Positions 1 through 64,000 of a stretch of 64,000 bases of DNA are shown here, one piece after another (within the stretch, counting starts at the first letter, position 1; each line of letters begins with the position of its first letter). Source of the DNA: Tetraselmis striata (lineage: Eukaryota > Chlorophyta > Chlorodendrophyceae > Chlorodendrales > Chlorodendraceae); the NCBI GenBank assembly GCA_006384855.1, contig VCJN01003492.1, positions 87,096-151,095 of the forward strand, read 5' to 3'. The notes under the pieces were generated by a model. The model ran no database searches and had not been told where the DNA came from. It saw only the letters and a program-made list of their open reading frames with translations. A program made the position numbers and the translations under genes.

Positions 1-391
1 TGATTGCTTCTTGGGGCGCCTTGGGAGCCCCATCCCGCAAGCACGCCAAAACACGTGAAACATGCAAACACGCAGGCCGCGTAAGCATGACGATTGCCCC
101 CCCCCCCCCCCCCCCCTCTAGCGCGAAAACCGGGAAGCAAATGGACCAGTAGAAGTATGTGTACAAGTCTCTTGACGCGCTGACGCAAAGCAGGTCACGT
201 TCACGTCTGCGAACGCAATTAAATGGCACGGTGTACACATGTATACAGCGACACATATGTAACATAGCGACTAGATGGCAGTGCGACACCAGCAGGGTCA
301 AGCTCTGCCCGACTTGGCGATCCACAGCATGTGTAGCGACTATTGTAGTGGTAGCGTCCTACGGCAGCAGTGTGGCTTCGCATGACCGCAG
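1..391. other. Probable intron of the CNOT10-like gene, partial
   Basis: I see no convincing exon here. The stretch has a 19-base C run at about 99-117, followed by a CTAG that could act as an acceptor, but the reading frames after it close quickly. It ends in a tandem acceptor (GCAGCAG at 388-394) directly before the first recognisable coding exon, so it is most likely the end of an upstream intron whose gene begins outside the window. Confidence 0.4.
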
Positions 392-1107
392 CAGCTGACG
401 CCGCGGGCGCTGTTCGCCGCGCAGACGGGCAACTCCCCGGCGTCGACCTGCCTGCCGGCCGTCCCCCGCTCCGCCGCCGCCGCCACCGCCAGCTTCCTGG
501 CCAGCGCCGAGGCCAAGGCGGCGCTGCACGTCAACCTCGCCAGCGTGCACGCCATGCGCGGCGACCTGCGGACCGTGCGCCCCCCCTTCCCTCCCTCTGC
601 CTGCCGCTGATTGAAGGAGAGGGGGCGGGGGCGCGTGCGACGAGTCCGCTGCAACCCCGGCGAGCCGATGACCGACACTCTGTTATTATTTGTAACGTCT
701 CAATATAAACAATTGGCAAACCGCCGACTTGTGAATGTCAATCGATCAAAACACCAAACACCTGGTGCGCCGCCCTAATAGAGGCCAGGTTCAGCACAAC
801 TTGTAGACAGAGGGGTCGATTGCCTTACTGAGGGCCAACCCCTGGACCCCATCTTGCGCATGCTCGATGCCTGGGATCACTGCATTATGCGAGCCTTGAG
901 CGCATGTCGGGGCCAACCTTGGTGCCCCACCCCCCCCTCTTGCAGGCGCGGGAGTGCGCGGAGCGGGCGCTGGACCACCTGCCCGACTTCCAGCCGGCGC
1001 AGCTGATGATGGTCTACCTGCACCTGCGGGGCGGCGCCACAGCGGAGGCGCTCGGCCTGCTGAAGACCATCCCGGCGGCGGTGGTGCACGCGGAGCCGTG
1101 CGCTTGA
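392..1107 (+). CDS. CNOT10: CNOT10-like CCR4-NOT complex subunit, C-terminal exons
   Basis: Two exons, 392-574 and 946-1107 (TGA stop), join in phase 0 across a 371-bp intron with a GTGCGC donor and TGCAG acceptor. The joined product contains the stretch ALHVNLASVHAMRGDLRT followed by a TPR-like helix pair (ARECAERALDHLPDFQPAQ) and LHLRGGATAEALGLLKTI. This layout, a TPR pair close to the C-terminus, is that of CNOT10, the subunit which together with CNOT11 docks on the N-terminal part of the CNOT1 scaffold in the cytoplasmic mRNA deadenylation machinery. The family is several hundred residues long, so only the last ~115 residues are here and the 5' part lies upstream of the window. The protein is shorter at its C-terminus than animal CNOT10. 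The start of the first exon is ambiguous by one codon (NAGNAG acceptor). The family call rests on remembered similarity; another TPR protein is possible. Confidence 0.6.
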
Positions 1108-2805
1108 GCGCGGCGCCACCCTGCCTGCCCCCCCCCCCCCCCCCCCCTTCCCCGGGGGGGCTCGAGCTGCCCCCATGTAATATTATAAATAAGCTCTCGG
1201 GGAGTGTGCGCGCCCGTATCTCGAAGATCCCCCAGGCGGCGCCCTCGCTTCTTGTTGCCGAACTGTTCCGAAGTAGAGCTTCGCTGAATAAGTGAATATG
1301 TAGCATCTCGCGGCTATTTGCTGTAGCCCTAGCCAGTGCTACAGCTGTAGCCTGTTTGCCCGCTCCGCCAGGGCTCCACCACACTTGAACAGTTTGATGT
1401 GCCGTTCTCTAGAGGGTAGTAACCGCAACAGCGGAAGTCTACTCCTCCGCCTTGCTAGCCTGCCTGCACCGCGCATAACGCAGCCCATCAAGCGCGACTG
1501 CTAGTAGCCCTCACCTCCCTGTCATTCGTAGGGTGGTGCCAAAACCCAGATAAGGGCGAGTCGGGCTGGGCAGCAGGTGCGTGCGTGCCGACAGGAAGCT
1601 CGGTGTCATTTGAGGCAGGGTGGGTGGTTGGCCGACCGAAGCCACCCCGTTCCGCCGATAGGCGGCGGGCGGTGCGGCACGCGTAGTGACTGTGTGTGTG
1701 CTGCCGACTGCCGCGTCTTGAGCCACAGACTGCAGCCACCTGTAGGCCTTGATGCCGCTAACATGAGTCGCTTGATGGCCGTTGGCCGGGCACGTTGCGT
1801 TGCGACAACTCGTCACTGAAGTAGGTTATCTATTTTTTTTTTGACAGACTACCCGACGACTCCGACTACAAAAACGCGGGCATTCATGGCGGCATCATCG
1901 CGATCTTTTGATATTAATATTATTACAGCGCATTTTGGCGGCTCCAGGTACCAGAAAGCGACCACTAGATTGTGTTCAGTCGTTGTTAAGTATTAACTGA
2001 GGTTAGAAAACGACAACGGAGTGATGCCCCAATCCTATAGCGGTGCCAGCCCTAGTCGGCCGTGTGCAATCGGCGCCATGATGCTCCGGAAATTTCCGGA
2101 ATCTTCCTGCGCCGATTCGTACGTCGGCCGCCGGCATCCCCGGCACCGGAGGGTTGGTGGCAGCAGCTCTAGACCCTTCAACAGCACTGGCTATTTAGGC
2201 GGGACACGGACTCGGCACAGTCCATCCCTTTTGCTGTTGCTTGCGCATGGAAGTAGTTTAACCGTCGTAACACATCAGCATCTGTCGTAATCGCATCAGC
2301 CGGCGGTGACGAAATTACCACCAGCTTAGCTATGCTATTACGAAAGTACTGGTACGTGCGTAGTCGTCGCTAATACTCGCAACAGGGTAGGCACGCCTGT
2401 AATCCTTACTGGCGACCGCCAAGAAACTGTGCTGTAATACAATGAGATAACAGCACTTTAAGGGTTTAATTGCCCTCGATTATTGCGTAACAGGGTTAGA
2501 AATCGCGGATGGTATTACGACAGGCCCGTACTTGTATACATGTACGCGCCATGCGCCGGGGCAGCACGCGCCGATCGTCCGCGCACTGGCGCAATCCCTT
2601 TTTTTTCCGCGTGCACCAAAGCCGCCCAGGGCCGGGTAAATCAGAAAATCTCGCCGCGAGCATACATATTAAATAGCCCGTGCGACTCAGTTGTGACATC
2701 AAAACACGCTTCCCGGAGCCGATCTTCTTTTATCTCAGCGCCCTGCTACGCACACCGGCTGTGACACCAACCGCTCCTCACACACTTCCTTCTCCCACCG
2801 CAACC
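1108..2805. other. Intergenic region without recognised gene
   Basis: It begins with the 3' flank of the CNOT10-like gene, including a long C run (about 1121-1147). Short open frames on both strands are Arg/Pro-rich, overlap each other and show no family signature. Around 2290-2480 the composition becomes AT-richer, with one copy of the over-represented 9-mer TAATCCTTA at 2400. The final 200 bases are presumably the promoter and 5' UTR of the small Cys-rich gene. Confidence 0.5.
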
Positions 2806-3110
2806 ATGTGCCGTCGCGTGGAGTGCCCCAAGTGCATGAAGCCCACCTGGTGCGCCCCGCACGCCCACCCTTACTTATCCCGCACCCTCCTGCGTGCGGG
2901 ACACCACCCCCTATTGTGTGCTGCAAAGGTGCCTGGCATGCACGAGGCTGGAAACGTAGCGATAGCCCGTGCGCCCCGTCGAGATGGATAAGGCGAAGCT
3001 CTATCTAAGCGCCATTTCCTGCGCTGTCCGGCAGGGCCGGCTGCGGCATGCACATCGAGCAGGCGCTCGCCGGCGTCAAGCCGGAGGACCGGTGCCAGTG
3101 CAAAAAGTGA
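2806..3110 (+). CDS. 39-residue Cys-rich conserved microprotein, two exons
   Basis: Exon 1 (2806-2849) and exon 2 (3035-3110) are joined inside a Trp codon by a 185-bp GT-AG intron (donor GTGCGC, acceptor GGCAG). The product starts MCRRVECPKCMKPTW, continues AGCGMHIEQALAGV, and ends RCQCKK. It therefore has the pattern CxxC...KPTWAGCGxHIEQAL.GV...RCxC, which I recall from very short uncharacterised proteins in plants, algae and fungi; the four or more cysteines suggest a small zinc-binding fold. The match is extremely tight over its whole length, so the short size is natural and not a truncation. The ATG is the first in the transcript-like context CAACC-ATG and no upstream in-frame extension is needed. 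No biochemical role is known to me. The gene is too short for ordinary gene finders because its second exon has no start codon of its own. Confidence 0.75.
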
Positions 3111-3678
3111 GGTCCCCAACTCGGCGGCGGACGGCGGCCACGGGAACAACCCCCTGTAATCGTACATCAGCTCGCTATGACCCCAGTCTTCCCTTCGGGT
3201 GCTTTCTCCGGAGGAGTCTGCTCCGGTCCGTTGTCTGTGGGCCGTGCAGAGCTGCAGTCGTCGGCCGGCGGCGGTACTGGCGCGCCGAGTGGCGGGCAAA
3301 AATAGGGTTCCAATGAAATATTGTAATAACGCATAATAATGATTATGCCGAAATGTGTCCAACGTGGCGTGTCGCTGCTGAAGCCGACCAGAGTCTTAAA
3401 AGAGTCCGTCAGCAACCCCCTCCGTGGCTTGCAGTGGAGCTCGACTGGGTCAATCGCAGAGGGCCCATCAGCGTCCAATACAGTAGCGACTATTGAAGCG
3501 AATGAACTTCCTTGTGCAGTCGCAAGCAGCACTTCCGGCTCAGTGAATGTCTCGCGCAATAAAACGTCTGGATGTGTGTTTGCCAAAAAAACACAGTCGC
3601 GCTGCAAAGTGAGTTCCATGTGCCCACAAATGTGGAGCGATGCAATTACAATTAATCCACCTAGCGGTCTTGCCCTCC
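3111..3678. other. Convergent intergenic spacer
   Basis: This lies between the 3' ends of the + strand Cys-rich gene and the - strand carrier gene. Open frames in it carry no recognisable domain. I see no RNA gene or repeat in it. Confidence 0.5.
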
Positions 3679-6600
3679 TCAGCCCTCCGCGGGCACCTGC
3701 TCCCAAGCTTTCTTCAGCAGCAGCTCGTTGAGGATGTTGACGATGAGGAGCAGCCCCACGCGCGCCTCCGCCCCGCGGTAAAGCATGGGAAGCCCCACCT
3801 CCGTGACCGCCTTCCGCAGCACGCTTGCGTACGACAGGCTCTGGTCCGCCTGCATCGTGATCTGGCAGTTGTGCAGCCCCTGGCTCATGTAGGTCGCCGC
3901 CACGGAGGTGCCCAGCACGGAGGCCCACTGCTTGGCCGAGTTGGCGACGCTGTCAGGCTGAGTGGGGTCGGTGGGGAAGAGCGCGTCCACCACGTGGGTC
4001 CGCACCCAGGGGGAGCACGAGAAGGGCACGCCCAGCGACACCATGTCACGGCAGCCAGCGAACATGACGCCGCGGAACATGCCGGCGTAGCTGCCGCTGC
4101 TGATCTTCAGGTGGTTGGCGAAGAAGATGTTGGCCTGCCCATACACGCCGCCTGCCGGGGCAGCGGAGAGGGGGAGGGAGAGCACTGCGCCTCAGTTTAT
4201 CGATTTGGGAGGTGGGCACTCTGAATACAGCACACTTCTAAAACCCTGATGCAATGACACGTCAACTCGGTTGGCTCCGAGATGTCATGGGAATCGTCAT
4301 AGACATTCAGAATCTCACCCACGGCATGCCACCCTAGAAGGCAACTCGCAAACGGTTCCCCCCCCCCCCCCCCCCCCCTTCTCCCCCTAAACCCTGACTG
4401 ATGACCCCGCCGTCAAGGCAGTCTACAGGGAATGGAACACAGTAATGACCACACGGCAACGCGGCATGCGGACATGCGGCATACGGCATGTGGACAATAA
4501 CCGCCCGGGATGAACACATGAAAGACGGATTGAGGGAGGGAGAGAGCGCAATCAGTGTGTGAACCGGTAATATTGTTCCTTTAGTGCAGCTGCATCACAT
4601 GGCGCAGGATGTGGCATCGGGTTTCCTCGTGATTGCAGGGTAATTCGCATGGCCCGGCATTGACTCCCTGATAGTGTTAAGGTATCGGGCAAACTGTGAG
4701 GTGACAGACGGAGAGATCCGCATTGCCGGCCACAAGCACTGATCCAGGGAACGGTCATGCCAACCGAGCGCATGAGTGCCAGCGATGCCTGGCTAAACGT
4801 TCCCGTGATCACTTCAGTGCCGCACCGGCCCAGCGCACGTGTGCGTGGCATGGGGCGCGCGCACCTTGCAGGATGCCGACCGCGGCAAAGGCGGCCCAGG
4901 GGTTGAGATGCTCCTTCACCGGCGTTGAAAGGTTCTGTGCAACGGCGGGAGCGCACACCGCAATTCACTTTCCAAGTGGTGGCGCCGGGCGGCCATGCGC
5001 TATCGATAATTAAATGATGCGCATGAAACAGATATGTGAAATAAACAGAAACAAACGGACGAATTTTGTTTTACGGCCCATAAATATTGGCTGCCAATTA
5101 ATATCAGTTTTCTTACCGGAAAAACTGGCACAAAGTAGGTTTTTGTGCCACCACGCACGCGCAAAACCTGTACGGCTATTCTGATGAGCTGTGAGCCACG
5201 CTTGAATGAGGAGTTATCGCAGCAAACGGATTTCATACACCCCTCCACATAAGTCCGGGTTTTGCATTTTCGATCACAAAGCGCATGCATGGGCGAGGAT
5301 AACGCCGGCTGCATGTGCATAATTACATGCTAATTACAGTGGGAATAGTTCGGGCGAACGCCTATTGTGCGCTTTATATCCACCCGCGCGACAACACGAC
5401 CATTTGTGGGCGCCCTTTCAAAAACGCGAAATCGGTGCATGATGCGTTGGCGCCAAAAAATTGTGGGTTGCGCCAACCGTCCAAACCTATGGAAATAGCG
5501 GCACTCGTCGCACCAAAGTCGGTGGATACGGCTCTTGGCATAAGTTGCACACACCGTGCGTGTAGGCCACTGAAAGCATGTCGCTATAGGCACGACGAGA
5601 CACCCCAACGACAAGTTGGCCACTATGGGGAGCAATTTTGGGGTGAAAATGCTGATGTTTCTGTGGCTAACGCACGTAGGAGAGGCGCTCGATGGCCCCC
5701 TTGGCGTAGGGCAATGCTCTACTATGGGGGCGCGTGGTGGAATGCCAGTTGCACCGTTTCGTGGGCGGGGTGGCGCGGTAGGGGCGTGGACTTTAATTAA
5801 TATGAAATTCCTTGAAAAATGCTGTGGAAAATGGCATTTTGGCTGGTAGATGTGTGTATCGCTAGGAGGCGGCACATGCCAAGTGTTGGTGATTCGTGGT
5901 CATCCACACACATAACGCTCTCGCACAGCCGAGTATGGGGCTTAGACACGCACTTGGCGCAAAGCCACGCGCCCGATATGGGTGGGCACATGAGGCAGTG
6001 AGGGGCAACTTGGATGATCATCTTTGGGGATTTTTTTCCGGGGACCCCAAAAATCGATTTTTGATTATGGAAGATTGTTTTCGACGCAGATTTGAACGAG
6101 GAATCGCGTGGTATTTTTAAAAAGTTTTTCTGAGCAAACCCTGAGAAGTTATAGCGTTTTAAAGCGAAGGGGGTGTTGCTGCGCGTGGCCGACACTGATG
6201 CCACGCCAGTATCGCAACGCGACATGTACTGGCCGCCGCCCACACGGCTGCACCCCAACCAAATGCACCCGAGCCCCTCGCCAATGTGTTTCCTCACGCG
6301 TTCATGGCCGTCCCGCCGTTTGGTTGTCTATTCACGCGCGTCGGCGTGTGCGTGATACCGACCCCGGTTTTGGTGCAGTTGCAGGCGACGCCCATCCACG
6401 CACCAAGTGCAGCGTGACACCCTAGTCAAAGGTCTTTAAGCTTCGGTTTGAGCCAATCGTCATGCAGGTTTTATAAAACCCTCTGAGATTCCAGGGTTTC
6501 ATCTCATATGCCCTACGTTTAGGTACCCTAGACTTCTGAAGTCTTGAGACTGCCGAAAAGGGACCCCAAACTTATGTGCAGGGGTGTAGTATTTGCAAGT

Positions 6601-7859
6601 TCAAATAACAGCGGTATACCGGTTTGCGACTATATACATTAACCAATATTAATACACGAACAATCACCGATTCATAACGAAGTATACATTCTTGGCGACC
6701 AGGCTCGAACTCAAAATTCCAAGAGCGTATGGGCCTCGGGATGCCTCTTGCAGTCTCCTCTCGCTGACGAGGGTCACCTGAGAGCCATCCTGCTGAGAGC
6801 CCCACCAGATACCGAAATTCTGCAGTTCTGTATACATCACGTATATATTCGTGCAGACTCCGAATTTTCTTCTCGGCTATTTAGCTCTCATCGCCAAAAT
6901 CCGAAATGTATTCTAGACGGAGGCCTCACCTTCAGCGCCAGGATAACGCTCGGTCCCCGTTCAGTGTATGTAAAATTCGGCGGTCATCACCAACCGGCCT
7001 TGTCAAATCTGAGAAGCGAATCATAATCCTTAAAGCTTCGTTGTTTATATCGTATTCGCTGAAGGTTCCCTCAGTAAGGATTACATCCCTTGTCCGCTCG
7101 TTAGAGCGGTCGTCTCGTACGCGAGAGACCCGGGTTCGATTCCTGGCTGATGTATTTCGGCAATATCGGCCCGGCGTGTCCCGGGTGTACTCGGTTGATG
7201 CATTAGCCCTTCGGGGTTCGAATGAGGCAATGGTCTACTGGCTATGCCAGACCTACGACTGCAGTTGGCGCACGAGGTCAAGTGCTGGGGCGGCTTCGGC
7301 CGATGTCCCGGGGCGAACTTTTACTTCTTAAGGATTACCTGGTACTCGCAACTGAACTCGTACGGCGAGTATGCGAGTACGGAATATTACCCGGTACGTA
7401 CGCACCCGATATCCGGCACATTCTAAAATATTGCTAGTATTTTAAAAATCTACCCGCTGTCATATTAATTGAACTACTCGTTACGTATTTCCAACTTTCC
7501 GAGCCGCCGCCCGGAGCTAACTGTACTCAGGCAGGCAGGCGGGGGCGGGGGGGGGGGGGGGGGGGGGGGGGGGCAATTGGTAGAATGGGGGAGGAGCAGC
7601 AACGCACCATCTGTGCCAACTTCAGGGCGGTCTGATGGGGCAATATCCTCGCCGACAGCCTCATCATTTCGGGCGTCCGCAGCGCAGCCTGCGGGTTGAG
7701 CCGCGTGAGCTGGTAGAGGGAGGCCATGGGCGAAAAGCAGGAGATGCTGAGCCCGTACGCCGCAAGATAGGGCTGCTTCTCGGCGAAGGTGCGCGGCCGC
7801 AGGGGGGAGGCCGCAAGGGGAGGGGCGCTGCTTCCATCCTCCTGGCTCATTTTATCCAT
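3679..7859 (-). CDS. Mitochondrial-carrier-like membrane protein (SLC25-like), three exons
   Basis: Read on the minus strand, exon 1 is 7859-7608, exon 2 is 4934-4865 and exon 3 is 4151-3679. Donors are GTGCGT and GTGCGC, and phases fit exactly (0, then a split Gly codon), giving 264 residues. Exon 1 holds an aromatic/hydrophobic N-terminus (PYLAAYGLSISCFSPMASLY); exon 2 reads NLSTPVKEHLNPWAAFAAVG; exon 3 has VYGQANIFFANHLKI, GMFRGVMFAGCRDMV and a last segment ending in LYRGAEARVGLLLIVNILNE. The G-x-LYRG-x-x-x-R pattern and the repeated two-helix texture are those of the mitochondrial carrier fold, whose members exchange metabolites across the inner mitochondrial membrane, although the classical PX[D/E]XX[K/R] signatures are poorly kept. 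Substrate cannot be inferred. The first intron is about 2.7 kb and contains a SINE, a G run (C run in the transcript) right after the donor, and no further exon that I can support. The first Met is taken; a second lies three codons on. Confidence 0.6.
7075..7338 (+). mobile_element. SINE with tRNA-Thr-like head, flanked by 10-bp direct repeats
   Basis: Positions 7075-7084 and 7329-7338 are the same 10-mer, TAAGGATTAC, which looks like a target-site duplication. The 5' part (about 7083-7152) resembles a tRNA: an anticodon-arm-like stem TCGT/GCGA around loop CTCGTAC (anticodon CGT, Thr), then a strong T-arm CCGGG-TTCGATT-CCTGG carrying the B box. The D arm is shortened, so it is a derived head and not a working tRNA. 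A second GGTTCGAAT block at 7216-7224 begins the body, and positions 7199-7328 recur at 20887-21013. It sits in intron 1 of the carrier-like gene, antisense to that gene. Confidence 0.6.
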
Positions 7860-9149
7860 CCCGTCTCCCGATGCGATCCTCTTAGCGGCAGCTAGCGCTT
7901 CGTCAATCAGCGCGCGCTGAGTTGGAGATTGCGTTCTGTGCGAGTCCGAGGCGGGTTGTGCTGTCCGGCTCGGCTTGGTTCAATAGCAGAAGTAGGTTGT
8001 AGTGCTGCTGGCTTGATTAGATAAGCAGTACCCGTACGACCGGTAGTCGCAATATATTGAGGAAACCCGTACAATGCGCGCCCCAAAAACCCGCCTGTTA
8101 TTCGCTGCCCATACTACGTAAATCCTTCTACTATATTACTTTTTTACATACAGGTACCTGCTGCAGCAGCAGGCGGCGGTGTACACAGGTTTATACACGT
8201 ACTTGTATATATGTGTACAGGTCGTAGCTGGGTACCGGTATATGTACTGGTATTAAATAAAAGGCCAGCAGTATCACATATATAGTTACATGAGCTGGCT
8301 GCAAAAGGCGATCAGGAAACCACCCGAATAGACGATAGAGAACGTCCAAAGTTTCCGTCAAATCCACCTGTACAGGCACCTGTACCAAGCGCATCACAAT
8401 CCATCGTGCGATACTCGCCGCCAGGCTCGTTGCAGCACGCAGCCCGATGAAATATAAGCATGCAGACGACCACGCGCGACAGGTACAGGTACCAATGTAC
8501 CGTGCTGTAAGGATTATTCAGCATCATCGATTCATCGGACGGCGCGCAGTAATCCTCAGTAGCGTCATCGCTGAGCGACCCCTCAGGACGCTCTCCCTGT
8601 AACCAAAAAGACAATACCCCTCAGGGTTATGATTAGGGTACTAGAATACCTTCGGGATGCCCACCTCCAGCAGGAACGCTGTCATCGTCACGAACAGCCT
8701 AGCACGCGGATACAATCCATTACCTGCCGCATCGCCGGGCCCCGCGGCCCGGCGCTAAGAGGGTTCTGCTTAAATGTAGGCTTTTTCCTCCCCCAGTACT
8801 TTGCGTGCATTCTCCGGACGCTCTCCCTGTAACGAAAAAGTTCATACAATCCATTCTGCCCCGTGTCACCAAACCCATGAAACATTCCATATCCCCATAC
8901 TCGTCAGGGAAATCACGCCGCTGCATTCATTCACCGGCGGCAGCAGCAGCAGCAGGAGCGCCTCCAGCGCCGCACAGCAGTAGCCGATCATCAGTCCACC
9001 ACCTCATCCTGACAGCGAGAAGACAGGCAGGAAGTCGTCGCTCGGCGGGCTCTGCTCCCCTGCCGCAGGACTTCCCCGGCAGCGCCCCTCCGCTCCGCCT
9101 CGTTCGGCGGGTAGTCGGGTCAGTCTCTATCGCACCGCTGGGCGGCTTC
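7860..9149. other. Divergent intergenic region with dispersed repeat pieces
   Basis: This is the shared 5' side of the minus-strand carrier gene and the plus-strand DNAJC17-like gene. About 8150-8850 is built from short motifs that recur elsewhere in the window: a TACATGAGCTGGCTGC block near 8287, GTACAGG/CCTGTAC inverted motifs at 8214-8500, TAAGGATTA at 8508, and a block ending GCATTCTCCGGACGCTCT near 8795-8826 that is also found near 42250-42300. A short (CAG)n tract is at about 8940-8956. No protein or RNA gene is supported. Confidence 0.45.
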
Positions 9150-9803
9150 ATGGAGCAGGGCGAGGACCCCTACGCCGCGCTGGGCCTAGGCGCCGCCGGC
9201 CCGGACGCCAGCGAGGCAGACATCAAGAAGGCGTACCGAAAATTGGCGCTGCAAAAGCATCCGGACAAGAACCGCGACAACCCGAACGCGGACGCCGAGT
9301 TCTCCGCGCTGCAGAAGGCGTACGACGTGCTGTGCGACAAGGATGCCAAGGCGGCGCTTGACGCGCTGTACGCCGCGCGCGCGGCCAAGGCGGCGCGCGA
9401 CTCGAAGCAGGACGCCAAGGTGTGGCCCCTGCTGCAGGCAGCGACCTGCAAAATTGGGGCCGGGGGCAGTGGGGTGGGGGGGGAGGGCGTAGGCTGATCA
9501 CCCCCCCCCCCCCCCCCCTTTAGCGGCGCAAGCTGGTGGAGGATCTCGAGCGGCGCGAGCGGCAGACGGCCGCAGGGCGGAGCGAGGAGGAGTCGGCGCG
9601 GGCGCGGCTTGCGGTGGAGCTGGCGCGCCTGCGGCGCGACGCGGCGGTGCGGGACGCAGCGCGCTCGGCCGCAGTGGCTGCGACTGCGGCGGCGGCGGCC
9701 AGCGAAGCGGCGGCGGCGAACGTGGAGCTGGAGGGGCAGCTGGGGCGCACCCTGAAGGTACGGCTTCACCAGAGGCACGGCGCGGTGACCATGACTGAGG
9801 ACA

Positions 9804-9837
<34 letters not shown>

Positions 9838-10535
9838 CGCAGACGTATTGACCGATGTCCTGATGTACCATGTTTCATTTATTTATGATTGTGTCGTGGG
9901 AGTATTGTACCCAATGCCATACCCAATACATCTGGCGTTGTAGGGCAGCAGGAACTTCTTCCCAAGCTCATCAGGGTCTGGTGCCTGGGCGTGGGCAGGT
10001 GTATTGGAGCCGCGCGGATGGGGACTACAGCCCCTCTGCGCTGCGGGAGGCGTTCAGCGGCGTGGGGCCGGTGGAGGACGTGGTGGTGCGCGACAGCAAG
10101 AAGAAGAAGAAAGGCAGCGCGATCGTGGTGATGGCCACCGCCGCGGGCGCGGCCGCTGCTGCCGCCTCCACCCTGGGCAAGCGCGCCAACCCGCTGCTGG
10201 TGGTGCCGCACAGCAAGGCTGCGGCCCGGGTGCCGGCCAAGGAGACCCAGCCACCGCCCGCTGCGCCGTTGCCCTCAGCGCCCCTGTTCCCACAGGCAGG
10301 GCCGCTTCCGCCCCCACCCTCCGCCTCCGCCTCCTCCTACGCCCCGCCCCCACCCTCCGCCTCCTCCTACGCCCCGCCGCCGCCCTCCGCCTCCGCACCG
10401 CCCGGCCGGCCGGCGGTGCCGGCGGGACAGGCCAACAGCGACTACGAGAGCGTGACGCTGATGAAGATGCGGCAGGCGGCGGAGCGTGCGCGGCTCATCC
10501 GCGAGATGGAGGAGGCCGAGGCGGCCGGCGGCTGA
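9150..10535 (+). CDS. DNAJC17: DNAJC17-like J-domain and RRM protein
   Basis: Three exons, 9150-9419, 9524-9757 and 9999-10535, all phase 0, give 346 residues. The J domain is at the very N-terminus ([25 protein letters not shown] with the HPD triad at residues 37-39). It is followed by a basic/acidic coiled coil ([14 protein letters not shown]...[19 protein letters not shown]) and, after GRTLKVYWSR, an RRM-like segment ([34 protein letters not shown]). A Pro/Ser/Ala-rich linker leads to the conserved tail [19 protein letters not shown]. This order (J, coiled coil, RRM, C-terminal helix) is that of DNAJC17/Cwf23-type proteins, nuclear co-chaperones of the spliceosome. Intron 1 ends in a C run placed right before the acceptor; intron 2 holds a (CA)n tract. 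The start is the first Met before the J domain; an open frame continues upstream but is low-complexity and untypical. Confidence 0.88.
9805..9836 (+). repeat. (CA)n microsatellite in DNAJC17 intron 2
   Basis: About sixteen CA dinucleotides lie in the second intron of the DNAJC17-like gene. They do not touch either splice site. Confidence 0.9.
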
Positions 10536-10913
10536 ACGCTGACTCAAATCCAGCCAAATCCCGGCTGAGGTCGTGTCCTAGCTGCCAGCGCCGGCAAGGC
10601 GTTTGGCGTTCCGAGCGCTCGTGGGCCAGAAATCAGCGTGACATTAAAGCTCTCAGTCCCATTAAAAACGCCCCGGCGGGTGCCCGTTGCATGTGGGCGG
10701 CCAATTCGCGGTGAGGGCGTAGGAATGGGGGTGGATGATGGCAAGGCGCACCCCGGGGGGAGGGGAGGGACGGGCACCCGGATGGTTGATCGGGGCTGGG
10801 TGGTTAGGGGTGGGGGAGGAAAAATGGGGCGGACGGTCTTTATGCGCCGCTCAGCTTATGGTGCATGCCGGGGGGGGGGGGGGGGGGGGGGGTGGCGCGG
10901 CTCGCCGAGGGCG
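10536..10913. other. Convergent spacer between DNAJC17-like and membrane-protein genes
   Basis: G-rich on the plus strand, with a run of about 22 G at 10870-10891 just before the stop of the minus-strand gene. No gene is seen. Confidence 0.5.
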
Positions 10914-12874
10914 TCACGGAAAGATGTCGGGGAAGAAGACGTAGTGGAGCGTCTTGATGATGATGTACGTGACGGTGAAGGTCACAAAGTAGCGCGAGCA
11001 AAAGGTGTCGAACACCTCGAGCACCTGCGCACACCGGTGGGCGGTGGGATGGCAGCACGATGTATCGTGAGGGATGCATAGGGCTGTGAGGGGGGCTGGG
11101 GTCATGAGCCCATCACCCATTGAACCGGAGCCGGCCTGACTCACCCTCATGCCGCTCCAGGAGCAGAGGCGAGCCTTGCCCTCCCCTAGGCAAGGGTCAA
11201 GTACAGCCCATGACGCTAAGGGCACGCCAAATGTAACGAGAAGGCTCACCCCGCAGGTCTGCATCTACCGGCATGGGCGCAGCCCCTCTCTAGACCGCTG
11301 CCCCCATGCTGTGCCGGCGCCTGAGGGCCGCTGGGGCAACCCGATGGTCAGCGTACCCGGTCTGGCCTCCATCACCGCTTGGCAACTGAGGACTGCCCAG
11401 TAATCTCTTGCCCAGTGCTTGCAGCAGGGCTGGCAGTGGTATAAAAACACGCGCGGCCAAGAACCAACACCCCTCTCACGGTGAGATAACACCCGGCTGG
11501 GGCGCATCCCCCGCCCACTTCAAGCGGTTATGCGGCATCAGCGTGCCCCCGCAGCGACACCCGGAAGGATGGCGGCCAATCCCAAGTGCGCCAGTCCCCG
11601 CTAGTTTCCGGCTTGAGGCGAAGGGGGGCACCTGGCGGATGGTGAGGCTGGACTTCCCGTAGATGCGCAGCGGCACGGCCGCAGCGGTCGCCACCTGCGA
11701 GGCCTTCCCCAGCGTGGAGCCCTCCCGCTTGGCCAGGTCTCCGTCCAGCCGCGCCTTGAGCTCCTCCATCTTCTGGTTGTACTTGGAGTTCACCTGCGCA
11801 AAGGGGGAGGGGGGCCTCAGCCGGCCTCCGCCGCAGCTGTCGCGACAGGCCCGGGGCTGCAGGCGTGCCGTGGCGGGGCGCGCCTCGGCCGTCTTGGACT
11901 CGCGCGCCGACGCCTGCGCGGTGTTCTTCATGACGCCCTTGATCTCCTCCATCTGCTTCGCCATCAGCTTCTCCATCTGCTTATTGTACCGCTCCTCGCT
12001 CTGCGCGGGCATGTCGCCGCCCACACCCAGCTCAGCGCCGCTGCCCGCCTCTCCCCCAATGCCACGGTGGGCATCCGAGCAGCGCCATGCAGGCGCCACC
12101 GGTCGCAACATGCGACTCAGTGTAGCGGCGCACCTTGTCCTCCGCGGCGGACAGCGCCTTGCCCAGGAGGCGGGCGGGCAGCCCCGTGAGCAGGTCGGCG
12201 TAGATGGCGAGGATGGCGACGACCTTGGTGCTGCCGAGCAGGATGAAGTTGGCGCCCACCATGAAGACGACCCCCGCGAGGTACGTCTCGCTCGTCTCGT
12301 GCATCGGCAGGACCCACCCAAGCCCCTTCTCTTGGATGAAGGGCGTCGCCGTCTCGCGCACAAACGACTCCAGCACGCAGATCTCGGTGCGCACGCGGAT
12401 GAGGACGTCGTTGATGAGCGGGCGGTAGTTCTCGATGTTCTCGCTGCCGGCGACGGCCATCGCGCCCTGCTGCCCCATGCGGAAGAGGCCGTCCGCGGCG
12501 GGGCACACCGGGTTGAAGTTGAAGAAGGCGTCGATCTGCTCGCTGGACGCCGGCTCCGCCAGCAGCGCGCTCAGCATGGCCGCGGAGGTGACGGTGGAGG
12601 GGACCGCGCCACCGCCCCCGCCCCCGCTGCCGCCCTTGCTGTCCATGCTCCTGCTGCTGCTTGCCTCACCATCGCTGCATATCTCCGGCACTATCACCTC
12701 CACGGGCGCCTCGGGCCCTGGTACGCATGGTCCAAGGGCGCTCAGCAAGATTTCCAGGCTTCCCTTGAGTCCATGCAAAAGATATTCACACAAGCTGCCT
12801 GGCTGCCAAAGGGGGGGGGGGGGGGGGGATGCAGCAGCTAGCAGGTGGGCACTCACCGGAGCGATGGCTGCCAT
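10914..12874 (-). CDS. Conserved membrane protein of unknown function, five-exon model
   Basis: Minus-strand exons: 12874-12857, 12802-12134, 12000-11884, 11793-11632 and 11024-10914, every junction in phase 0, giving 358 residues. The large second exon carries the most gene-like part: FFNFNPVCPAADGLFRMG, then ENIENYRPLINDVLIRVRTE, CVLESFVRE, and HETSETYLAGVVFMVGANFI, which starts a hydrophobic membrane stretch running through ILLGSTKVVAILAIYADLL. Exons three and four are charged helices with two related Tyr-Asn-Lys-Gln-Met-Glu motifs. The last exon ends in a second hydrophobic segment (YFVTFTVTYIIIKTLHYVFF). I do not recognise the family; the sharp conservation-like texture suggests a real, perhaps organellar, membrane protein. 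The end of exon 3 requires a GC-AG intron or reading through; both keep the frame. The N-terminus is uncertain: a Met at about 12645 (MDSK) is an alternative start. Confidence 0.6.
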
Positions 12875-15159
12875 CGCGTGGCGTGGCGCCCCTCCGCACC
12901 GCTGCGCGCGCGCGCAGCGGCCCGTTGCCTACCACGACAGGCCACCGCGCGACGCTAGACTTCCAATGAGGCAGCCGCGGGGTGGCGCTCCCGCGCGGAT
13001 GAGCGGGGGGAAGTGCCGCGCACGTGGCGGTCAACGCTGGCGACATAGCGGCTGCGGCTGCGCTCAGCGATAACAAGGCGGTCTGTCAGCGCGGCCGCCC
13101 GCGAGCCCCTCCGTAGTCGCCCTCCCAGGGGCAGGAGGCGGAGTGATATCGCTCGCCACGGGCGCGCTCCGGCGCTCGCAACTATCGGCACGCAAGCGCG
13201 CGGGTTGAGGGCTGCGTGCGGATCCTGATATAAGCCGGATATGATACGGGCAGGAGTACACTGCGGACGTCCAGACGCATGTTGGGGCCGGGCAGCCTCC
13301 TGCCCCCCGTGCCCCCCGCCCCACCCTTGTACAGCAGCGCTGAGCGGCGCCAACCGCAGCTTCCCGCGCCCCCCCCCCCTCCCCCCCGCGCGTCCGAACC
13401 CCCAATCCGGGCTTGCTTGGGCGGCTCAGACGAGACACTGAACGCTGTCGGTCGGTGACGATTTCGCGACTCGCGTGCAGGACGGCATTTTGCCGTCTCG
13501 GCGGCCTGTGAGATGAGGCTGGGGGAAGCCAAAACATACTGTATACACTTACCTATTTAGGGATGTGGGAAGCTGCGAAGCTGGGGATGAGAGGTAACTA
13601 GTGTTGAGTGAGTCGTGGCTCGGGCGATGTGGAGAGGGGCAGGGGCGGCCGGGAGGGCGGGGGGTGGGGGGGTGGCGGGCGAGGCATCGTCCCGAATCAT
13701 CGCTGTCCAAAAAGGTGCTGCTGACTTGCTGACCTGTCATATTGCATTATCTGGACAAGACCCGTCCCAGCTGGACCGGTCCGGCTGGGTGGCGACCTGC
13801 TCCTCTGGACAACAACATAGGGTGTCAGCAGGGCTTCAGCGTTTGGGGCAGGAACTCGTGAGTATATTATGGGCACCTTCCGGGGCATCATCAGACTAGG
13901 ACGGTGATCGTCGCGGCAGCATGGCGGGGCAATGCTATCATCAGTGCTATCAGCGTTATCTATTGCCCGCACTCAACACACAGCACTCCAGACACAGCGC
14001 CGGGCTCGCTGTAGTTCGCACCACTTCCGCTGCGGCCGCCGGCGTCTTCTCTTTGCCAGCATCTCTTCCGGTGAGTCCGGCGCTGCAGCCTGCAGGATAG
14101 CGGGGCTGCGCCTTTTTGCGTCCTTGCCTGTGGGCGGGTCGGTACAGGGTATCTGCACGCCGGGGCAGGAAACTACTGCTACCAGTACTTTGACGAGTAC
14201 GGTCGTAGGTACCAGCAGTATGGATATTACCTCGGGAGTGCCAAAGTCAGTTTCAGGCAGTCGCTGCCGGGTTGGGTTGCACGGCACGGCCACCAATACG
14301 ACGATTGGCGACTAACAGCAAGCCGACTTTGCCACCGTTTCAGTTCCGCCGATACCGTATGCCTCTCGAAAAATGCCGGAACTTAGTCGCTACACCCCCG
14401 GGAGTCACTTCAGCCGGGGCTGAATTTTTTTTTTTTAACAGACGCTTGTTTCACCCTGTAAATTTGGGTCAGCCCACTGGCCACTTCGCCACAGCGCTTG
14501 TGCCTGTTTGGGGGCCTTTCACGCCAGATTGCTTCCGCCTAGATTCAGGCGGAATACGCTCCGCAGGTCTTGCCCCTGACAAATTCCGCACAATTATCCT
14601 GGATCGGCTCGCAGTTCTGGGCATCTTGCAAGCAGGACCTTAGAGCTGAGACCCTTTAGAAGCCCCTTGCTGTAGTGTTGACGCTGAACGGCGTGCTGCT
14701 ACGGCCATTCCAGGTGCCGGAGCGCTGTGCTCGGTCCCCACCCCACCTCCTCTCGCGCCGCCTGCGCGCAGCCTTTTGTGCCGAACTGCGAATATCCACA
14801 GCAGCTCCCGCACCGGTGTACTCTGACGACGGCACGGAGACTGTGCGCGGACATCCAGCTCTTCAACAACCGGCTGGCCATTGCGCCGCTGCCCCTCCTG
14901 GTGGCGAGCCACTGCAGTCTTCACTCCCCCGCCACCCAGCAGGGGGGGTCCTGTGTCCCACCTCCGCACGTCGCATCAGCGAGGACCCGGCGTGGAGGGA
15001 CGACGGCACACGGGCCCTGCCGCTGGAGGGACGAGAGAGCGCTCGGGCGACTGATCCGCACCACCAGGCTCTCGCGGTCCCACTCCGCAGAAGAGCGCAG
15101 CAGTTGCTCATCTCCTCCATCCGGCCAGCGCACCTCGCCAGGCTCATCTCCCAGGACGC
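12875..15159. other. Intergenic region with unassigned open frames
   Basis: Between the minus-strand membrane gene and the ankyrin gene. About 12900-13550 is GC-rich with overlapping low-complexity frames. At 14078-14392 one plus frame is open for about 100 codons and unusually Tyr-rich (GNYCYQYFDEYGRRYQQYGY), and at 14727-14950 another plus frame contains LCADIQLFNNRLAIAPLPLL. Neither joins to a recognisable protein, and neither has clear splice partners, so I leave them unassigned. An 11-T tract precedes an AACAG at 14427-14443. Confidence 0.4.
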
Positions 15160-16860
15160 ATGGCGGTGCCGGAGCTACCCAGCGGCATGTGGGAGCTGGT
15201 GGCGAGGCAACTCAGCGGCGCGGGTGCCGGCAGCTGGCGCGGGGTGCTACGGAGCGTGTGCCGGCCCGCCCGCGAGGGCGTGAACGCCGCGCCTGCCGCG
15301 CCAGGGGACAACCAGCGGATGGACCCCCGGGTGTTCACGAGCAGGGTGGAGCTCCTCAAGTGGGCGTCGGCGCAAGGCTGCCCTTTGATCGACGCGGAGG
15401 AGGTGCAGAGGGCGGCTGTGGGGGGCGGCGGGCTGGACGTGCTGCTGTGGGGCGTTCGGCACCGCAACTGGCCGCTGGACCAAGAGAAATGCGAGTGGGC
15501 AGCTGAACGAGGGCAGTTGGCGGTGCTGCAGTGGCTCAGGCAAAAGGGCTGCCCCTGGGACGAGGTCGTCTGCCGCGCTGCGGCTGAGGGCGGTCATCTG
15601 GAGCTGCTGCAATGGGCCATAGAGCAAGGATGTCCCTGGGATTCAGCATGGATGTGTGTTTATGCTGCCAAAGGAGGTCATCTGGCGGTGCTGCAGTGGG
15701 TGAAGGCGCGACGCTGCCCCTGGAATGCACTCACTTGCAGTGCTGCAGCCGAAAAAGGTAATTTGGCGATGCTGCAGTGGGCGAGGGAGCAAGGCTGTCC
15801 CTGGGATGAACGGACTTGCAGTGCTGCAGCCGAACAAGGTCATCTGGCCGTACTGCGGTGGGCGAGGGAGCAGGGGTGTCCCTGGGATGAATCGACTTGC
15901 TCCGGAGCAGCCGGAGGGGGTCATCTGGCAGTGCTGCAGTGGGCGAGGGAGCAGGGCTGTCCCTGGGATGAATGGACTTGCCACGCAGCCGCCCGAAGAG
16001 GTCATTTGTCCTTGCTGCGGTGGGCAAGGGCGCAAGGCTGTCCCTGGGATGAATCAACTTGCTCCGGAGCAGCCGAAAAAGGTAATTTGGCAGTGCTGCA
16101 GTGGGCGAGGGAGCAAGGCTGTCCCTGGGATGAACGGACTTGCAGTGCTGCAGCCGAACAAGGTCATCTGGCCGTGCTGCGGTGGGCGAGGGAGCAGGGG
16201 TGTCCCTGGGATGAATCGACTTGCTCCGGAGCAGCCGGAGGGGGTCACCTGGCAGTGCTGCAGTGGGCGAGGGAGCAGGGCTGTCCCTGGGATGGACGGA
16301 CTTGCCACGCAGCCGCCAGAAGAGGTCATTTGTCCTTGTTGCAGTGGGCGAGGGCGCAAGGCTGTCCCTGGGATGAATCGACTTGCTACGCAGCAGCCGA
16401 AAAAGGTCATCTGGCAGTGCTGCAGTGGGCGAGGGAGCAGGGGTGTTCCTGGGATGAACGGACTTGCTTCACATCAGCCAGAGGAGGTCATCTGGCGGTG
16501 CTGCGGTGGGCAATGGAGCAAGGCTGTCCCTGGGATGGACAGACTTGCAGTGTTGCAGCCGAAAAAGGTCATCTGGCGGTGCTACGGTGGGCGAGGGAGC
16601 AAGGCTGTCCCTGGGATGGACAGACTTGCAGTGCTGCAGCCAGAGGGGGTCATCTCGCCGTGCTGCAGTGGGCGAGGGCGCAAGGCTGTCCCTGGGATGA
16701 ACGGACTTGCTACACTGCAGCCAGAGGAGGCCATCTGGCCGTGCTGCAGTGGGCGAGGGAGCAGGGGTGTCCCTGGGATGAACGGACTTGCTTTGCAGCC
16801 GCCAGAGGGGGTCATCTGGCGGTGCTGCAGTGGGCGAGGGAGCAAGGCTGTCCCTCATAA
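15160..16860 (+). CDS. F-box-like/ankyrin-type repeat protein, intronless
   Basis: A single 566-residue frame. Residues 1-45 resemble an F-box (MAVPELPSGMWELVARQL, then SWRGVLRSVCRPAREGVNA). From about residue 63 on there are 18 complete repeats plus one partial repeat of 27 residues, consensus HLAVLQWAREQGCPWDE followed by RTCSAAAEKG, ending abruptly in GCPS and a stop. These are the short ankyrin-like units common in algae, oomycetes and giant viruses; such proteins are thought to bind partners, and an F-box would make this a ubiquitin-ligase adaptor. The first five units are divergent and the later ones nearly identical at DNA level, so the array has grown recently. Four-unit block 15760-16083 is repeated in tandem at 16084-16407. 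The first Met with the F-box-like sequence is taken as the start. The last unit lacks its second half, so the C-terminus may have been trimmed. Confidence 0.8.
   Translation: MAVPELPSGMWELVARQLSGAGAGSWRGVLRSVCRPAREGVNAAPAAPGDNQRMDPRVFTSRVELLKWASAQGCPLIDAEEVQRAAVGGGGLDVLLWGVRHRNWPLDQEKCEWAAERGQLAVLQWLRQKGCPWDEVVCRAAAEGGHLELLQWAIEQGCPWDSAWMCVYAAKGGHLAVLQWVKARRCPWNALTCSAAAEKGNLAMLQWAREQGCPWDERTCSAAAEQGHLAVLRWAREQGCPWDESTCSGAAGGGHLAVLQWAREQGCPWDEWTCHAAARRGHLSLLRWARAQGCPWDESTCSGAAEKGNLAVLQWAREQGCPWDERTCSAAAEQGHLAVLRWAREQGCPWDESTCSGAAGGGHLAVLQWAREQGCPWDGRTCHAAARRGHLSLLQWARAQGCPWDESTCYAAAEKGHLAVLQWAREQGCSWDERTCFTSARGGHLAVLRWAMEQGCPWDGQTCSVAAEKGHLAVLRWAREQGCPWDGQTCSAAARGGHLAVLQWARAQGCPWDERTCYTAARGGHLAVLQWAREQGCPWDERTCFAAARGGHLAVLQWAREQGCPS
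15760..16407 (+). repeat. Higher-order tandem duplication inside the ankyrin array (2 x 324 bp)
   Basis: Units 6-9 (15760-16083) and 10-13 (16084-16407) have the same order of variable residues at the loop positions (SAAAEQG, SGAAGGG, HAAARRG, then ESTC), so a 324-bp, four-repeat block was duplicated after the single repeats had diverged. Confidence 0.85.
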
Positions 16861-18903
16861 TATGGATCGATTGCGCACATTGACGACGCATTTACATTTT
16901 GGCCACCGGTGCATCGTTTTCATTGCTATCCGCGCCAAGCAAGGATTAGATTGTAATAGTAAGTCACATGCGTTATATATATTGTAATACGTATTCATGC
17001 TTGATCGTAGTACATGCATTTACTGCCATCGGGACGGCAAACTGCTGTTTGGTATGGGTGCATTGGCTTGCAATGATGAGTACTGACATTAGCAAATAAT
17101 AACAAGCGAATCACACAAGTAATATATATAACACATTGAAATAACGTATGATAGTTTGTGATTATTTTTGCTGCTGCTGCAAGCTGCAATACTATATATA
17201 TGTAATTATACGCGCTGCCTTTTCTGATGTGGTAGTGTAGTTCCGAACGACGATGCTGATTCTGGATGAAATAATGTGTTTTGGCAATAATTGTGTGCTC
17301 GAGTCGTCCCGCAGTAAATAGTAGTATATAAGTATAATAAGTGTGTATATATTATTATCCATATGATTATATGTAATGCTATATATAATACCCAGTATTA
17401 TATGAAGTAACTTGACAGTTGAATTAGCGATGCGTCGATTTTTCAGAAAATTTTAAAAGAACGGGTTCCATATCACTTGCCTACAGTTCCATGAATTGCA
17501 TTGCCAGCGCTTTGAAGTACCAGAGTTTTTTTTCCATTACCAGCAGCCAGTAGCGAGTACCAGTACCAGTGCCTCCCAACCGTGAGATTGTAATCGGACG
17601 GCTGTGTAATTAAGGACCGTGGGCGGGCGGGTGGGTGGGTGGATTGTAGTACTTAGTAGTACATTCCAGTAGATAAGCGCTTTATCCATGCACCTATAGG
17701 CCTGATCCGCTGCACTATGCGGGTACCCGCATACGGCAATAAAGCACACCGCCGAAAAATCGACGCTTTGCTGGATAATTTACATTTAAAACGCAGTACA
17801 CGCAGGAAAAGGTCGCTAGCGAGCGATTGGCAACGGGCATCACCGACCGCCCCGCACCCGACCATCCAGCAGCACGCAGCAGTTCAGGGAGGGTAAATAT
17901 ACCATATGACAATGTATGGGTGCTCTTGGCGGCAGCCAGTCGGTAGGTGCGATTCCCCAACGAAGGGTGGGGGCTCCTGCCCGTGTTGAAACCTAAGTTA
18001 GGGCACCTATGTAGCTGACCAACCACTTTCACCCCCACCATTTATTGGCGATCCACATGACCCGCATTATGACCGCGGCCATTGAGCCCGCAACGGTGGC
18101 TACACCTAGATATGGTCCCTGCCTAGGGTTAGGCCAGGTGGGGTTGTGTCGATTGAGACGTTGTGTCACGCTGCCGGGTGATCTGCGCCTTTTGGCAGCG
18201 CAAGATGTGTTGAAAACATGGCCTTTTCTCGCTACGTCGTTCTTCGGTGATCAACATTACCATAGATAGTCGCTAGTTGTCGCTTCATTGTAATATATCA
18301 GCAACCAGCAGCAAACTGCTACCTGCACTGCAGGTACAGGCACGGCTCCGAAACCACAACCCAGTTGTGGCTCCGAAACCAGATGAGTCGTGAGCATTGC
18401 TGGGCGACGGGGCGGCCGAGGGGGTGCCAGTATATCCCCATAAGGATTACAGCTACGCCTCGGAATGATTTATTGTTGCATGTCGCTCCGGATAAGGATT
18501 ATCTCCTTTGTAGATAATCCAGTAATCCTTAGATTAGTTGCTATTAACTTATTATTAGAAATTACGACGATGATGATTGGTCGCTGATGCGCCGATCAGG
18601 ATTTCCTTGTGTATACTCGCGCCGCGTCAGGCCGTTGCGTCATTGCGTGTGACCGCGCCCTGTCAGCGTCGCGTACCCCGTGCTACTCCACAGCAGGGTC
18701 GAGCAGCAGAAACTGGAGGGAGGACTAGACAATCAACACAGCCCCCCCCCCCCCCCCCCCCCCCCCCCCCCACCCACACACAGGTCCGTAGTCCGTGACG
18801 AGGCATTTCGCAGGCGCCCAAGGACGCAAGCACCATCTGTTGCTTTCGCACCCTGCAGCCAAGCACTGCCCGCGCTGTAAACACCCCTCCCAGCCGCTCA
18901 GCT
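16861..18903. other. AT-rich intergenic region, then promoter side of the PhyH gene
   Basis: 16861-17500 is strikingly AT-rich with repeated TATATA runs. 18430-18540 has three copies of TAAGGATTA or its complement close together (18440, 18492, 18521). A run of 30 C lies at 18742-18771, followed by CACCCACACACAG. Small overlapping frames have no signature. Confidence 0.5.
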
Positions 18904-20609
18904 ATGTCGCGGCTTATCGCCACGCTCACGGGCGTCCCGACGGGGTCTCTCCGCTCCGCCCCCCGGCGGCAGCCGCCTCGCCGGCGCGAGCCACTGCTGC
19001 AGAAGCGCCGCGTCCGCCGGTCTCGCCTAGTTGCGGCCAAGCCTGGCCCCACGATCGTATCCAACACCCGCTCGGTACCGAGCCCCCCGCCCCCCCTTCC
19101 GTCTCTCTTCCGGTGGTCGGGATTTGCGGAGTCCGCACCCTCCTGAGCTGAGTGCATAATAATATACTCCCTCCCCGCCCGCCCCCCCCGCCCCCCGCCC
19201 CGCGCTGGCTTGTTGCAGACCTCGCGTATCGATGGGGACGGCTACCACGTGAGTGAGGAGGACGCCCGCCTGTTCCACGAGCAGGTGAGTTAGAGCGGCC
19301 ATGCACGGGTGGATGCCTGGGGGCTGACAAGGCGCACCCCGCACCACGCGCCCTCTCGCGAGGCGCTGCGATCGCGCGACGGGCGCGACGGGGGACCATG
19401 AAAGTATCATGGCACGAGGCGAGGCAAGCGTCGGCTCTTGTCAAGCTGGCCACACTCGAGACGTTTGGCACGAGCCGCCGCCCTGGGCGTAGGAGGGCAA
19501 ACTTTAGCTTCAGGCATTGAGCGTGACAGCCCGGCGCTGACGCTGGTATACGCACAGTCACACAGGGGAAGTGCAGACGCGGCAACAATAACGGTCCGGA
19601 TACGAACCCGCTCCACCTGTCGGAGGTCAACTGCAGGAAAGACAAACGATAACAAACGTTCCTGCTGTAGCTTGCACACAACCGCTAGCATCGCTGGGCT
19701 CAAGGCGTTTGACGCAAGGCCCATGCTGCCAGCCGTTTGCGGGCTTTTACGGGTTGAGGGTTTTAGGGCTGTTCCCCCCCCCCCCCCCCCCCCCCCCCCC
19801 GATGCCCCATGTGGCAGGGCTACGTGCACCTGCCATGTGTGCTGACGGCAGCGGAGCTGGCGGAGCACATCGAGCCGGTGTACCGCGCGTTCCTGGCGGG
19901 CGACATCCCGGTGCCCGGGCGCGACCTGTGCGACATGGGCGGCGGGGCGGCCGCCGGCACCCCGCCCGCCCGCTTCTCCGTGTTCAACGTCATGCTGCCG
20001 CGCCGCTACTTCCCCGCCTGGCAGGGCAACCTCTTCGAGCGGCGCACGCAGGCCATCGCGGAGCAGCTGCTGGGCGGCGGGGAGGCAGCGGGCGGGCCGC
20101 TGGCCATCGACTACGACCAGATCCTGGCCAAGCGGCCCGGCCCGCCGGACGGCGAGTTCCCGTGGCACCAGGACGCGGCCTACTGGCCGCCCTTCACGGC
20201 GAGCCAGGAGACCGCCACGTGCTGGCTGGCGCTGGACCCCGCGGGGCCGGACAACGGCGGCATGCGCTTCGTGCCGGGCAGCCACCGCGAGGCGGCGCTG
20301 CGCCCGCACGCGCCGCTGGCCCGGGGCGGGCGCGAGGGCAGCCACGCGCTGGTGGCGGCCGTGGACGGCGCGGCCGAGGCGGTGCACTACGCGGCACTCG
20401 CCGCGGGCGACGTCACGGTGCACGGCGAGCGCGTGCTGCACGGCAGCGGGCCCAACACCTCCCGGCGCTGGCGGCGCGCGTACGTGGTGGCGTACCGCCG
20501 CGAGGCGTGCATCGCGGAGGAGCGCGCCGCGGGCTTCACGCACTCCCACAACGACACCTTCTCCTGGGACGCCTGGAATGCACAGCAGCAGAGCTCCGCA
20601 AGCGGCTGA
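18904..20609 (+). CDS. PhyH-family Fe(II)/2-oxoglutarate dioxygenase
   Basis: Exons 18904-19074, 19219-19284 and 19818-20609, all phase 0, give 342 residues. Residues 1-57 are rich in Arg with almost no acidic residues, like an organelle transit peptide. The catalytic core begins DGDGYHVSEEDARLFHEQGY and VHLPCVLTAAELAEHIEPVY. The metal triad is visible: WHQD (His196, Asp198) and the distal His287 in VLHGSGPNTS, with Arg295/296 placed to hold 2-oxoglutarate. GGMRFVPGSH between them is the usual PhyH strand. The family hydroxylates substrates such as phytanoyl-CoA and many small metabolites; the exact substrate is not readable here. Intron 2 ends with a 24-base C run just before the CAG acceptor. 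Exon 1 is chosen for phase and its targeting-like texture and is the least certain part. Confidence 0.85.
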
Positions 20610-20886
20610 GGCCCGCTCCGGTCCCCGGCCGCTCGGGCGGCTGCTGCTCCATGCTGCGATGCCGGGCAGGGGTCGATGGGATGAGATGGGATGGGCCAAA
20701 GCGCGGTGGGCCAGCGCCACGTGCACGTGCTGCCCATGGCGCTGTGTCAGTTGAGCGGGCCGGCATGCGCTTCCATGCCGCCCCGCTCTCTTCCCCATGT
20801 CGCCATCTGAGCCCGCCGCCGCTCAAACCGCCCATTCACACCCACTGCGGGAGCCGGAGTGCATCGTAGTGCTCTGTCCTGGGCGA
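20610..20886. other. 3' flank of the PhyH gene
   Basis: GC-rich, no gene or RNA recognised. Confidence 0.4.
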
Positions 20887-21013
20887 ATGCATTAGCCCTG
20901 CGGGGTTCGAATGGGGCTATGGTCTAAGGGCTCTATGCCAGACCTACGGCTGCAGCCGGCGCACGAGGTCAAGCGCTGGGGCGGCTTGGGCCGATGACCC
21001 GGGGCGGACTTTA
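20887..21013 (+). mobile_element. SINE copy 2, 5'-truncated
   Basis: This 127-bp block matches 7199-7325 closely: GCATTAGCCCT, GGGGTTCGAATG, TATGCCAGACCTACG, GCGCACGAGGTCAAG and the CCGGGGCG(A/G)AC end are shared. The tRNA-Thr-like head found in the first copy is absent, so it is either 5'-truncated or a separate body-only family member. No target-site duplication is clear. Confidence 0.6.
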
Positions 21014-22028
21014 CTTTGCTATTACAACAGCCCAAATAGGAACGAGCCGCTGAAATAGAACCAAGACCCAACCGGAAGCGCACCCAGCCACCAATCAGCC
21101 GAGCTTGTCCAGTCGGGAGACGGTGCTCCTCCAACGGGGGACGACGTGGTGATGGGAGCATTGCGAATACAATGGCACCCCACCCGTAAGAGGTCAACTA
21201 AAGGCAAGACAAGAAGAAGGATGGCTCCCACACTGCCAATGTAACAAGTGGCGTTGCCGGCTTTGCGCACTAGGTCGCTAGGCGCACTTTCCTACATTCC
21301 GTGGTATCCGCATGGTACATCCGTCTCAACTAGGGAGAAAAGAGGCGGGCATTTTCTTACCTGTGATTTTCCTAGTGCCGCGTGGGCACCCCGGTACCAG
21401 TGAACGCCAATACAACACACCACCGATCTAATACAATTACATGAAGACCCCCCCCCCCCCCCCCCCCCCCATGGATTGCATGGATAGGTTTTGTGTGCGT
21501 TGTTCATACGCGGCATATGTGCTGTGCTTACATGACAACTCCGACTTGCCATATCCCCTTCCCTCATAGCGGTACGGTACGTGCCACCTCTAAATGGCAT
21601 TGCCGCGCGATTGTGCATGGATTGCGCCCTCCGCCCCCCCCCCCCCCCTCCCGCCACCGCCATTCCGCTGCTATGGGCGCTGGTCCCCACTCATGTGTGA
21701 AGAGACAGGGGCGCGGTCTGTGTACATGTAAAAACTTTAAATAGCCAGGCACCCCATTGACGGGCGCGGCTGCACCGCGTAGCTGTTCCAGCCACCGTCG
21801 GTGCCTACGAATGTGGCAGCTTTCGCGGCGGCCACCCGGACAAATATACAGTCATGAATATAGACGCCTTGTGCCGTGTCTTGTTCCTCAACAGCGTACC
21901 CCAAAGACCGCGCCGCCGCATGCCTGGCTGGGATGCCTTCGTAAATCTTTATTGCTCCTGGCATCTGAGCCAGGCATCGGTGAGCCGTGTCGGATGGCAG
22001 AGGCCAAGCAAGAACGGGCGAGGGTGGC
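21014..22028. other. Intergenic region between SINE copy and phosphatase gene
   Basis: Mixed composition with C runs at about 21450-21470 and 21636-21649. No coding region is supported; the last 200 bases are the 3' flank of the purple acid phosphatase gene. Confidence 0.45.
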
Positions 22029-24449
22029 TTAGGTGCGCGGCGAGAGCCAGTTCAGCGGGAAACTGTGCAGGCTTGGCTTCTTTGAGTGTGCCACAATACT
22101 GCCAGAGCCGGCGGGCTGCATGGCCCCATCGTCTGCTCCCGACTTGGGGTTCGACATCTCCAGCACTACGTCGCCCTCGGCGTCCGCGTTGGCGGTGATG
22201 GCACCCACGGCGGGCGCAGCCGGCGCTTCCGCTGGCGCGGAGTGCGTCAGTCGGTAGCCGACGACGGCGGCCACCGCAATTATGACGACGCCGCAGGCGG
22301 CCGCCACGCCCGCGATGAGAGGGACGCTGAAGCCCGTGCTGGAGGCGGCGGAGGCGGTATCGGCGGGGCCGTCCCCGGCCGGTGCAACACTCGCGGGGCG
22401 CTCGGCGGCGCGGTTGGAGGCCAGGAACTCCTGCAGGTTCATGCCGACCGGCATCGGCGCGTACGAGTTGGTCTGCGGGTCGTACACGGGCAGCATGCGC
22501 GTCGTTGGGTCGGGGATGTCCTCGGGCGGCTCCTCAATGTCCTCGCGGTCCAGCTCCTCTGGCGTGTCGTCCCACTCCTCGGCGCCCACCGGCGGCGCGG
22601 TGCCGCAGAGGGGCTTGGCGCACATGATGGCCTCGTCCACGAGCTGCCCCGAGTAGGAGGCGCTGATGAACTTGAAGTGCAGCTTGTCGCGGTCGGCCTC
22701 GAAGAGACCGAAGCCCCGGTCGGCATTGATGTACGCCGTGTTCTCCTTGCTGAAGCAGCCGTTAGAGCAGTCGGCCTCACGCTCAATCTTGCTGCGGCCG
22801 CCCATGAACACGTTGCCCCAGGTGTGCTTCACGACGCAGGGTAGGTCGTCCTCGCTGGGGCGCAGGCCAACGTTCTCCACAGGCCGACCTCCCGTGCCGA
22901 CCGTGATGTGGACGGTGCCGGTACCGTAGCCCTCACCCTGTGCCGTGTCGTAGACGGGCATGAAGTAGGGGGAGTCCTCCCAGCCGCGCTTGGTGTCCAC
23001 GACGCGATTCATCGTCATGGGGAAGGTGCGCTCGTAGTTGTGACAGTGCCCGCACACCACCGCATTCACCTTGTACTTGGCGTACAGCGGCAGGAAGCGC
23101 GACTTAAGCGAGTCCCTGCGGAACGAGCGAGTAGGCCATGCATTCAGCGCGCAGTCCGTTCGGCTTGCACGTTTGAAGGAAATAATAAATACATACAGCA
23201 CTATTAAAGCACAAGAGGGCAAGGAGTGGCGGCCTCCGGCACTTACGCAAGTCCCCGCTGGTTGTTTCCGCCGCCGGGCGGGTTGTTGTAGGAGGGGCGG
23301 TGCACGAACACCACGATCCAGGGGCGCAGCAGGCGATTCTCGGGGTCGTCCGCGCGCTTGAGGTCCTTGTCCAGGAACTCCGCCTGCGCCTCTGCCTCGT
23401 CTCGGCTGTCATGCTCGCTGCTGAGGATGACGACGTGCACCGGACCGGCATTGAAGCTGTACCAATGCGGCGCCCAGCCCCACATGTGGCTCTGGTCCGA
23501 GATTCCGTAGCGCATGCGTGCGCGGTAGGCGGCAGCGTCTGAATGATGCAAACGCGCAGCGGGTCAGTGCTGTGCGAGTCCCGTGATCACCAGCGCAAGC
23601 AGGCGGGTGGCCGAATCCCCCCCCCCCCCCCCCCCCCCCCCCCGCGCGCAGCTGAGAACAGAAAAGTCATGCTTTCCGTCGAGCGCCCACCTCCGCTCTC
23701 AATGTCCCGGTCGCCGATAGCAAACATGGTCGGGTAGTTGGCGGACAGCGGCTGCATGAAGCGTCCGTACTGGTTCCACTTCTCCTGGTTCCCGTTGGCA
23801 TACGCGATGTCGCCGCCAATCACCACGAAGTCGTAGTCGTGCTCGGGTGCCTCGGTCAGCATCTGAGACAGCACGCGGCGCGAGTCGGTGTTGATGTCCT
23901 GCGGGTACGGTTAACATCGTCAGTCCATTGCTATATGAACGCGCAGGGCGCTGCCGGTACATGCAGCGGGTGGACGTGTGTACAGGATTATCCAACGACC
24001 CCTTAATGGCCGACACTGCAGCGGTTTACCTGATCTGCGACCGCCGCGAAGACGACCTTGCGGTTGGGGTCGTCGTGGCGCGTCTTGAAGGAGTACTGGC
24101 TGCTCCAGCCCTGAAGGTCATTTCCCACGCGGTAATAGTAGCGTGTGTTGGGCTTGAGGTTCTTCAAGATAACATCCCGTGCGTATGAGTCCGAGCCATA
24201 GCCACCCTTGAAGTAGTAGTTGCGGTTCGACTGCGTCCACTTGCGGCTCGTTAGCTGGCCGGGCGTGTCCCCGTACTCCACAAACGAGGTGCCCGCCCAA
24301 TAGGGCGTCACCCACATCACCACAATCTCATCCTTGCGCTGCGATAGCTGCAGCTTGACCTGCTCCGGCGAGCTCTGCACGATGGAGAGGCCGATTAACA
24401 GGAGCAGGCCAAGTACAGCCGTCGCCAACGGCTTTACGGGGCTCCCCAT
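22029..24449 (-). CDS. Membrane-anchored purple acid phosphatase
   Basis: Minus-strand exons 24449-24030, 23898-23691, 23538-23247 and 23115-22029 join in consistent phases to 668 residues. Residues 8-27 are a signal peptide (LATAVLGLLLLIGLSIVQSS). Next comes the fibronectin-like PAP N-domain (QVKLQLSQRKDEIVVMWVTP, YYYRVGNDLQGWS). Metal-site motifs of the metallophosphoesterase core follow: VADQD near residue 139, GGDIAYAN (Asp170, Tyr173), GDRD at 202-205, VVFVHRPSYNN, and GHCHNYER (His330, His332). The usual third motif is GNH[E/D]; here it is GDRD. A Pro/Glu-rich spacer leads to a single membrane helix (VPLIAGVAAACGVVIIAVAA) and a short cytoplasmic tail, so it is likely a cell-surface or vacuolar type I membrane enzyme releasing phosphate from esters. 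Intron 2 carries a 25-base C run. An upstream in-frame Met at 24509 is rejected because the hydrophobic leader starts at MGSPVK. Confidence 0.9.
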
Positions 24450-25509
24450 CTTGCCGATGTCGACACGAGCCCGGCGCGGAGTTTCTCGTGACGCGCCGGT
24501 CGTCTGCACAACGCCGTGGAAATCTGTGGCTGGCTGGGAGACCTTCCACCAGGATCTCCGGGCAACTGCTGCAGAGCCTTCCTGGCGTGGGGCGTTCCTG
24601 CGTCTGCGAGTCTGTCCGCTCTGGGGTACCGACCCACTGTCAACGGGTGCGTCGTCTCTTGATGCGGACGACTTGTCGTCGGATGTCGTTGGATGGTGAT
24701 TCGTTGAGCACGGGCTGGGTGAGGGTGAAGCCGTTGCGGGCGTTGGATACCGTTGCTGCGCTGCTTGCGACCCGCCGACCTGCGACGCCCCGTCAGTACT
24801 TTATTGCATGCTTAAGAATGGTACGTGCGAGAATCGTACCTGAGCATGCTGCCGCGTGGACGGTAAGTGCTCGTACGGATTATTAACAACGCAAAGTTGT
24901 TTTACGGTGCCGACGAACCCATTAGAAAGAGACAGGTTAGAGATTACTGTTGTCGGTAACGGGCACTTTCCTTAATTTCGTCGTGTATTCGTTGTGATAT
25001 CGTATTTAAAGGAGCCAGGAAAAGCCACCCCTTACTTATTTATGTAGCGTGGTTTCTTGTAGCCGCGTCGGCACACGTAGCGTAAACGAATTAGTAACAT
25101 AGAAAACATTGAAACAGAAACATTAAAGCACTGATGTAAAAGTAACATTTTTTTAAACATAGAACCCCGATGGATCCTGTATTTATAACGCTGATATCCA
25201 GGCTGCCGTTGCTGTAGAGGACCTTTCCGATTGTCCTTTTATGGTGATTTCCTGATGTCGCAGCTAGCTCATGTAAATATATCCAGGCTGCCGGAGCACG
25301 TGACCATTGAAGTACATCGAAAAAGCTTCGTGCTTACAAGCTCGTGTTCATTGCGGGTATACGAGGCTTGCCAGAGTGGGCAACTTTTCCCAAAAGTATT
25401 TTGTATCGTGTCCCCTCGTAAACCGAAAGGGAGCAAAATGATAAAATTTATGAAATTTACGTATCTTCGTATGATAAATCATATTCTCACATATCAGAAA
25501 AGGTTGAAT
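24450..25509. other. Promoter side of the phosphatase gene and AT-rich spacer
   Basis: 24880-25500 is AT-rich. An open plus frame of 93 codons at 25231-25512 runs into the neighbouring element and has no family signature, so I do not call it. Confidence 0.45.
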
Positions 25510-25696
25510 TGATCTAAACTAGTTTATGGGGTTTCCTCCCTTGATCTAACCGCTTTTTAGCTACAAGTGCCGCTCAGTGGTAAGGGAACTAGGCATCTGT
25601 TGTTGCGCCCTTTTTGGGTGCAGCACGAGTAGACATAAAAGCAGCCAGAACAGCTGAGCCTGCCATCTTCCAGTTTTCGCTGCGTTCCACGCAGCG
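25510..25696 (+). repeat. Left terminal direct repeat of the recombinase element
   Basis: Starts TGATCTAAACTAG and ends CCACGCAGCG; about 98% identical to 28418-28604. Confidence 0.9.
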
Positions 25697-28417
25697 ATGT
25701 AAAAACTGTCTCGTAACCCGTTGCGAGCAAGGTCACCCCAGGTTGTTCAAGACCACACCCGGCTCACCACCCGAGTGTGATACTCTCGTCCGTACGTCCG
25801 TGCGTTACCATGCCAGATGGAGAACCCGTCGTTGAGCCGACGCTCGAGTCGCTACACGCAGACGTGAAGGCCCAGTCTACATTACTGCGGGAGCTTGCTA
25901 CATCGATGGCCCAATTGACGGCTCGTGAGCGCGTTGTTGATGGAGAAGGAGCACATGGTTCCGGTTCCAGGCGGCGCGTCGCGGGACAGCCGACAGGCAG
26001 CGGGGGAGCCGCAGAGCGCCCCGACTTGCTAGAGCTAGCCCAGAGCGGCCGTGTCGGAGCAAAATCCGTGAGTGACGAGGATGACTACCTCGCGGTTCCA
26101 GAACTACTGCAGAGAGCAGAGTCTGGTTACGAGGCCGAGTGCATGGACTCCTTCCCCTGAGCACCGACCTAACGAACGAGTACCTCAAGCAAAATGACCG
26201 GCGTCTGCCGGCCCAGGAGGAGTATTTGTGGATGTCGTGTTTCGGGGCCCACATGGCCGCGCTTTTCGTGGCTCTCGACGAGCTGCTGCCCTACGTCCCT
26301 GCCACCAACCAGGACTTCACCCCCTACCTCGCGAGAGCTCGGAACCACGCCGAGGCCATCGACAAGGCGTTTCGGTTTCGTTTGGCCTTCCTGCGGAGGC
26401 TAAATGAGATCAAGCGTGTGCACGGTGACCAAGGTGTTTTGGACGTGTTGCGAGCCCAACACTTTCAGCCTGCTTCGGAGCATCTGGGTTCCGTGATTTT
26501 TGGGGACCTCATGAGGGACTACGAGCGCCGTGTTTTTTAGGCGACCGTTGCCAGTAGCGCGAAAGCGACTGCTACTGCTCGAGTAGCGGCTGCAGCTGCA
26601 GGTCGCGGGCGTGGGCGAGGACGTGGCGGTGGTCGCGGGCGTGGCCGCGAAGGTGAGCACGAGTGACGGTGCGGGGCGCCTTTCGCCGGAGCTGCTGGAG
26701 CCTTGCGAGGCCACCTTCCGGTGACCGCCGCAAGACGCACCCTTGCAGCTCAACGGCGAGATGAGCGCCCCGTGTCAGGACCTGACCCCCCCACCTTACA
26801 GACTTCCTTTAGACCTTCCTCGGTGCGGCGCTTCTCACAGCTACAGCCGAGTGCGGCTCAATCATCCGCACACCTGCACATGGCGGCTCAACCAACCGCT
26901 TTCTTTACCTCATCTCAGCGTCCGTCGGTTGTTACACTACGTGTTACAACTGGTTCGCAACGACCAAGTTTCGCGCGGGTACGTTACGCGCGTGACATGC
27001 GCTACGAGCGCGAAGGGCGCGCGGGGCGGCCCTCTTACCTGAACCTAGCCCCGCAAACCCGTACCGATGCTACTGCAAACCCGTCCAGCAGCTACCGGCC
27101 AACCGCCGGGAACCTAACCGCTGCTGCCGAGTACTTTGCGAACAACAATCGTACCGGTGGAACTCTGTCAGTAAAACGACGCACTTACGTGATTGACGAG
27201 CCTGAAGCTGTGAGTCGCTCCCTGCTGGGCTGCTTCATTGCGATCCCGGCTGCAGGACGCGTTCGGCTCAAACGAGCTGGGCTAACGGACGCTCGACCTA
27301 CTCTCCAGCTCCCTCAGCGCTCAGACACTCAAGAGCTACGCCGGCCGGCTGCCTCAGTTCGCGGAGTTCTGCCACGACTCCGAGAACATCAGCCCGCTGG
27401 AGGCGACTACTGCTACTGTCGTTCGGTATGTTGCCTGGATCGGCGAGCGGGGGCACATCGCAGCTAAGTCGCTGCAACCCTACATGTCCGCAATCAACAC
27501 CTTCTTCGAGCTGCGCAACCTCGACCCAATCGCCAAGGACAGCCTACACCTAACTTCAGCAAGGCGTGGGCTGATGCTGCGTCAGCGCCGGCTGGACGCT
27601 GCCCCTTTGCGTGTCCCTCTGCCTTCGGATGTAGCTTATCGCTTCGTCACAAGGGCCGAGCTGATTGTGTCTGCTCCCTACCCAGAGTACCACCACGACT
27701 TCCGAGCCCTCCTGGCCTCGATTGTCAACTTCATGTTCTTTGCCAGGGGCCTTACTGGCGTGACCTGTCGAGTGCGAGACGTGCACGTCGACGCCTACAA
27801 CATCACCCTGCAAGTGTACCGAGAGAAGGGTCGCGCTGGTCGACGGGGACCCGACGACCTACGCGTACTTCTCCTCCCAGTGTCAAAGCACCCCCGAGTG
27901 GCGCGTCTCCTGCACCACTTCCTCGACCACGTCCAGTCAGTTCCCCTTGCTTGTTACTGTTGGCTTGACTGTGTCAAACTTCTGGGCTGTCAGATCGGCC
28001 GAGCAGTCAAATCCTTGGACTGCGGCTACAATGTCAGACTGGCTGTCCACGGCCGTCCGTCTAGTCAACGCTGCCCCCCCCCCCCCCCCCCCCGCTGGCA
28101 CCTCCTGGACCTCACACAGTCTTCGCAAGGGCGCAGCCTCTGCAGCAAACGCCATCGGGGTGCCATTGTCCCACATTCGCTACCAGGGCGGTTGGGCCAC
28201 TAACTCTGACGTCGTTCTGGACTACATCGACCCCAACGTACTTCCTTCACCTGGCGCATGGTTCTTCTTTGGACACATCGCCCCCCTACGCCACTTCCAA
28301 GTCCAACAGCGGTGGCCTTCCCAGTGCCTCCTTCATGACTTGGCGCTACCTCTTCTCCGTCAATCCACCGCTCTCTCCGTTCGCTCAAGACAGGCAAAAC
28401 CAGACTCAACTTTCAAA

Positions 28418-28604
28418 TGATCTAAACTAGTTTATGGGGTTTCCTCCCTTGACCTAACCGCTTTTTAGCTACAAGTGCTGCTCAGTGGTAAGGGAACTAG
28501 GAATCTGTTGTTGCGCCCTTTTTGGGTGCAGCACGAGTAGACATAAAAGCAGCCAGAACAGCTGAGCCTGCCATCTTCCAGTTTTCGCTGCGTTCCACGC
28601 AGCG
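28418..28604 (+). repeat. Right terminal direct repeat of the recombinase element
   Basis: Same sequence as the left repeat with about three substitutions. No clear flanking target duplication is visible outside the pair. Confidence 0.9.
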
Positions 28605-28908
28605 CCCCCCCTGATTCCTGACTCGTAGTTGTACGCGCAAAAGGTATGTAGTATTAAGTATGACTGCGTCGCGGATGCAACGCGAGGTGTACGAGGCCGG
28701 TGATGTCCGGTATTTAAACTATTTATGCTTCTATGATTGGCTGGTTTGATGACACGGATGAATGTTCTAAAATTGATAAAGAGGTTCTCGGTAGCTTTTC
28801 GCGGTGTGATCGTAATGTATACTCATAATGGCGTGTACAAGCTTCGACGAAACGACATACCCAAGTTGTGTTATTCGTGAGTAGGTTGGCTTTTTTCGTA
28901 ATTTTGAG

Positions 28909-29095
28909 AGGTTGGGCCACACTCAATTGAGATGTAGCGACTATACACAATAGAATTACAGTGTTTGGTTGAAGTGGCCCCGGCCGCTTTGCCGCATAGT
29001 AGTTTTAGCGGGTCTGAGGTGCCGGGTTTAGCTTCATCGATATTCGGCAATATCGAGGAGCGGCCACCTTAAACCTGACTCCTACTCCTCTGGCT
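28909..29095 (+). repeat. Dispersed repeat C, copy 1
   Basis: Begins GGCCACACTCAATTGAG and contains TTCATCGATATTCGGC and TTAGACCTGACTC-like blocks; a diverged copy lies at 29486-29665 in the same orientation, with repeat A between them. Confidence 0.7.
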
Positions 29096-29122
29096 TAATT
29101 CGCGTAGGGCGAGGTGGGCGGG

Positions 29123-29475
29123 AGCGATTAAACAACCGGAACCGAGCCGGATCCGGCCAGACCTCCTAACTTTGTAGTGGGATAGCCGAGGCTCCTACGA
29201 CCCCCGCGGGCCACGACACCCTGACCTAGTGTCGCTTGATCTTCCTCTTCCGTCACTCTTGCGGTTGTTTGCCCGGTGGAAGGCAACGCTTTTGCATGTG
29301 GTTCGGCTGTCGCAGCATCTGTCAAAAGGCGGTACCATTATAATCAGTTGAATGATTCGTAACGCCGCTTGTGAAGCGGAGAGCGCGCGACGCGCGCGGC
29401 CGTGCCGCCCCTGACAAAAACATTATTTCGCCGCCACTGTCACCACAGCTCCGAAGTCGACGAAATGGACTTTTT
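29123..29475 (+). repeat. Direct repeat A, left copy
   Basis: Pairs with 34059-34412. It is followed directly by the second copy of repeat C (29486-29665). Confidence 0.75.
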
Positions 29476-29485
29476 CGGAGGGCGG

Positions 29486-29665
29486 GGCTGGGCCACACTC
29501 AATTGAGGTGTATACAACACCGTATATTACAGTGTTTGCTCGAAGTGCCGGGCCTCTGCCGTACGGTAGTTTTAGCAAGTGTGAGGTGCCGGCTTTAGCA
29601 GCTTCATCGATATTCGGCGTTATCGAAGACAAGCCAACGCTTTAGACCTGACTCTCAACATACTC
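29486..29665 (+). repeat. Dispersed repeat C, copy 2
   Basis: Same orientation as copy 1 at 28909-29095; shares CTGGGCCACACTCAATTGAG-like start, CAGTGTTTG and the CATCGATATTCGGC block. Confidence 0.7.
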
Positions 29666-30727
29666 CACTCACAGAATTTTAGGTTACGCCTAGGTAGAGA
29701 ACGGATCAACGGCGCGCACATTTTGACACCCGCTGGATCAGCCAAGTGTACGCCGATGTTTACGTAGCTGCGTTTTACGCATCGTCATCAGCGGCGAGGT
29801 CGCCGCCGGAAAGCTAGATTGAGGAGCGCCATGTACCGTCCATCGAGCTCTGCCAATGTTGTTGCATGGTGGATGGCGGGGCGCCCCCAAACAAACCCTT
29901 CGCATGTCCTGCGGGGCACGCCGGCGTGTACGCGCTGCGCACATACGGCGGGCGGGCGTCATCGGTGAAGAAAATATTCCACCGGTAAAACTCGGCCGTG
30001 TAGGCTCATGCAGCGCGCTCGTGCACGGCACGACGGTACGTACAAAGTTAGTTGAGTGCGTGTGTCTCGCGTTGCCGGCCGGCCCTGAATGCTTGCTTGT
30101 AGTTATAAATTACGAATCATCAGCAGAATATGTACTACGGATGTGCGAAAATACGCATCCATCGCATCTTCTCTGCAGTCCCAAGGGCCCACATCCGCGG
30201 TCAGCCGCCGACTCTGGTATGCGTTCCACAGCCAAGTGGCGAGCGTTCCACAGCCAACTTCCGGCCAGAATGGCTGGGAATCCGTGCAAAGTCCGCTATG
30301 CGGGCTGCTGCGTCCGGATACGCCCGGAAATATGCTTGCTAAATGCTACGAAACATACGGCAGAAGGCTTGCCAAAAAAGTAGCTAGCCTCAACCCCAGT
30401 CGTGTAGTTGGAGGTGTTATTAAGAAGCTACCCGTCGGGGGCCGGAATACCTTCATGTATTGTTCTAGCAACTGCAACGGTTTGATCCGTGATGATGCGA
30501 TGTCGTCTGGAATATGAGCAAAAGCGTCTTGCTTACTGTCCATATTTTTCGACATTGACGCAGATGCGAATGTAGGGATGTGGGGAGTGCGCATCTATGC
30601 AGATCTGGACATCTGAGGCTGGGTCAAATGTTATGGACCCATCCTGGAGGATATGATAGTTTATCCAAAGCTGCGCTGCAGCCCGCCTCCGCAGGCATCC
30701 TACATTTAGAAAACCTTGGCATAACTG

Positions 30728-31296
30728 TTAGTGGAAACCATATAACCGACTGAGGTTGAAGCCCCGTCTGTAGCTATTGCGTAATTCTCCCAAGGCAAGT
30801 GCTAGGCGTGTGCCGGGCTTACGTGCAGCCTGCTTGGCCATCACCGTTAGCAATTCTCTGACCGCCGCCTCCTGGCAGGGGCTTGGCAGCGACCAATAAC
30901 CGGCGCGTGACAGCGACCGATGTTGGCGCACATGCCAGTCACTGATAGCGGCTATTCTAGCTCCTATCGTTGTAGGCTGGTGTTCTAAATCACAGATGCA
31001 GTGTGCAATAAATATGCGTAGCAGCATATGCGCAGCAGTTCCACCGTTGTGGGAAGGGGTGACAAACCTCTGACACTGTAAAACCGCAGGAAAATGCCCA
31101 GCGACGCCTCATGGCCCTCATAGGCTTCCTTAGATGACGTCCTGAAGCGCTGTGCTTCCATGTTGTCCGCGAATTGCCCTAGTCTAGTCCGCCCACCAGC
31201 GTGATCAACAACACCAAATGGCAAACTGCACGTAAACCATTTAGGCGCGCCGGTGTCACTTCGCCCCGCGTAGCTCGCGCACAAAGCCATCCGCAC
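30728..31296 (-). mobile_element. Tyrosine-recombinase fragment (fossil)
   Basis: Two overlapping minus-strand reading stretches carry a phage-integrase-like core-binding (SAM-like) domain: RFRTSSKEAYEGHEASLGIF, LSPLPTTVELLRICCYAYLL, then QPTTIGARIAAISDWHVRQ. The catalytic half is not present in the window. It is a broken relative of the recombinase at 27.3-28.4 kb. Confidence 0.55.
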
Positions 31297-31889
31297 ATTG
31301 TCCGCGCCAGAATAGACAATTCACATGCTTGTTGCATATAGCATGCGAAGCATGTTGACGTCCTGCGAGACACTGCTCTCCGGCAAGACAACAGAAAAAT
31401 GCTTCCGTACGACGCGCCGCTTTGCGAGGTCGCTAAAAAACGCGCTGCTGCGGTTCCGGTTGCTCTCGCGACGACGCGAGGTGCCCGTCCGGGCGCGTAA
31501 ACATAGCCCTGCCCTGCCGAAAATAACCCACGACGCGGGCCCAGGCGAGCGGTTTCCACCACGGTAACGAGAACGACGTCGGCAGTACGAACGTGGGCTG
31601 TGTCGTGGCGGGGGTCCCATAAAACTCGCCCCAAAATTGTTCGAGAATCGCTCACACGGCGGTGCACCACTACATCTCACCGACGACCGCGGGCAACCGC
31701 CAGCTCGGCAACGACCCCGTGGCCAATGCCGAATTGCATACGGGTTGGGCTACCGCAGCCCACTTGGCCGCCCGCGTTGCGGTGGCGGCCACCTCTTGCC
31801 TCGCCTAATTATTCGTAGTCAGCCTCGGGCGGGATTATCCGGGGGACACTATTTTCATTCCTCCGCAAGGAATATTCCGCCACCATAGT

Positions 31890-33860
31890 GCTCACGCCCG
31901 TCGCAGCATCATCAGCCGCTGAAACGCTGCCGGTCGACTAGTTCGAGGTATTGCTCCGACTCCTCATGCCGATATCGCCATGTGCGTATGACCCACCTAT
32001 AGGTGGAGCGCCTCGAGAGCTAGCGCCGTGCAGGTGCTGCAATAAGGCATGGCGCGGTGTGTACGCCACCACATACGACGGGCCGTTGTCATCGGAGGGA
32101 CCGCATGCCTGGTAACTTCGTCCGAATGAGCGTACGCATCGCGATCGTGCCTGGCGCGACGGTATGAGGTTACTTCGGCTGCCCTCAAAGATTGACGTTA
32201 CGCCGTAGACCACGGCACCCGGTTTTAACCGTAGCTGGTTCACCTAGGTGTACGCCGGTGTGTACGCAGTTGCGCTCATCGCAACGTTATCAGCATGATC
32301 AATGCTCCACTGCCGGTAAGCTAGTTCTGGATAGTTTTCGACCCCATGCCGATATCCGCGGGTGCCTCAGCCCAACGCATAAGTGGGGTGCAACAAGAAC
32401 TAGCGCCTCGCAGGTCCTGCGAGGCACGCCGGAGTGCACGCGCCGCGTACGACGGGGCGTAATCTACGGAGGGACATGCGACCTTATGCCAGATGCCAAC
32501 GTCGACCGAGCTTGCGTAGTACGCATCGCGATCGTGCATGTCGCGGCTGTACGAAGCAATAATCCCAGGGTAAAATTCATCCAAGCGCAAACTTGTGTCA
32601 ATATGGTTGTACGCATCGCTATCGTGCATGGCGGCGCGCTGATATCAGTACGAGCTTACCTCGGTTCCTGTCCCTCTGCAAAGATTTAGGTTACGCCGTA
32701 GCCAACGGCGCCCGAAATAGAACCACCCGCTGGTCAAGCGAGGTGTACGCCGGCGTGTGCGCAGCCGCGCCCATCGCAGTGTCATCATCAGCAGCTGAAC
32801 TGCTGCCGGCAAGCTACACCTCCTCATACCGATCTCGCTGGGTGCGTATGACCAACGTATAGGCGGAGCGCGACGAAAACTAGCTCCTTGCATGCTCTGC
32901 AGGGCTCGTCGGCGCGTACGCGCAGCGTGTGACCGGTCGCAATCAACTGAGAGACCCTATGCCGGTACACTTAATCAAAGCGAACGTACGGCCGTACGCA
33001 TCACGATATCGATCGTGCGTGGCGCGATACTACGAGGTTACATCGGCCACCTCTCAGAGATTTTTGGGTTACGCCGTAGACAACGGCGCCCGAAATATGA
33101 ACACCCGCTTGTCCAGCTAGATGTACGCCGGCGTGTACACATTTGCGCTCGACGCGGCGTCATCGGCAGCGTGATCCGCTGGCGGTAAGCTAGTTCGACG
33201 TTATTCTCCGACCCCCGTGTCGATCTCCACAGGCGCGTATGACTTGATACATTGTCGACGCACGACGAGAACTAGCGCCTCATAAGTCATGTAAGGCACG
33301 CCGACGTGCACGCGCTCCGCACAACGAGGTGCCGACTTCAAGTGAGGGACTGAGGGACCGACTGCATATGAACATCGTCCGTGTCCGCGTACATGGATGC
33401 ATCGCGATCGTGTGTTGCGCGACGGTACGAGATTAATCGCCACTTCGGCTGCTCTTTTGTAGAGACTTAGACTACGCCGTAGACAACGGCGGCCGAATTA
33501 ACACGACCCGCCGATCCTGCTAGGTTTACGCCGGCGTGTACGCAGTTGCGTGTATCGCGGCGTCATCACCAGTGTGCTCCGGTGCCGGTAATGGATAGAG
33601 CTAATTTGACGTACTTCTTTGGACCCCGTGCCTATCTCCACGGGTGTGCATGACCGATACGTTGCCGGGGCGCAACGAGAACTAACGCCTCGCGGGTCCC
33701 ACGGGGCATGCCTGCGTGTATGCGCTGCAACCGACGTGTTCTCAGGCGAGGGACAACCTGCCGGCGCTCCACATCTCCGTCGTGTGGGCGCACATGCCAT
33801 ATGTACACCGTTCGTATGTACACCCGTATGTGCGCCCTTCGGCATCGCTTAGCAAACGGC
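31890..33860 (+). repeat. Degenerate tandem array, units about 380-490 bp
   Basis: Four to five units repeat the same block order: GTTACGCCGTAGACAACGGC, a Thr/Pro-coding-like ACCCGCTGGT segment, GTACGCCGGCGTGTACGCAG, GGTAAGCTAGTTC, and CGCATCGCGATCGTGC. The block TGTACGCCGGCGTGTACGC starts near 32249, 32741, 33122 and 33527. A lone related unit is at about 29700-30010. No coding role is apparent. Confidence 0.6.
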
Positions 33861-34058
33861 GCAGCTAATCGATCGCGGCGTTTCAGCATACGCTTCTCAC
33901 ACATCGCAGCTTGGCCACCAGCGTTGTTGGGGTTCCCATGTGAGCGCGCCCCTCCGTCGCTGTCGGCGACTCGAATTGGGTGCCATGATACGGACGGGCA
34001 GTGGTGCTGGGGGATCCCAGAGCGGGTAGAGGCGAGACGGGAGTCATGTCGATATTTC

Positions 34059-34412
34059 AGCGATTAAACAGCCGGAGCTGAGCCGGATCTTCCAGACCTC
34101 TTGAGTTTGTAGTGGGTTAGCCGAGGCTCCCACGACCCCCGCGGCCCACTACACCCTGACCTAGTGTCGCTTGATCTTCATCTCCCATCAATCCTGCGGA
34201 TGTTTGCCCGGTGGAAGGCCACGCTTCTGCAGCTGGTTCAGATGTCGCTCCAGCTTTCGGGAGGCGTTACCATAATTAGTTAAATTATTCGGAACGCCGC
34301 ATGTGAAGCGGAGAGCGCGCGACGAGTCAACGCTGCCGTGCTGCCGCCCCTTTCAAAAATATTATTTCGCCGCCACTGTCACCACAGCTCCGAAGTGGAC
34401 AAAAATAGACCA
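34059..34412 (+). repeat. Direct repeat A, right copy
   Basis: Pairs with 29123-29475, same orientation. Confidence 0.75.
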
Positions 34413-35639
34413 TTTTGATTGGTGTATATCATACGGCATATCGGAAGATGGCAGTCGCGCCGTATCCGCACCGTTCTCTACAATGTCATGCTGATCGGGA
34501 TGCACTGTGGACCATTTCTATTCCGTTCCCAACATGATTTTCCAGCACGATAGCCGTTCTCTCCCACCGCGCACTCACCCAGCACTAGCGCGTATCCCTG
34601 AGAGGGTAATCGGTCATCGCCGCCGTACATGCAGCGCATTCACATGAGGCGTGGTTCGACGAATTTGAAGCGCTCGTCATGGAGGTGAGACGTTCGGTTT
34701 TTCATGTGGGACACGATTTGAAATTTTATGTATAATCATGCATTATTCATAAAATTATGTATATGTTTGCATATAAGTGTAAATGATCCGAGGGTCGGTT
34801 CTATAAGTGTAAATGATCATGTGACCCCAAAAGAGAATGCTGAACAACAGAGAAATGCTGGCAGCGCTTGTTTGCCGGCTACAAATCGACGGCAGCTAGG
34901 GTGCGGGAATTCGGGGTGCGGGCCGACCCGGACATCAGATGTCAATTCATAGGTCCCAATATCAACGAAGGTTGCACGGATGTATATATAGAGAGCAACA
35001 TTTGTCCTCACTCCTGACATCATTGTCACACATATATGGCATTGCCCACGGATAGTATTTGTATTACGAACGAGGCTATACCGGAATTACCTGTTCCTCC
35101 ACATAATATCCACTACTTTCATCGCCGGCGCGGGCAGTAAACGTACCATACATTGCGAAGTTGCTAGTGCGGCATTAATCGCTCTTGTTATTCACCGTGC
35201 AATAAAGGTTCTCAAAAACACAGTCGATGCATGCGTTACTCTTCGTTCTAAATCACATGCCCGTGCAAAAACTGCATAATGTCCAATTTTCCAGTCTGCC
35301 ACTCTAGAGGGACGTGGTTGCACGTTAGATAAGATGAATTTGGGAATGTCTTTTTCTAGTCAAATGAATACCCAAATTTTCGGCACCCGGAATCTTAAGA
35401 GAGGAATTCATACGAATGAAATGTTCAAAAAAAAGCATTCTCGCAGGCTTTTAGTCCTACACTCAATGCCAAACACAAAACATTGAATAAGTATTTGGAA
35501 CTGACAAGGCATTTGCCCATGGTCTTTGCACTATTACCACAGCAAATTTCAGTGAATTGAGTATATTTAAAGTGAAAGAAGCATGAGGGAGCGCACGGTG
35601 AGTAAGCGGACGCTGCACTCCCGTTCCTGGTGCCGTGTC
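34413..35639. other. AT-rich spacer without recognised gene
   Basis: Contains a short local duplication (ATAAGTGTAAATGATC at about 34774 and 34804). No gene, RNA or element end recognised. Confidence 0.45.
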
Positions 35640-35861
35640 TTTGTAGCCCATGTGGAGGCGGTTGCACATGTCTCTCAAGAGTGGGCAGAGTGGCGATATG
35701 GATTGGCTTTCGGTCCACTTTGGATTTTTACTTGGCGCAATGCCGGAGCAACCCAGTTCTGGCTTCGACTTTGGTCAGCTTTGGATCAACTTCGGGGTTT
35801 TTGCTTGGCCATGTGCCATAGCAAGCCACTCTAGGCTTCGGGCGGGTGCATGTGACACACG

Positions 35862-35895
<34 letters not shown>

Positions 35896-35915
35896 ACCAC
35901 CACCACCACCACCAC
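35862..35915 (+). repeat. (CA)n-(CAC)n microsatellite
   Basis: Perfect CA run followed by a CAC/ACC triplet run, inside copy 1 of the 35.6-37.8 kb family. Confidence 0.9.
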
Positions 35916-36421
35916 AAACCGCGTGCAATAATGCGGACAGTCAACCGGGTGCACGACGTCCGGGTGTTGCGGCCTTTTCATGTGTGCGGGGAACAAGGTG
36001 TACATCAGACTTCACCGGGCTGAAACGGCAAAACTGTTAATACTGCGATAGAATGTGCGCTTTTGCCCAAGGGCAGACACAGCTGAGGACGACTTACTAG
36101 GGTTTCCGCTGACTGTGTCACACATACCAGCCGCGAGGCAATTCCGGCATTTGAGCCCGAGTCAATATGTCAACTGAATCATCTGAAATTCACACCGATG
36201 TCAAGTGCTTATTTTTTCGAATGTGTCGTTAATATCATTTGCCGCCTTTGCTCATATTTGGTCAGGTTTCGGTCAACTACTTTGGATTATTTGCTTTGGC
36301 GCAGTACCGGATGAGCAAGCCAGTCCAGACTTCAACTTTGGTCAGCAACTTTGGATCAACTTCGGATTTTTTACTTGGCCCTATGACATATATCAAGCCA
36401 GTCCAGGCTCCGGAGTGCATG

Positions 36422-36422
<1 letters not shown>

Positions 36423-36491
<69 letters not shown>

Positions 36492-36546
36492 CCCCACACA
36501 CACACACACACACGCACGCACGCACGCACGCACGCACGCACCCACA

Positions 36547-36579
<33 letters not shown>

Positions 36580-36600
36580 GCCACTACCACTACCACCACC
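36423..36600 (+). repeat. Compound (CA)n-(CGCA)n-(CG)n microsatellite
   Basis: About 170 bases of alternating purine-pyrimidine sequence: CA repeats, a CGCA tetranucleotide run near 36512-36540, more CA, then CG repeats near 36562-36576. Such sequence favours Z-DNA. Confidence 0.9.
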
Positions 36601-37840
36601 ACCATTGCAAACCGCATGCAATAATGCGGGACAACTGGGTGCACGACGTCCAAATGAAGCCAGGTGTTGCGGCCTTTTACCCGAGCGCGGAATAACATAT
36701 TTGGTCAGCTTTCTGTCAATTCTGGATTATTTTGCTTGGCGCAATGCTGGAGCAAGCCAGTCCATGCTGCTTCAACTTTGGTCAACCTATTTCGGATCAG
36801 CGGTGGATCAACTTTGGATATTTTTGCTTGGCCCTATTATGCCATAGCCAGCCAGTCCAGGCTTTGGAGTGCAGGTATTTCTTTCTGCTCTTGATCGAAC
36901 ATAAACACAATCTTTACATATATATGCACACGCAGTGCATGGTTGTACATCGCATTTTTTTGCAAATGGTGATGAGCTGTATAAAATAGCATTGATATCA
37001 CATATGCACATAAATCAATAATCGATTACAAGGCAAAGCCATTGAAGTCACATGTTTTTGTACGAGGGTCAAAAGTAGATACATTAAAGCGGTGTCACAG
37101 TTAAGGAAATACAAGCATATCTGAACAATGTCTTGCCATAATGCTCCGATGATGTTGCATTCAAATAATTTATGTTTGGAGGAATGCTGTGCAAACCATG
37201 TTCTTCCCATCATGTGTGCTAATATGTCAATGAAAAAAAAAAGTCCATATATTCTCATTTGCCTTTTGTCGTATTTGTTAAGCTTTCGGTCAACTTTGGG
37301 TTTTTGCCCGGCGCAATGCCAGAGCATGCCAATCCAGGCCTACACTTTTCTCGACTTCGTCAAGTTCTGGTCAGATTTGGATTTTTTGCTTGGCGCAATG
37401 CCGGAGCAAGCCAGTCCTGGCTTTAACTTTGGTCAGCTTTAGTAAGTTTCTCGTGAGGTTTGGATCTTTTGCTTGGCGCTGAGCCAGTCGCAGGCCACTT
37501 CAGGCTTCGGAGTGCATGCAACACACACACCACTGTAAATCGCGTGCACTAGTGTGGGACTACTGGGTGCGCGGCGTCCAGGAGTTGCGGCCCTTTGACC
37601 CGGGCGGGGAATAAGGTGTACAATAGTGTTTACCGCTGGGCTGAAACGGTCAAAATAGTAACACTTCAACAGACTGTGTGGTCCCCCACGGGCAAGCACA
37701 GCTGAGGACGATGTACGATGTTCTAGGATTTTCCGGTGACTGTGTGGGACATAACATGCCCAAGGCAATCCCGGCGTTCGAGCCCGACTCATTATGTTAG
37801 CTGACAAATTTCATTCTCTCGAATGTGTTAGCAGCCATGT

Positions 37841-38372
37841 CCTCCTGCACATACCACACCACATAATTAGATCGAGTACTCCATGATAGACTTTACTCAT
37901 GATGTAAACCTACCTTCTATGCGTTTTGAACAAATCAGACTCATTTATACACGCGGGTGCACACTGTCAAACTTATCGTACACCTAGTTTTTGAGTTTTT
38001 TTGACTCACTATTATCCACTTTCATACATGTACATACACATCATTTTTCATACTACATCATGTAACGCAAAGACGAGGACAATGACGATGCTGAACATAT
38101 AATTAACGGGCATCGATTCACATTTGTGGTAAAATAAAAAGAGAACGAGCTACAACGTTCGGTGCCGTGCCATGGGCAACTAAAATTCCCGATATGTACG
38201 TGACCACATAGTCGGACTCGAAATTTTCGTACACATAAATTTTGACTCAATATTATTCAGTTTCAAACAACTTCGAGAACATTATTTGTCATACTACAAG
38301 ACGGCGGCGTTCGAGAGGCTGTCGAAGCGGCCGAAGAAACACATGCTACCGAAGGACGGGTAGTTAGACCTT
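37841..38372. other. AT-rich spacer with a 65-bp direct duplication
   Basis: 37995-38060 and 38238-38300 share TTTTGACTCA.TATTAT.CA.TTTCA and CAT.TTTCATACTACA blocks. No gene is supported. Confidence 0.5.
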
Positions 38373-39008
38373 ATGGAGATGTGCTACCAAGTGGAACAGT
38401 GCCCGAACGTCCCGGACCTCAAGAAGTATGTCGTACACTGCTGCCCGTGCGACGACCGCTGCCCTCGCTACAATCTGACACGCTCGACACCCGAGTCACT
38501 GCACCACTACCCGCTTCCCGCCACGACTGAACCGTGCAAGTTTTACTACGACTTCAACGTATGTGAGGCGATGCGCCCCCCCCCCCCCGCCCCCCCGCCC
38601 CCCCCGCCCCCACTTCCGTTTGCCCCCACTCGACAGCATTGTCAGCGCATAGCGTAATTGAATTATTGTTGCTCTTGCACGAAACATGCTGCAGATGGTA
38701 AGGCAATTTGATGGGATGAAGAATGGGCTGTTCTCAAAGGCACATTATCATGCAAAGACCAATCCATCAATGGGTTTTGGAACTCGCCGCGCGTTGTCAT
38801 CTGCATCAAATGTGATGACGCGACGGAGCATAACCAGCATGTTATGGGTTACTATTACGAAGTCATAACGATGGAACAACATGTTCCACCGTCGCGAGAC
38901 ATATGTACAAGCAACGCGCAATATACGATAGGTACTTGTATTGGTACTCTGTATATAACGCTTCATCGTTGTACCATATATATTGGCGCGCCTCTCCTTC
39001 CAGATTGA
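38373..39008 (+). pseudogene. Unidentified Cys-rich coding remnant
   Basis: A plus frame at 38373-38555 encodes a Cys-rich stretch (YVVHCCPCDDRCPRYNLTRS, then CKFYYDFN) and closes at a good donor, CAAC-GTATGT. Downstream of a C-rich intron-like tract, two overlapping frames look coding: one from about 38695 (MVRQFDGMKNGLFSKAHYH) and another at 38781-39008 (VVICIKCDDATEHNQHVMGY). That the coding texture changes frame suggests a decayed copy. The Cys pattern could be zinc-binding. I do not recognise the family. Confidence 0.35.
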
Positions 39009-39130
39009 CACGTAACAAACCGCCGTTACCAGGCAAACGTCCATAGTGCTGCTGCTTGTTTGTCGGCGGCGGGAGCGGTGCTTGTAATATAATGCCAGTA
39101 GAACACCAAAAGTATACTAATGGCAACACA
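38979..39130 (+). repeat. Dispersed repeat D, copy 1
   Basis: Shares GGCGCGCCTCTCCT-like, GCCGTTACCAGG.AAACGTCCA, GTGCTGCTGCT and CCAGTAGAACACCA blocks with 39745-39910, same orientation. Confidence 0.7.
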
Positions 39131-39744
39131 GAAATAAATAAAGCACACATTGCCTCGTACTGAGGCGGGCCCGCCGCGCGCGAGCCACTGCTGTTCGCGG
39201 ATTTCCCGGGCGCGGGTTCGGGTGCGACTAAGCACCGCGCACAAAGTTTACAGCCACACCATGACCTTATGTAATCCTTACTGCGCGCGTGCACTGCGAT
39301 TTTTGTGCATTTTCTTGCTGCGAACCCGCAATTTCCGTTTTTGTCCTTAGCGGGCAGGCATCGAAGATTTTTGAAGCGCGTACGCCAATCGCGGCCATGG
39401 GCTCGCGACGCAAGATAGCCGCAACATGACGCCGCATGTTTTCAGAGTAGGGCATAGAAATACCCTATATATCCTTAGATGTACGTACACCGCACACATG
39501 CGACGTAGCGCATTTGCATCTGGCAAGTAGCATTTCACAAATATAATTTCACCGATGCAAATGCGTATACGTCCACCATACGCCATCGCATTAATTGTGC
39601 GACTACTAGGGGCGGCTAGCTCGAGGGACGATGAGGATATATGCCCACAGGGCGGCAATATCAGTTTTGGCGACATGTGGCGTGCAGTCTGTGCACGGAT
39701 TAATTGAGACCCACCCGTTCATTAATTTTGAACCCTGTAGTATT

Positions 39745-39910
39745 GCCATATTCGCGCGCCTCTCCTCGCGGAGGGACACAGCAGAACAAAGCCGCCGTTA
39801 CCAGGGAAACGTCCACAGTGCTGCTGCTGCTATGTCGGCGGTGGGAGCAGTACTGGTAGTATAATACCAGTAGAACACCAGGATTATAGTACTGCCTATA
39901 GTAACACAAG
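39745..39910 (+). repeat. Dispersed repeat D, copy 2
   Basis: Partner of 38979-39130. The sequence between the two copies and on to 40551 holds no gene I can support. Confidence 0.7.
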
Positions 39911-40551
39911 CCGCCGAAACATTAATGCCATTGCACGGGATCCCAGAAACCACAATGGCACATGAAGCAACCGCGAAGTGGGCGCATTGATACGAGTGGC
40001 ATCAACAGGTCCGGGCGATTGGGCGTCTACACACTATTTGTTTGCCATGGACACCGTGGTATTCCCACAGTATTGTCGTTGTCAGTTGCTTCCTAGTGTC
40101 TCCCACTGCGCACCCTGTCTAGGCAAACGTGTGAACATCAGCACACCCTGCGCGCGCGCCACCACAGCTTGGCACCAAGCGGACGCGCTGATTGTCGCGG
40201 GGCTCATCACATACCGCCGATGGCTCGGTTGGCGCAGATGCTCGGTGATGCGATTACACCTCGGGAGCGCCCGGCACCAAAGGTCGGCAGAATACAGGGG
40301 CGGATTGGACTCAACGTGAGGGAGCACACCGCACTGGCGCCCATCACCACATTGACATTCGCATAAGTTATTCGCGCACGCGCGCCACTTGGATCAACGC
40401 CTTCACACCACAGGGTACGCTGAGCCGTCTTCCCGGTATAGGCGCCGACTTGGCGTCCTGGCGGGCGGCTGCCCATTTCCATCCGGTGGTGCGGGTCCCC
40501 TCGCAGGGACGCCGTCCGTTGAGGGGCGGCCCGCGGCACGCGAGAGGGCTC
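39911..40551. other. Intergenic spacer downstream of the histidine-phosphatase gene
   Basis: Overlapping short frames on both strands without signature; no RNA or repeat recognised. Confidence 0.4.
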
Positions 40552-41841
40552 TCAGCCCGAGCGGCCGCCGCCGCCAAACGCATGCGCCGCGTAGCTGCCC
40601 GCCTGCAGGTGCTGCACGCCGCCCCATCGCAGCAGCGCCCAGCGGCCGGGCTCCACCAGGAGGGAGTTGATGCTGCAGTTGATGCTGGGCGCGCCGGAGC
40701 AGTGGCCGGCCGCCAGGCAGTGCAGCTGCGCCAGCACGCCCCCGTGGGTGACCACAATCACGCGCCCGCCTGCGCAGGGTCGCCTCCCCTTAGGCCCATC
40801 CGTGTCAACTGCAGGAAGCCCCCACACAAACGACGGCATTCGCGACTGCCCGGTCCCGCGTACAACGCGCCTCCATACATGTGTTTGCATAGGTGTTATT
40901 TCACTGTGGTATGATGCAGCCAGCCCCGCCCGATACAAGGCGGCCGGGTTTATCCGTGCACCCAGCCGTTTGCATTCCGCTTTATTCACCGCGTGACTCC
41001 GCTGAACCGAGGCGCGCGGTGGCGGTGTGGCCTGGTCCAGCAGCAGCGGAGTAGCGGTGCACGCCACCCGAGCCCAGTCACCGCAGCAGCGGCGTCGTTG
41101 CGCTCCGAATGGCAGTGAGAACCCAAACAGCAGCCGGGCACTGACCTGGGTGCTTCCTGGCAATGTCATCGATGGCGCCCTGGGCCCGGCTCGCCAGGTC
41201 CTCCACGCTCTCCCCGCCGCCCTGGGGGTACATGGATACGGATATGAAGGGGGGGTCAGCGCCGGCGAGCTCGTCCTTCTTTCTTACGGCGGTGATCTCC
41301 GCTGGGCCTGTGCCCCCATCCTCACTCCCAGCCCGGCGCCCTCGCATCGGCCAGTCGTTACCGGGACTCGATCTGCATCGCTGCCGTTCAGGAGGGCGCT
41401 CCAAGCGGCAGGCTCCTGCGGGGCACCGGCAGCGCGGGCTATCCTCATTTGCCATCGCCGATTGAACGTGCAACGGGTGGCTTGGCGGGTCGGGGTCGGG
41501 GTTGTGGGGTTGGGGGTGAGGGTGGGGGGGGGGGGGGGGGGGGGTTACCATGATGTGCGCCTCGCCCTTGGTGAGCCCTTGCAGCACGCCCAGGTGCCGC
41601 TCCCGGAGTGCCTCCCGAGTGCACAGCTGCGAGGACCAGCCGCAGAGCGCAGCGCTCCCCGTGAGCCGATGGCCTTCACAAGCGGCCAGGAGTCATGGCA
41701 TGGGGAGGAGGAGGGCCGGGGCACCTGCAGGTCAAGCGCTGCCGCGATGGGTTGTGCCGTCTCGACGCATCGGCGCAGATCGGAGGAGTACAACGCCTCG
41801 ACGGGCTGGCAGACGCACCTCTCGGCCAGCGCCGCGCACAC
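40552..41841 (-). CDS. Histidine phosphatase superfamily (PGM-like) protein, N-terminal exon not found
   Basis: Minus-strand exons 41841-41725, 41626-41549, 41221-41146 and 40769-40552 join in phases 0, 0 and 1 to 162 codons. They read VCAALAERCVCQPVEALYSS, SSDLRRCVETAQPIAAAL, then ERHLGVLQGLTKGEA, GGGESVEDLASRAQGAID and GRVIVVTHGGVLAQLHCLAA. These are the second half of the phosphoglycerate-mutase-like fold: the S-x-L-R-R-x-x-x-T-A substrate segment, the acidic E-R-x-L-G-x-x-x-G segment, and the VTHGG block with the second catalytic His. The first catalytic block (RHGE or RHGQ), normally ~30-45 residues before this point, is not visible on this strand up to 46 kb. The gene may be truncated or have a distant first exon; the piggyBac-like element begins about 540 bp upstream. 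Several introns contain C runs. Specific substrate unknown. Confidence 0.75.
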
Positions 41842-42383
41842 CTGTGGGCGGGCCATGCAGGGTGCCATGCCGGCAGCTGAGGCTGCGCATTGTGGCAGGC
41901 ACTCTGACCATGCCTGTAGCCGGGCGCCATCGGGCGGGGCGGGGCTGACCGGCCCGCAGGGACAGGGAGGTTGATGGGGCTGCTGGGCGCAGACCCGCCT
42001 CGCCGAATCTTGATGTTGCCGCAAGGGTCTAGCAGGGTCACAGTGGGAATGTGCTATGTGCCCCCCTTTCAATGCTGCGGCTACAGTCATGGCCCAGGTA
42101 AGGAGGGCAAGAGGGGGGGGGGGGGGGGGCGGTCGCGCCTGCTGCGCCTGCTGACGCCTGCCCTGAGCCGCTGACGCAGAGCGCGACTGACGCCACCTCA
42201 GTCGCGATGTACCGCGCGATGACGGATCATGTACAGGTAATCCTTACGGCCCTTTTTCCTTCCCCAGTACTTTCCGTGCATTCTCTTGACGCTCTGCCAA
42301 AAAGATCACCCTGTACAGGTACCTGTACGGGCAGTGTCGCTTTACCCTCAGTAGCAGCAGGACTTTTAATCTCCAGAATTTCT
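41842..42383. other. Upstream region of the phosphatase gene with dispersed repeat pieces
   Basis: Contains a 16-base G run (42114-42129), TAATCCTTA at 42239, a block near 42250-42300 also present at 8770-8826, and a perfect 16-bp palindrome GTACAGGTACCTGTAC at about 42312-42327. No RHG-type exon is found on the minus strand. Confidence 0.5.
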
Positions 42384-42761
42384 TTAGGCCACCGGTGGCC
42401 TTAACGCCTGTTTTAGACCACCGGTGGCCATCTACCTACACATGCCCCTACAACTGTTCCTGACCGCGCATGCTGGCCCAGCACGTGTGGAAATGAGAGG
42501 TCAGGAGCCATAGTTGGACCCAAAATTTTCGTGGGTGGTGATTCGGGCGGCTGAGGGTCCACCACCTCCGCCGCCATCTGCGACTTCGCTCCTCTCCGCC
42601 GACAAAGTGTCGACAACCGCCATCCTACTCATCAGCGCTGCCGGCATGGAGGGCGCCGCAAACGTCGGCGAGGGGACACAGCTGCTCCCGCCGCCCCAGG
42701 GGGCTGCCCCAGCCCCAGGGGAAGGCGGGGCGCCGCCTGGGGCACCGCGAGCGGCCCGGAC

Positions 42762-44967
42762 GTGTCGGAAGGGCTCACTGCACTCGCCGCGCGCGGGATC
42801 ACAGTCGTTTTCGCTGGCACCGACTCGATCAGCAGGCGCTTGAGCGGGGGCACATCCGCCCCTAGGCCGCCTGAGCCACCGCCATCGGCCCAGGAGGCTG
42901 GGGGGGGGTCCTCTGCAGGCCTCGTGGGCGGCGGAGTGGTTTAAGTTGGCGCGACGCCCGAGATTCCGGCCGCTGCCGCAATTGCGCCCGCCGCCGATAT
43001 ACCCGAAAACGCCGCCGCTGCGCCCGCCGCCGTCATACCCGAAACTGCCGCAGTCGCGCCCGCAGCGAGATCGGCGCCAGTGCAGCCGAAAAAGCGCGGT
43101 CGACCACCTGGCAGCACCAACAAAGCTCCGGGCCGAGGCAACGGTCGAGGTGGCGGCCGCGCGCGCGGTCGCCGTGGTGGCCGTGGTGGTGGTGGTGGCC
43201 GTGCTGCGGCTGCTGGTGGCCATGCTGCCGCTCCTGCGGCACCGACCGCCGTTGCGCCCGCAGCCGCCGCCTCTGCGGGCATTACCCTGGTCTCGTCCGC
43301 CCCTGGCCCGTCTGGCCTTCCCTCTATTGACGACGACGACGCCATCGACGTCAGCGAGGAGGTGCTGGAAGCCCCTGAGCCCGAGGCTCCGAATGTCGAC
43401 GCTGGGCCCGATTTTGTCGCTGCGCACGGCTTGCGGTAGAGAAAGGGTGGCGAGCGCACATGCGACCCTGCGAACTACGACAAGCACACCCCAGTTCTGT
43501 CAGGCGTCCTTTTCCGCTGTGCCGCCGACGCGTCTATCCTGCAGTTCTTCACGGCTTTCTTCTTGCCTCCGTCTTACCTCGCGACTATACTGCAAAGCTC
43601 ATTCAAGCCCGGCTACTGGATTGTTGTAGATGAGTCCATGGTGCCCTGGCTGGGCCGAGGTATGGTTGGTTTGATGTTTGTCCCTAGGAAGCCCACTGAG
43701 AATGGTGAAGCGCACACCACATGCTGCTGTGAGACAGGGATACTGATCATGTATGAGTTTTATGAAGGTGCACTCAGAATGGCCAATGCTGAGTACATTA
43801 ATTTTAAAGTAAATGTACTAGCTAGGGACTCGCAATGACAAGCTGGGTGCCAATGGTGCTGTCGCGTTGCGATGCACTAAGCCTTGGCATGGGAGTGGTA
43901 GGGTAGTGGTTCTGGATGCTGGCTTCATGAGTGTGAGGACTGCCCTGGCCTTCTTTATGCACGGCCTCTACACCATTGGCAATGTCAAGACTGCGCATGC
44001 CTACATGGTGAAGGAGTGGCTATTGAGCCAGGTCCCTTACCGCGGCGATCGGGCAACGGCGACCACCACCATCTCCGTTGCTGGGCAGGAGGTGTCCTTG
44101 CTGGCCGCAGCCGACATGGACAAGCAGCCGATGGTTCTGCTTGGCACTGCAGGCACGTCTAGCGAGGGCGAGCCCAGGCAGCGCAGAGTACCCATCAAGA
44201 AGCGCACAGGTGAATTCGCTACTTACGATTTCACGCTGAACCAAATGAACATCCACAGCAAGTATCGTGCGCGCTTCAACACTGTTGACCGCCATAACGC
44301 TCTTCGCCAGGGCCACTCCTGCATCGAAAAGTCTGTCAGGACTCTGCGCTGGTGGGTTCGTGACTTTCACGCGCTGCTAGGCATTTCGCATGTCACCGCG
44401 TATCTGGCCTGGCGGTACTTCAAGCATGGCCAGGCGTCCTTCCCGCAACACACATGTATGCGCCGCCTTGCATATCAACTGTGCACTAACCCGGAGGTGG
44501 AGACTACTCGCTTCACCAGGGGATGTGGGAGCCGGACTCATGACCTGGTGAAGGCGCCTGGCAAGCGCGCTGTGCGCACATGCACTGTTGCGGGCTGCAC
44601 CAGGAAGTCGCGCTGGTATTGCATTTGTGGCAATGCTCCAGTGATGATTACTAGGGGAGACGTGAATGATAAGGGGAAGCGTCAGGCCCAACCGCACTGC
44701 TACTTTGTTTGTGGGAAAGAGCACCCTGAGTGCTTGGCGGCGCACAAGCACGAGGCCGCTCAGCGGGCAAAGAACTCTCAGCGGTGTAGCGTAGATATGC
44801 CCATGTGCGCACTCTATTCAAGCTTATGCAGTGCAAATGTAAGGTATCCACCCCTCAGGACAGTGCATGGTGCAGCTGGGGTCATACTGGGTGGTGCAGT
44901 GGTGGGACATGTAACAATCAACGAGCATGGTGATGGCCGTAACTTGATTATTTCGGTTAGTATTTAG
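42762..44967 (+). pseudogene. piggyBac-type transposase (DDE_Tnp_1_7), degenerate
   Basis: One frame runs from 42762 (MSEGLTALAARGITVVFAGT) through an Ala/Pro-rich linker and an AT-hook block (KKRGRPPGSTNKAPGRGNGR) to the catalytic core. The three acidic residues of the piggyBac core are visible: Asp in WIVVDESMVPWLGRG (about 43629), Asp in RVVVLDAGFMS (about 43915) and Asp in FNTVDRHNALRQG (about 44287). A Cys/His-rich C-terminal finger follows (CTVAGCTRKSRWYCICG ... CYFVCGKEHPEC, 44577-44745). The copy is dead: in-frame stops at 42942 and 43437 and a frame change close to 43838. Intact relatives are about 550-650 residues; all core motifs are in order here, so the decay is moderate. An alternative open frame at 42514-42843 may be the original 5' end. 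Confidence 0.8.
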
Positions 44968-44987
44968 TATGCCACCGTGGCATACTA
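44965..44987. other. 23-bp near-perfect palindrome overlapping the transposase stop
   Basis: TAGTATGCCAC, one central C, GTGGCATACTA: 11-bp arms around a single base, with the same CCAC(C)GTGG core as the element ends. Confidence 0.8.
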
Positions 44988-45355
44988 CCTCCGATGGGCA
45001 CAACCGCAGCGTAAACCACCGGACCGTGGGGAACTCCGCCCCCCAGGGGTACCCCAGGGTCCCGTCCGTGGTATGGGGGCCGGTGGTGGTTGAGGTACGG
45101 GGGCTGGCGGGGCATCATCTTCGTCGCGGCGGCATCGACAAATCGGGCAAAAAAGAATGTCCGATCTCGACTCATCGCCCACCATGAGCGGCCGCGCCGG
45201 CGCCCCAGCTTTACTCCCGCTACCACCCCCCGCCCACCGCTTATCGAGACGGGTCCTTGGGGCACTATCCTGGCGGGAGAAGTGGACTGGCGTCCGATGC
45301 GAGGCGTGGTCACGCTGGGGGCACATGTCGTTTTTTAGACCACGGTGGCACAAAC

Positions 45356-45640
45356 TCAGAAATACTAGAGATTAATAAGATTATTTACATGAGCTAGCAG
45401 CAGAAGGCGACATCGGAAATTTTTAATAAGATACTGGTGTGAATTACAAAAAAGGCAGTCGTAACAAATCCACCTACTGCTAAAAAAAGTAGTACCATAA
45501 AAGTTTTAATGATTACATGAGCTAGCTGAAAAATTCAAGAAATCCATACAGAAATCCAGAAGAAAATCCAGCTACGGGCCACCAGAGGCGGGAACCGCCA
45601 TGACAGCCACCGACAGGCATCGCCACCAGCCAGCCGCCGC
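45356..45640. other. AT-rich right flank of the piggyBac-like element
   Basis: Two copies of an ACATGAGCTAGC block (about 45388 and 45513) that also occurs near 8287. No gene. Confidence 0.5.
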
Positions 45641-46100
45641 GCCACGCAGTAGGGAAGCTCTCCCCAGCACACAATCCCGGGCCACTCCAATAGCGGCACT
45701 AGGCCGAATGTGATGTGAAGGCGCCGACAGGAAAGGAGCTTCGAAGTAGATAGAGGTCTCGCAGCAAGGAGCGGAAGTGGGGGGGGTCCAACCCAGAACG
45801 GGGCGCCACGGGCGGGTAACACACGCAGGCCACCCAGCGCCAAATCCGCCGCCAGCTCGGCCGCGTCCTTTTCCGCCGAACGTAGAACGCCTTCCCCAGC
45901 ACAACATCCCGGGCCACTCCAATAGCGGCGCTGGGCCGAATGTGATGTGGAGGCGCCAACATGACAGGAAGGGAGAGAGTGCTCAGCGAGTAGGGAATGG
46001 GGAGCCGATCGGGCCAGTAACGACGTAAGACACCGGTGTCCATCGCGCGTTGTTCCGCCCAGCGCCAGATCCGCCGCCAGCTCGGTCGCGTACCGCGAGT
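45641..46100 (-). repeat. Tandem duplication, two units of about 230 bp
   Basis: 45657-45738 and 45891-45971 share CCCGGGCCACTCCAATAGCG and GGCCGAATGTGATGTG blocks; 45834-45868 and 46056-46091 share CCGCCGCCAGCTCGG. Read on the minus strand all frames are partly open, but no frame carries a recognisable domain, so I leave it as a repeat. Confidence 0.65.
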
Positions 46101-47418
46101 TAGTGTTGTGCATGCCAGCACAAGATTAAGAGAGTGGTCCAGTCTAACGGACGATAATCAGAACTAACTTCAACTGTGAAAGGTTGCCAGCAAAAGAGAG
46201 ACATAAGCCTGAAACCAAGGTCGAGCCGGAGGACAGGGAGCCAAGAACCAAGAAGGAGCCAAGGGAACCACGAAATCACTTAGCAGCCAGGGACCAAAGG
46301 GACCCCCGCCCCGGGGAAGGCTATCAGCCGCGGCGAGGACGCTTGCAGCCAATGACCCGGGTCATAGCAACACATGCCGACGAGCGACGCGACGCAGGCG
46401 CAGGAGTACCATTACGTGCCGCACGCGCGGACGCGACCCCGCCAAGAACGTTGTCTGCATGTGCCATGTTGATGAGCAAGGAGAAACGGCGGCGCCACGC
46501 AGACAAGAGCTGGCCGATTTTTTGGCCAGTGTGTGTGTGGCTAGCTTTTTAACGGACGATAATGGTTTTATAAGAGTTGATTGGTACGGGGGTGACCACC
46601 GTTTTTGCCGTGGGCGGCATGCAAAGTGCCGTACATCTGCTTTTCAGTGCTAAAGCACTAGAGTGCCAAAGCACCGGCGCTGAAGCTCAGTACTGGTGTC
46701 GACCCCCGCATACCCTAAGCAGGGCGGGGAAAAGGAAACCCCACGAACACAGCTCGTAACAAAATCTGTTGGACCCAGGGTACCCCGGTACCCTGAATCC
46801 GCATTTTTTTGGCTGCCGTACATGTGGCTAATTTGGACCGTGTGGAAGAAGTACGGCAACAAAGCATGGCACCTAGGGATCTTTGGCATGTGGCCTTCTT
46901 AGACGGAGAAGTGTCGACACCCAACCGGCTGGTATTAATTGCCTACCTCGGCTCCTTGTAATTCAGTCAACTACATTTCCCATAATAATTCCGACTGACC
47001 GACTCACCCTTTCTCTCTCGTGACAGTGCCACTCAGCCATCACCACGGCGACAGCGACTACATATCGTCCATCGCCCACGGCTCATTGCAGCCCTTTGCC
47101 TTTCCAGCTTGCCCCTTGCTTGCTGGCACTCGACGTGATTCGACGCGTGCACGCCGACTCTCGCCGACTCTCCCCCCATCAGTGACAGTGTCACTCAGCC
47201 ATCACTTCGACAACCCCCTCCGACAGGTTATGGGCCCTCTCCTTTGGTTCGACGTCTTGCCCCGTGCTCGACGCCTGCGAGAGGCTTCAACCTGCGTGTA
47301 TCTATCTAGACCCTCGACAGCTTTCGACGATCAACGGCGACGTACGACGAGATTTTCTTCCCACCCGCCCATCCCTACAGCTATACATCCCCAAGCACAA
47401 GTGCGCCATCTCTTCGCA
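46101..47418. other. Region upstream of the copia-type element; no LTR recognised
   Basis: ACGGACGATAAT occurs at 46147 and 46552. GACAGTG(C/T)CACTCAGCCATCAC occurs at about 47024 and 47182. I looked here for a long terminal repeat matching sequence right of the retrotransposon and found none; 46990-47418 is probably the element's leader. Confidence 0.4.
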
Positions 47419-50400
47419 ATGTCTACCAGCATCGACACCGGCATGATGAACACCCCATCCTAGCCAATCTGGCTCGGCAGAGCGCGATCAAGACCGACCC
47501 TGGCCACGCCCCGCCACCTCCTTACTTCCGTGATGATACCCGTTCTGACGACGCCTTCAGCACGGACGGGGCGTCAGACAATGACTCAGATGACATCTAG
47601 CATATCAAGCCTGCTGCAGTGAAGCCGACCCTCTACCTCAAGAACGTCCCCATCTGGGACAGCACCATCTCTACACGGGACAACGCTCAAGCCATCAAGA
47701 TCGCTCTCGGCAGCGCTGGCTACTTGGACACCACCAAGGGCAAAGGCACCCGTCAGGAGCAAATGATCCTTCTGGCAGCCCTACGCCACGCAACAGCGCA
47801 TTATCCCATGGCACTGGCCATCGTCAACATCATCAGCATGGATCCCAAGAATTGTGGATATATTGCATGGAAGGCTCTTCTTACTGAGCTCCATGGCTCA
47901 GCCATGGGGGAGCGTAAGCGCTTGGAGGAGGAGATCACAACGGGCCAGCTCCCGAATGAGTCGGTTCAGGTGTATGTTCGGCGCTACTAGAACCTTTGGA
48001 ATCTGCTGAACAAGGCACATGGCCAGTGGACCTTCGAGTACGTGGCTTCCAACTACCTCACCCCAGGCCTTCACCCAGACTACGATCATATCGTCGACAC
48101 CACCACCTCGGCGGCCACTGTCAACGAGAAGCTGGCAACCATCATCAGCGCCGGACATAACATGGAGGCGCGCAAGCGTCAGCGTCAGCATCGCGTCCGC
48201 GCGTGCCCACCCAACCTCAATTTCTACAGCCCTAGGGACCCGCAGCACACCACCGGGCCCAGCGTTGTCTGCAGACGGTGTGCCCGTCCGGGCCATACCC
48301 AGTAGCAGTGTGTGGCCAGGCGCCATGCCAACGGCCTGCGTATCCTGGATGACACCACGCCGACCAGCACCATGACCAACCCTCGCTATGACCACCATCA
48401 GCGCGCGCCTGCGGAACGTCGCGTCAACACCAACTATGGCCACCACCCGCGCGACAACTACCGCCATCAGGCGCCACCAGGCCAGCATTTCTACAACGAC
48501 AACCGCAACAATCGAAACAGGCCCCAGCGGCAGCAGCGTTGGACAAACCATGGCGGCAACGACGGCATGCATCGTCATCAGCAGCCGGTCGGCGTCGTCT
48601 CCCCGGCCGGACGTTAGCACCCGGGTCATCAGCATGCCAACGACATCTTCAACCAGCGGCCGACGGGACACAAGGAATCCTACCCGTTCGTGGGAGTGTC
48701 CCCATCGGCACAACACCACATCAGCCTGCCCATCATGATCACCTGCAACACCGCCGCCCCAAAAGGGGCGGACACCGGAGCACAGGAGGGGGAGGGCGAG
48801 GACAGCGCGGAGGATGACTTACATGACCCCTGGCACGTCCCCTACTCCGACTCTTATGCCGACTTCGAGTCCCCGTTCTCACACTCATGGCATGTTCACC
48901 GCTCCCGCCCTCACCCCGACGCCTTCCCGATCTTCGATACCCCCGACATCCCCCCCCCCCCCCCCCGCTGGAACGTTTACTCCCATCCCTACCCCCCTCG
49001 ATCCCCCCATCCACCTATTCGACATCAATTGGCAACGTCCCCACCCCGTCCCCACCCCAACCCAACCCCTATGCCTCACTTCACCCACATTCCTCGCCTC
49101 AGCGGCTTTGGCATCCCACATTCTTCCTGCGTGGCGACCCGCCACCAACACTACCACTCCTCACCGCTGCGCCGATCCTCCCGCTGCCAACCTCTCTGGT
49201 CATCGACCATCTCTTTTCGCCATGCCATGGCCCATCGGCATCTGAAGTAGAGGCTCTGGTAGAATACGGTTTCACCATCCACAAGATCACCGGCGCCGAC
49301 CCGTCGCCCGAGGCTCGTACTATGTGGACGCATCGCCTACACGTCATCAACGACAAGTACCCGGACCGTCGCCCCCTTCAGCATTTCAGGACCGTCATGC
49401 CAGGACCCCCATGGACGTTAACAACATCACCATCGCGAAGCTCGAGACCCTGCGTCCGGTCACCCTCATCGTGTCATGCCCACCGTGTCAACCATGGTCG
49501 CGCGCTGGCTCACGCCTTGGCTCGCAGGACCATCGCTCTCGGGCCTTTGCTTCCGTCATCAGTTTCATCCGTTTCTACCTGACTACACAGCCCACACCGG
49601 TGCGCTACATTGTGGAGAATGTTCCGAGCGCGCTGGACTTCCCTGAGATACTCTCCTCACTTGGCACCGGCAACATCATGCGTGCGACCGCCTGCGGCTC
49701 GGCGGCTCACCCCGACGCCCTGCTGTGGACCAATATCGCTTCGCAAACCAATGTCAAGGACTACATCGACAACATCAACGCCATCGAGCTCACTGACCCC
49801 GGCCCCTGCGCGTGGGACCTCTGTCTCTCCGAATTCCCCCACTTTACTCCGGTGGTGACAACTGACTACTTTCCGAAGTTCGTCGCCCGCCCCGGCTCAA
49901 CGCTTTTCGCACGCAAACCAACGGTCAGCCGGGCACTGGCATGGTTTACGAACATTACGGCCCCTGGTCCTGGGCAGACAACGGCAGATGGTGCGAACCC
50001 CCTGCAGCTCCACGCGCGCGCTCGCGCCATGGGCTTCACCTTGGATGATCTGCCAAAATCTCACCTTTCTGAGGCGACACTGCGCAAACTTCTCGGCGGG
50101 GTCATCGACCTCAACGTCATGCGCAACTACATCAAGGTTGTCTCGGGCGCCGCCCCTTCCCTAGCCGTCATCACTGTCTGCCACACGTCATACGGCATCT
50201 TCATCACCAGCGATGGCGAGGCATGGACGCTCATCGACTCGGGAGCATCATCTCACGTCAACGCCCACCGCATCGACTACATCTACTACATGGACATTCC
50301 TGCGGCGGAGCAATTTCTGGTGGGCGGTTTCGGGCAACCGGCGGTCGGCATCGGCACCACGTTGGCGCCAACACTAGACATCACAGGCAGGCCACATACC

Positions 50401-53341
50401 ATTGTGGCACGAGACTGTTACCATACTCCCAACATCACCTCCAGCCGCCTCCTCAGCACCCATCAACTCAGCAAGCATGGCTACTCCTTTTACTTCAGCC
50501 GCCTCCTCAACAGCATGATCACTCCAGATGACGCAGTCATCCACCTTCAGTCCTACCCAGGCACCACATGCATGTACGGCATCAAGCTCCTTCCCATCCG
50601 CGATCCGTCTCATGGGGTCATGGCACTGCCATCTCCGACGGCCTCCTACTCCATGTGGCATCTTCGACTTGGTCTTCGCTGCGCGCGCCACATGGAGCTC
50701 ACCCAACAACATGCCATCGGCATCCCGAAACTCGGATCGGCACCGGAGGCCATATGCCCAGCGTGCATTCATGCCAAATCCCACCACCAGTCAGTCAACC
50801 GTCAGCCCTCCCCACGCGCGGAGGCACCGTACACGCTCGTGGTCATCGACGACTGGAAGGGACCTTGTCCGTCGGTGACTGGCGCGTAGCATGTCTTCGG
50901 CGCGGTGGGTTCCTACACTGGAGTGAAGGTAGCAATCACCATGCGCACCAAGGACGAGGCCGTCCGCGCCGTCCATCAACTTCATGCGGCGGTTCTCGGC
51001 ATGGGTCACACCGTTCAACGCATACGTGCCGATCGCAACGCGGTTTATACCGGCTCTCCGTTTCGTCAAGCATGTGCCGACCTCAACATCGCGCTGGAGT
51101 GTACCGCATCCCATTCTCATCATCAGGCAGGCCTGGCGGAGCGCTCATTCCGCACTATCGGTGAGTGTGCCCAAGCCATGCTCCTCCACGCCGGCCTCGA
51201 CCGCACCTTCTGGGATTGGGCATATCTTCACGCCGTCTATCTCTGCAACCGCCAGTGGAGCTCGTCCGTCAACGCCATACATACCTTACACGCTGATGAC
51301 TTGTCGCAAGCCCGACCTCGCCAACCTGCATGTTGTCGGCTGTCTGGCCTGGGTCAACATACCTGTGACTATGCGGGCAGCCAAGGGGAAAATGACACCT
51401 AAATCTTGGCCGGTCATCTACGTTGGCCACCATGAGGACTCCGCCGGCTACCGCATCTAAAACCCAGCTACCAGGCGCGAAACGGTTACACGCGATGTCA
51501 TCTTTGACGAGGTGACACGACCCTTCTCCAGCACACCGGCACTCTCTATGCCAGTCTTCCGGCTCCCCGACGATGACCACCTGATGGATGAGCCGCAACC
51601 CTTGGACCAGCAGGAGCCCCACGCGCCGCCACCCATGCCACCATCAGCGGCGCTTGCCTCGGCGAAGGAGGGGCCCCCACCTCCTCAACCCGAAGGGCAG
51701 TATCTTCCGCGTCATCAGGGGGGGACGCCACATCACTACCAACTCCTCACTCCAGTGGATCAGCGCACATATCTTCCCCTTATGTCGACCTCAGCGACTA
51801 CCACCCCACGCTAGTGGCATCCGCCATCGCGGAGGTTATGCGCCCCTACCGGGCGCAAATGGCCGCTCTCGCCCTCCAGCAGCACCCACTGTCCGCGTGT
51901 CCAAGGCGCCGCGCAACTACAAGGAAGCCATCTTCAGCAATCACCCCGATAACTGGAAACAGTCCATGGACCGAGGGATCGCCTCTATCACTAAGATGGA
52001 GACCTTTGTTTGGATCAGCATTCCTGAGCTTCGCCGTGACAACTAACCCATCAGCAATCATCATACAGACGGCGTGGGCCTTCGCGGAGAAACAAGACAA
52101 GGATGGCAACCTCATCAAGCGCAAGGCCAGAGTGGTTGTCCGCGGCGATCAACTTACTGCCGGCGAGAACTATGATGACACTAAGACCTATGCCCAAGTC
52201 GTCAGTTTCATCGCCTTGCGCACCACTATTGCTCTCGCAGTTCAACTTGACTGGGAGCTGTACCAGATCGACGTCACCTGTGCTTTCCTCAACGCTAACC
52301 TCGATGAAGATGTCTACGTCTACCCCCCCCCCCCCCCGGCTACGGCCGCAAGGATCAGGCTTGGAAACTCGTTAAGGCACTCTATGGCCTGCCGCAGGCA
52401 CCCAAGGCATGGTTTCTGCGCTTTTCTTCTTTCTCCATGACTTCGGCTTCGTCAACTCCGAGTGCGATCCGGGCGTATGGACGCTGCTCGCAGTCGATGG
52501 ATCGCTGCTGGCCATCCTATGCGTCTACGTCGATGACATCATCCTGGCTACCTCCCCATCGTCCGACATCCGGGAGCGTTTTCAGACTTCTCTCTTCTCT
52601 ACGTTTGATGCGACTACTAACGGCCTATGCACATGGCTTCAACATGGCGGCGTGCGCGCCTCGCCGCCTACCCTGCACACCGGATACCGATTTTCATGAC
52701 CCTACAGGCACGCCCCTCGACACCAAACTCTTTCCCTATCCCAATGTTGTTGGTAGCCTTATCTGGCTGGCTGTGGCATCACGCCCGGACATAGCGTTCG
52801 TGGTCGGCCGCCTATGCGCCTACATGGCGTCCCCAACCGAGCGTCACTGGCAGATCGCCGTCTCGGTGCTGCGATACCTCAAGGGCACCCCCAACCATGG
52901 CCTCATTTTCCGGAAGCAATTGGACAACGAGGCACCTGCCTTCCTCTTCTTTGTGGACGCTGACGGGGCTACCTTCATGCCCAAACGCCGCTCCACTACT
53001 GGCTATCTTGCCTTGGTGCACGGCATCCCAATCGCCTACCGCGCGCAAGTTCAGAAGAGCGTGGCCCTGTCTACTGCCGAGGCGGAGTTCGTGGCGCTCT
53101 GCATGGCTTGCAAATGTCTGGCGTTTATTCGCGTCCTTCTGCGCCAGCTCCACCACCCCACCACTGACCCGGTATGCGAGGACAATCAAGCGTGCATCGT
53201 TCAGGTGAAGCATGGTATGATTACATGCGCGCAACGCCACATTGACCTCAAGTTTCAGTATGCAGCCCAACTCTGCCAAGACGGCGTCATCGACATGCAC
53301 TACACGCCTACCGCAGACCAACTCGCCGATTCTTTCACTAA
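47419..53341 (+). mobile_element. Ty1/copia-type retrotransposon carrying a cytosine DNA methyltransferase (fossil)
   Basis: Parts in order: gag (about 47419-48310, with AIKIALGSAGYLDTTKGKG and a CCHC-type knuckle near 48259), a low-complexity linker, a C5-cytosine methyltransferase domain (about 49190-50130), protease (DSGASSHV near 50236), GAG-pre-integrase with the CPACIHAKSH finger and integrase core (about 50640-51460), reverse transcriptase (about 52050-52650; CVYVDDIILAT) and RNase H (about 52720-53341; ALSTAEAEFVAL, DNQACI). Integrase before reverse transcriptase is the copia order. The element is broken, with roughly half a dozen or more interruptions, although protease and methyltransferase share one long open frame. 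No terminal repeats were recognised; the right end stops abruptly at an inverted-repeat boundary at 53342. Confidence 0.85.
49190..50130 (+). other. C5-cytosine DNA methyltransferase domain inside the copia-type element
   Basis: Visible motifs of the DNMT/DCM fold, in order: a motif-I-like VIDHLFSPCHG and motif-II-like ADPSPEA (49200-49320), motif IV with the catalytic Cys in SCPPCQPWSRAGSRLG (about 49471-49515), motif VI VENVPSAL (about 49612-49635), and a C-terminal motif-X-like LSEATLRKLLGGV (about 50066-50105). In known enzymes the PCQ Cys attacks C6 of cytosine and the ENV Glu protonates N3; both are present. The domain lies directly before, and in one frame with, the aspartic protease, so it was part of the element's polyprotein and not a host gene beside it. 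Motif VIII (QRRxR) is not clear to me. Confidence 0.8.
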
Positions 53342-53940
53342 CACTGTGAGATTCAGATGTGACATGCATACGGGTGACGAAGCACTACTACTAGCGACTA
53401 TTATTTATCCGTGAAGGCTGCTGCTGGTGGCGGCACGTCCATCCAGTTACGTGCGAGTACATCCGGCGTTATTGCCGGCGGGCGATAAATCCTTTTTGTC
53501 ATCATTCTGGTAGTCGTACTAGCCCGGTGAAGTGTTACATGCATGGCACTGACGTATAAGGTACAAGGTTGTCCGTGTAGTACCGGGTAGTCCGCGATAT
53601 ACTTATTAAGCCGGTACCGTGTATCTAGTACGAACCCGGGCGCGATGACGAGTCGTCCTGTGGATAAGTACGACTATTAGTACATGGGAGCGCAAATCGC
53701 AGCCGTACGTATTTGGTAACACTGGGGAATTTTGTGTACATTATAGCTAGTACTGCTGAACGGGCATGCCAGCCGTCCGATCAAAGGTCATCAGATGGGC
53801 GGTTTGGCTGCCATGTTTTGCCAAAGAGTGCTCACGTTACATAAATATTCGCGAGGGGGAGGGCGGGGGCAGGCAGCGGTTTGCCGAAGAATGTTTGAAT
53901 TACAATATTCGCGACAGCTGCCATCGGGGAATGTGGCCCC

Positions 53941-54007
53941 GGGGGGGGGGGGGGGGGGGAGGCGGGCGGGCGTGGTCCCTCCCCCCCCCCCCCCCCCCCC
54001 CCCCCCC
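53941..54007. repeat. G run followed by C run (potential hairpin)
   Basis: About 18 G at 53941-53958 and about 27 C at 53981-54007 with 22 bases between them; the two runs are complementary and could fold back, or form a G-quadruplex/i-motif pair. Confidence 0.8.
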
Positions 54008-54060
54008 GCGCCGCCCGCCGCTCCCGCTGGGGGAGTGAGGGGAGGGGGGTAAGGGGGCGG

Positions 54061-54632
54061 GGGCTACTGCTTGTTCTTGTTCTTGCGTGCCCGGGGGACC
54101 CTCCGCTTCGACGATCTCTATGCCCCCGCCTCCGCCTCCGCCTCCGCCTCCGCCTGCGCCTCCGACTCCGCCTCCGACTCCGCGAACTTACCTCGGCGCT
54201 TCTTCACTGGCCTCTTCCGCTTCTTGTCACCCGTCAGTGTCTTCACCACCCCGGGAGGCTGTGCCGTCGACGACGCCGCCATGAGCTTCCTTACCTTGGC
54301 GTCGGGACGCCCCCTGTGCCCAGACGCCCACAACAAGCCACAATCCATGCGGCTGAACATGCGGCCTCCTCGGCCACCACGAGTTGCGCCGCTGGCACTG
54401 TGGAAGCCTTGGCGTTGAGGTGGGCCTTACGGCGCTCCCGGACGAACCTGCGCGCGGCACAAGTTAGCCACGAGTGGGTGCGTGCTAATGTGGAGGGTGA
54501 AGTGTTTTGTTGCGCGCCCACCTTGTCACGCGTTTCCTCATGTCTTACTCGTCCCCCTCGATGCCGGCGGCGCGGACACGCGAGACAACAAGGCTCGCCG
54601 CCCACTTTTGCCCGGGGGGCGAGGTCTGCCAT
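54061..54632 (-). CDS. Unidentified basic/acidic low-complexity protein, partial
   Basis: The minus strand has a gene-like texture here: RRFVRERRKAHLNAKAS and TVPAAQLVVAEEAACSAAW in one frame (54632-54291), and in the next frame KKRKRPVKKRRGKF followed by an alternating Ala/Glu tract (54360-54118), then after one in-frame TAG a basic end RSSKRRVPRARKNKNKQ with a stop at 54065. Lys/Arg clusters look like nuclear localisation signals. The frames may be joined by splicing or separated by decay; I cannot decide. The Glu/Ala tract is encoded by a CCTCCG-type hexamer repeat on the plus strand. No family recognised. Confidence 0.3.
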
Positions 54633-55112
54633 GGCGCTGTGAGCGGTGAAGGGGGGGGGGGGGGGGGCGAGGTGGAGAAACTAACACCCAGTCGACGACC
54701 GCCTTCCGCAGCAGTCAACGACACATCGGAGGCGAGGAGCAGCGCGCCACTGCTATTTACATGCACGTATTGTCAAGAGCTAGTCGGTGCGGCATTGTGT
54801 CGGTGTAATTTCGCAATGTTTATTGCTGAAGTAGCACGGCGTAATGAATACGCGGTTTCACCGAGTGAATCCGGGATAATATGTGCGGTAGGGCGCGCGT
54901 ATATGTGCGCGACGAATGTGCGCGCGCAGCGTTGTGCGGCGGTGTGCGGCGGTGTGCGGCGGTGTGCACCGATGTTAATATAGTGTGGATGTTATATCGG
55001 CCGTAGACGATCGGGTCTGGCAGCACCGCCCGTGCTTGTAAATAAGCGACAATGGATCACGTCATGCTCCGGTTGTACTCCTACACTTCCTCCACTTTGG
55101 CGGGGGGGGGCG

Positions 55113-55145
<33 letters not shown>

Positions 55146-55447
55146 CCTGTCCTTATTACTTGCATCGGTGGACGTGCTGGATATGGAGGTCACCGGGCAC
55201 ATCGCGTGGTTTCGGAGCAGTTCATTCGCGCCTCCTCGTCTTGTTTGCAATCGTCGCCCTAATCCAATGCAGGGTGAGTAGCGGGACACTGTGCCCCCCT
55301 CCCCCCCGGTTCATGTAAACAAATATCTAGCCGTGCATGCGCCGCAATCGGTACCCAATGAGCGGGGTATGTGACAGTGGTTTCGGAGCAGTGCAAGCAT
55401 TCCGTGCGTGTGCACAAGCACGTACGACTGGGAATGAGGCGGGGGTT
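54633..55447. other. Spacer with long G runs, inside the 9-kb segment
   Basis: G runs at 54650-54667 and 55114-55144. GTTAATATAGTGTGGATGTTA at about 54974 resembles the start of the downstream foldback unit. GTGGTTTCGGAGCAGT appears at about 55208 and again at 55379. Confidence 0.5.
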
Positions 55448-55761
55448 GCGGATGGAGTGCATTGGCGGTGCATAGAATAGCGTGTCCCTGGGGTTTTGGC
55501 TGCATCAGACGCCGTATTCCCATCCATCCGGCACGGAATGTCCGGTTTTCACACATTTGTGTGTTAATATAGTGTGAATATTACGCGTCTTTTACGCCGG
55601 GTGGATGGGCATCCGGCGTCAGATGCACCCCAATTATTTGCAGCACGCTACTCTACGCACCCCCAACGCACTCCGCAAGCCCCGCCTCCATCCGCGTCGG
55701 AACCGGTAGTAAGTGTTGTTGTGTGCGCACATCGTGACAACATTACACGGTGGCAATTGCA

Positions 55762-55778
55762 ATGTGTATTAGAGACAG
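55762..55778 (+). other. Tn5/Nextera mosaic-end-like sequence
   Basis: ATGTGTATTAGAGACAG differs by one base from the transposase mosaic end used in sequencing libraries (AGATGTGTATAAGAGACAG). It interrupts one foldback unit where all others read CAATTAGCGGTGGATAATG, making this unit 10 bases longer. Confidence 0.65.
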
Positions 55779-56772
55779 GTGGATAATGTGAAGGCGTTTT
55801 CGAAATCGACAGAGAATGAGGCGGTGCTGGCGGAGTGCATTGGCGGTGCATAGAATAGCGTGTTGCTGGGGTTTTGGCTGCATCGGACGCCGTATATTCC
55901 CATCCATCCGGCACGGAATGTCCGGTTTTCACACATTTGTGTGTTAATATAGTGTGAATATTACGCGTCTTTTACGCCGGGTGGATGGGCATCCGGCGTC
56001 CGATGCACCCCAATTATTTGCAGCACGCTACTCTACGCACCCCCAACGCACTCCGCAAGCCCCGCCTCCATCCGCGTCGGAACCGATAGTAAGTGTTGTT
56101 GTGTGCGCACATCGTGACAACATTACACGGTGGCAATTGCAATTAGCGGTGGATAATGTGAAGGCGTTTTCGAAATCGACAGAGAATGAGGCGGTGCTGG
56201 CGGAGTGCATTGGCGGTGCATAGAATAGCGTGTTGCTGGGGTTTTTGGCTGCATCAGACGCCGTATTCCCATCCATCCGGCACGGAATGTCCGGTTTTCA
56301 CACATTTGTGTGTTAATATAGTGTGAATATTACGCGTCTTTTACGCCGGGTGGATGGGCATCCGGCGTCCGATGCACCCCAAGTATTTACAGCACGCTAC
56401 TCTACGCACCGCCAATGCACTCCGCAAGCCCCGCCCCCATCCGCGTCGGAACCGGTAGTAAGTGTTGTTGTGTGCGCACATCGTGACAAACATTACACGG
56501 TGGCAATTGCAATTAGCGGTGGATAATGTGAAGGCGTTTTCGAAATCGACAGAGAATGAGGCGGTGCTGGCGGAGTGCATTGGCGGTGCATAGAATAGCC
56601 GTGTTGCTGGGGTTTTGGCTGCATCAGACGCCGTATTCCCATCCATCCGGCACGGAATGTCCGGTTTTCACACATTTGTGTGTTAATATAGTGTGAATAT
56701 TACGCGTCTTTTACGCCGGGTGGATGGGCATCCGGCGTCCGATGCACCCCAAGTATTTACAGCACGCTACTC

Positions 56773-56786
56773 CTGTCTCTTACACA
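56773..56786 (+). other. Second mosaic-end-like sequence, opposite orientation
   Basis: CTGTCTCTTACACA matches the complement of the mosaic end (CTGTCTCTTATACACATCT) with two bases missing, and replaces part of the CTACTCTACGCACC block seen in the other units. Confidence 0.6.
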
Positions 56787-58019
56787 CCGCCAATGCCACT
56801 CCGCAAGCCCCGCCCCATCCGCGTCGGAACCGGTAGTAAGTGTTGTTGTGTGCGCACATCGTGACAACATTACACGGTGGCAATTGCAATTAGCGGTGGA
56901 TAATGTGAAGGCGTTTTCGAAATCGACAGAGAATGAGGCGGTGCTGGCGGAGTGCATTGGCGGTGCATAGAATAGCGTGTTGTTGGGGTGTTGGCTGCAT
57001 CGGACGCCGTATTCCCATCAATCCGGCACGGAATATCCGGGTTTCACACATTTGTGTGTTAATATAGTGTGAATATTACGCGTCTTTTACGCCGGGTGGA
57101 TGGGCATCCGGCGTCCGATGCACCCCAATTATTTGCAGCACGCTAGTCTGTGCACCGCCAGTGCACTCCGCAAGCCCCGCCTCCATCCGCGTCGGAACCG
57201 GTAGTAAGTGTTGTTGTGTGCGCAGATCGTGACAACATTACACGATGGCAATTGCAATTATTTGCGGTGGATAATGTGAAGGCGTTTTCGAAATCGACAG
57301 AGAATGAGGCGGTGCGGGCGGAGTGCATTGGCGGTGCATAAAATAGCATGTTGCTGGGGTGTTGGCTGCATCGGACGCCGTATTCCCACCCATCCGGCAC
57401 GGAATGTCCGGTTTTCACACATTTGTGTGTTAATATAGTGTGAATATTACGCGTCTTTTACGCCGGGTGGATGGGCATCCGGCGTCCGATGCACCCCAAT
57501 TATTTGCAGCACGCTACTCTACGCACCCCCAACGCACTCCGCAAGCCCCGCCTCCATCCGCGTCGGAACCGGTAGTAAGTGCTGTTGTGTGCGCACATCG
57601 TGACAACATTACCCGATGGCAATTGCAATTATTAGCGGTGGATAATGTGAAGGCGTTTTCGAAATCGACAGAGAATGAGGCGGTGCTGGCGGAGTGCATT
57701 GGCGGTGCATAGAATAGCGTGTTGCTGGGGTTTTGGCTGCATCGGACGCCGTATTCCCACCCATCCGGCACGGAATGTCCGGTTTCACACATTTGTTTGT
57801 TAATATAGTGTGAATATAACGTACGCGCCTTTTACGCTGGGTGGATGGGCATCCGGCGTCCGATGCACCCCGAATCTCACCAACACGCTACTCTACGCAC
57901 CCCCAACGCACTCCGCCAACCCCGCATGTTTCCGCGCAGGTCCTACGTTCCATTGTATGTATATACATACGCACATGTACTGCTCCGAAACCAGCCCAAA
58001 CTTAATGAGTGCACAAGTG

Positions 58020-58297
58020 TAAATGGGGGGGGGGGGGGGGGGTGGGGGGGGATGTGGCGGCGGGGCATCCACTCACACATACCCCGGCGATGCATGACAG
58101 ATATTACATGCCGTGGCGGGTCGGCGGGCCGACCCGGCGGGGGGTGGGGGGGGGGGGGGGGGGGGGGGGTCTATTCAACTACACGTGCCACAGTGTCGTT
58201 TCGTGGAGCAGTATATGTGCCCGGCCTCATTTATACCGCCCCCTACTTGCGCTGCATGGTCCACCCCTACGAATTACTTAGCACAAACCGCCATTAC
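58020..58297. other. G-run-rich spacer
   Basis: G runs at 58026-58041 and 58141-58169 and a palindrome GGGTCGGCGGGCCGACCC at about 58121-58138. No gene. Confidence 0.5.
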
Positions 58298-58846
58298 TTA
58301 ATAGGAACCTAGCACAGCCAGGCTTATATGCCCGCTTTGCCGATCAACTTCTACGCACTTTCCGTCCCTCAACCGCCGGACATGGGGGTTAAGCCGCCAG
58401 CCTCGGCAGTTGCTTAGCCAGACTTGGCATCCCGTACCGTGTCCATGGCTTCGCAGCTCTGCCGCCGGCACACGCCGAGTCCGGGGCTTGCTGCCGCGGG
58501 GTTGCGCACGCATGCACGCACGGTAATACGCCGCCGACGCCGCCACGCTTACTTCCACCACCTTCGCCAGCCGCAGCTTCGCACGCCGTTCCGCCTCAGC
58601 AGCACACGCCGCGGCGTGGGTCGGCGGAGCGGCAGGCGGCGGGAGCCCCAATGGCCGGGCAGTATCGACACCCACACAGGTACCGCCGCTCACCTCCGAC
58701 GCGGATGAACCGCCTCCCAAAGGAAACATGCCGGTTGGTGGTAAGCCCAGCAGGCGTGGGGTGCCGGCGCCGGTACTGGTGCGACGGAGCTGTCGCGTCA
58801 GGAACCGCACCGCATGTGGAGCAACACATGGCGGTGCCGGCCCCAC
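58298..58846 (-). CDS. Unidentified ORF in the 9-kb segment
   Basis: A 182-codon minus frame. The C-terminal half looks protein-like (RRAKLRLAKVVEVSVAASAA, YYRACMRAQPRGSKPRTRRV); the N-terminal half is Pro/Gly/Thr-rich and may be frame noise from GC-rich DNA. No domain recognised, and the opposite strand is also open. I report it only because of its length and position inside the candidate transposon. Confidence 0.2.
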   Translation of the reverse strand: MGPAPPCVAPHAVRFLTRQLRRTSTGAGTPRLLGLPPTGMFPLGGGSSASEVSGGTCVGVDTARPLGLPPPAAPPTHAAACAAEAERRAKLRLAKVVEVSVAASAAYYRACMRAQPRGSKPRTRRVPAAELRSHGHGTGCQVWLSNCRGWRLNPHVRRLRDGKCVEVDRQSGHISLAVLGSY

Positions 58847-58869
58847 CTATGTCTAGGGCCACCTCCTCA

Positions 58870-59431
58870 CAACACCCCGCCACGACGGCGTCGGCCACCG
58901 CCGACGGCGCCGTTGCGGGGGGGGACGCCCTGCTAGGCGACGATGATGCGCCTGGTGCGCCGCGTCAGGAGGCGGAGGAGGCCGTGGTCGAGGCGACTGA
59001 TCGGGCTGAGGGGGTTGTTGAGGCGAGCGAGGCTGCGCTCGCGCCACCCGCCCCGTAGCCACCTGCGGGACATGCCGACTTGCTCGTCGCCATGTTGACC
59101 GGAGCACTACGAGCAGTGGCGGGAGGCGGCCACATGCACTATCATGTGCGTGGACTGCGGCCAACGGACGGACTAGGAGTGTTGCTGCGACGGCACCCCG
59201 GCTTTGTGCGGCCCCAAGTACCCATGCATGGCGACCCATCAGCGGGCAGTCCCCTGCCCGACCACGGCCACGGTGAGGGCGGAGTTCCGCCATGTCAGGG
59301 ACGAGTTCCACGACGCGACTCGCGCCGCCGTGTGTGAGGCTTCCGAGAAGGCACGCGCGGCTGGTGGGGTGCGCAGGGAGAGGCGGCGGACGGCCCAGGA
59401 GATGAAGGAGAGCGAGACATGCCGTCAGTGA
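58870..59431 (+). pseudogene. Acidic and Cys-rich ORFs, probably one decayed gene
   Basis: A plus frame up to 59058 is acidic and Ala-rich (EAEEAVVEATDRAEGVVEAS). In another frame, 59144-59431 reads MCVDCGQRTD, an in-frame TAG at 59174, then ECCCDGTPALCGPKYPCMA and a charged helix (RAEFRHVRDEFHDATRAAV, VRRERRRTAQEMKESETC). The paired cysteines suggest a zinc-binding cluster of the kind often attached to transposases in algae. The stop may be removed by splicing (TAG-GAG could be an acceptor) or the gene may be dead. Confidence 0.35.
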
Positions 59432-59472
59432 GATCGAACGCAATGTCATTGGGTGGGGCACACGGACGTGTA

Positions 59473-59985
59473 ACACTTGCACTTTGCGCGTACTGCTGGG
59501 TTACATCCAAGCGGTGTCACACTATGCAACCGGAAAGGCTGCGTTGCTATTGCAAACGATGCTACGCCTCACTCGGTAGCAACCGCTGTCCCGCCTATCC
59601 CACAGCCGCTGCTCCCCCCCCCCCCCCCTCGCGCACCGTCCTGCGACCTCGCGTGGATCCCCGCCACCAGCAGCTTGCACTTGCACTTTGCGCGTACTGC
59701 TGGGTTACATCCAGGCGGCGTCACACTATGCAACCGGAAAGGCTGCGTTGCTACTGCAAACGATGCGACGCCTCACTCTGTAGCAACCGCTGCCGCGCCT
59801 ATCCCACAGCCGCTGCCCCCCCCCCCCCCCCGCGGGATCCCCGCCATCAGCAGCTTGCACTTGCACTTTGCGCGCACTGCTGGGTTACATCCAGGCGGCG
59901 TCACACCGCAAAGGCTGCGTTGCTACTGCAAACGATGCTACGCCTCACTCGGTAGCAACCGCTGCCCCCGCCCATCCCACTCGCG
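59473..59985 (+). repeat. Three tandem units of about 125-205 bp
   Basis: Each unit has CTTGCACTTTGCGCG, TGCTGGGTTACATCCA, AAAGGCTGCGTTGCTA and CTCACTC.GTAGCAACCGCTG followed by a C run. Units start near 59473, 59680 and 59857. The plus strand stays open through all three, encoding LHFARTAGLHPGGVTLCNRK-like repeats, but this may be chance. Confidence 0.8.
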
Positions 59986-60329
59986 TTGGCGCCGCGCTGC
60001 CCCGGCCGCCGCGCCTTGGCGCCGCGCTGCCCCGGCCGCCGCGTGTTGGCGCCGCGCTGCCCCGGCCGCCGCGCGTTGGCGCCGCGCTGCCCTGGCCGCC
60101 GCGCGTTGGCGCCGCGCTGCCCCGGCCGCCGCGCGTTGGCGCCGCGCTGCCCCGGCCGCCGCGCCTTGGCGCCGCGCTCCCCCGGCCGCCGCGCCTTGGC
60201 GCCGCGCTGCCCCGGCCGCCGCGCCTTGGCGCCGCGCTGCCCCGGCCGCCGCGCCTTGGCGCCGCGCTGCCCCGGCCGCCGCGCCTTGGCGCCGCGCTGC
60301 CCCGGCCGCCGCGCCTTGGCGCCGCGCTG
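59986..60329 (+). repeat. 30-bp minisatellite, about 11.5 copies
   Basis: Unit GGCGCCGCGCTGCCCCGGCC plus GCCGCGCCTT, repeated almost perfectly; the last ten bases alternate between CGCGCCTT, CGTGTT and CGCGTT variants. Every frame is open because 30 is a multiple of three, which explains long Arg/Ala/Pro frames on both strands. Confidence 0.95.
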
Positions 60330-60399
60330 GGTCTCGAGTCCTCCCCTCCCTAGTGAGCGCGTCCACCTGCGCCTTGCGCTCGGGGCCGTCCTCCTCCGT

Positions 60400-61457
60400 C
60401 ACCACATTCTGCAACCCCCACCGCGTGACGAACCACGCAGCTCCTTGCATGCGCTTGTACATGTGCCCAAGCACCGCCTGGGGACGCGAAGCTCCTTCTC
60501 GGTCATGATCGCCTTCACCCGGGCCTCCTCGAACAGCGGACCGGCGTTAAGAATGGAAAACGTTTCCATGTGGTGCAAGCAGTCCTCCATGACCCAGCCG
60601 GACTGCACCGTCACCTTGCCTGACCCTGCAGTCATGGAGGGGAATGCCGTCACGCCCACGCCCACGCCCACGCCCGGGGGGGGGGGGGGGGTTACCTTTC
60701 GACTTCTTGGACACCGCAAACGAAGGGCGCAACCCGCGTCCAAAGTTGCTGGGTATCGGGACTAAAGCCTGGCGCCGGTCTTCTTGCTTCATAGCTCGGA
60801 ATCCAATGTGGCCCTGCACGGTGACAAATTTCCTCCAGAAGTCCCTTCCCAAGCCAAAAAAAAAACAGGTGGAACGGCGCGAGGGGGAAGAGGTTGACCA
60901 TGCTGACATAGCCCATGACCACATGCACATGGCACACGCCATGGCAGCCAGTGTTGTGCTTGGCCTCCGCCAGCCGGGTTGTGTTGAACGCACGCCGGGC
61001 AAGGTGCGTGATTCACTGGACAAGTCATCGCCTTCATGGACGGTTACCAAGCGAGCATCCCCGTCCGCATCCACAGGGGGGTGCTCCTGGGCAGCCGCCA
61101 TAGCCTCCACAACCTGCCACGCCGACCGGGCGGGTGCGTGTGATTCCATACAACCGCAGTTGAGTGGTGCCACCCGCACGCAGGCCGGGCCCACTCACCT
61201 CTGAACGCATAAGGTCCACAATGTCACTGGGTCGCCCCGCCGTAGTCCTCCAACACCCACTCGGTAACGACGCCGGTTATCACGCCGTAGTGCCATACTC
61301 CCCGGAACTTCTTGGCGATGACCTTCATGTAGAAGTCACCGGGATAGCCTTTCCGTATCACGCCCTCATCGGCAGCTTCCACGTCCGCCGGCGGCCACGC
61401 AGGCGCGTCGATGTCCACACCGTCTTCGCCAACGGGGTCCTCCCCCACACCCATCAC
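60400..61457 (-). pseudogene. Multi-part decayed gene in the 9-kb segment
   Basis: Several minus-strand stretches look like remnants of one protein read toward lower coordinates: GDFYMKVIAKKFRGVWHYGV followed by TGVVTEWVLEDYGG (61457-61224, Tudor/SH3-like texture), then LAEAKHNTGCHGVCHVHVVM with GYVSMVNLFPL (about 60995-60890), then GRDFWRKFVTVQGHIGFRAM with KQEDRRQALVPIPSNFGRGL (60870-60700), and after an intron with a good GTAACC donor and CTGCAG acceptor, GSGKVTVQSGWVMEDCLHHM with FEEARVKAIMTEKEL (60630-60490). Frame changes occur near the T run at about 60860 and near 60478. I do not recognise the family; its place in an inverted-repeat segment makes a transposase or accessory protein plausible. 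Confidence 0.35.
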
Positions 61458-61537
61458 ATCGTCCTCCGAGACCGACGCCGGCGGGCCGTTTCCGACGGCT
61501 GCAGCTACTCCTGCTGCCGCCCCTGCCGCTGCTGCTG

Positions 61538-61752
61538 CTACTGCTGCCGCCCTGCTGCTGCTGCTTGTAATAAGGCGGCCTTGCGGTGCAACTTAGCCGC
61601 ACGCTTCAACGAGTGGCTACAGTTCGGGTATTTCCGGAAGTGCCGCTCTCGCGCCGTCCTTTCACTACTGCCCGTCACGATGCCGTGGCAGTGCTTGCAT
61701 GTGTACACGCCATTCTTCGACACACTCGACATCCATCCCTCTCCCGGCATGC
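61538..61752 (-). CDS. BED-like zinc-finger ORF
   Basis: After a C run and a CAGCAG acceptor at 61758-61753, the minus strand encodes MPGEGWMSSVSKNGVYTCKH and CHGIVTGSSERTARERHFRK, then YPNCSHSLKRAAKLHRKAAL. The pattern C-x2-C ... H-x5-C with aromatic residues around it is that of a BED-type DNA-binding finger, which in many eukaryotes sits at the N-terminus of hAT or related transposases. The frame ends in a CAG/CAA tract at about 61540-61560; a one-base shift there would lead into the acidic stretch SEDDVMGVGEDPVGEDGVDI upstream of the 61457-61224 remnant, so both may belong to one gene. Confidence 0.5.
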
Positions 61753-62338
61753 CTGCTGCCGCGCGCGCGCGCGGGGGGGGGGGGGGGGGGTGGGTTGAGA
61801 GTTGGGGTGGATGTAGCCCACCACCGGCAGGGAGCACAAATGCGAGTGCGCGGCTGTCCGCGCTTGGTTCAGCGGTGAGCGGCGGTGACCGCCAGGCGAC
61901 CCCGTACTTCATGCGCGTGCTGGGGCGTTACACAATCATCAGCAGTTAGGGCGGCTGCATTAAAACGCGCACCTACGAACACCACCTACCGCCTACCACC
62001 TACCGTACCACCTACATCCGCCCACACCTCCGCCCGTCGTGCCGCACATCGCCGCACACCGCTGGGTCAGCGATGTACAGCGATGTGCATCGAGTACGTG
62101 CAGCCGCCTGTACTTAGCCGGGTACTCCGCGTCGGCGGGCGACACGCGAGCCCGCGTGCGCATATCAATTTGATGAAATTATGGAAACGAGAAATTCATA
62201 TAGTACTTTACAGGTCGCGCGCGACAGTCGTCGCTACTCGGTATGAAATCCACGTCCCTCGTCCGTCCCGTATCGTCCCCGTATGTCGTCGTTCGTCACC
62301 AGTAGGGCACACTTGCGTCACATCTGAATCTCACAGTG

Positions 62339-63023
62339 CTTGTTTTCCTTGTCCTTGGCAGGCTCGTTCTTCTTTTGCGCCATTATGGCTGTAGGTTGGT
62401 TAACACGGTAGATGAGCGGGTTTCTGGGTGGGTAGCGGTGAGGGAGAGGTGGAAATGACCTTGTCTCCGTCTGCCGCCGCTCTAAGCCCTGCTGGACCAA
62501 CAACGCGCGTGCGCGCACTACAGTGCACCTTGTTGTCGTCATCAAGTTCATATATTTTGCACCGCAACGAATATACAGGGCAAACTCATGCGACTATAAA
62601 TTACTATTACTGGGAGATAATATATTCCCTACTCGGGAGTCATGACGGTACGAGAGTACAGTATCGTGGCAATAATATTCCTTTATGCGATGATATATTC
62701 CTTGAATCGGATTCTGGTGTACATACTAGTACATAATTATTAACGATATACGAAAGAAATACGAAATATCACGAAATACTACCACGGAAATATTTCCTAA
62801 ATATTTTCTGTACTACGATTTACAAAACCTCATCTGTACGGCATCATGTATTATGGCTCAATACCGATCATGTTGTTGAGTCATCAGGTCGTTCAATTAT
62901 TTTGACCGTAGTTGGATATTATGCACCCCGGTCAACGGCCCGTCCGAGAACGGTTCATCGTCCGTCACTCTCCTCACCACAAATCACAGTCCTTCACCGC
63001 CCCCACTCGCCCCACGGTGCAGC
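62339..63023. other. Right flank of the 9-kb segment
   Basis: 62440-62560 is mixed; 62560-62890 is AT-rich with repeated AATAT/ATATTCC motifs. No terminal repeat matching the left side of the copia-type element was found, and no gene. Confidence 0.4.
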
Positions 63024-63709
63024 ATGGCGGCGGTCGAAAGCATGGGCTCTTCTCCAGGATCCGGCGCGTCGGACACTACAGTTATAGTACCGCTGTGTTC
63101 GTGCCGCAGCGGGTACTCGTGTGATTGCGACGCGAGTGCTAGTGATAGTAAGGAGGTTGAGAAAAGAAAGTACACATGGAGCAAGGGCTCCGATGAGGTC
63201 GCCGACAGCAAGACTGGCAAGGTCTCGTAACTGATCAGCAAGCGCACCTCTCGCGACTATATTCGCCTCATGCTCGCAAAGGAGGCTAGCGAGCAGCCGC
63301 CGTGCTGGTCGCGAAAGTGCGTGCACAAGCTATACACTCAGTGCGGAGAGGCCCTCGTTGACGCCGTGATGGACCGTCGTTGAGTGTATACTCTGGCAAT
63401 CAGAACTGCTCCTTGGACCGGCTCGCTCAGGTTCTCAGAGGTGGCTACGACTCGTCATCGACAAGTTCGATTACATGTTCATTTGATCACGGTGGCTTAC
63501 TTGCGCTCTTTCGATCATCGAGGGCCCCATCTACCACGTGTGGGCGTGCATGGGAGGTATTGCATCAGGTCTCGAAACGCGGACGTCTCGTGATCCAACG
63601 GTCGGTGGCGCATAACGAACCCACGTACATCAAGCAGCGCAAGCAGAACGAGAGCAGACAAACCGGACCAAGGGAGCACGTGCGCATGTTTCTCGAAACA
63701 GTAATTTAA
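63024..63709 (+). pseudogene. Unidentified Cys-rich protein remnant
   Basis: The plus frame from 63024 reads IVPLCSCRSGYSCDCDASAS and KEVEKRKYTWSKGSDEVADS, meets TAA at 63228, and continues in the same frame as SKRTSRDYIRLMLAKEASEQ with PPCWSRKCVHKLYTQCGEAL up to a stop at 63381. Another frame, 63380-63709, ends with EPTYIKQRKQNESRQTGPRE. The texture is that of a decayed gene, perhaps from a transposon; the family is not recognised. The remaining bases to 64000 hold nothing I can name. Confidence 0.35.
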
Positions 63710-64000
63710 CCTATTTTGCGCCGTGGAATTCATTTTGCACCGTAGGGTTTGTCTATACCCTAGTTCCCGGGTCTACTATCAGTACTTAAGACACACTGGT
63801 GATGTAGCTTGGGTTTTGTAGACCTTGGGTGCAGTTGCAGCATTCAACAGCATTGAAGGCCAGCCGCGACGCATATCCAATGTTGGTTTGGAGCATTTTG
63901 TCCAAAATGTGGACAAGATGAGGCAATGAAATCAATATTTATTATGATTATTTACATCCAGCGGCTAGCTAGCCACAAGACGTTGCTGATAGTTTATTCG
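63710..64000. other. Window end without recognised feature
   Basis: AT-rich to mixed sequence with a small inverted motif (TTGGAGCATTTTGTCCAAAATGTG region near 63889-63915). No gene. Confidence 0.4.

Follow-up and report, generated by a model that had tools for sequence, protein, structure and literature searches.

A decayed Ty1/copia element of the green alga Tetraselmis striata and its sister copies carry a DNMT3-like cytosine methyltransferase between gag and protease

Retrotransposons that encode DNA methyltransferases (DNMTs) have been described in the DIRS and LINE elements of Symbiodinium and in a Gypsy element of Klebsormidium (PMC5890265, which also cites earlier reports of DNMTs linked to reverse transcriptase). 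De novo CG methylation by the SymbioDIRS enzymes has been demonstrated in yeast; the SymbioLINE enzyme gave no DNA methylation there, a result regarded as inconclusive by its authors (PMC5890265). CpG depletion was reported only for SymbioLINE-Dnmt, a role benefiting the host was proposed for these elements, and the copia superfamily of Symbiodinium was described as being without any DNMT domain (PMC5890265). A later paper refers in passing to DNMT3s of 'LTR Copia and DIRS' in streptophytes and dinoflagellates (Sarre et al., 2025, PMC12344493), citing the 2018 paper; the later phrase says copia, whereas the cited paper says Gypsy (PMC5890265). Tetraselmis is absent from the main text of PMC12344493, and its sections on these DNMT3s contain no chlorophyte retrotransposon. 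DNMT5a has been reported from one Tetraselmis and DNMT6 from three, with no retrotransposon link stated in the accessible parts of that paper (PMC9998398), and no such element appears in the accessible parts of PMC3145265 or PMC12477816.

Here, we describe an element of the core chlorophyte Tetraselmis striata (class Chlorodendrophyceae), found in a stretch of 64,000 nucleotides that is referred to as the window. The Ty1/copia element of the window extends over 46767-53341, with a C5-cytosine methyltransferase (MTase) sited between gag and protease. We regard it as nearly certain that this is a decayed Ty1/copia copy carrying a DNMT3-like C5-cytosine MTase. The original prediction had the element start at 47419, which is the start region of gag; the element itself begins at 46767 with its 5′ LTR. 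Its parts are the following.

46767..47225, + strand: 5′ LTR of the window copy, 459 bp, located by blastn against five loci having both LTRs (L033-L037)
47226..47237, + strand: candidate primer-binding site GGTTATGGGCCC, positioned immediately 3′ of the 5′ LTR
47420..48311, + strand: gag, with a CCHC zinc knuckle near its end and in-frame stops in the window copy
49191..50140, + strand: DNMT3-like C5-cytosine MTase domain, borders approximate; PF00145 at 49408-49635, full extent from alignment to sister copies
50216..50484, + strand: aspartic protease region (LIDSGASSH) / Pol_BBD (PF22936, E 8e-4, under its cut-off)
50590..50781, + strand: gag_pre-integrase domain (PF13976, E 4.8e-5, under its cut-off)
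50893..51457, + strand: integrase, core plus SH3-like C-terminal domain, split over two frames (PF00665, E 1.3e-4, under its cut-off; PF25597, E 7e-12)
52039..52640, + strand: copia-type reverse transcriptase (RVT_2) in three frames, with indels that include an 83-base deletion
52640..53341, + strand: RNase H region, assigned by position; blastn similarity to the sister copies stops at 53341

The sequence GGTTATGGGCCC may be a primer-binding site of the half-tRNA-iMet type; the sister copies of the same family (family 1, L033-L037) show GGTTTTTGGGCCC in its place. Their LTRs measure 481-486 bp and read TGTTGG...CCGACA, and the purine tract GATGAGGAGGGG precedes the 3′ one. No 3′ LTR was found at the window copy by blastn to the sister copies, so that it keeps the 5′ LTR only and does not itself show the LTR pair and target-site duplication that mark Ty1/copia elements. 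In the window copy, neither gag nor RNase H gave a Pfam match, and both were placed by alignment to sister copies, gag from stop-to-stop segments and the sister frames with CRRCDRPGHTQQQC. The resulting order of gag, MTase, protease, integrase, reverse transcriptase (RT) and RNase H is that of copia, with integrase ahead of RT, as had been predicted.

The MTase that had been proposed between gag and protease is confirmed by Pfam: frame 49246-50886 matches PF00145 (DNA_methylase) with E 4.3e-9 and 36.7 bits (cut-off 22). This match comprises residues 55-130 (window 49408-49635) and is confined to the core around motifs IV-VI. Downstream of it, the same frame contains Pol_BBD and gag_pre-integrase, and the integrase, SH3-like and RVT_2 pieces sit in other frames. 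The MTase and protease were also said to share one open frame, which is correct for the sequence as printed, but the N-terminal part of the MTase, including its SAM-binding motif (about 49191-49400), is in a different frame. The domain retains PPC and ENV motifs, and is split over frames with three frame-changing indels.

Compared with L037, the window copy has 95.2% DNA identity over 6531 aligned bases, gaps excluded, and 25 indels, 16 of which are not divisible by three. These 16 are distributed over the LTR and leader (three), gag (one), linker (two), MTase (three), integrase (one), the stretch before RT (three) and RT (three), with none in the protease or the RNase H part. The window copy is thus a decayed relic in which gag, MTase, integrase and RT are frame-shifted, and its long MTase-protease frame owes its existence in part to these frame shifts. 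The statement that the element encodes its own MTase therefore fits the sister copies and not the broken copy in the window.

Other features of the window lie outside the element. Near-pure runs of C and G are present beyond its end at 53977-54007 (31 bases) and 55102-55144 (43 bases), and a tandem array at 55454-57925, 2 kb beyond the element, has a 371-bp unit in 6.6 copies with 94% matches. Pieces of other mobile elements, a tyrosine-recombinase N-terminal domain (Phage_int_SAM) and a DDE_Tnp_1_7 transposase fragment, are found at 27286-28200 (+) and 43822-44964 (+), respectively.

The genome assembly searched for related copies comprises 224 Mb in 2903 contigs. It contains at least 123 matches to PF00145 of all kinds, free-standing enzymes included (123 of 337 candidates scored). 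Twenty regions round these 123 matches were fetched, picked mainly for long frames, and they represent family 1 (five loci, L033-L037), family 2 (12 loci, L021-L032), family 3 (L039 and L040) and a LINE (L038). The longest frames of the three copia families are 2162, 2299 and 2483 aa, respectively. Sister copies of the window element have the domain order of the window, and the layout with the MTase recurs on several contigs, each time within one frame of about 2000-2480 aa. A fourth family is represented by L042, whose 2147-aa frame has the MTase between zinc knuckle and protease; this MTase scores only 18.5 bits against PF00145, under the cut-off of 22, and still aligns over its full length with the other MTases. 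In an RT search that scored 150 of 897 candidates, at least seven of the 150 have this frame length, L042 being the one member read. A frame length of 1561 aa occurs in more than 40 of the same 150, and the one member read (L041) samples a fifth copia family, with copia pol domains and no MTase. RVT_2 is matched with E 7e-44 to 1e-68 in single frames of families 1-4, where the integrase precedes RT. Whole-frame identity of family 1 to families 2-3 is 28-35%, and family 4 is identical to family 1 at 31% in the MTase, 33% in the integrase and 34-35% in the RT. At least four copia families of T. striata hence carry an MTase at the identical gag-protease site.

LTR pairs are 99.6-100% identical in family 1 (TG...CA) and 97.5-100% identical, at 461-481 bp, in ten of the 12 family-2 loci (TG...GA), the exceptions being L022, cut by the locus edge, and L031, two elements in a row with no clean pair. 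For family 3, only 142-144 bp of the LTRs fall inside the fetched loci. Of 16 loci checked for 5-bp target-site duplications, 12 show them in full; at L030, which is truncated by the start of the fetched locus, three of five bases agree, and L028, L029 and L032 are not readable. The near-identical LTR pairs point to recent movement of the sister copies. A search of the genome with the family-1 MTase gave at least 125 matches (122 of 531 candidates scored), and among those listed 34 span the whole domain (starting no later than residue 9 and reaching at least residue 327), 21 of them stop-free. The MTase is therefore not a chance insertion, since the combination with copia is repeated in many copies and four families. 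Two protein searches with the window frame matched T. striata gene models in 32 of 33 and 29 of 30 cases, and in each the one other match was the protein of the window itself. Among the gene models P0002-P0050, none was found to be identical to a fetched copy (best 98.6% over 218 residues and 98.3% over 288 residues).

Alignment of seven MTase domains, from families 1-4 and the LINE, shows conservation of PPC, ENV, the arginine of motif VIII and, towards the C-terminus, a G..D.N block, the catalytic motifs being invariant over families whose MTases share 29-50% identity. Motif I of family 1 is atypical, with SPCHG in place of the LCAG or LCSG of the others. As PPC and ENV are common to DNMT2 as well, they do not discriminate between DNMT2 and DNMT3. 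A five-family profile compared with solved structures matched DNMT3A (E 3e-10), M.HaeIII (4e-9), DNMT3B (3e-8) and DNMT2 types (4e-8 to 2.5e-7). A profile built on the window's family by itself gave weak matches, with DNMT2 first (E 0.008), followed by DNMT3B (E 0.018). Structure models of the family-4 and family-1 MTases have pLDDT values of 67 and 71, with the target-recognition part of both below 50 and hence unreliable. DNMT3s rank first by Foldseek with the family-4 model and by VIA with both models, in lists where the folds missing from VIA are uninformative. The lead of DNMT3 over M.HhaI is about 3 Z units, and with the family-1 model some DNMT3B entries are level with or below M.HhaI. 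By profile and fold comparison, the MTase thus appears nearest to DNMT3, the phylogenetic trees described below having bacterial-type outgroups only.

Selection on the MTase was assessed by NG86. In all 13 pairs compared, its dN/dS is less than 1 and lower than in the adjoining linker, as in three wider family-1 pairs with 0.18-0.33 for the MTase and 0.46-0.70 for the linker. One sequence in these wider pairs, L048, has PSC instead of PPC and keeps the cysteine and ENV. Three other family-1 pairs, with 9-10 changes, give 0.08, 0.08 and 0.04, and two close family-2 pairs, with 9-12 changes, give 0.33 and 0.42. Values for family 2 against its sub-family are 0.20 (L030), 0.23 (L031), 0.29 (L032) and 0.22 (L029), and the value from family 2 to family 3 is 0.24 at dS 1.8. 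MTase dN/dS is mostly not below 0.2, though below 1 throughout, and the close pairs contain few substitutions. The comparison excludes family-1 RNase H (0.60-0.79; L033-L035 exit the common frame there), L021-L032 PR-preINT (58 codons across a broken frame), L021-L031 partial integrase and L021-L028 partial gag.

No RT match is present in five of 12 family-2 loci, of which L026, L029, L030 and L032 retain gag, MTase and integrase and L031 has a broken integrase; the LTRs of L030 are 100% identical, RT-less though it is. Among the matches listed for the family-1 MTase, 39 of 125 end at residue 212-214, with 60-71% identity. One of these 39, L044 (G000:C427:321900-328900), has LTRs that are 99.8% identical, a 5-bp duplication (CACCT) and a 1235-aa open frame with gag, a shortened MTase without PPC and ENV, and an RT remnant in which YVDD is lacking by eye. 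The MTase has suffered the same losses in L045 and L046. Judged by these motifs, L044 and its like are non-autonomous derivatives of the window's family with a catalytically dead MTase. Between a dead derivative and L037, dN/dS is 0.53 for the MTase remnant and 0.27-0.28 for gag, and the shift in MTase counts relative to an intact pair is suggestive and not significant (Fisher p 0.06). Relaxed constraint was not seen among copies of the dead-MTase derivative (MTase dN/dS 0.24-0.32, from 6-7 non-synonymous and 7-9 synonymous changes). Since such derivatives are common and one copia has no MTase (L041), the MTase is not needed in cis.

An MTase related to the copia ones is also carried by a LINE of the T. 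striata genome (L043:881-5050 and L038:3-6413, G000:C2687). Its long frame of 3505 aa encodes RT, PCIF1_WW, DNA_methylase and RNase H in this order, and an APE-type endonuclease region, with no Pfam match, is recognisable by eye before RT when L043 and L038 are read together. Two methyltransferase-type domains are thus found within one retrotransposon, PCIF1 being a family of RNA cap methyltransferases.

Relatives exist outside the genome as well. A protein search with the MTase gave 242 matches, and among the best 120 ten environmental proteins (P0051-P0060) stand out with E 9e-46 or lower, the next match having E 2.7e-9. P0051 combines PF00145 with a copia pol label, and P0054 matches the MTase profile and has two labels for copia pol but none for PF00145, so that the copia-MTase layout exists in environmental sequences too. 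In a tree with 11 bacterial-type sequences as outgroup, the 21 retrotransposon MTases form one clade (100/100). Within it, P0056-P0060 cluster with the LINE MTase (100/98), the LINE enzymes and the window's family are sister groups (96/90) and the copia protein P0051 is next (97/96); when four sequences are left out, these last two supports drop to 93/90 and 84/75. A single clade of all copia MTases is not rejected (p-AU 0.126). By RT identity, family 1 lies further from families 2-4 (34-35%) than the MTase-less copia does (48-50%). Loss, repeated capture and exchange are each compatible with these results.

Considered as possible sources of a capture from a host gene of today, the free-standing MTases fetched (among L001-L017) score below 43.6 bits against the retrotransposon profile, under environmental and bacterial-type proteins. 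No DNMT3-like enzyme was recognised by eye among those of the best 20 fetched matches, in a search that takes spliced genes exon by exon; a host DNMT3 may exist beyond this scope. A free-standing C5-MTase of about 325 aa is present, whole or in pieces, at 12 places (L001-L006, L008-L012, L017), three of them on contig C1230; it looks mobile or viral and is not close to the copia enzyme. L016 (G000:C2009) is a 630-aa, bacterial-looking Dcm-type frame on a contig that may be a bacterial contaminant.

Many hosts routinely silence transposons by cytosine methylation, and a transposon that keeps an MTase of its own under constraint is for this reason a standing puzzle. As the MTase lies in the gag-pol frame, it should be made and packed with RT and integrase. 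The enzyme would be produced as part of the gag-pol polyprotein, enter the virus-like particle together with RT and methylate the double-stranded cDNA of the element itself, either ahead of integration or during it. A new copy could then arrive in the genome already marked as resident chromatin and be spared from defences against unmethylated foreign DNA, at a limited cost to the host. Methylation of cDNA by the element-encoded MTase seems to us the most economical role, and we put it forward tentatively. To the explanation as a whole, a decayed copia copy with a DNMT3-like MTase in its gag-pol frame together with self-methylation of cDNA, we assign a probability of about 0.5. The one sequence footprint examined, CpG depletion, lends self-methylation no support, since it is no stronger in copias with an MTase than in the one without, CpG observed/expected being 0.80-0.89 in seven MTase-bearing copias and 0.80 in the MTase-less copia; the ratio is 0.96 for the window copy and 1.00 for the window.

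Two other roles are each unlikely, to a similar degree. The domain might methylate RNA in the particle, be it the genomic RNA of the element or its primer tRNA, or act as a nucleic-acid chaperone. DNMT2-type tRNA enzymes are indeed among the five-family profile matches (E 4e-8 and 1e-7) and DNMT2 tops the list for the window family's own profile, the LINE with a related MTase also bears PCIF1_WW, and the published LINE enzyme gave its inconclusive negative result in yeast (PMC5890265); against this, DNMT3 outranks DNMT2 in the five-family profile and fills the top ranks by fold. Alternatively, the MTase could act on the host genome or on rival copies, placing heterochromatic marks near insertions or tempering copy number to the benefit of both. 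This would suit an enzyme that is constrained though not needed in cis, and recalls the host-benefit role put forward for the published elements (PMC5890265), but selection for a benefit in trans is difficult where the element has many copies.

It is improbable that the domain is a passenger, caught by chance and kept only as part of a long polyprotein spacer without catalysis. The abundance of derivatives with a dead, truncated MTase would agree with such a fate, but the catalytic motifs are invariant over strongly diverged families, dN/dS is lower in the MTase than in the linker of the wider family-1 pairs, and the value of 0.53 against L037 belongs to the dead derivative, with the non-significant Fisher test noted above. 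An annotation or assembly artefact, with a host or bacterial MTase adjoining copia fragments, is barely conceivable: it would draw on the broken window copy alone, with its scattered frames, whereas the free-standing MTases rank low against the retrotransposon profile, and chance or misassembly is ruled out by the recurrence of the order in single frames on several contigs with LTRs and target duplications.

Beyond self-methylation of cDNA in the copia elements, one could imagine a DNMT3-like module that circulates among algal retrotransposon orders as a portable self-modification kit, placed in copia elements between gag and protease and in a LINE next to a PCIF1-type domain. Like the modification that phages apply to their genomes, it would let a newly made DNA (or RNA) copy pass as resident. 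It would sustain a small ecology of autonomous elements, RT-less derivatives that keep the MTase and dead-MTase derivatives, the latter riding on active relatives. We consider this wider picture doubtful at present. A single 224-Mb assembly that holds four MTase-bearing copia families, recent copies, an MTase-less copia, dead-MTase derivatives and a LINE provides the controls needed, and the broken relic of the window beside recently active-looking sisters makes a good system for asking why a jumping gene carries a silencing-type enzyme.

The known systems resemble the Tetraselmis elements in different respects. In the sister copies the DNMT lies within the element's own frame with its catalytic motifs kept, as in the published elements (PMC5890265), which is not so in the window copy. 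KnitGypsy-Dnmt3 of Klebsormidium nitens is likewise a green-lineage LTR retrotransposon with a DNMT3-type domain in its pol frame, key residues kept and purifying selection (PMC5890265). It is set apart by its description as a Gypsy element of a charophyte, the Tetraselmis elements being copias of a core chlorophyte, in four families, with the MTase between gag and protease. With SymbioDIRS-Dnmt3 and SymbioLINE-Dnmt they share many intronless DNMT copies in retrotransposon frames, both old and recently active, and the DIRS enzyme of Symbiodinium is of DNMT3 type, like the copia MTase (PMC5890265). The LINE and DIRS enzymes of Symbiodinium belong to different DNMT groups (PMC5890265), whereas the copia and LINE enzymes of Tetraselmis form one clade relative to bacterial-type enzymes; the SymbioLINE DNMT has a separate upstream frame (PMC5890265), and the Tetraselmis LINE MTase shares one long frame with RT.

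Among enzymes of known structure, DNMT3A and DNMT3B are the best profile and fold match, with the same motif order (I, IV, VI, VIII, X). They differ in their target-recognition region and share only 18-23% identity with the Tetraselmis MTase in fold alignments, and Pfam found no PWWP or ADD domain beside the latter in the frames of families 1-4. The original prediction that the configuration is unusual agrees with the published cases, which are DIRS, LINE and Gypsy (PMC5890265), save the copia clause in PMC12344493. No published copia-DNMT of Tetraselmis or another chlorophyte was found in the openly licensed literature; the published cases found come from dinoflagellates and one charophyte, and a core chlorophyte is added here. 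DNMT-encoding retrotransposons are thus already known, and the Tetraselmis copias add a further variant to them; as far as searched, what is new about it is that the MTase sits between gag and protease in the copia superfamily, that the host is a chlorophyte, that four families are involved and that copia and LINE elements within one genome have related enzymes.
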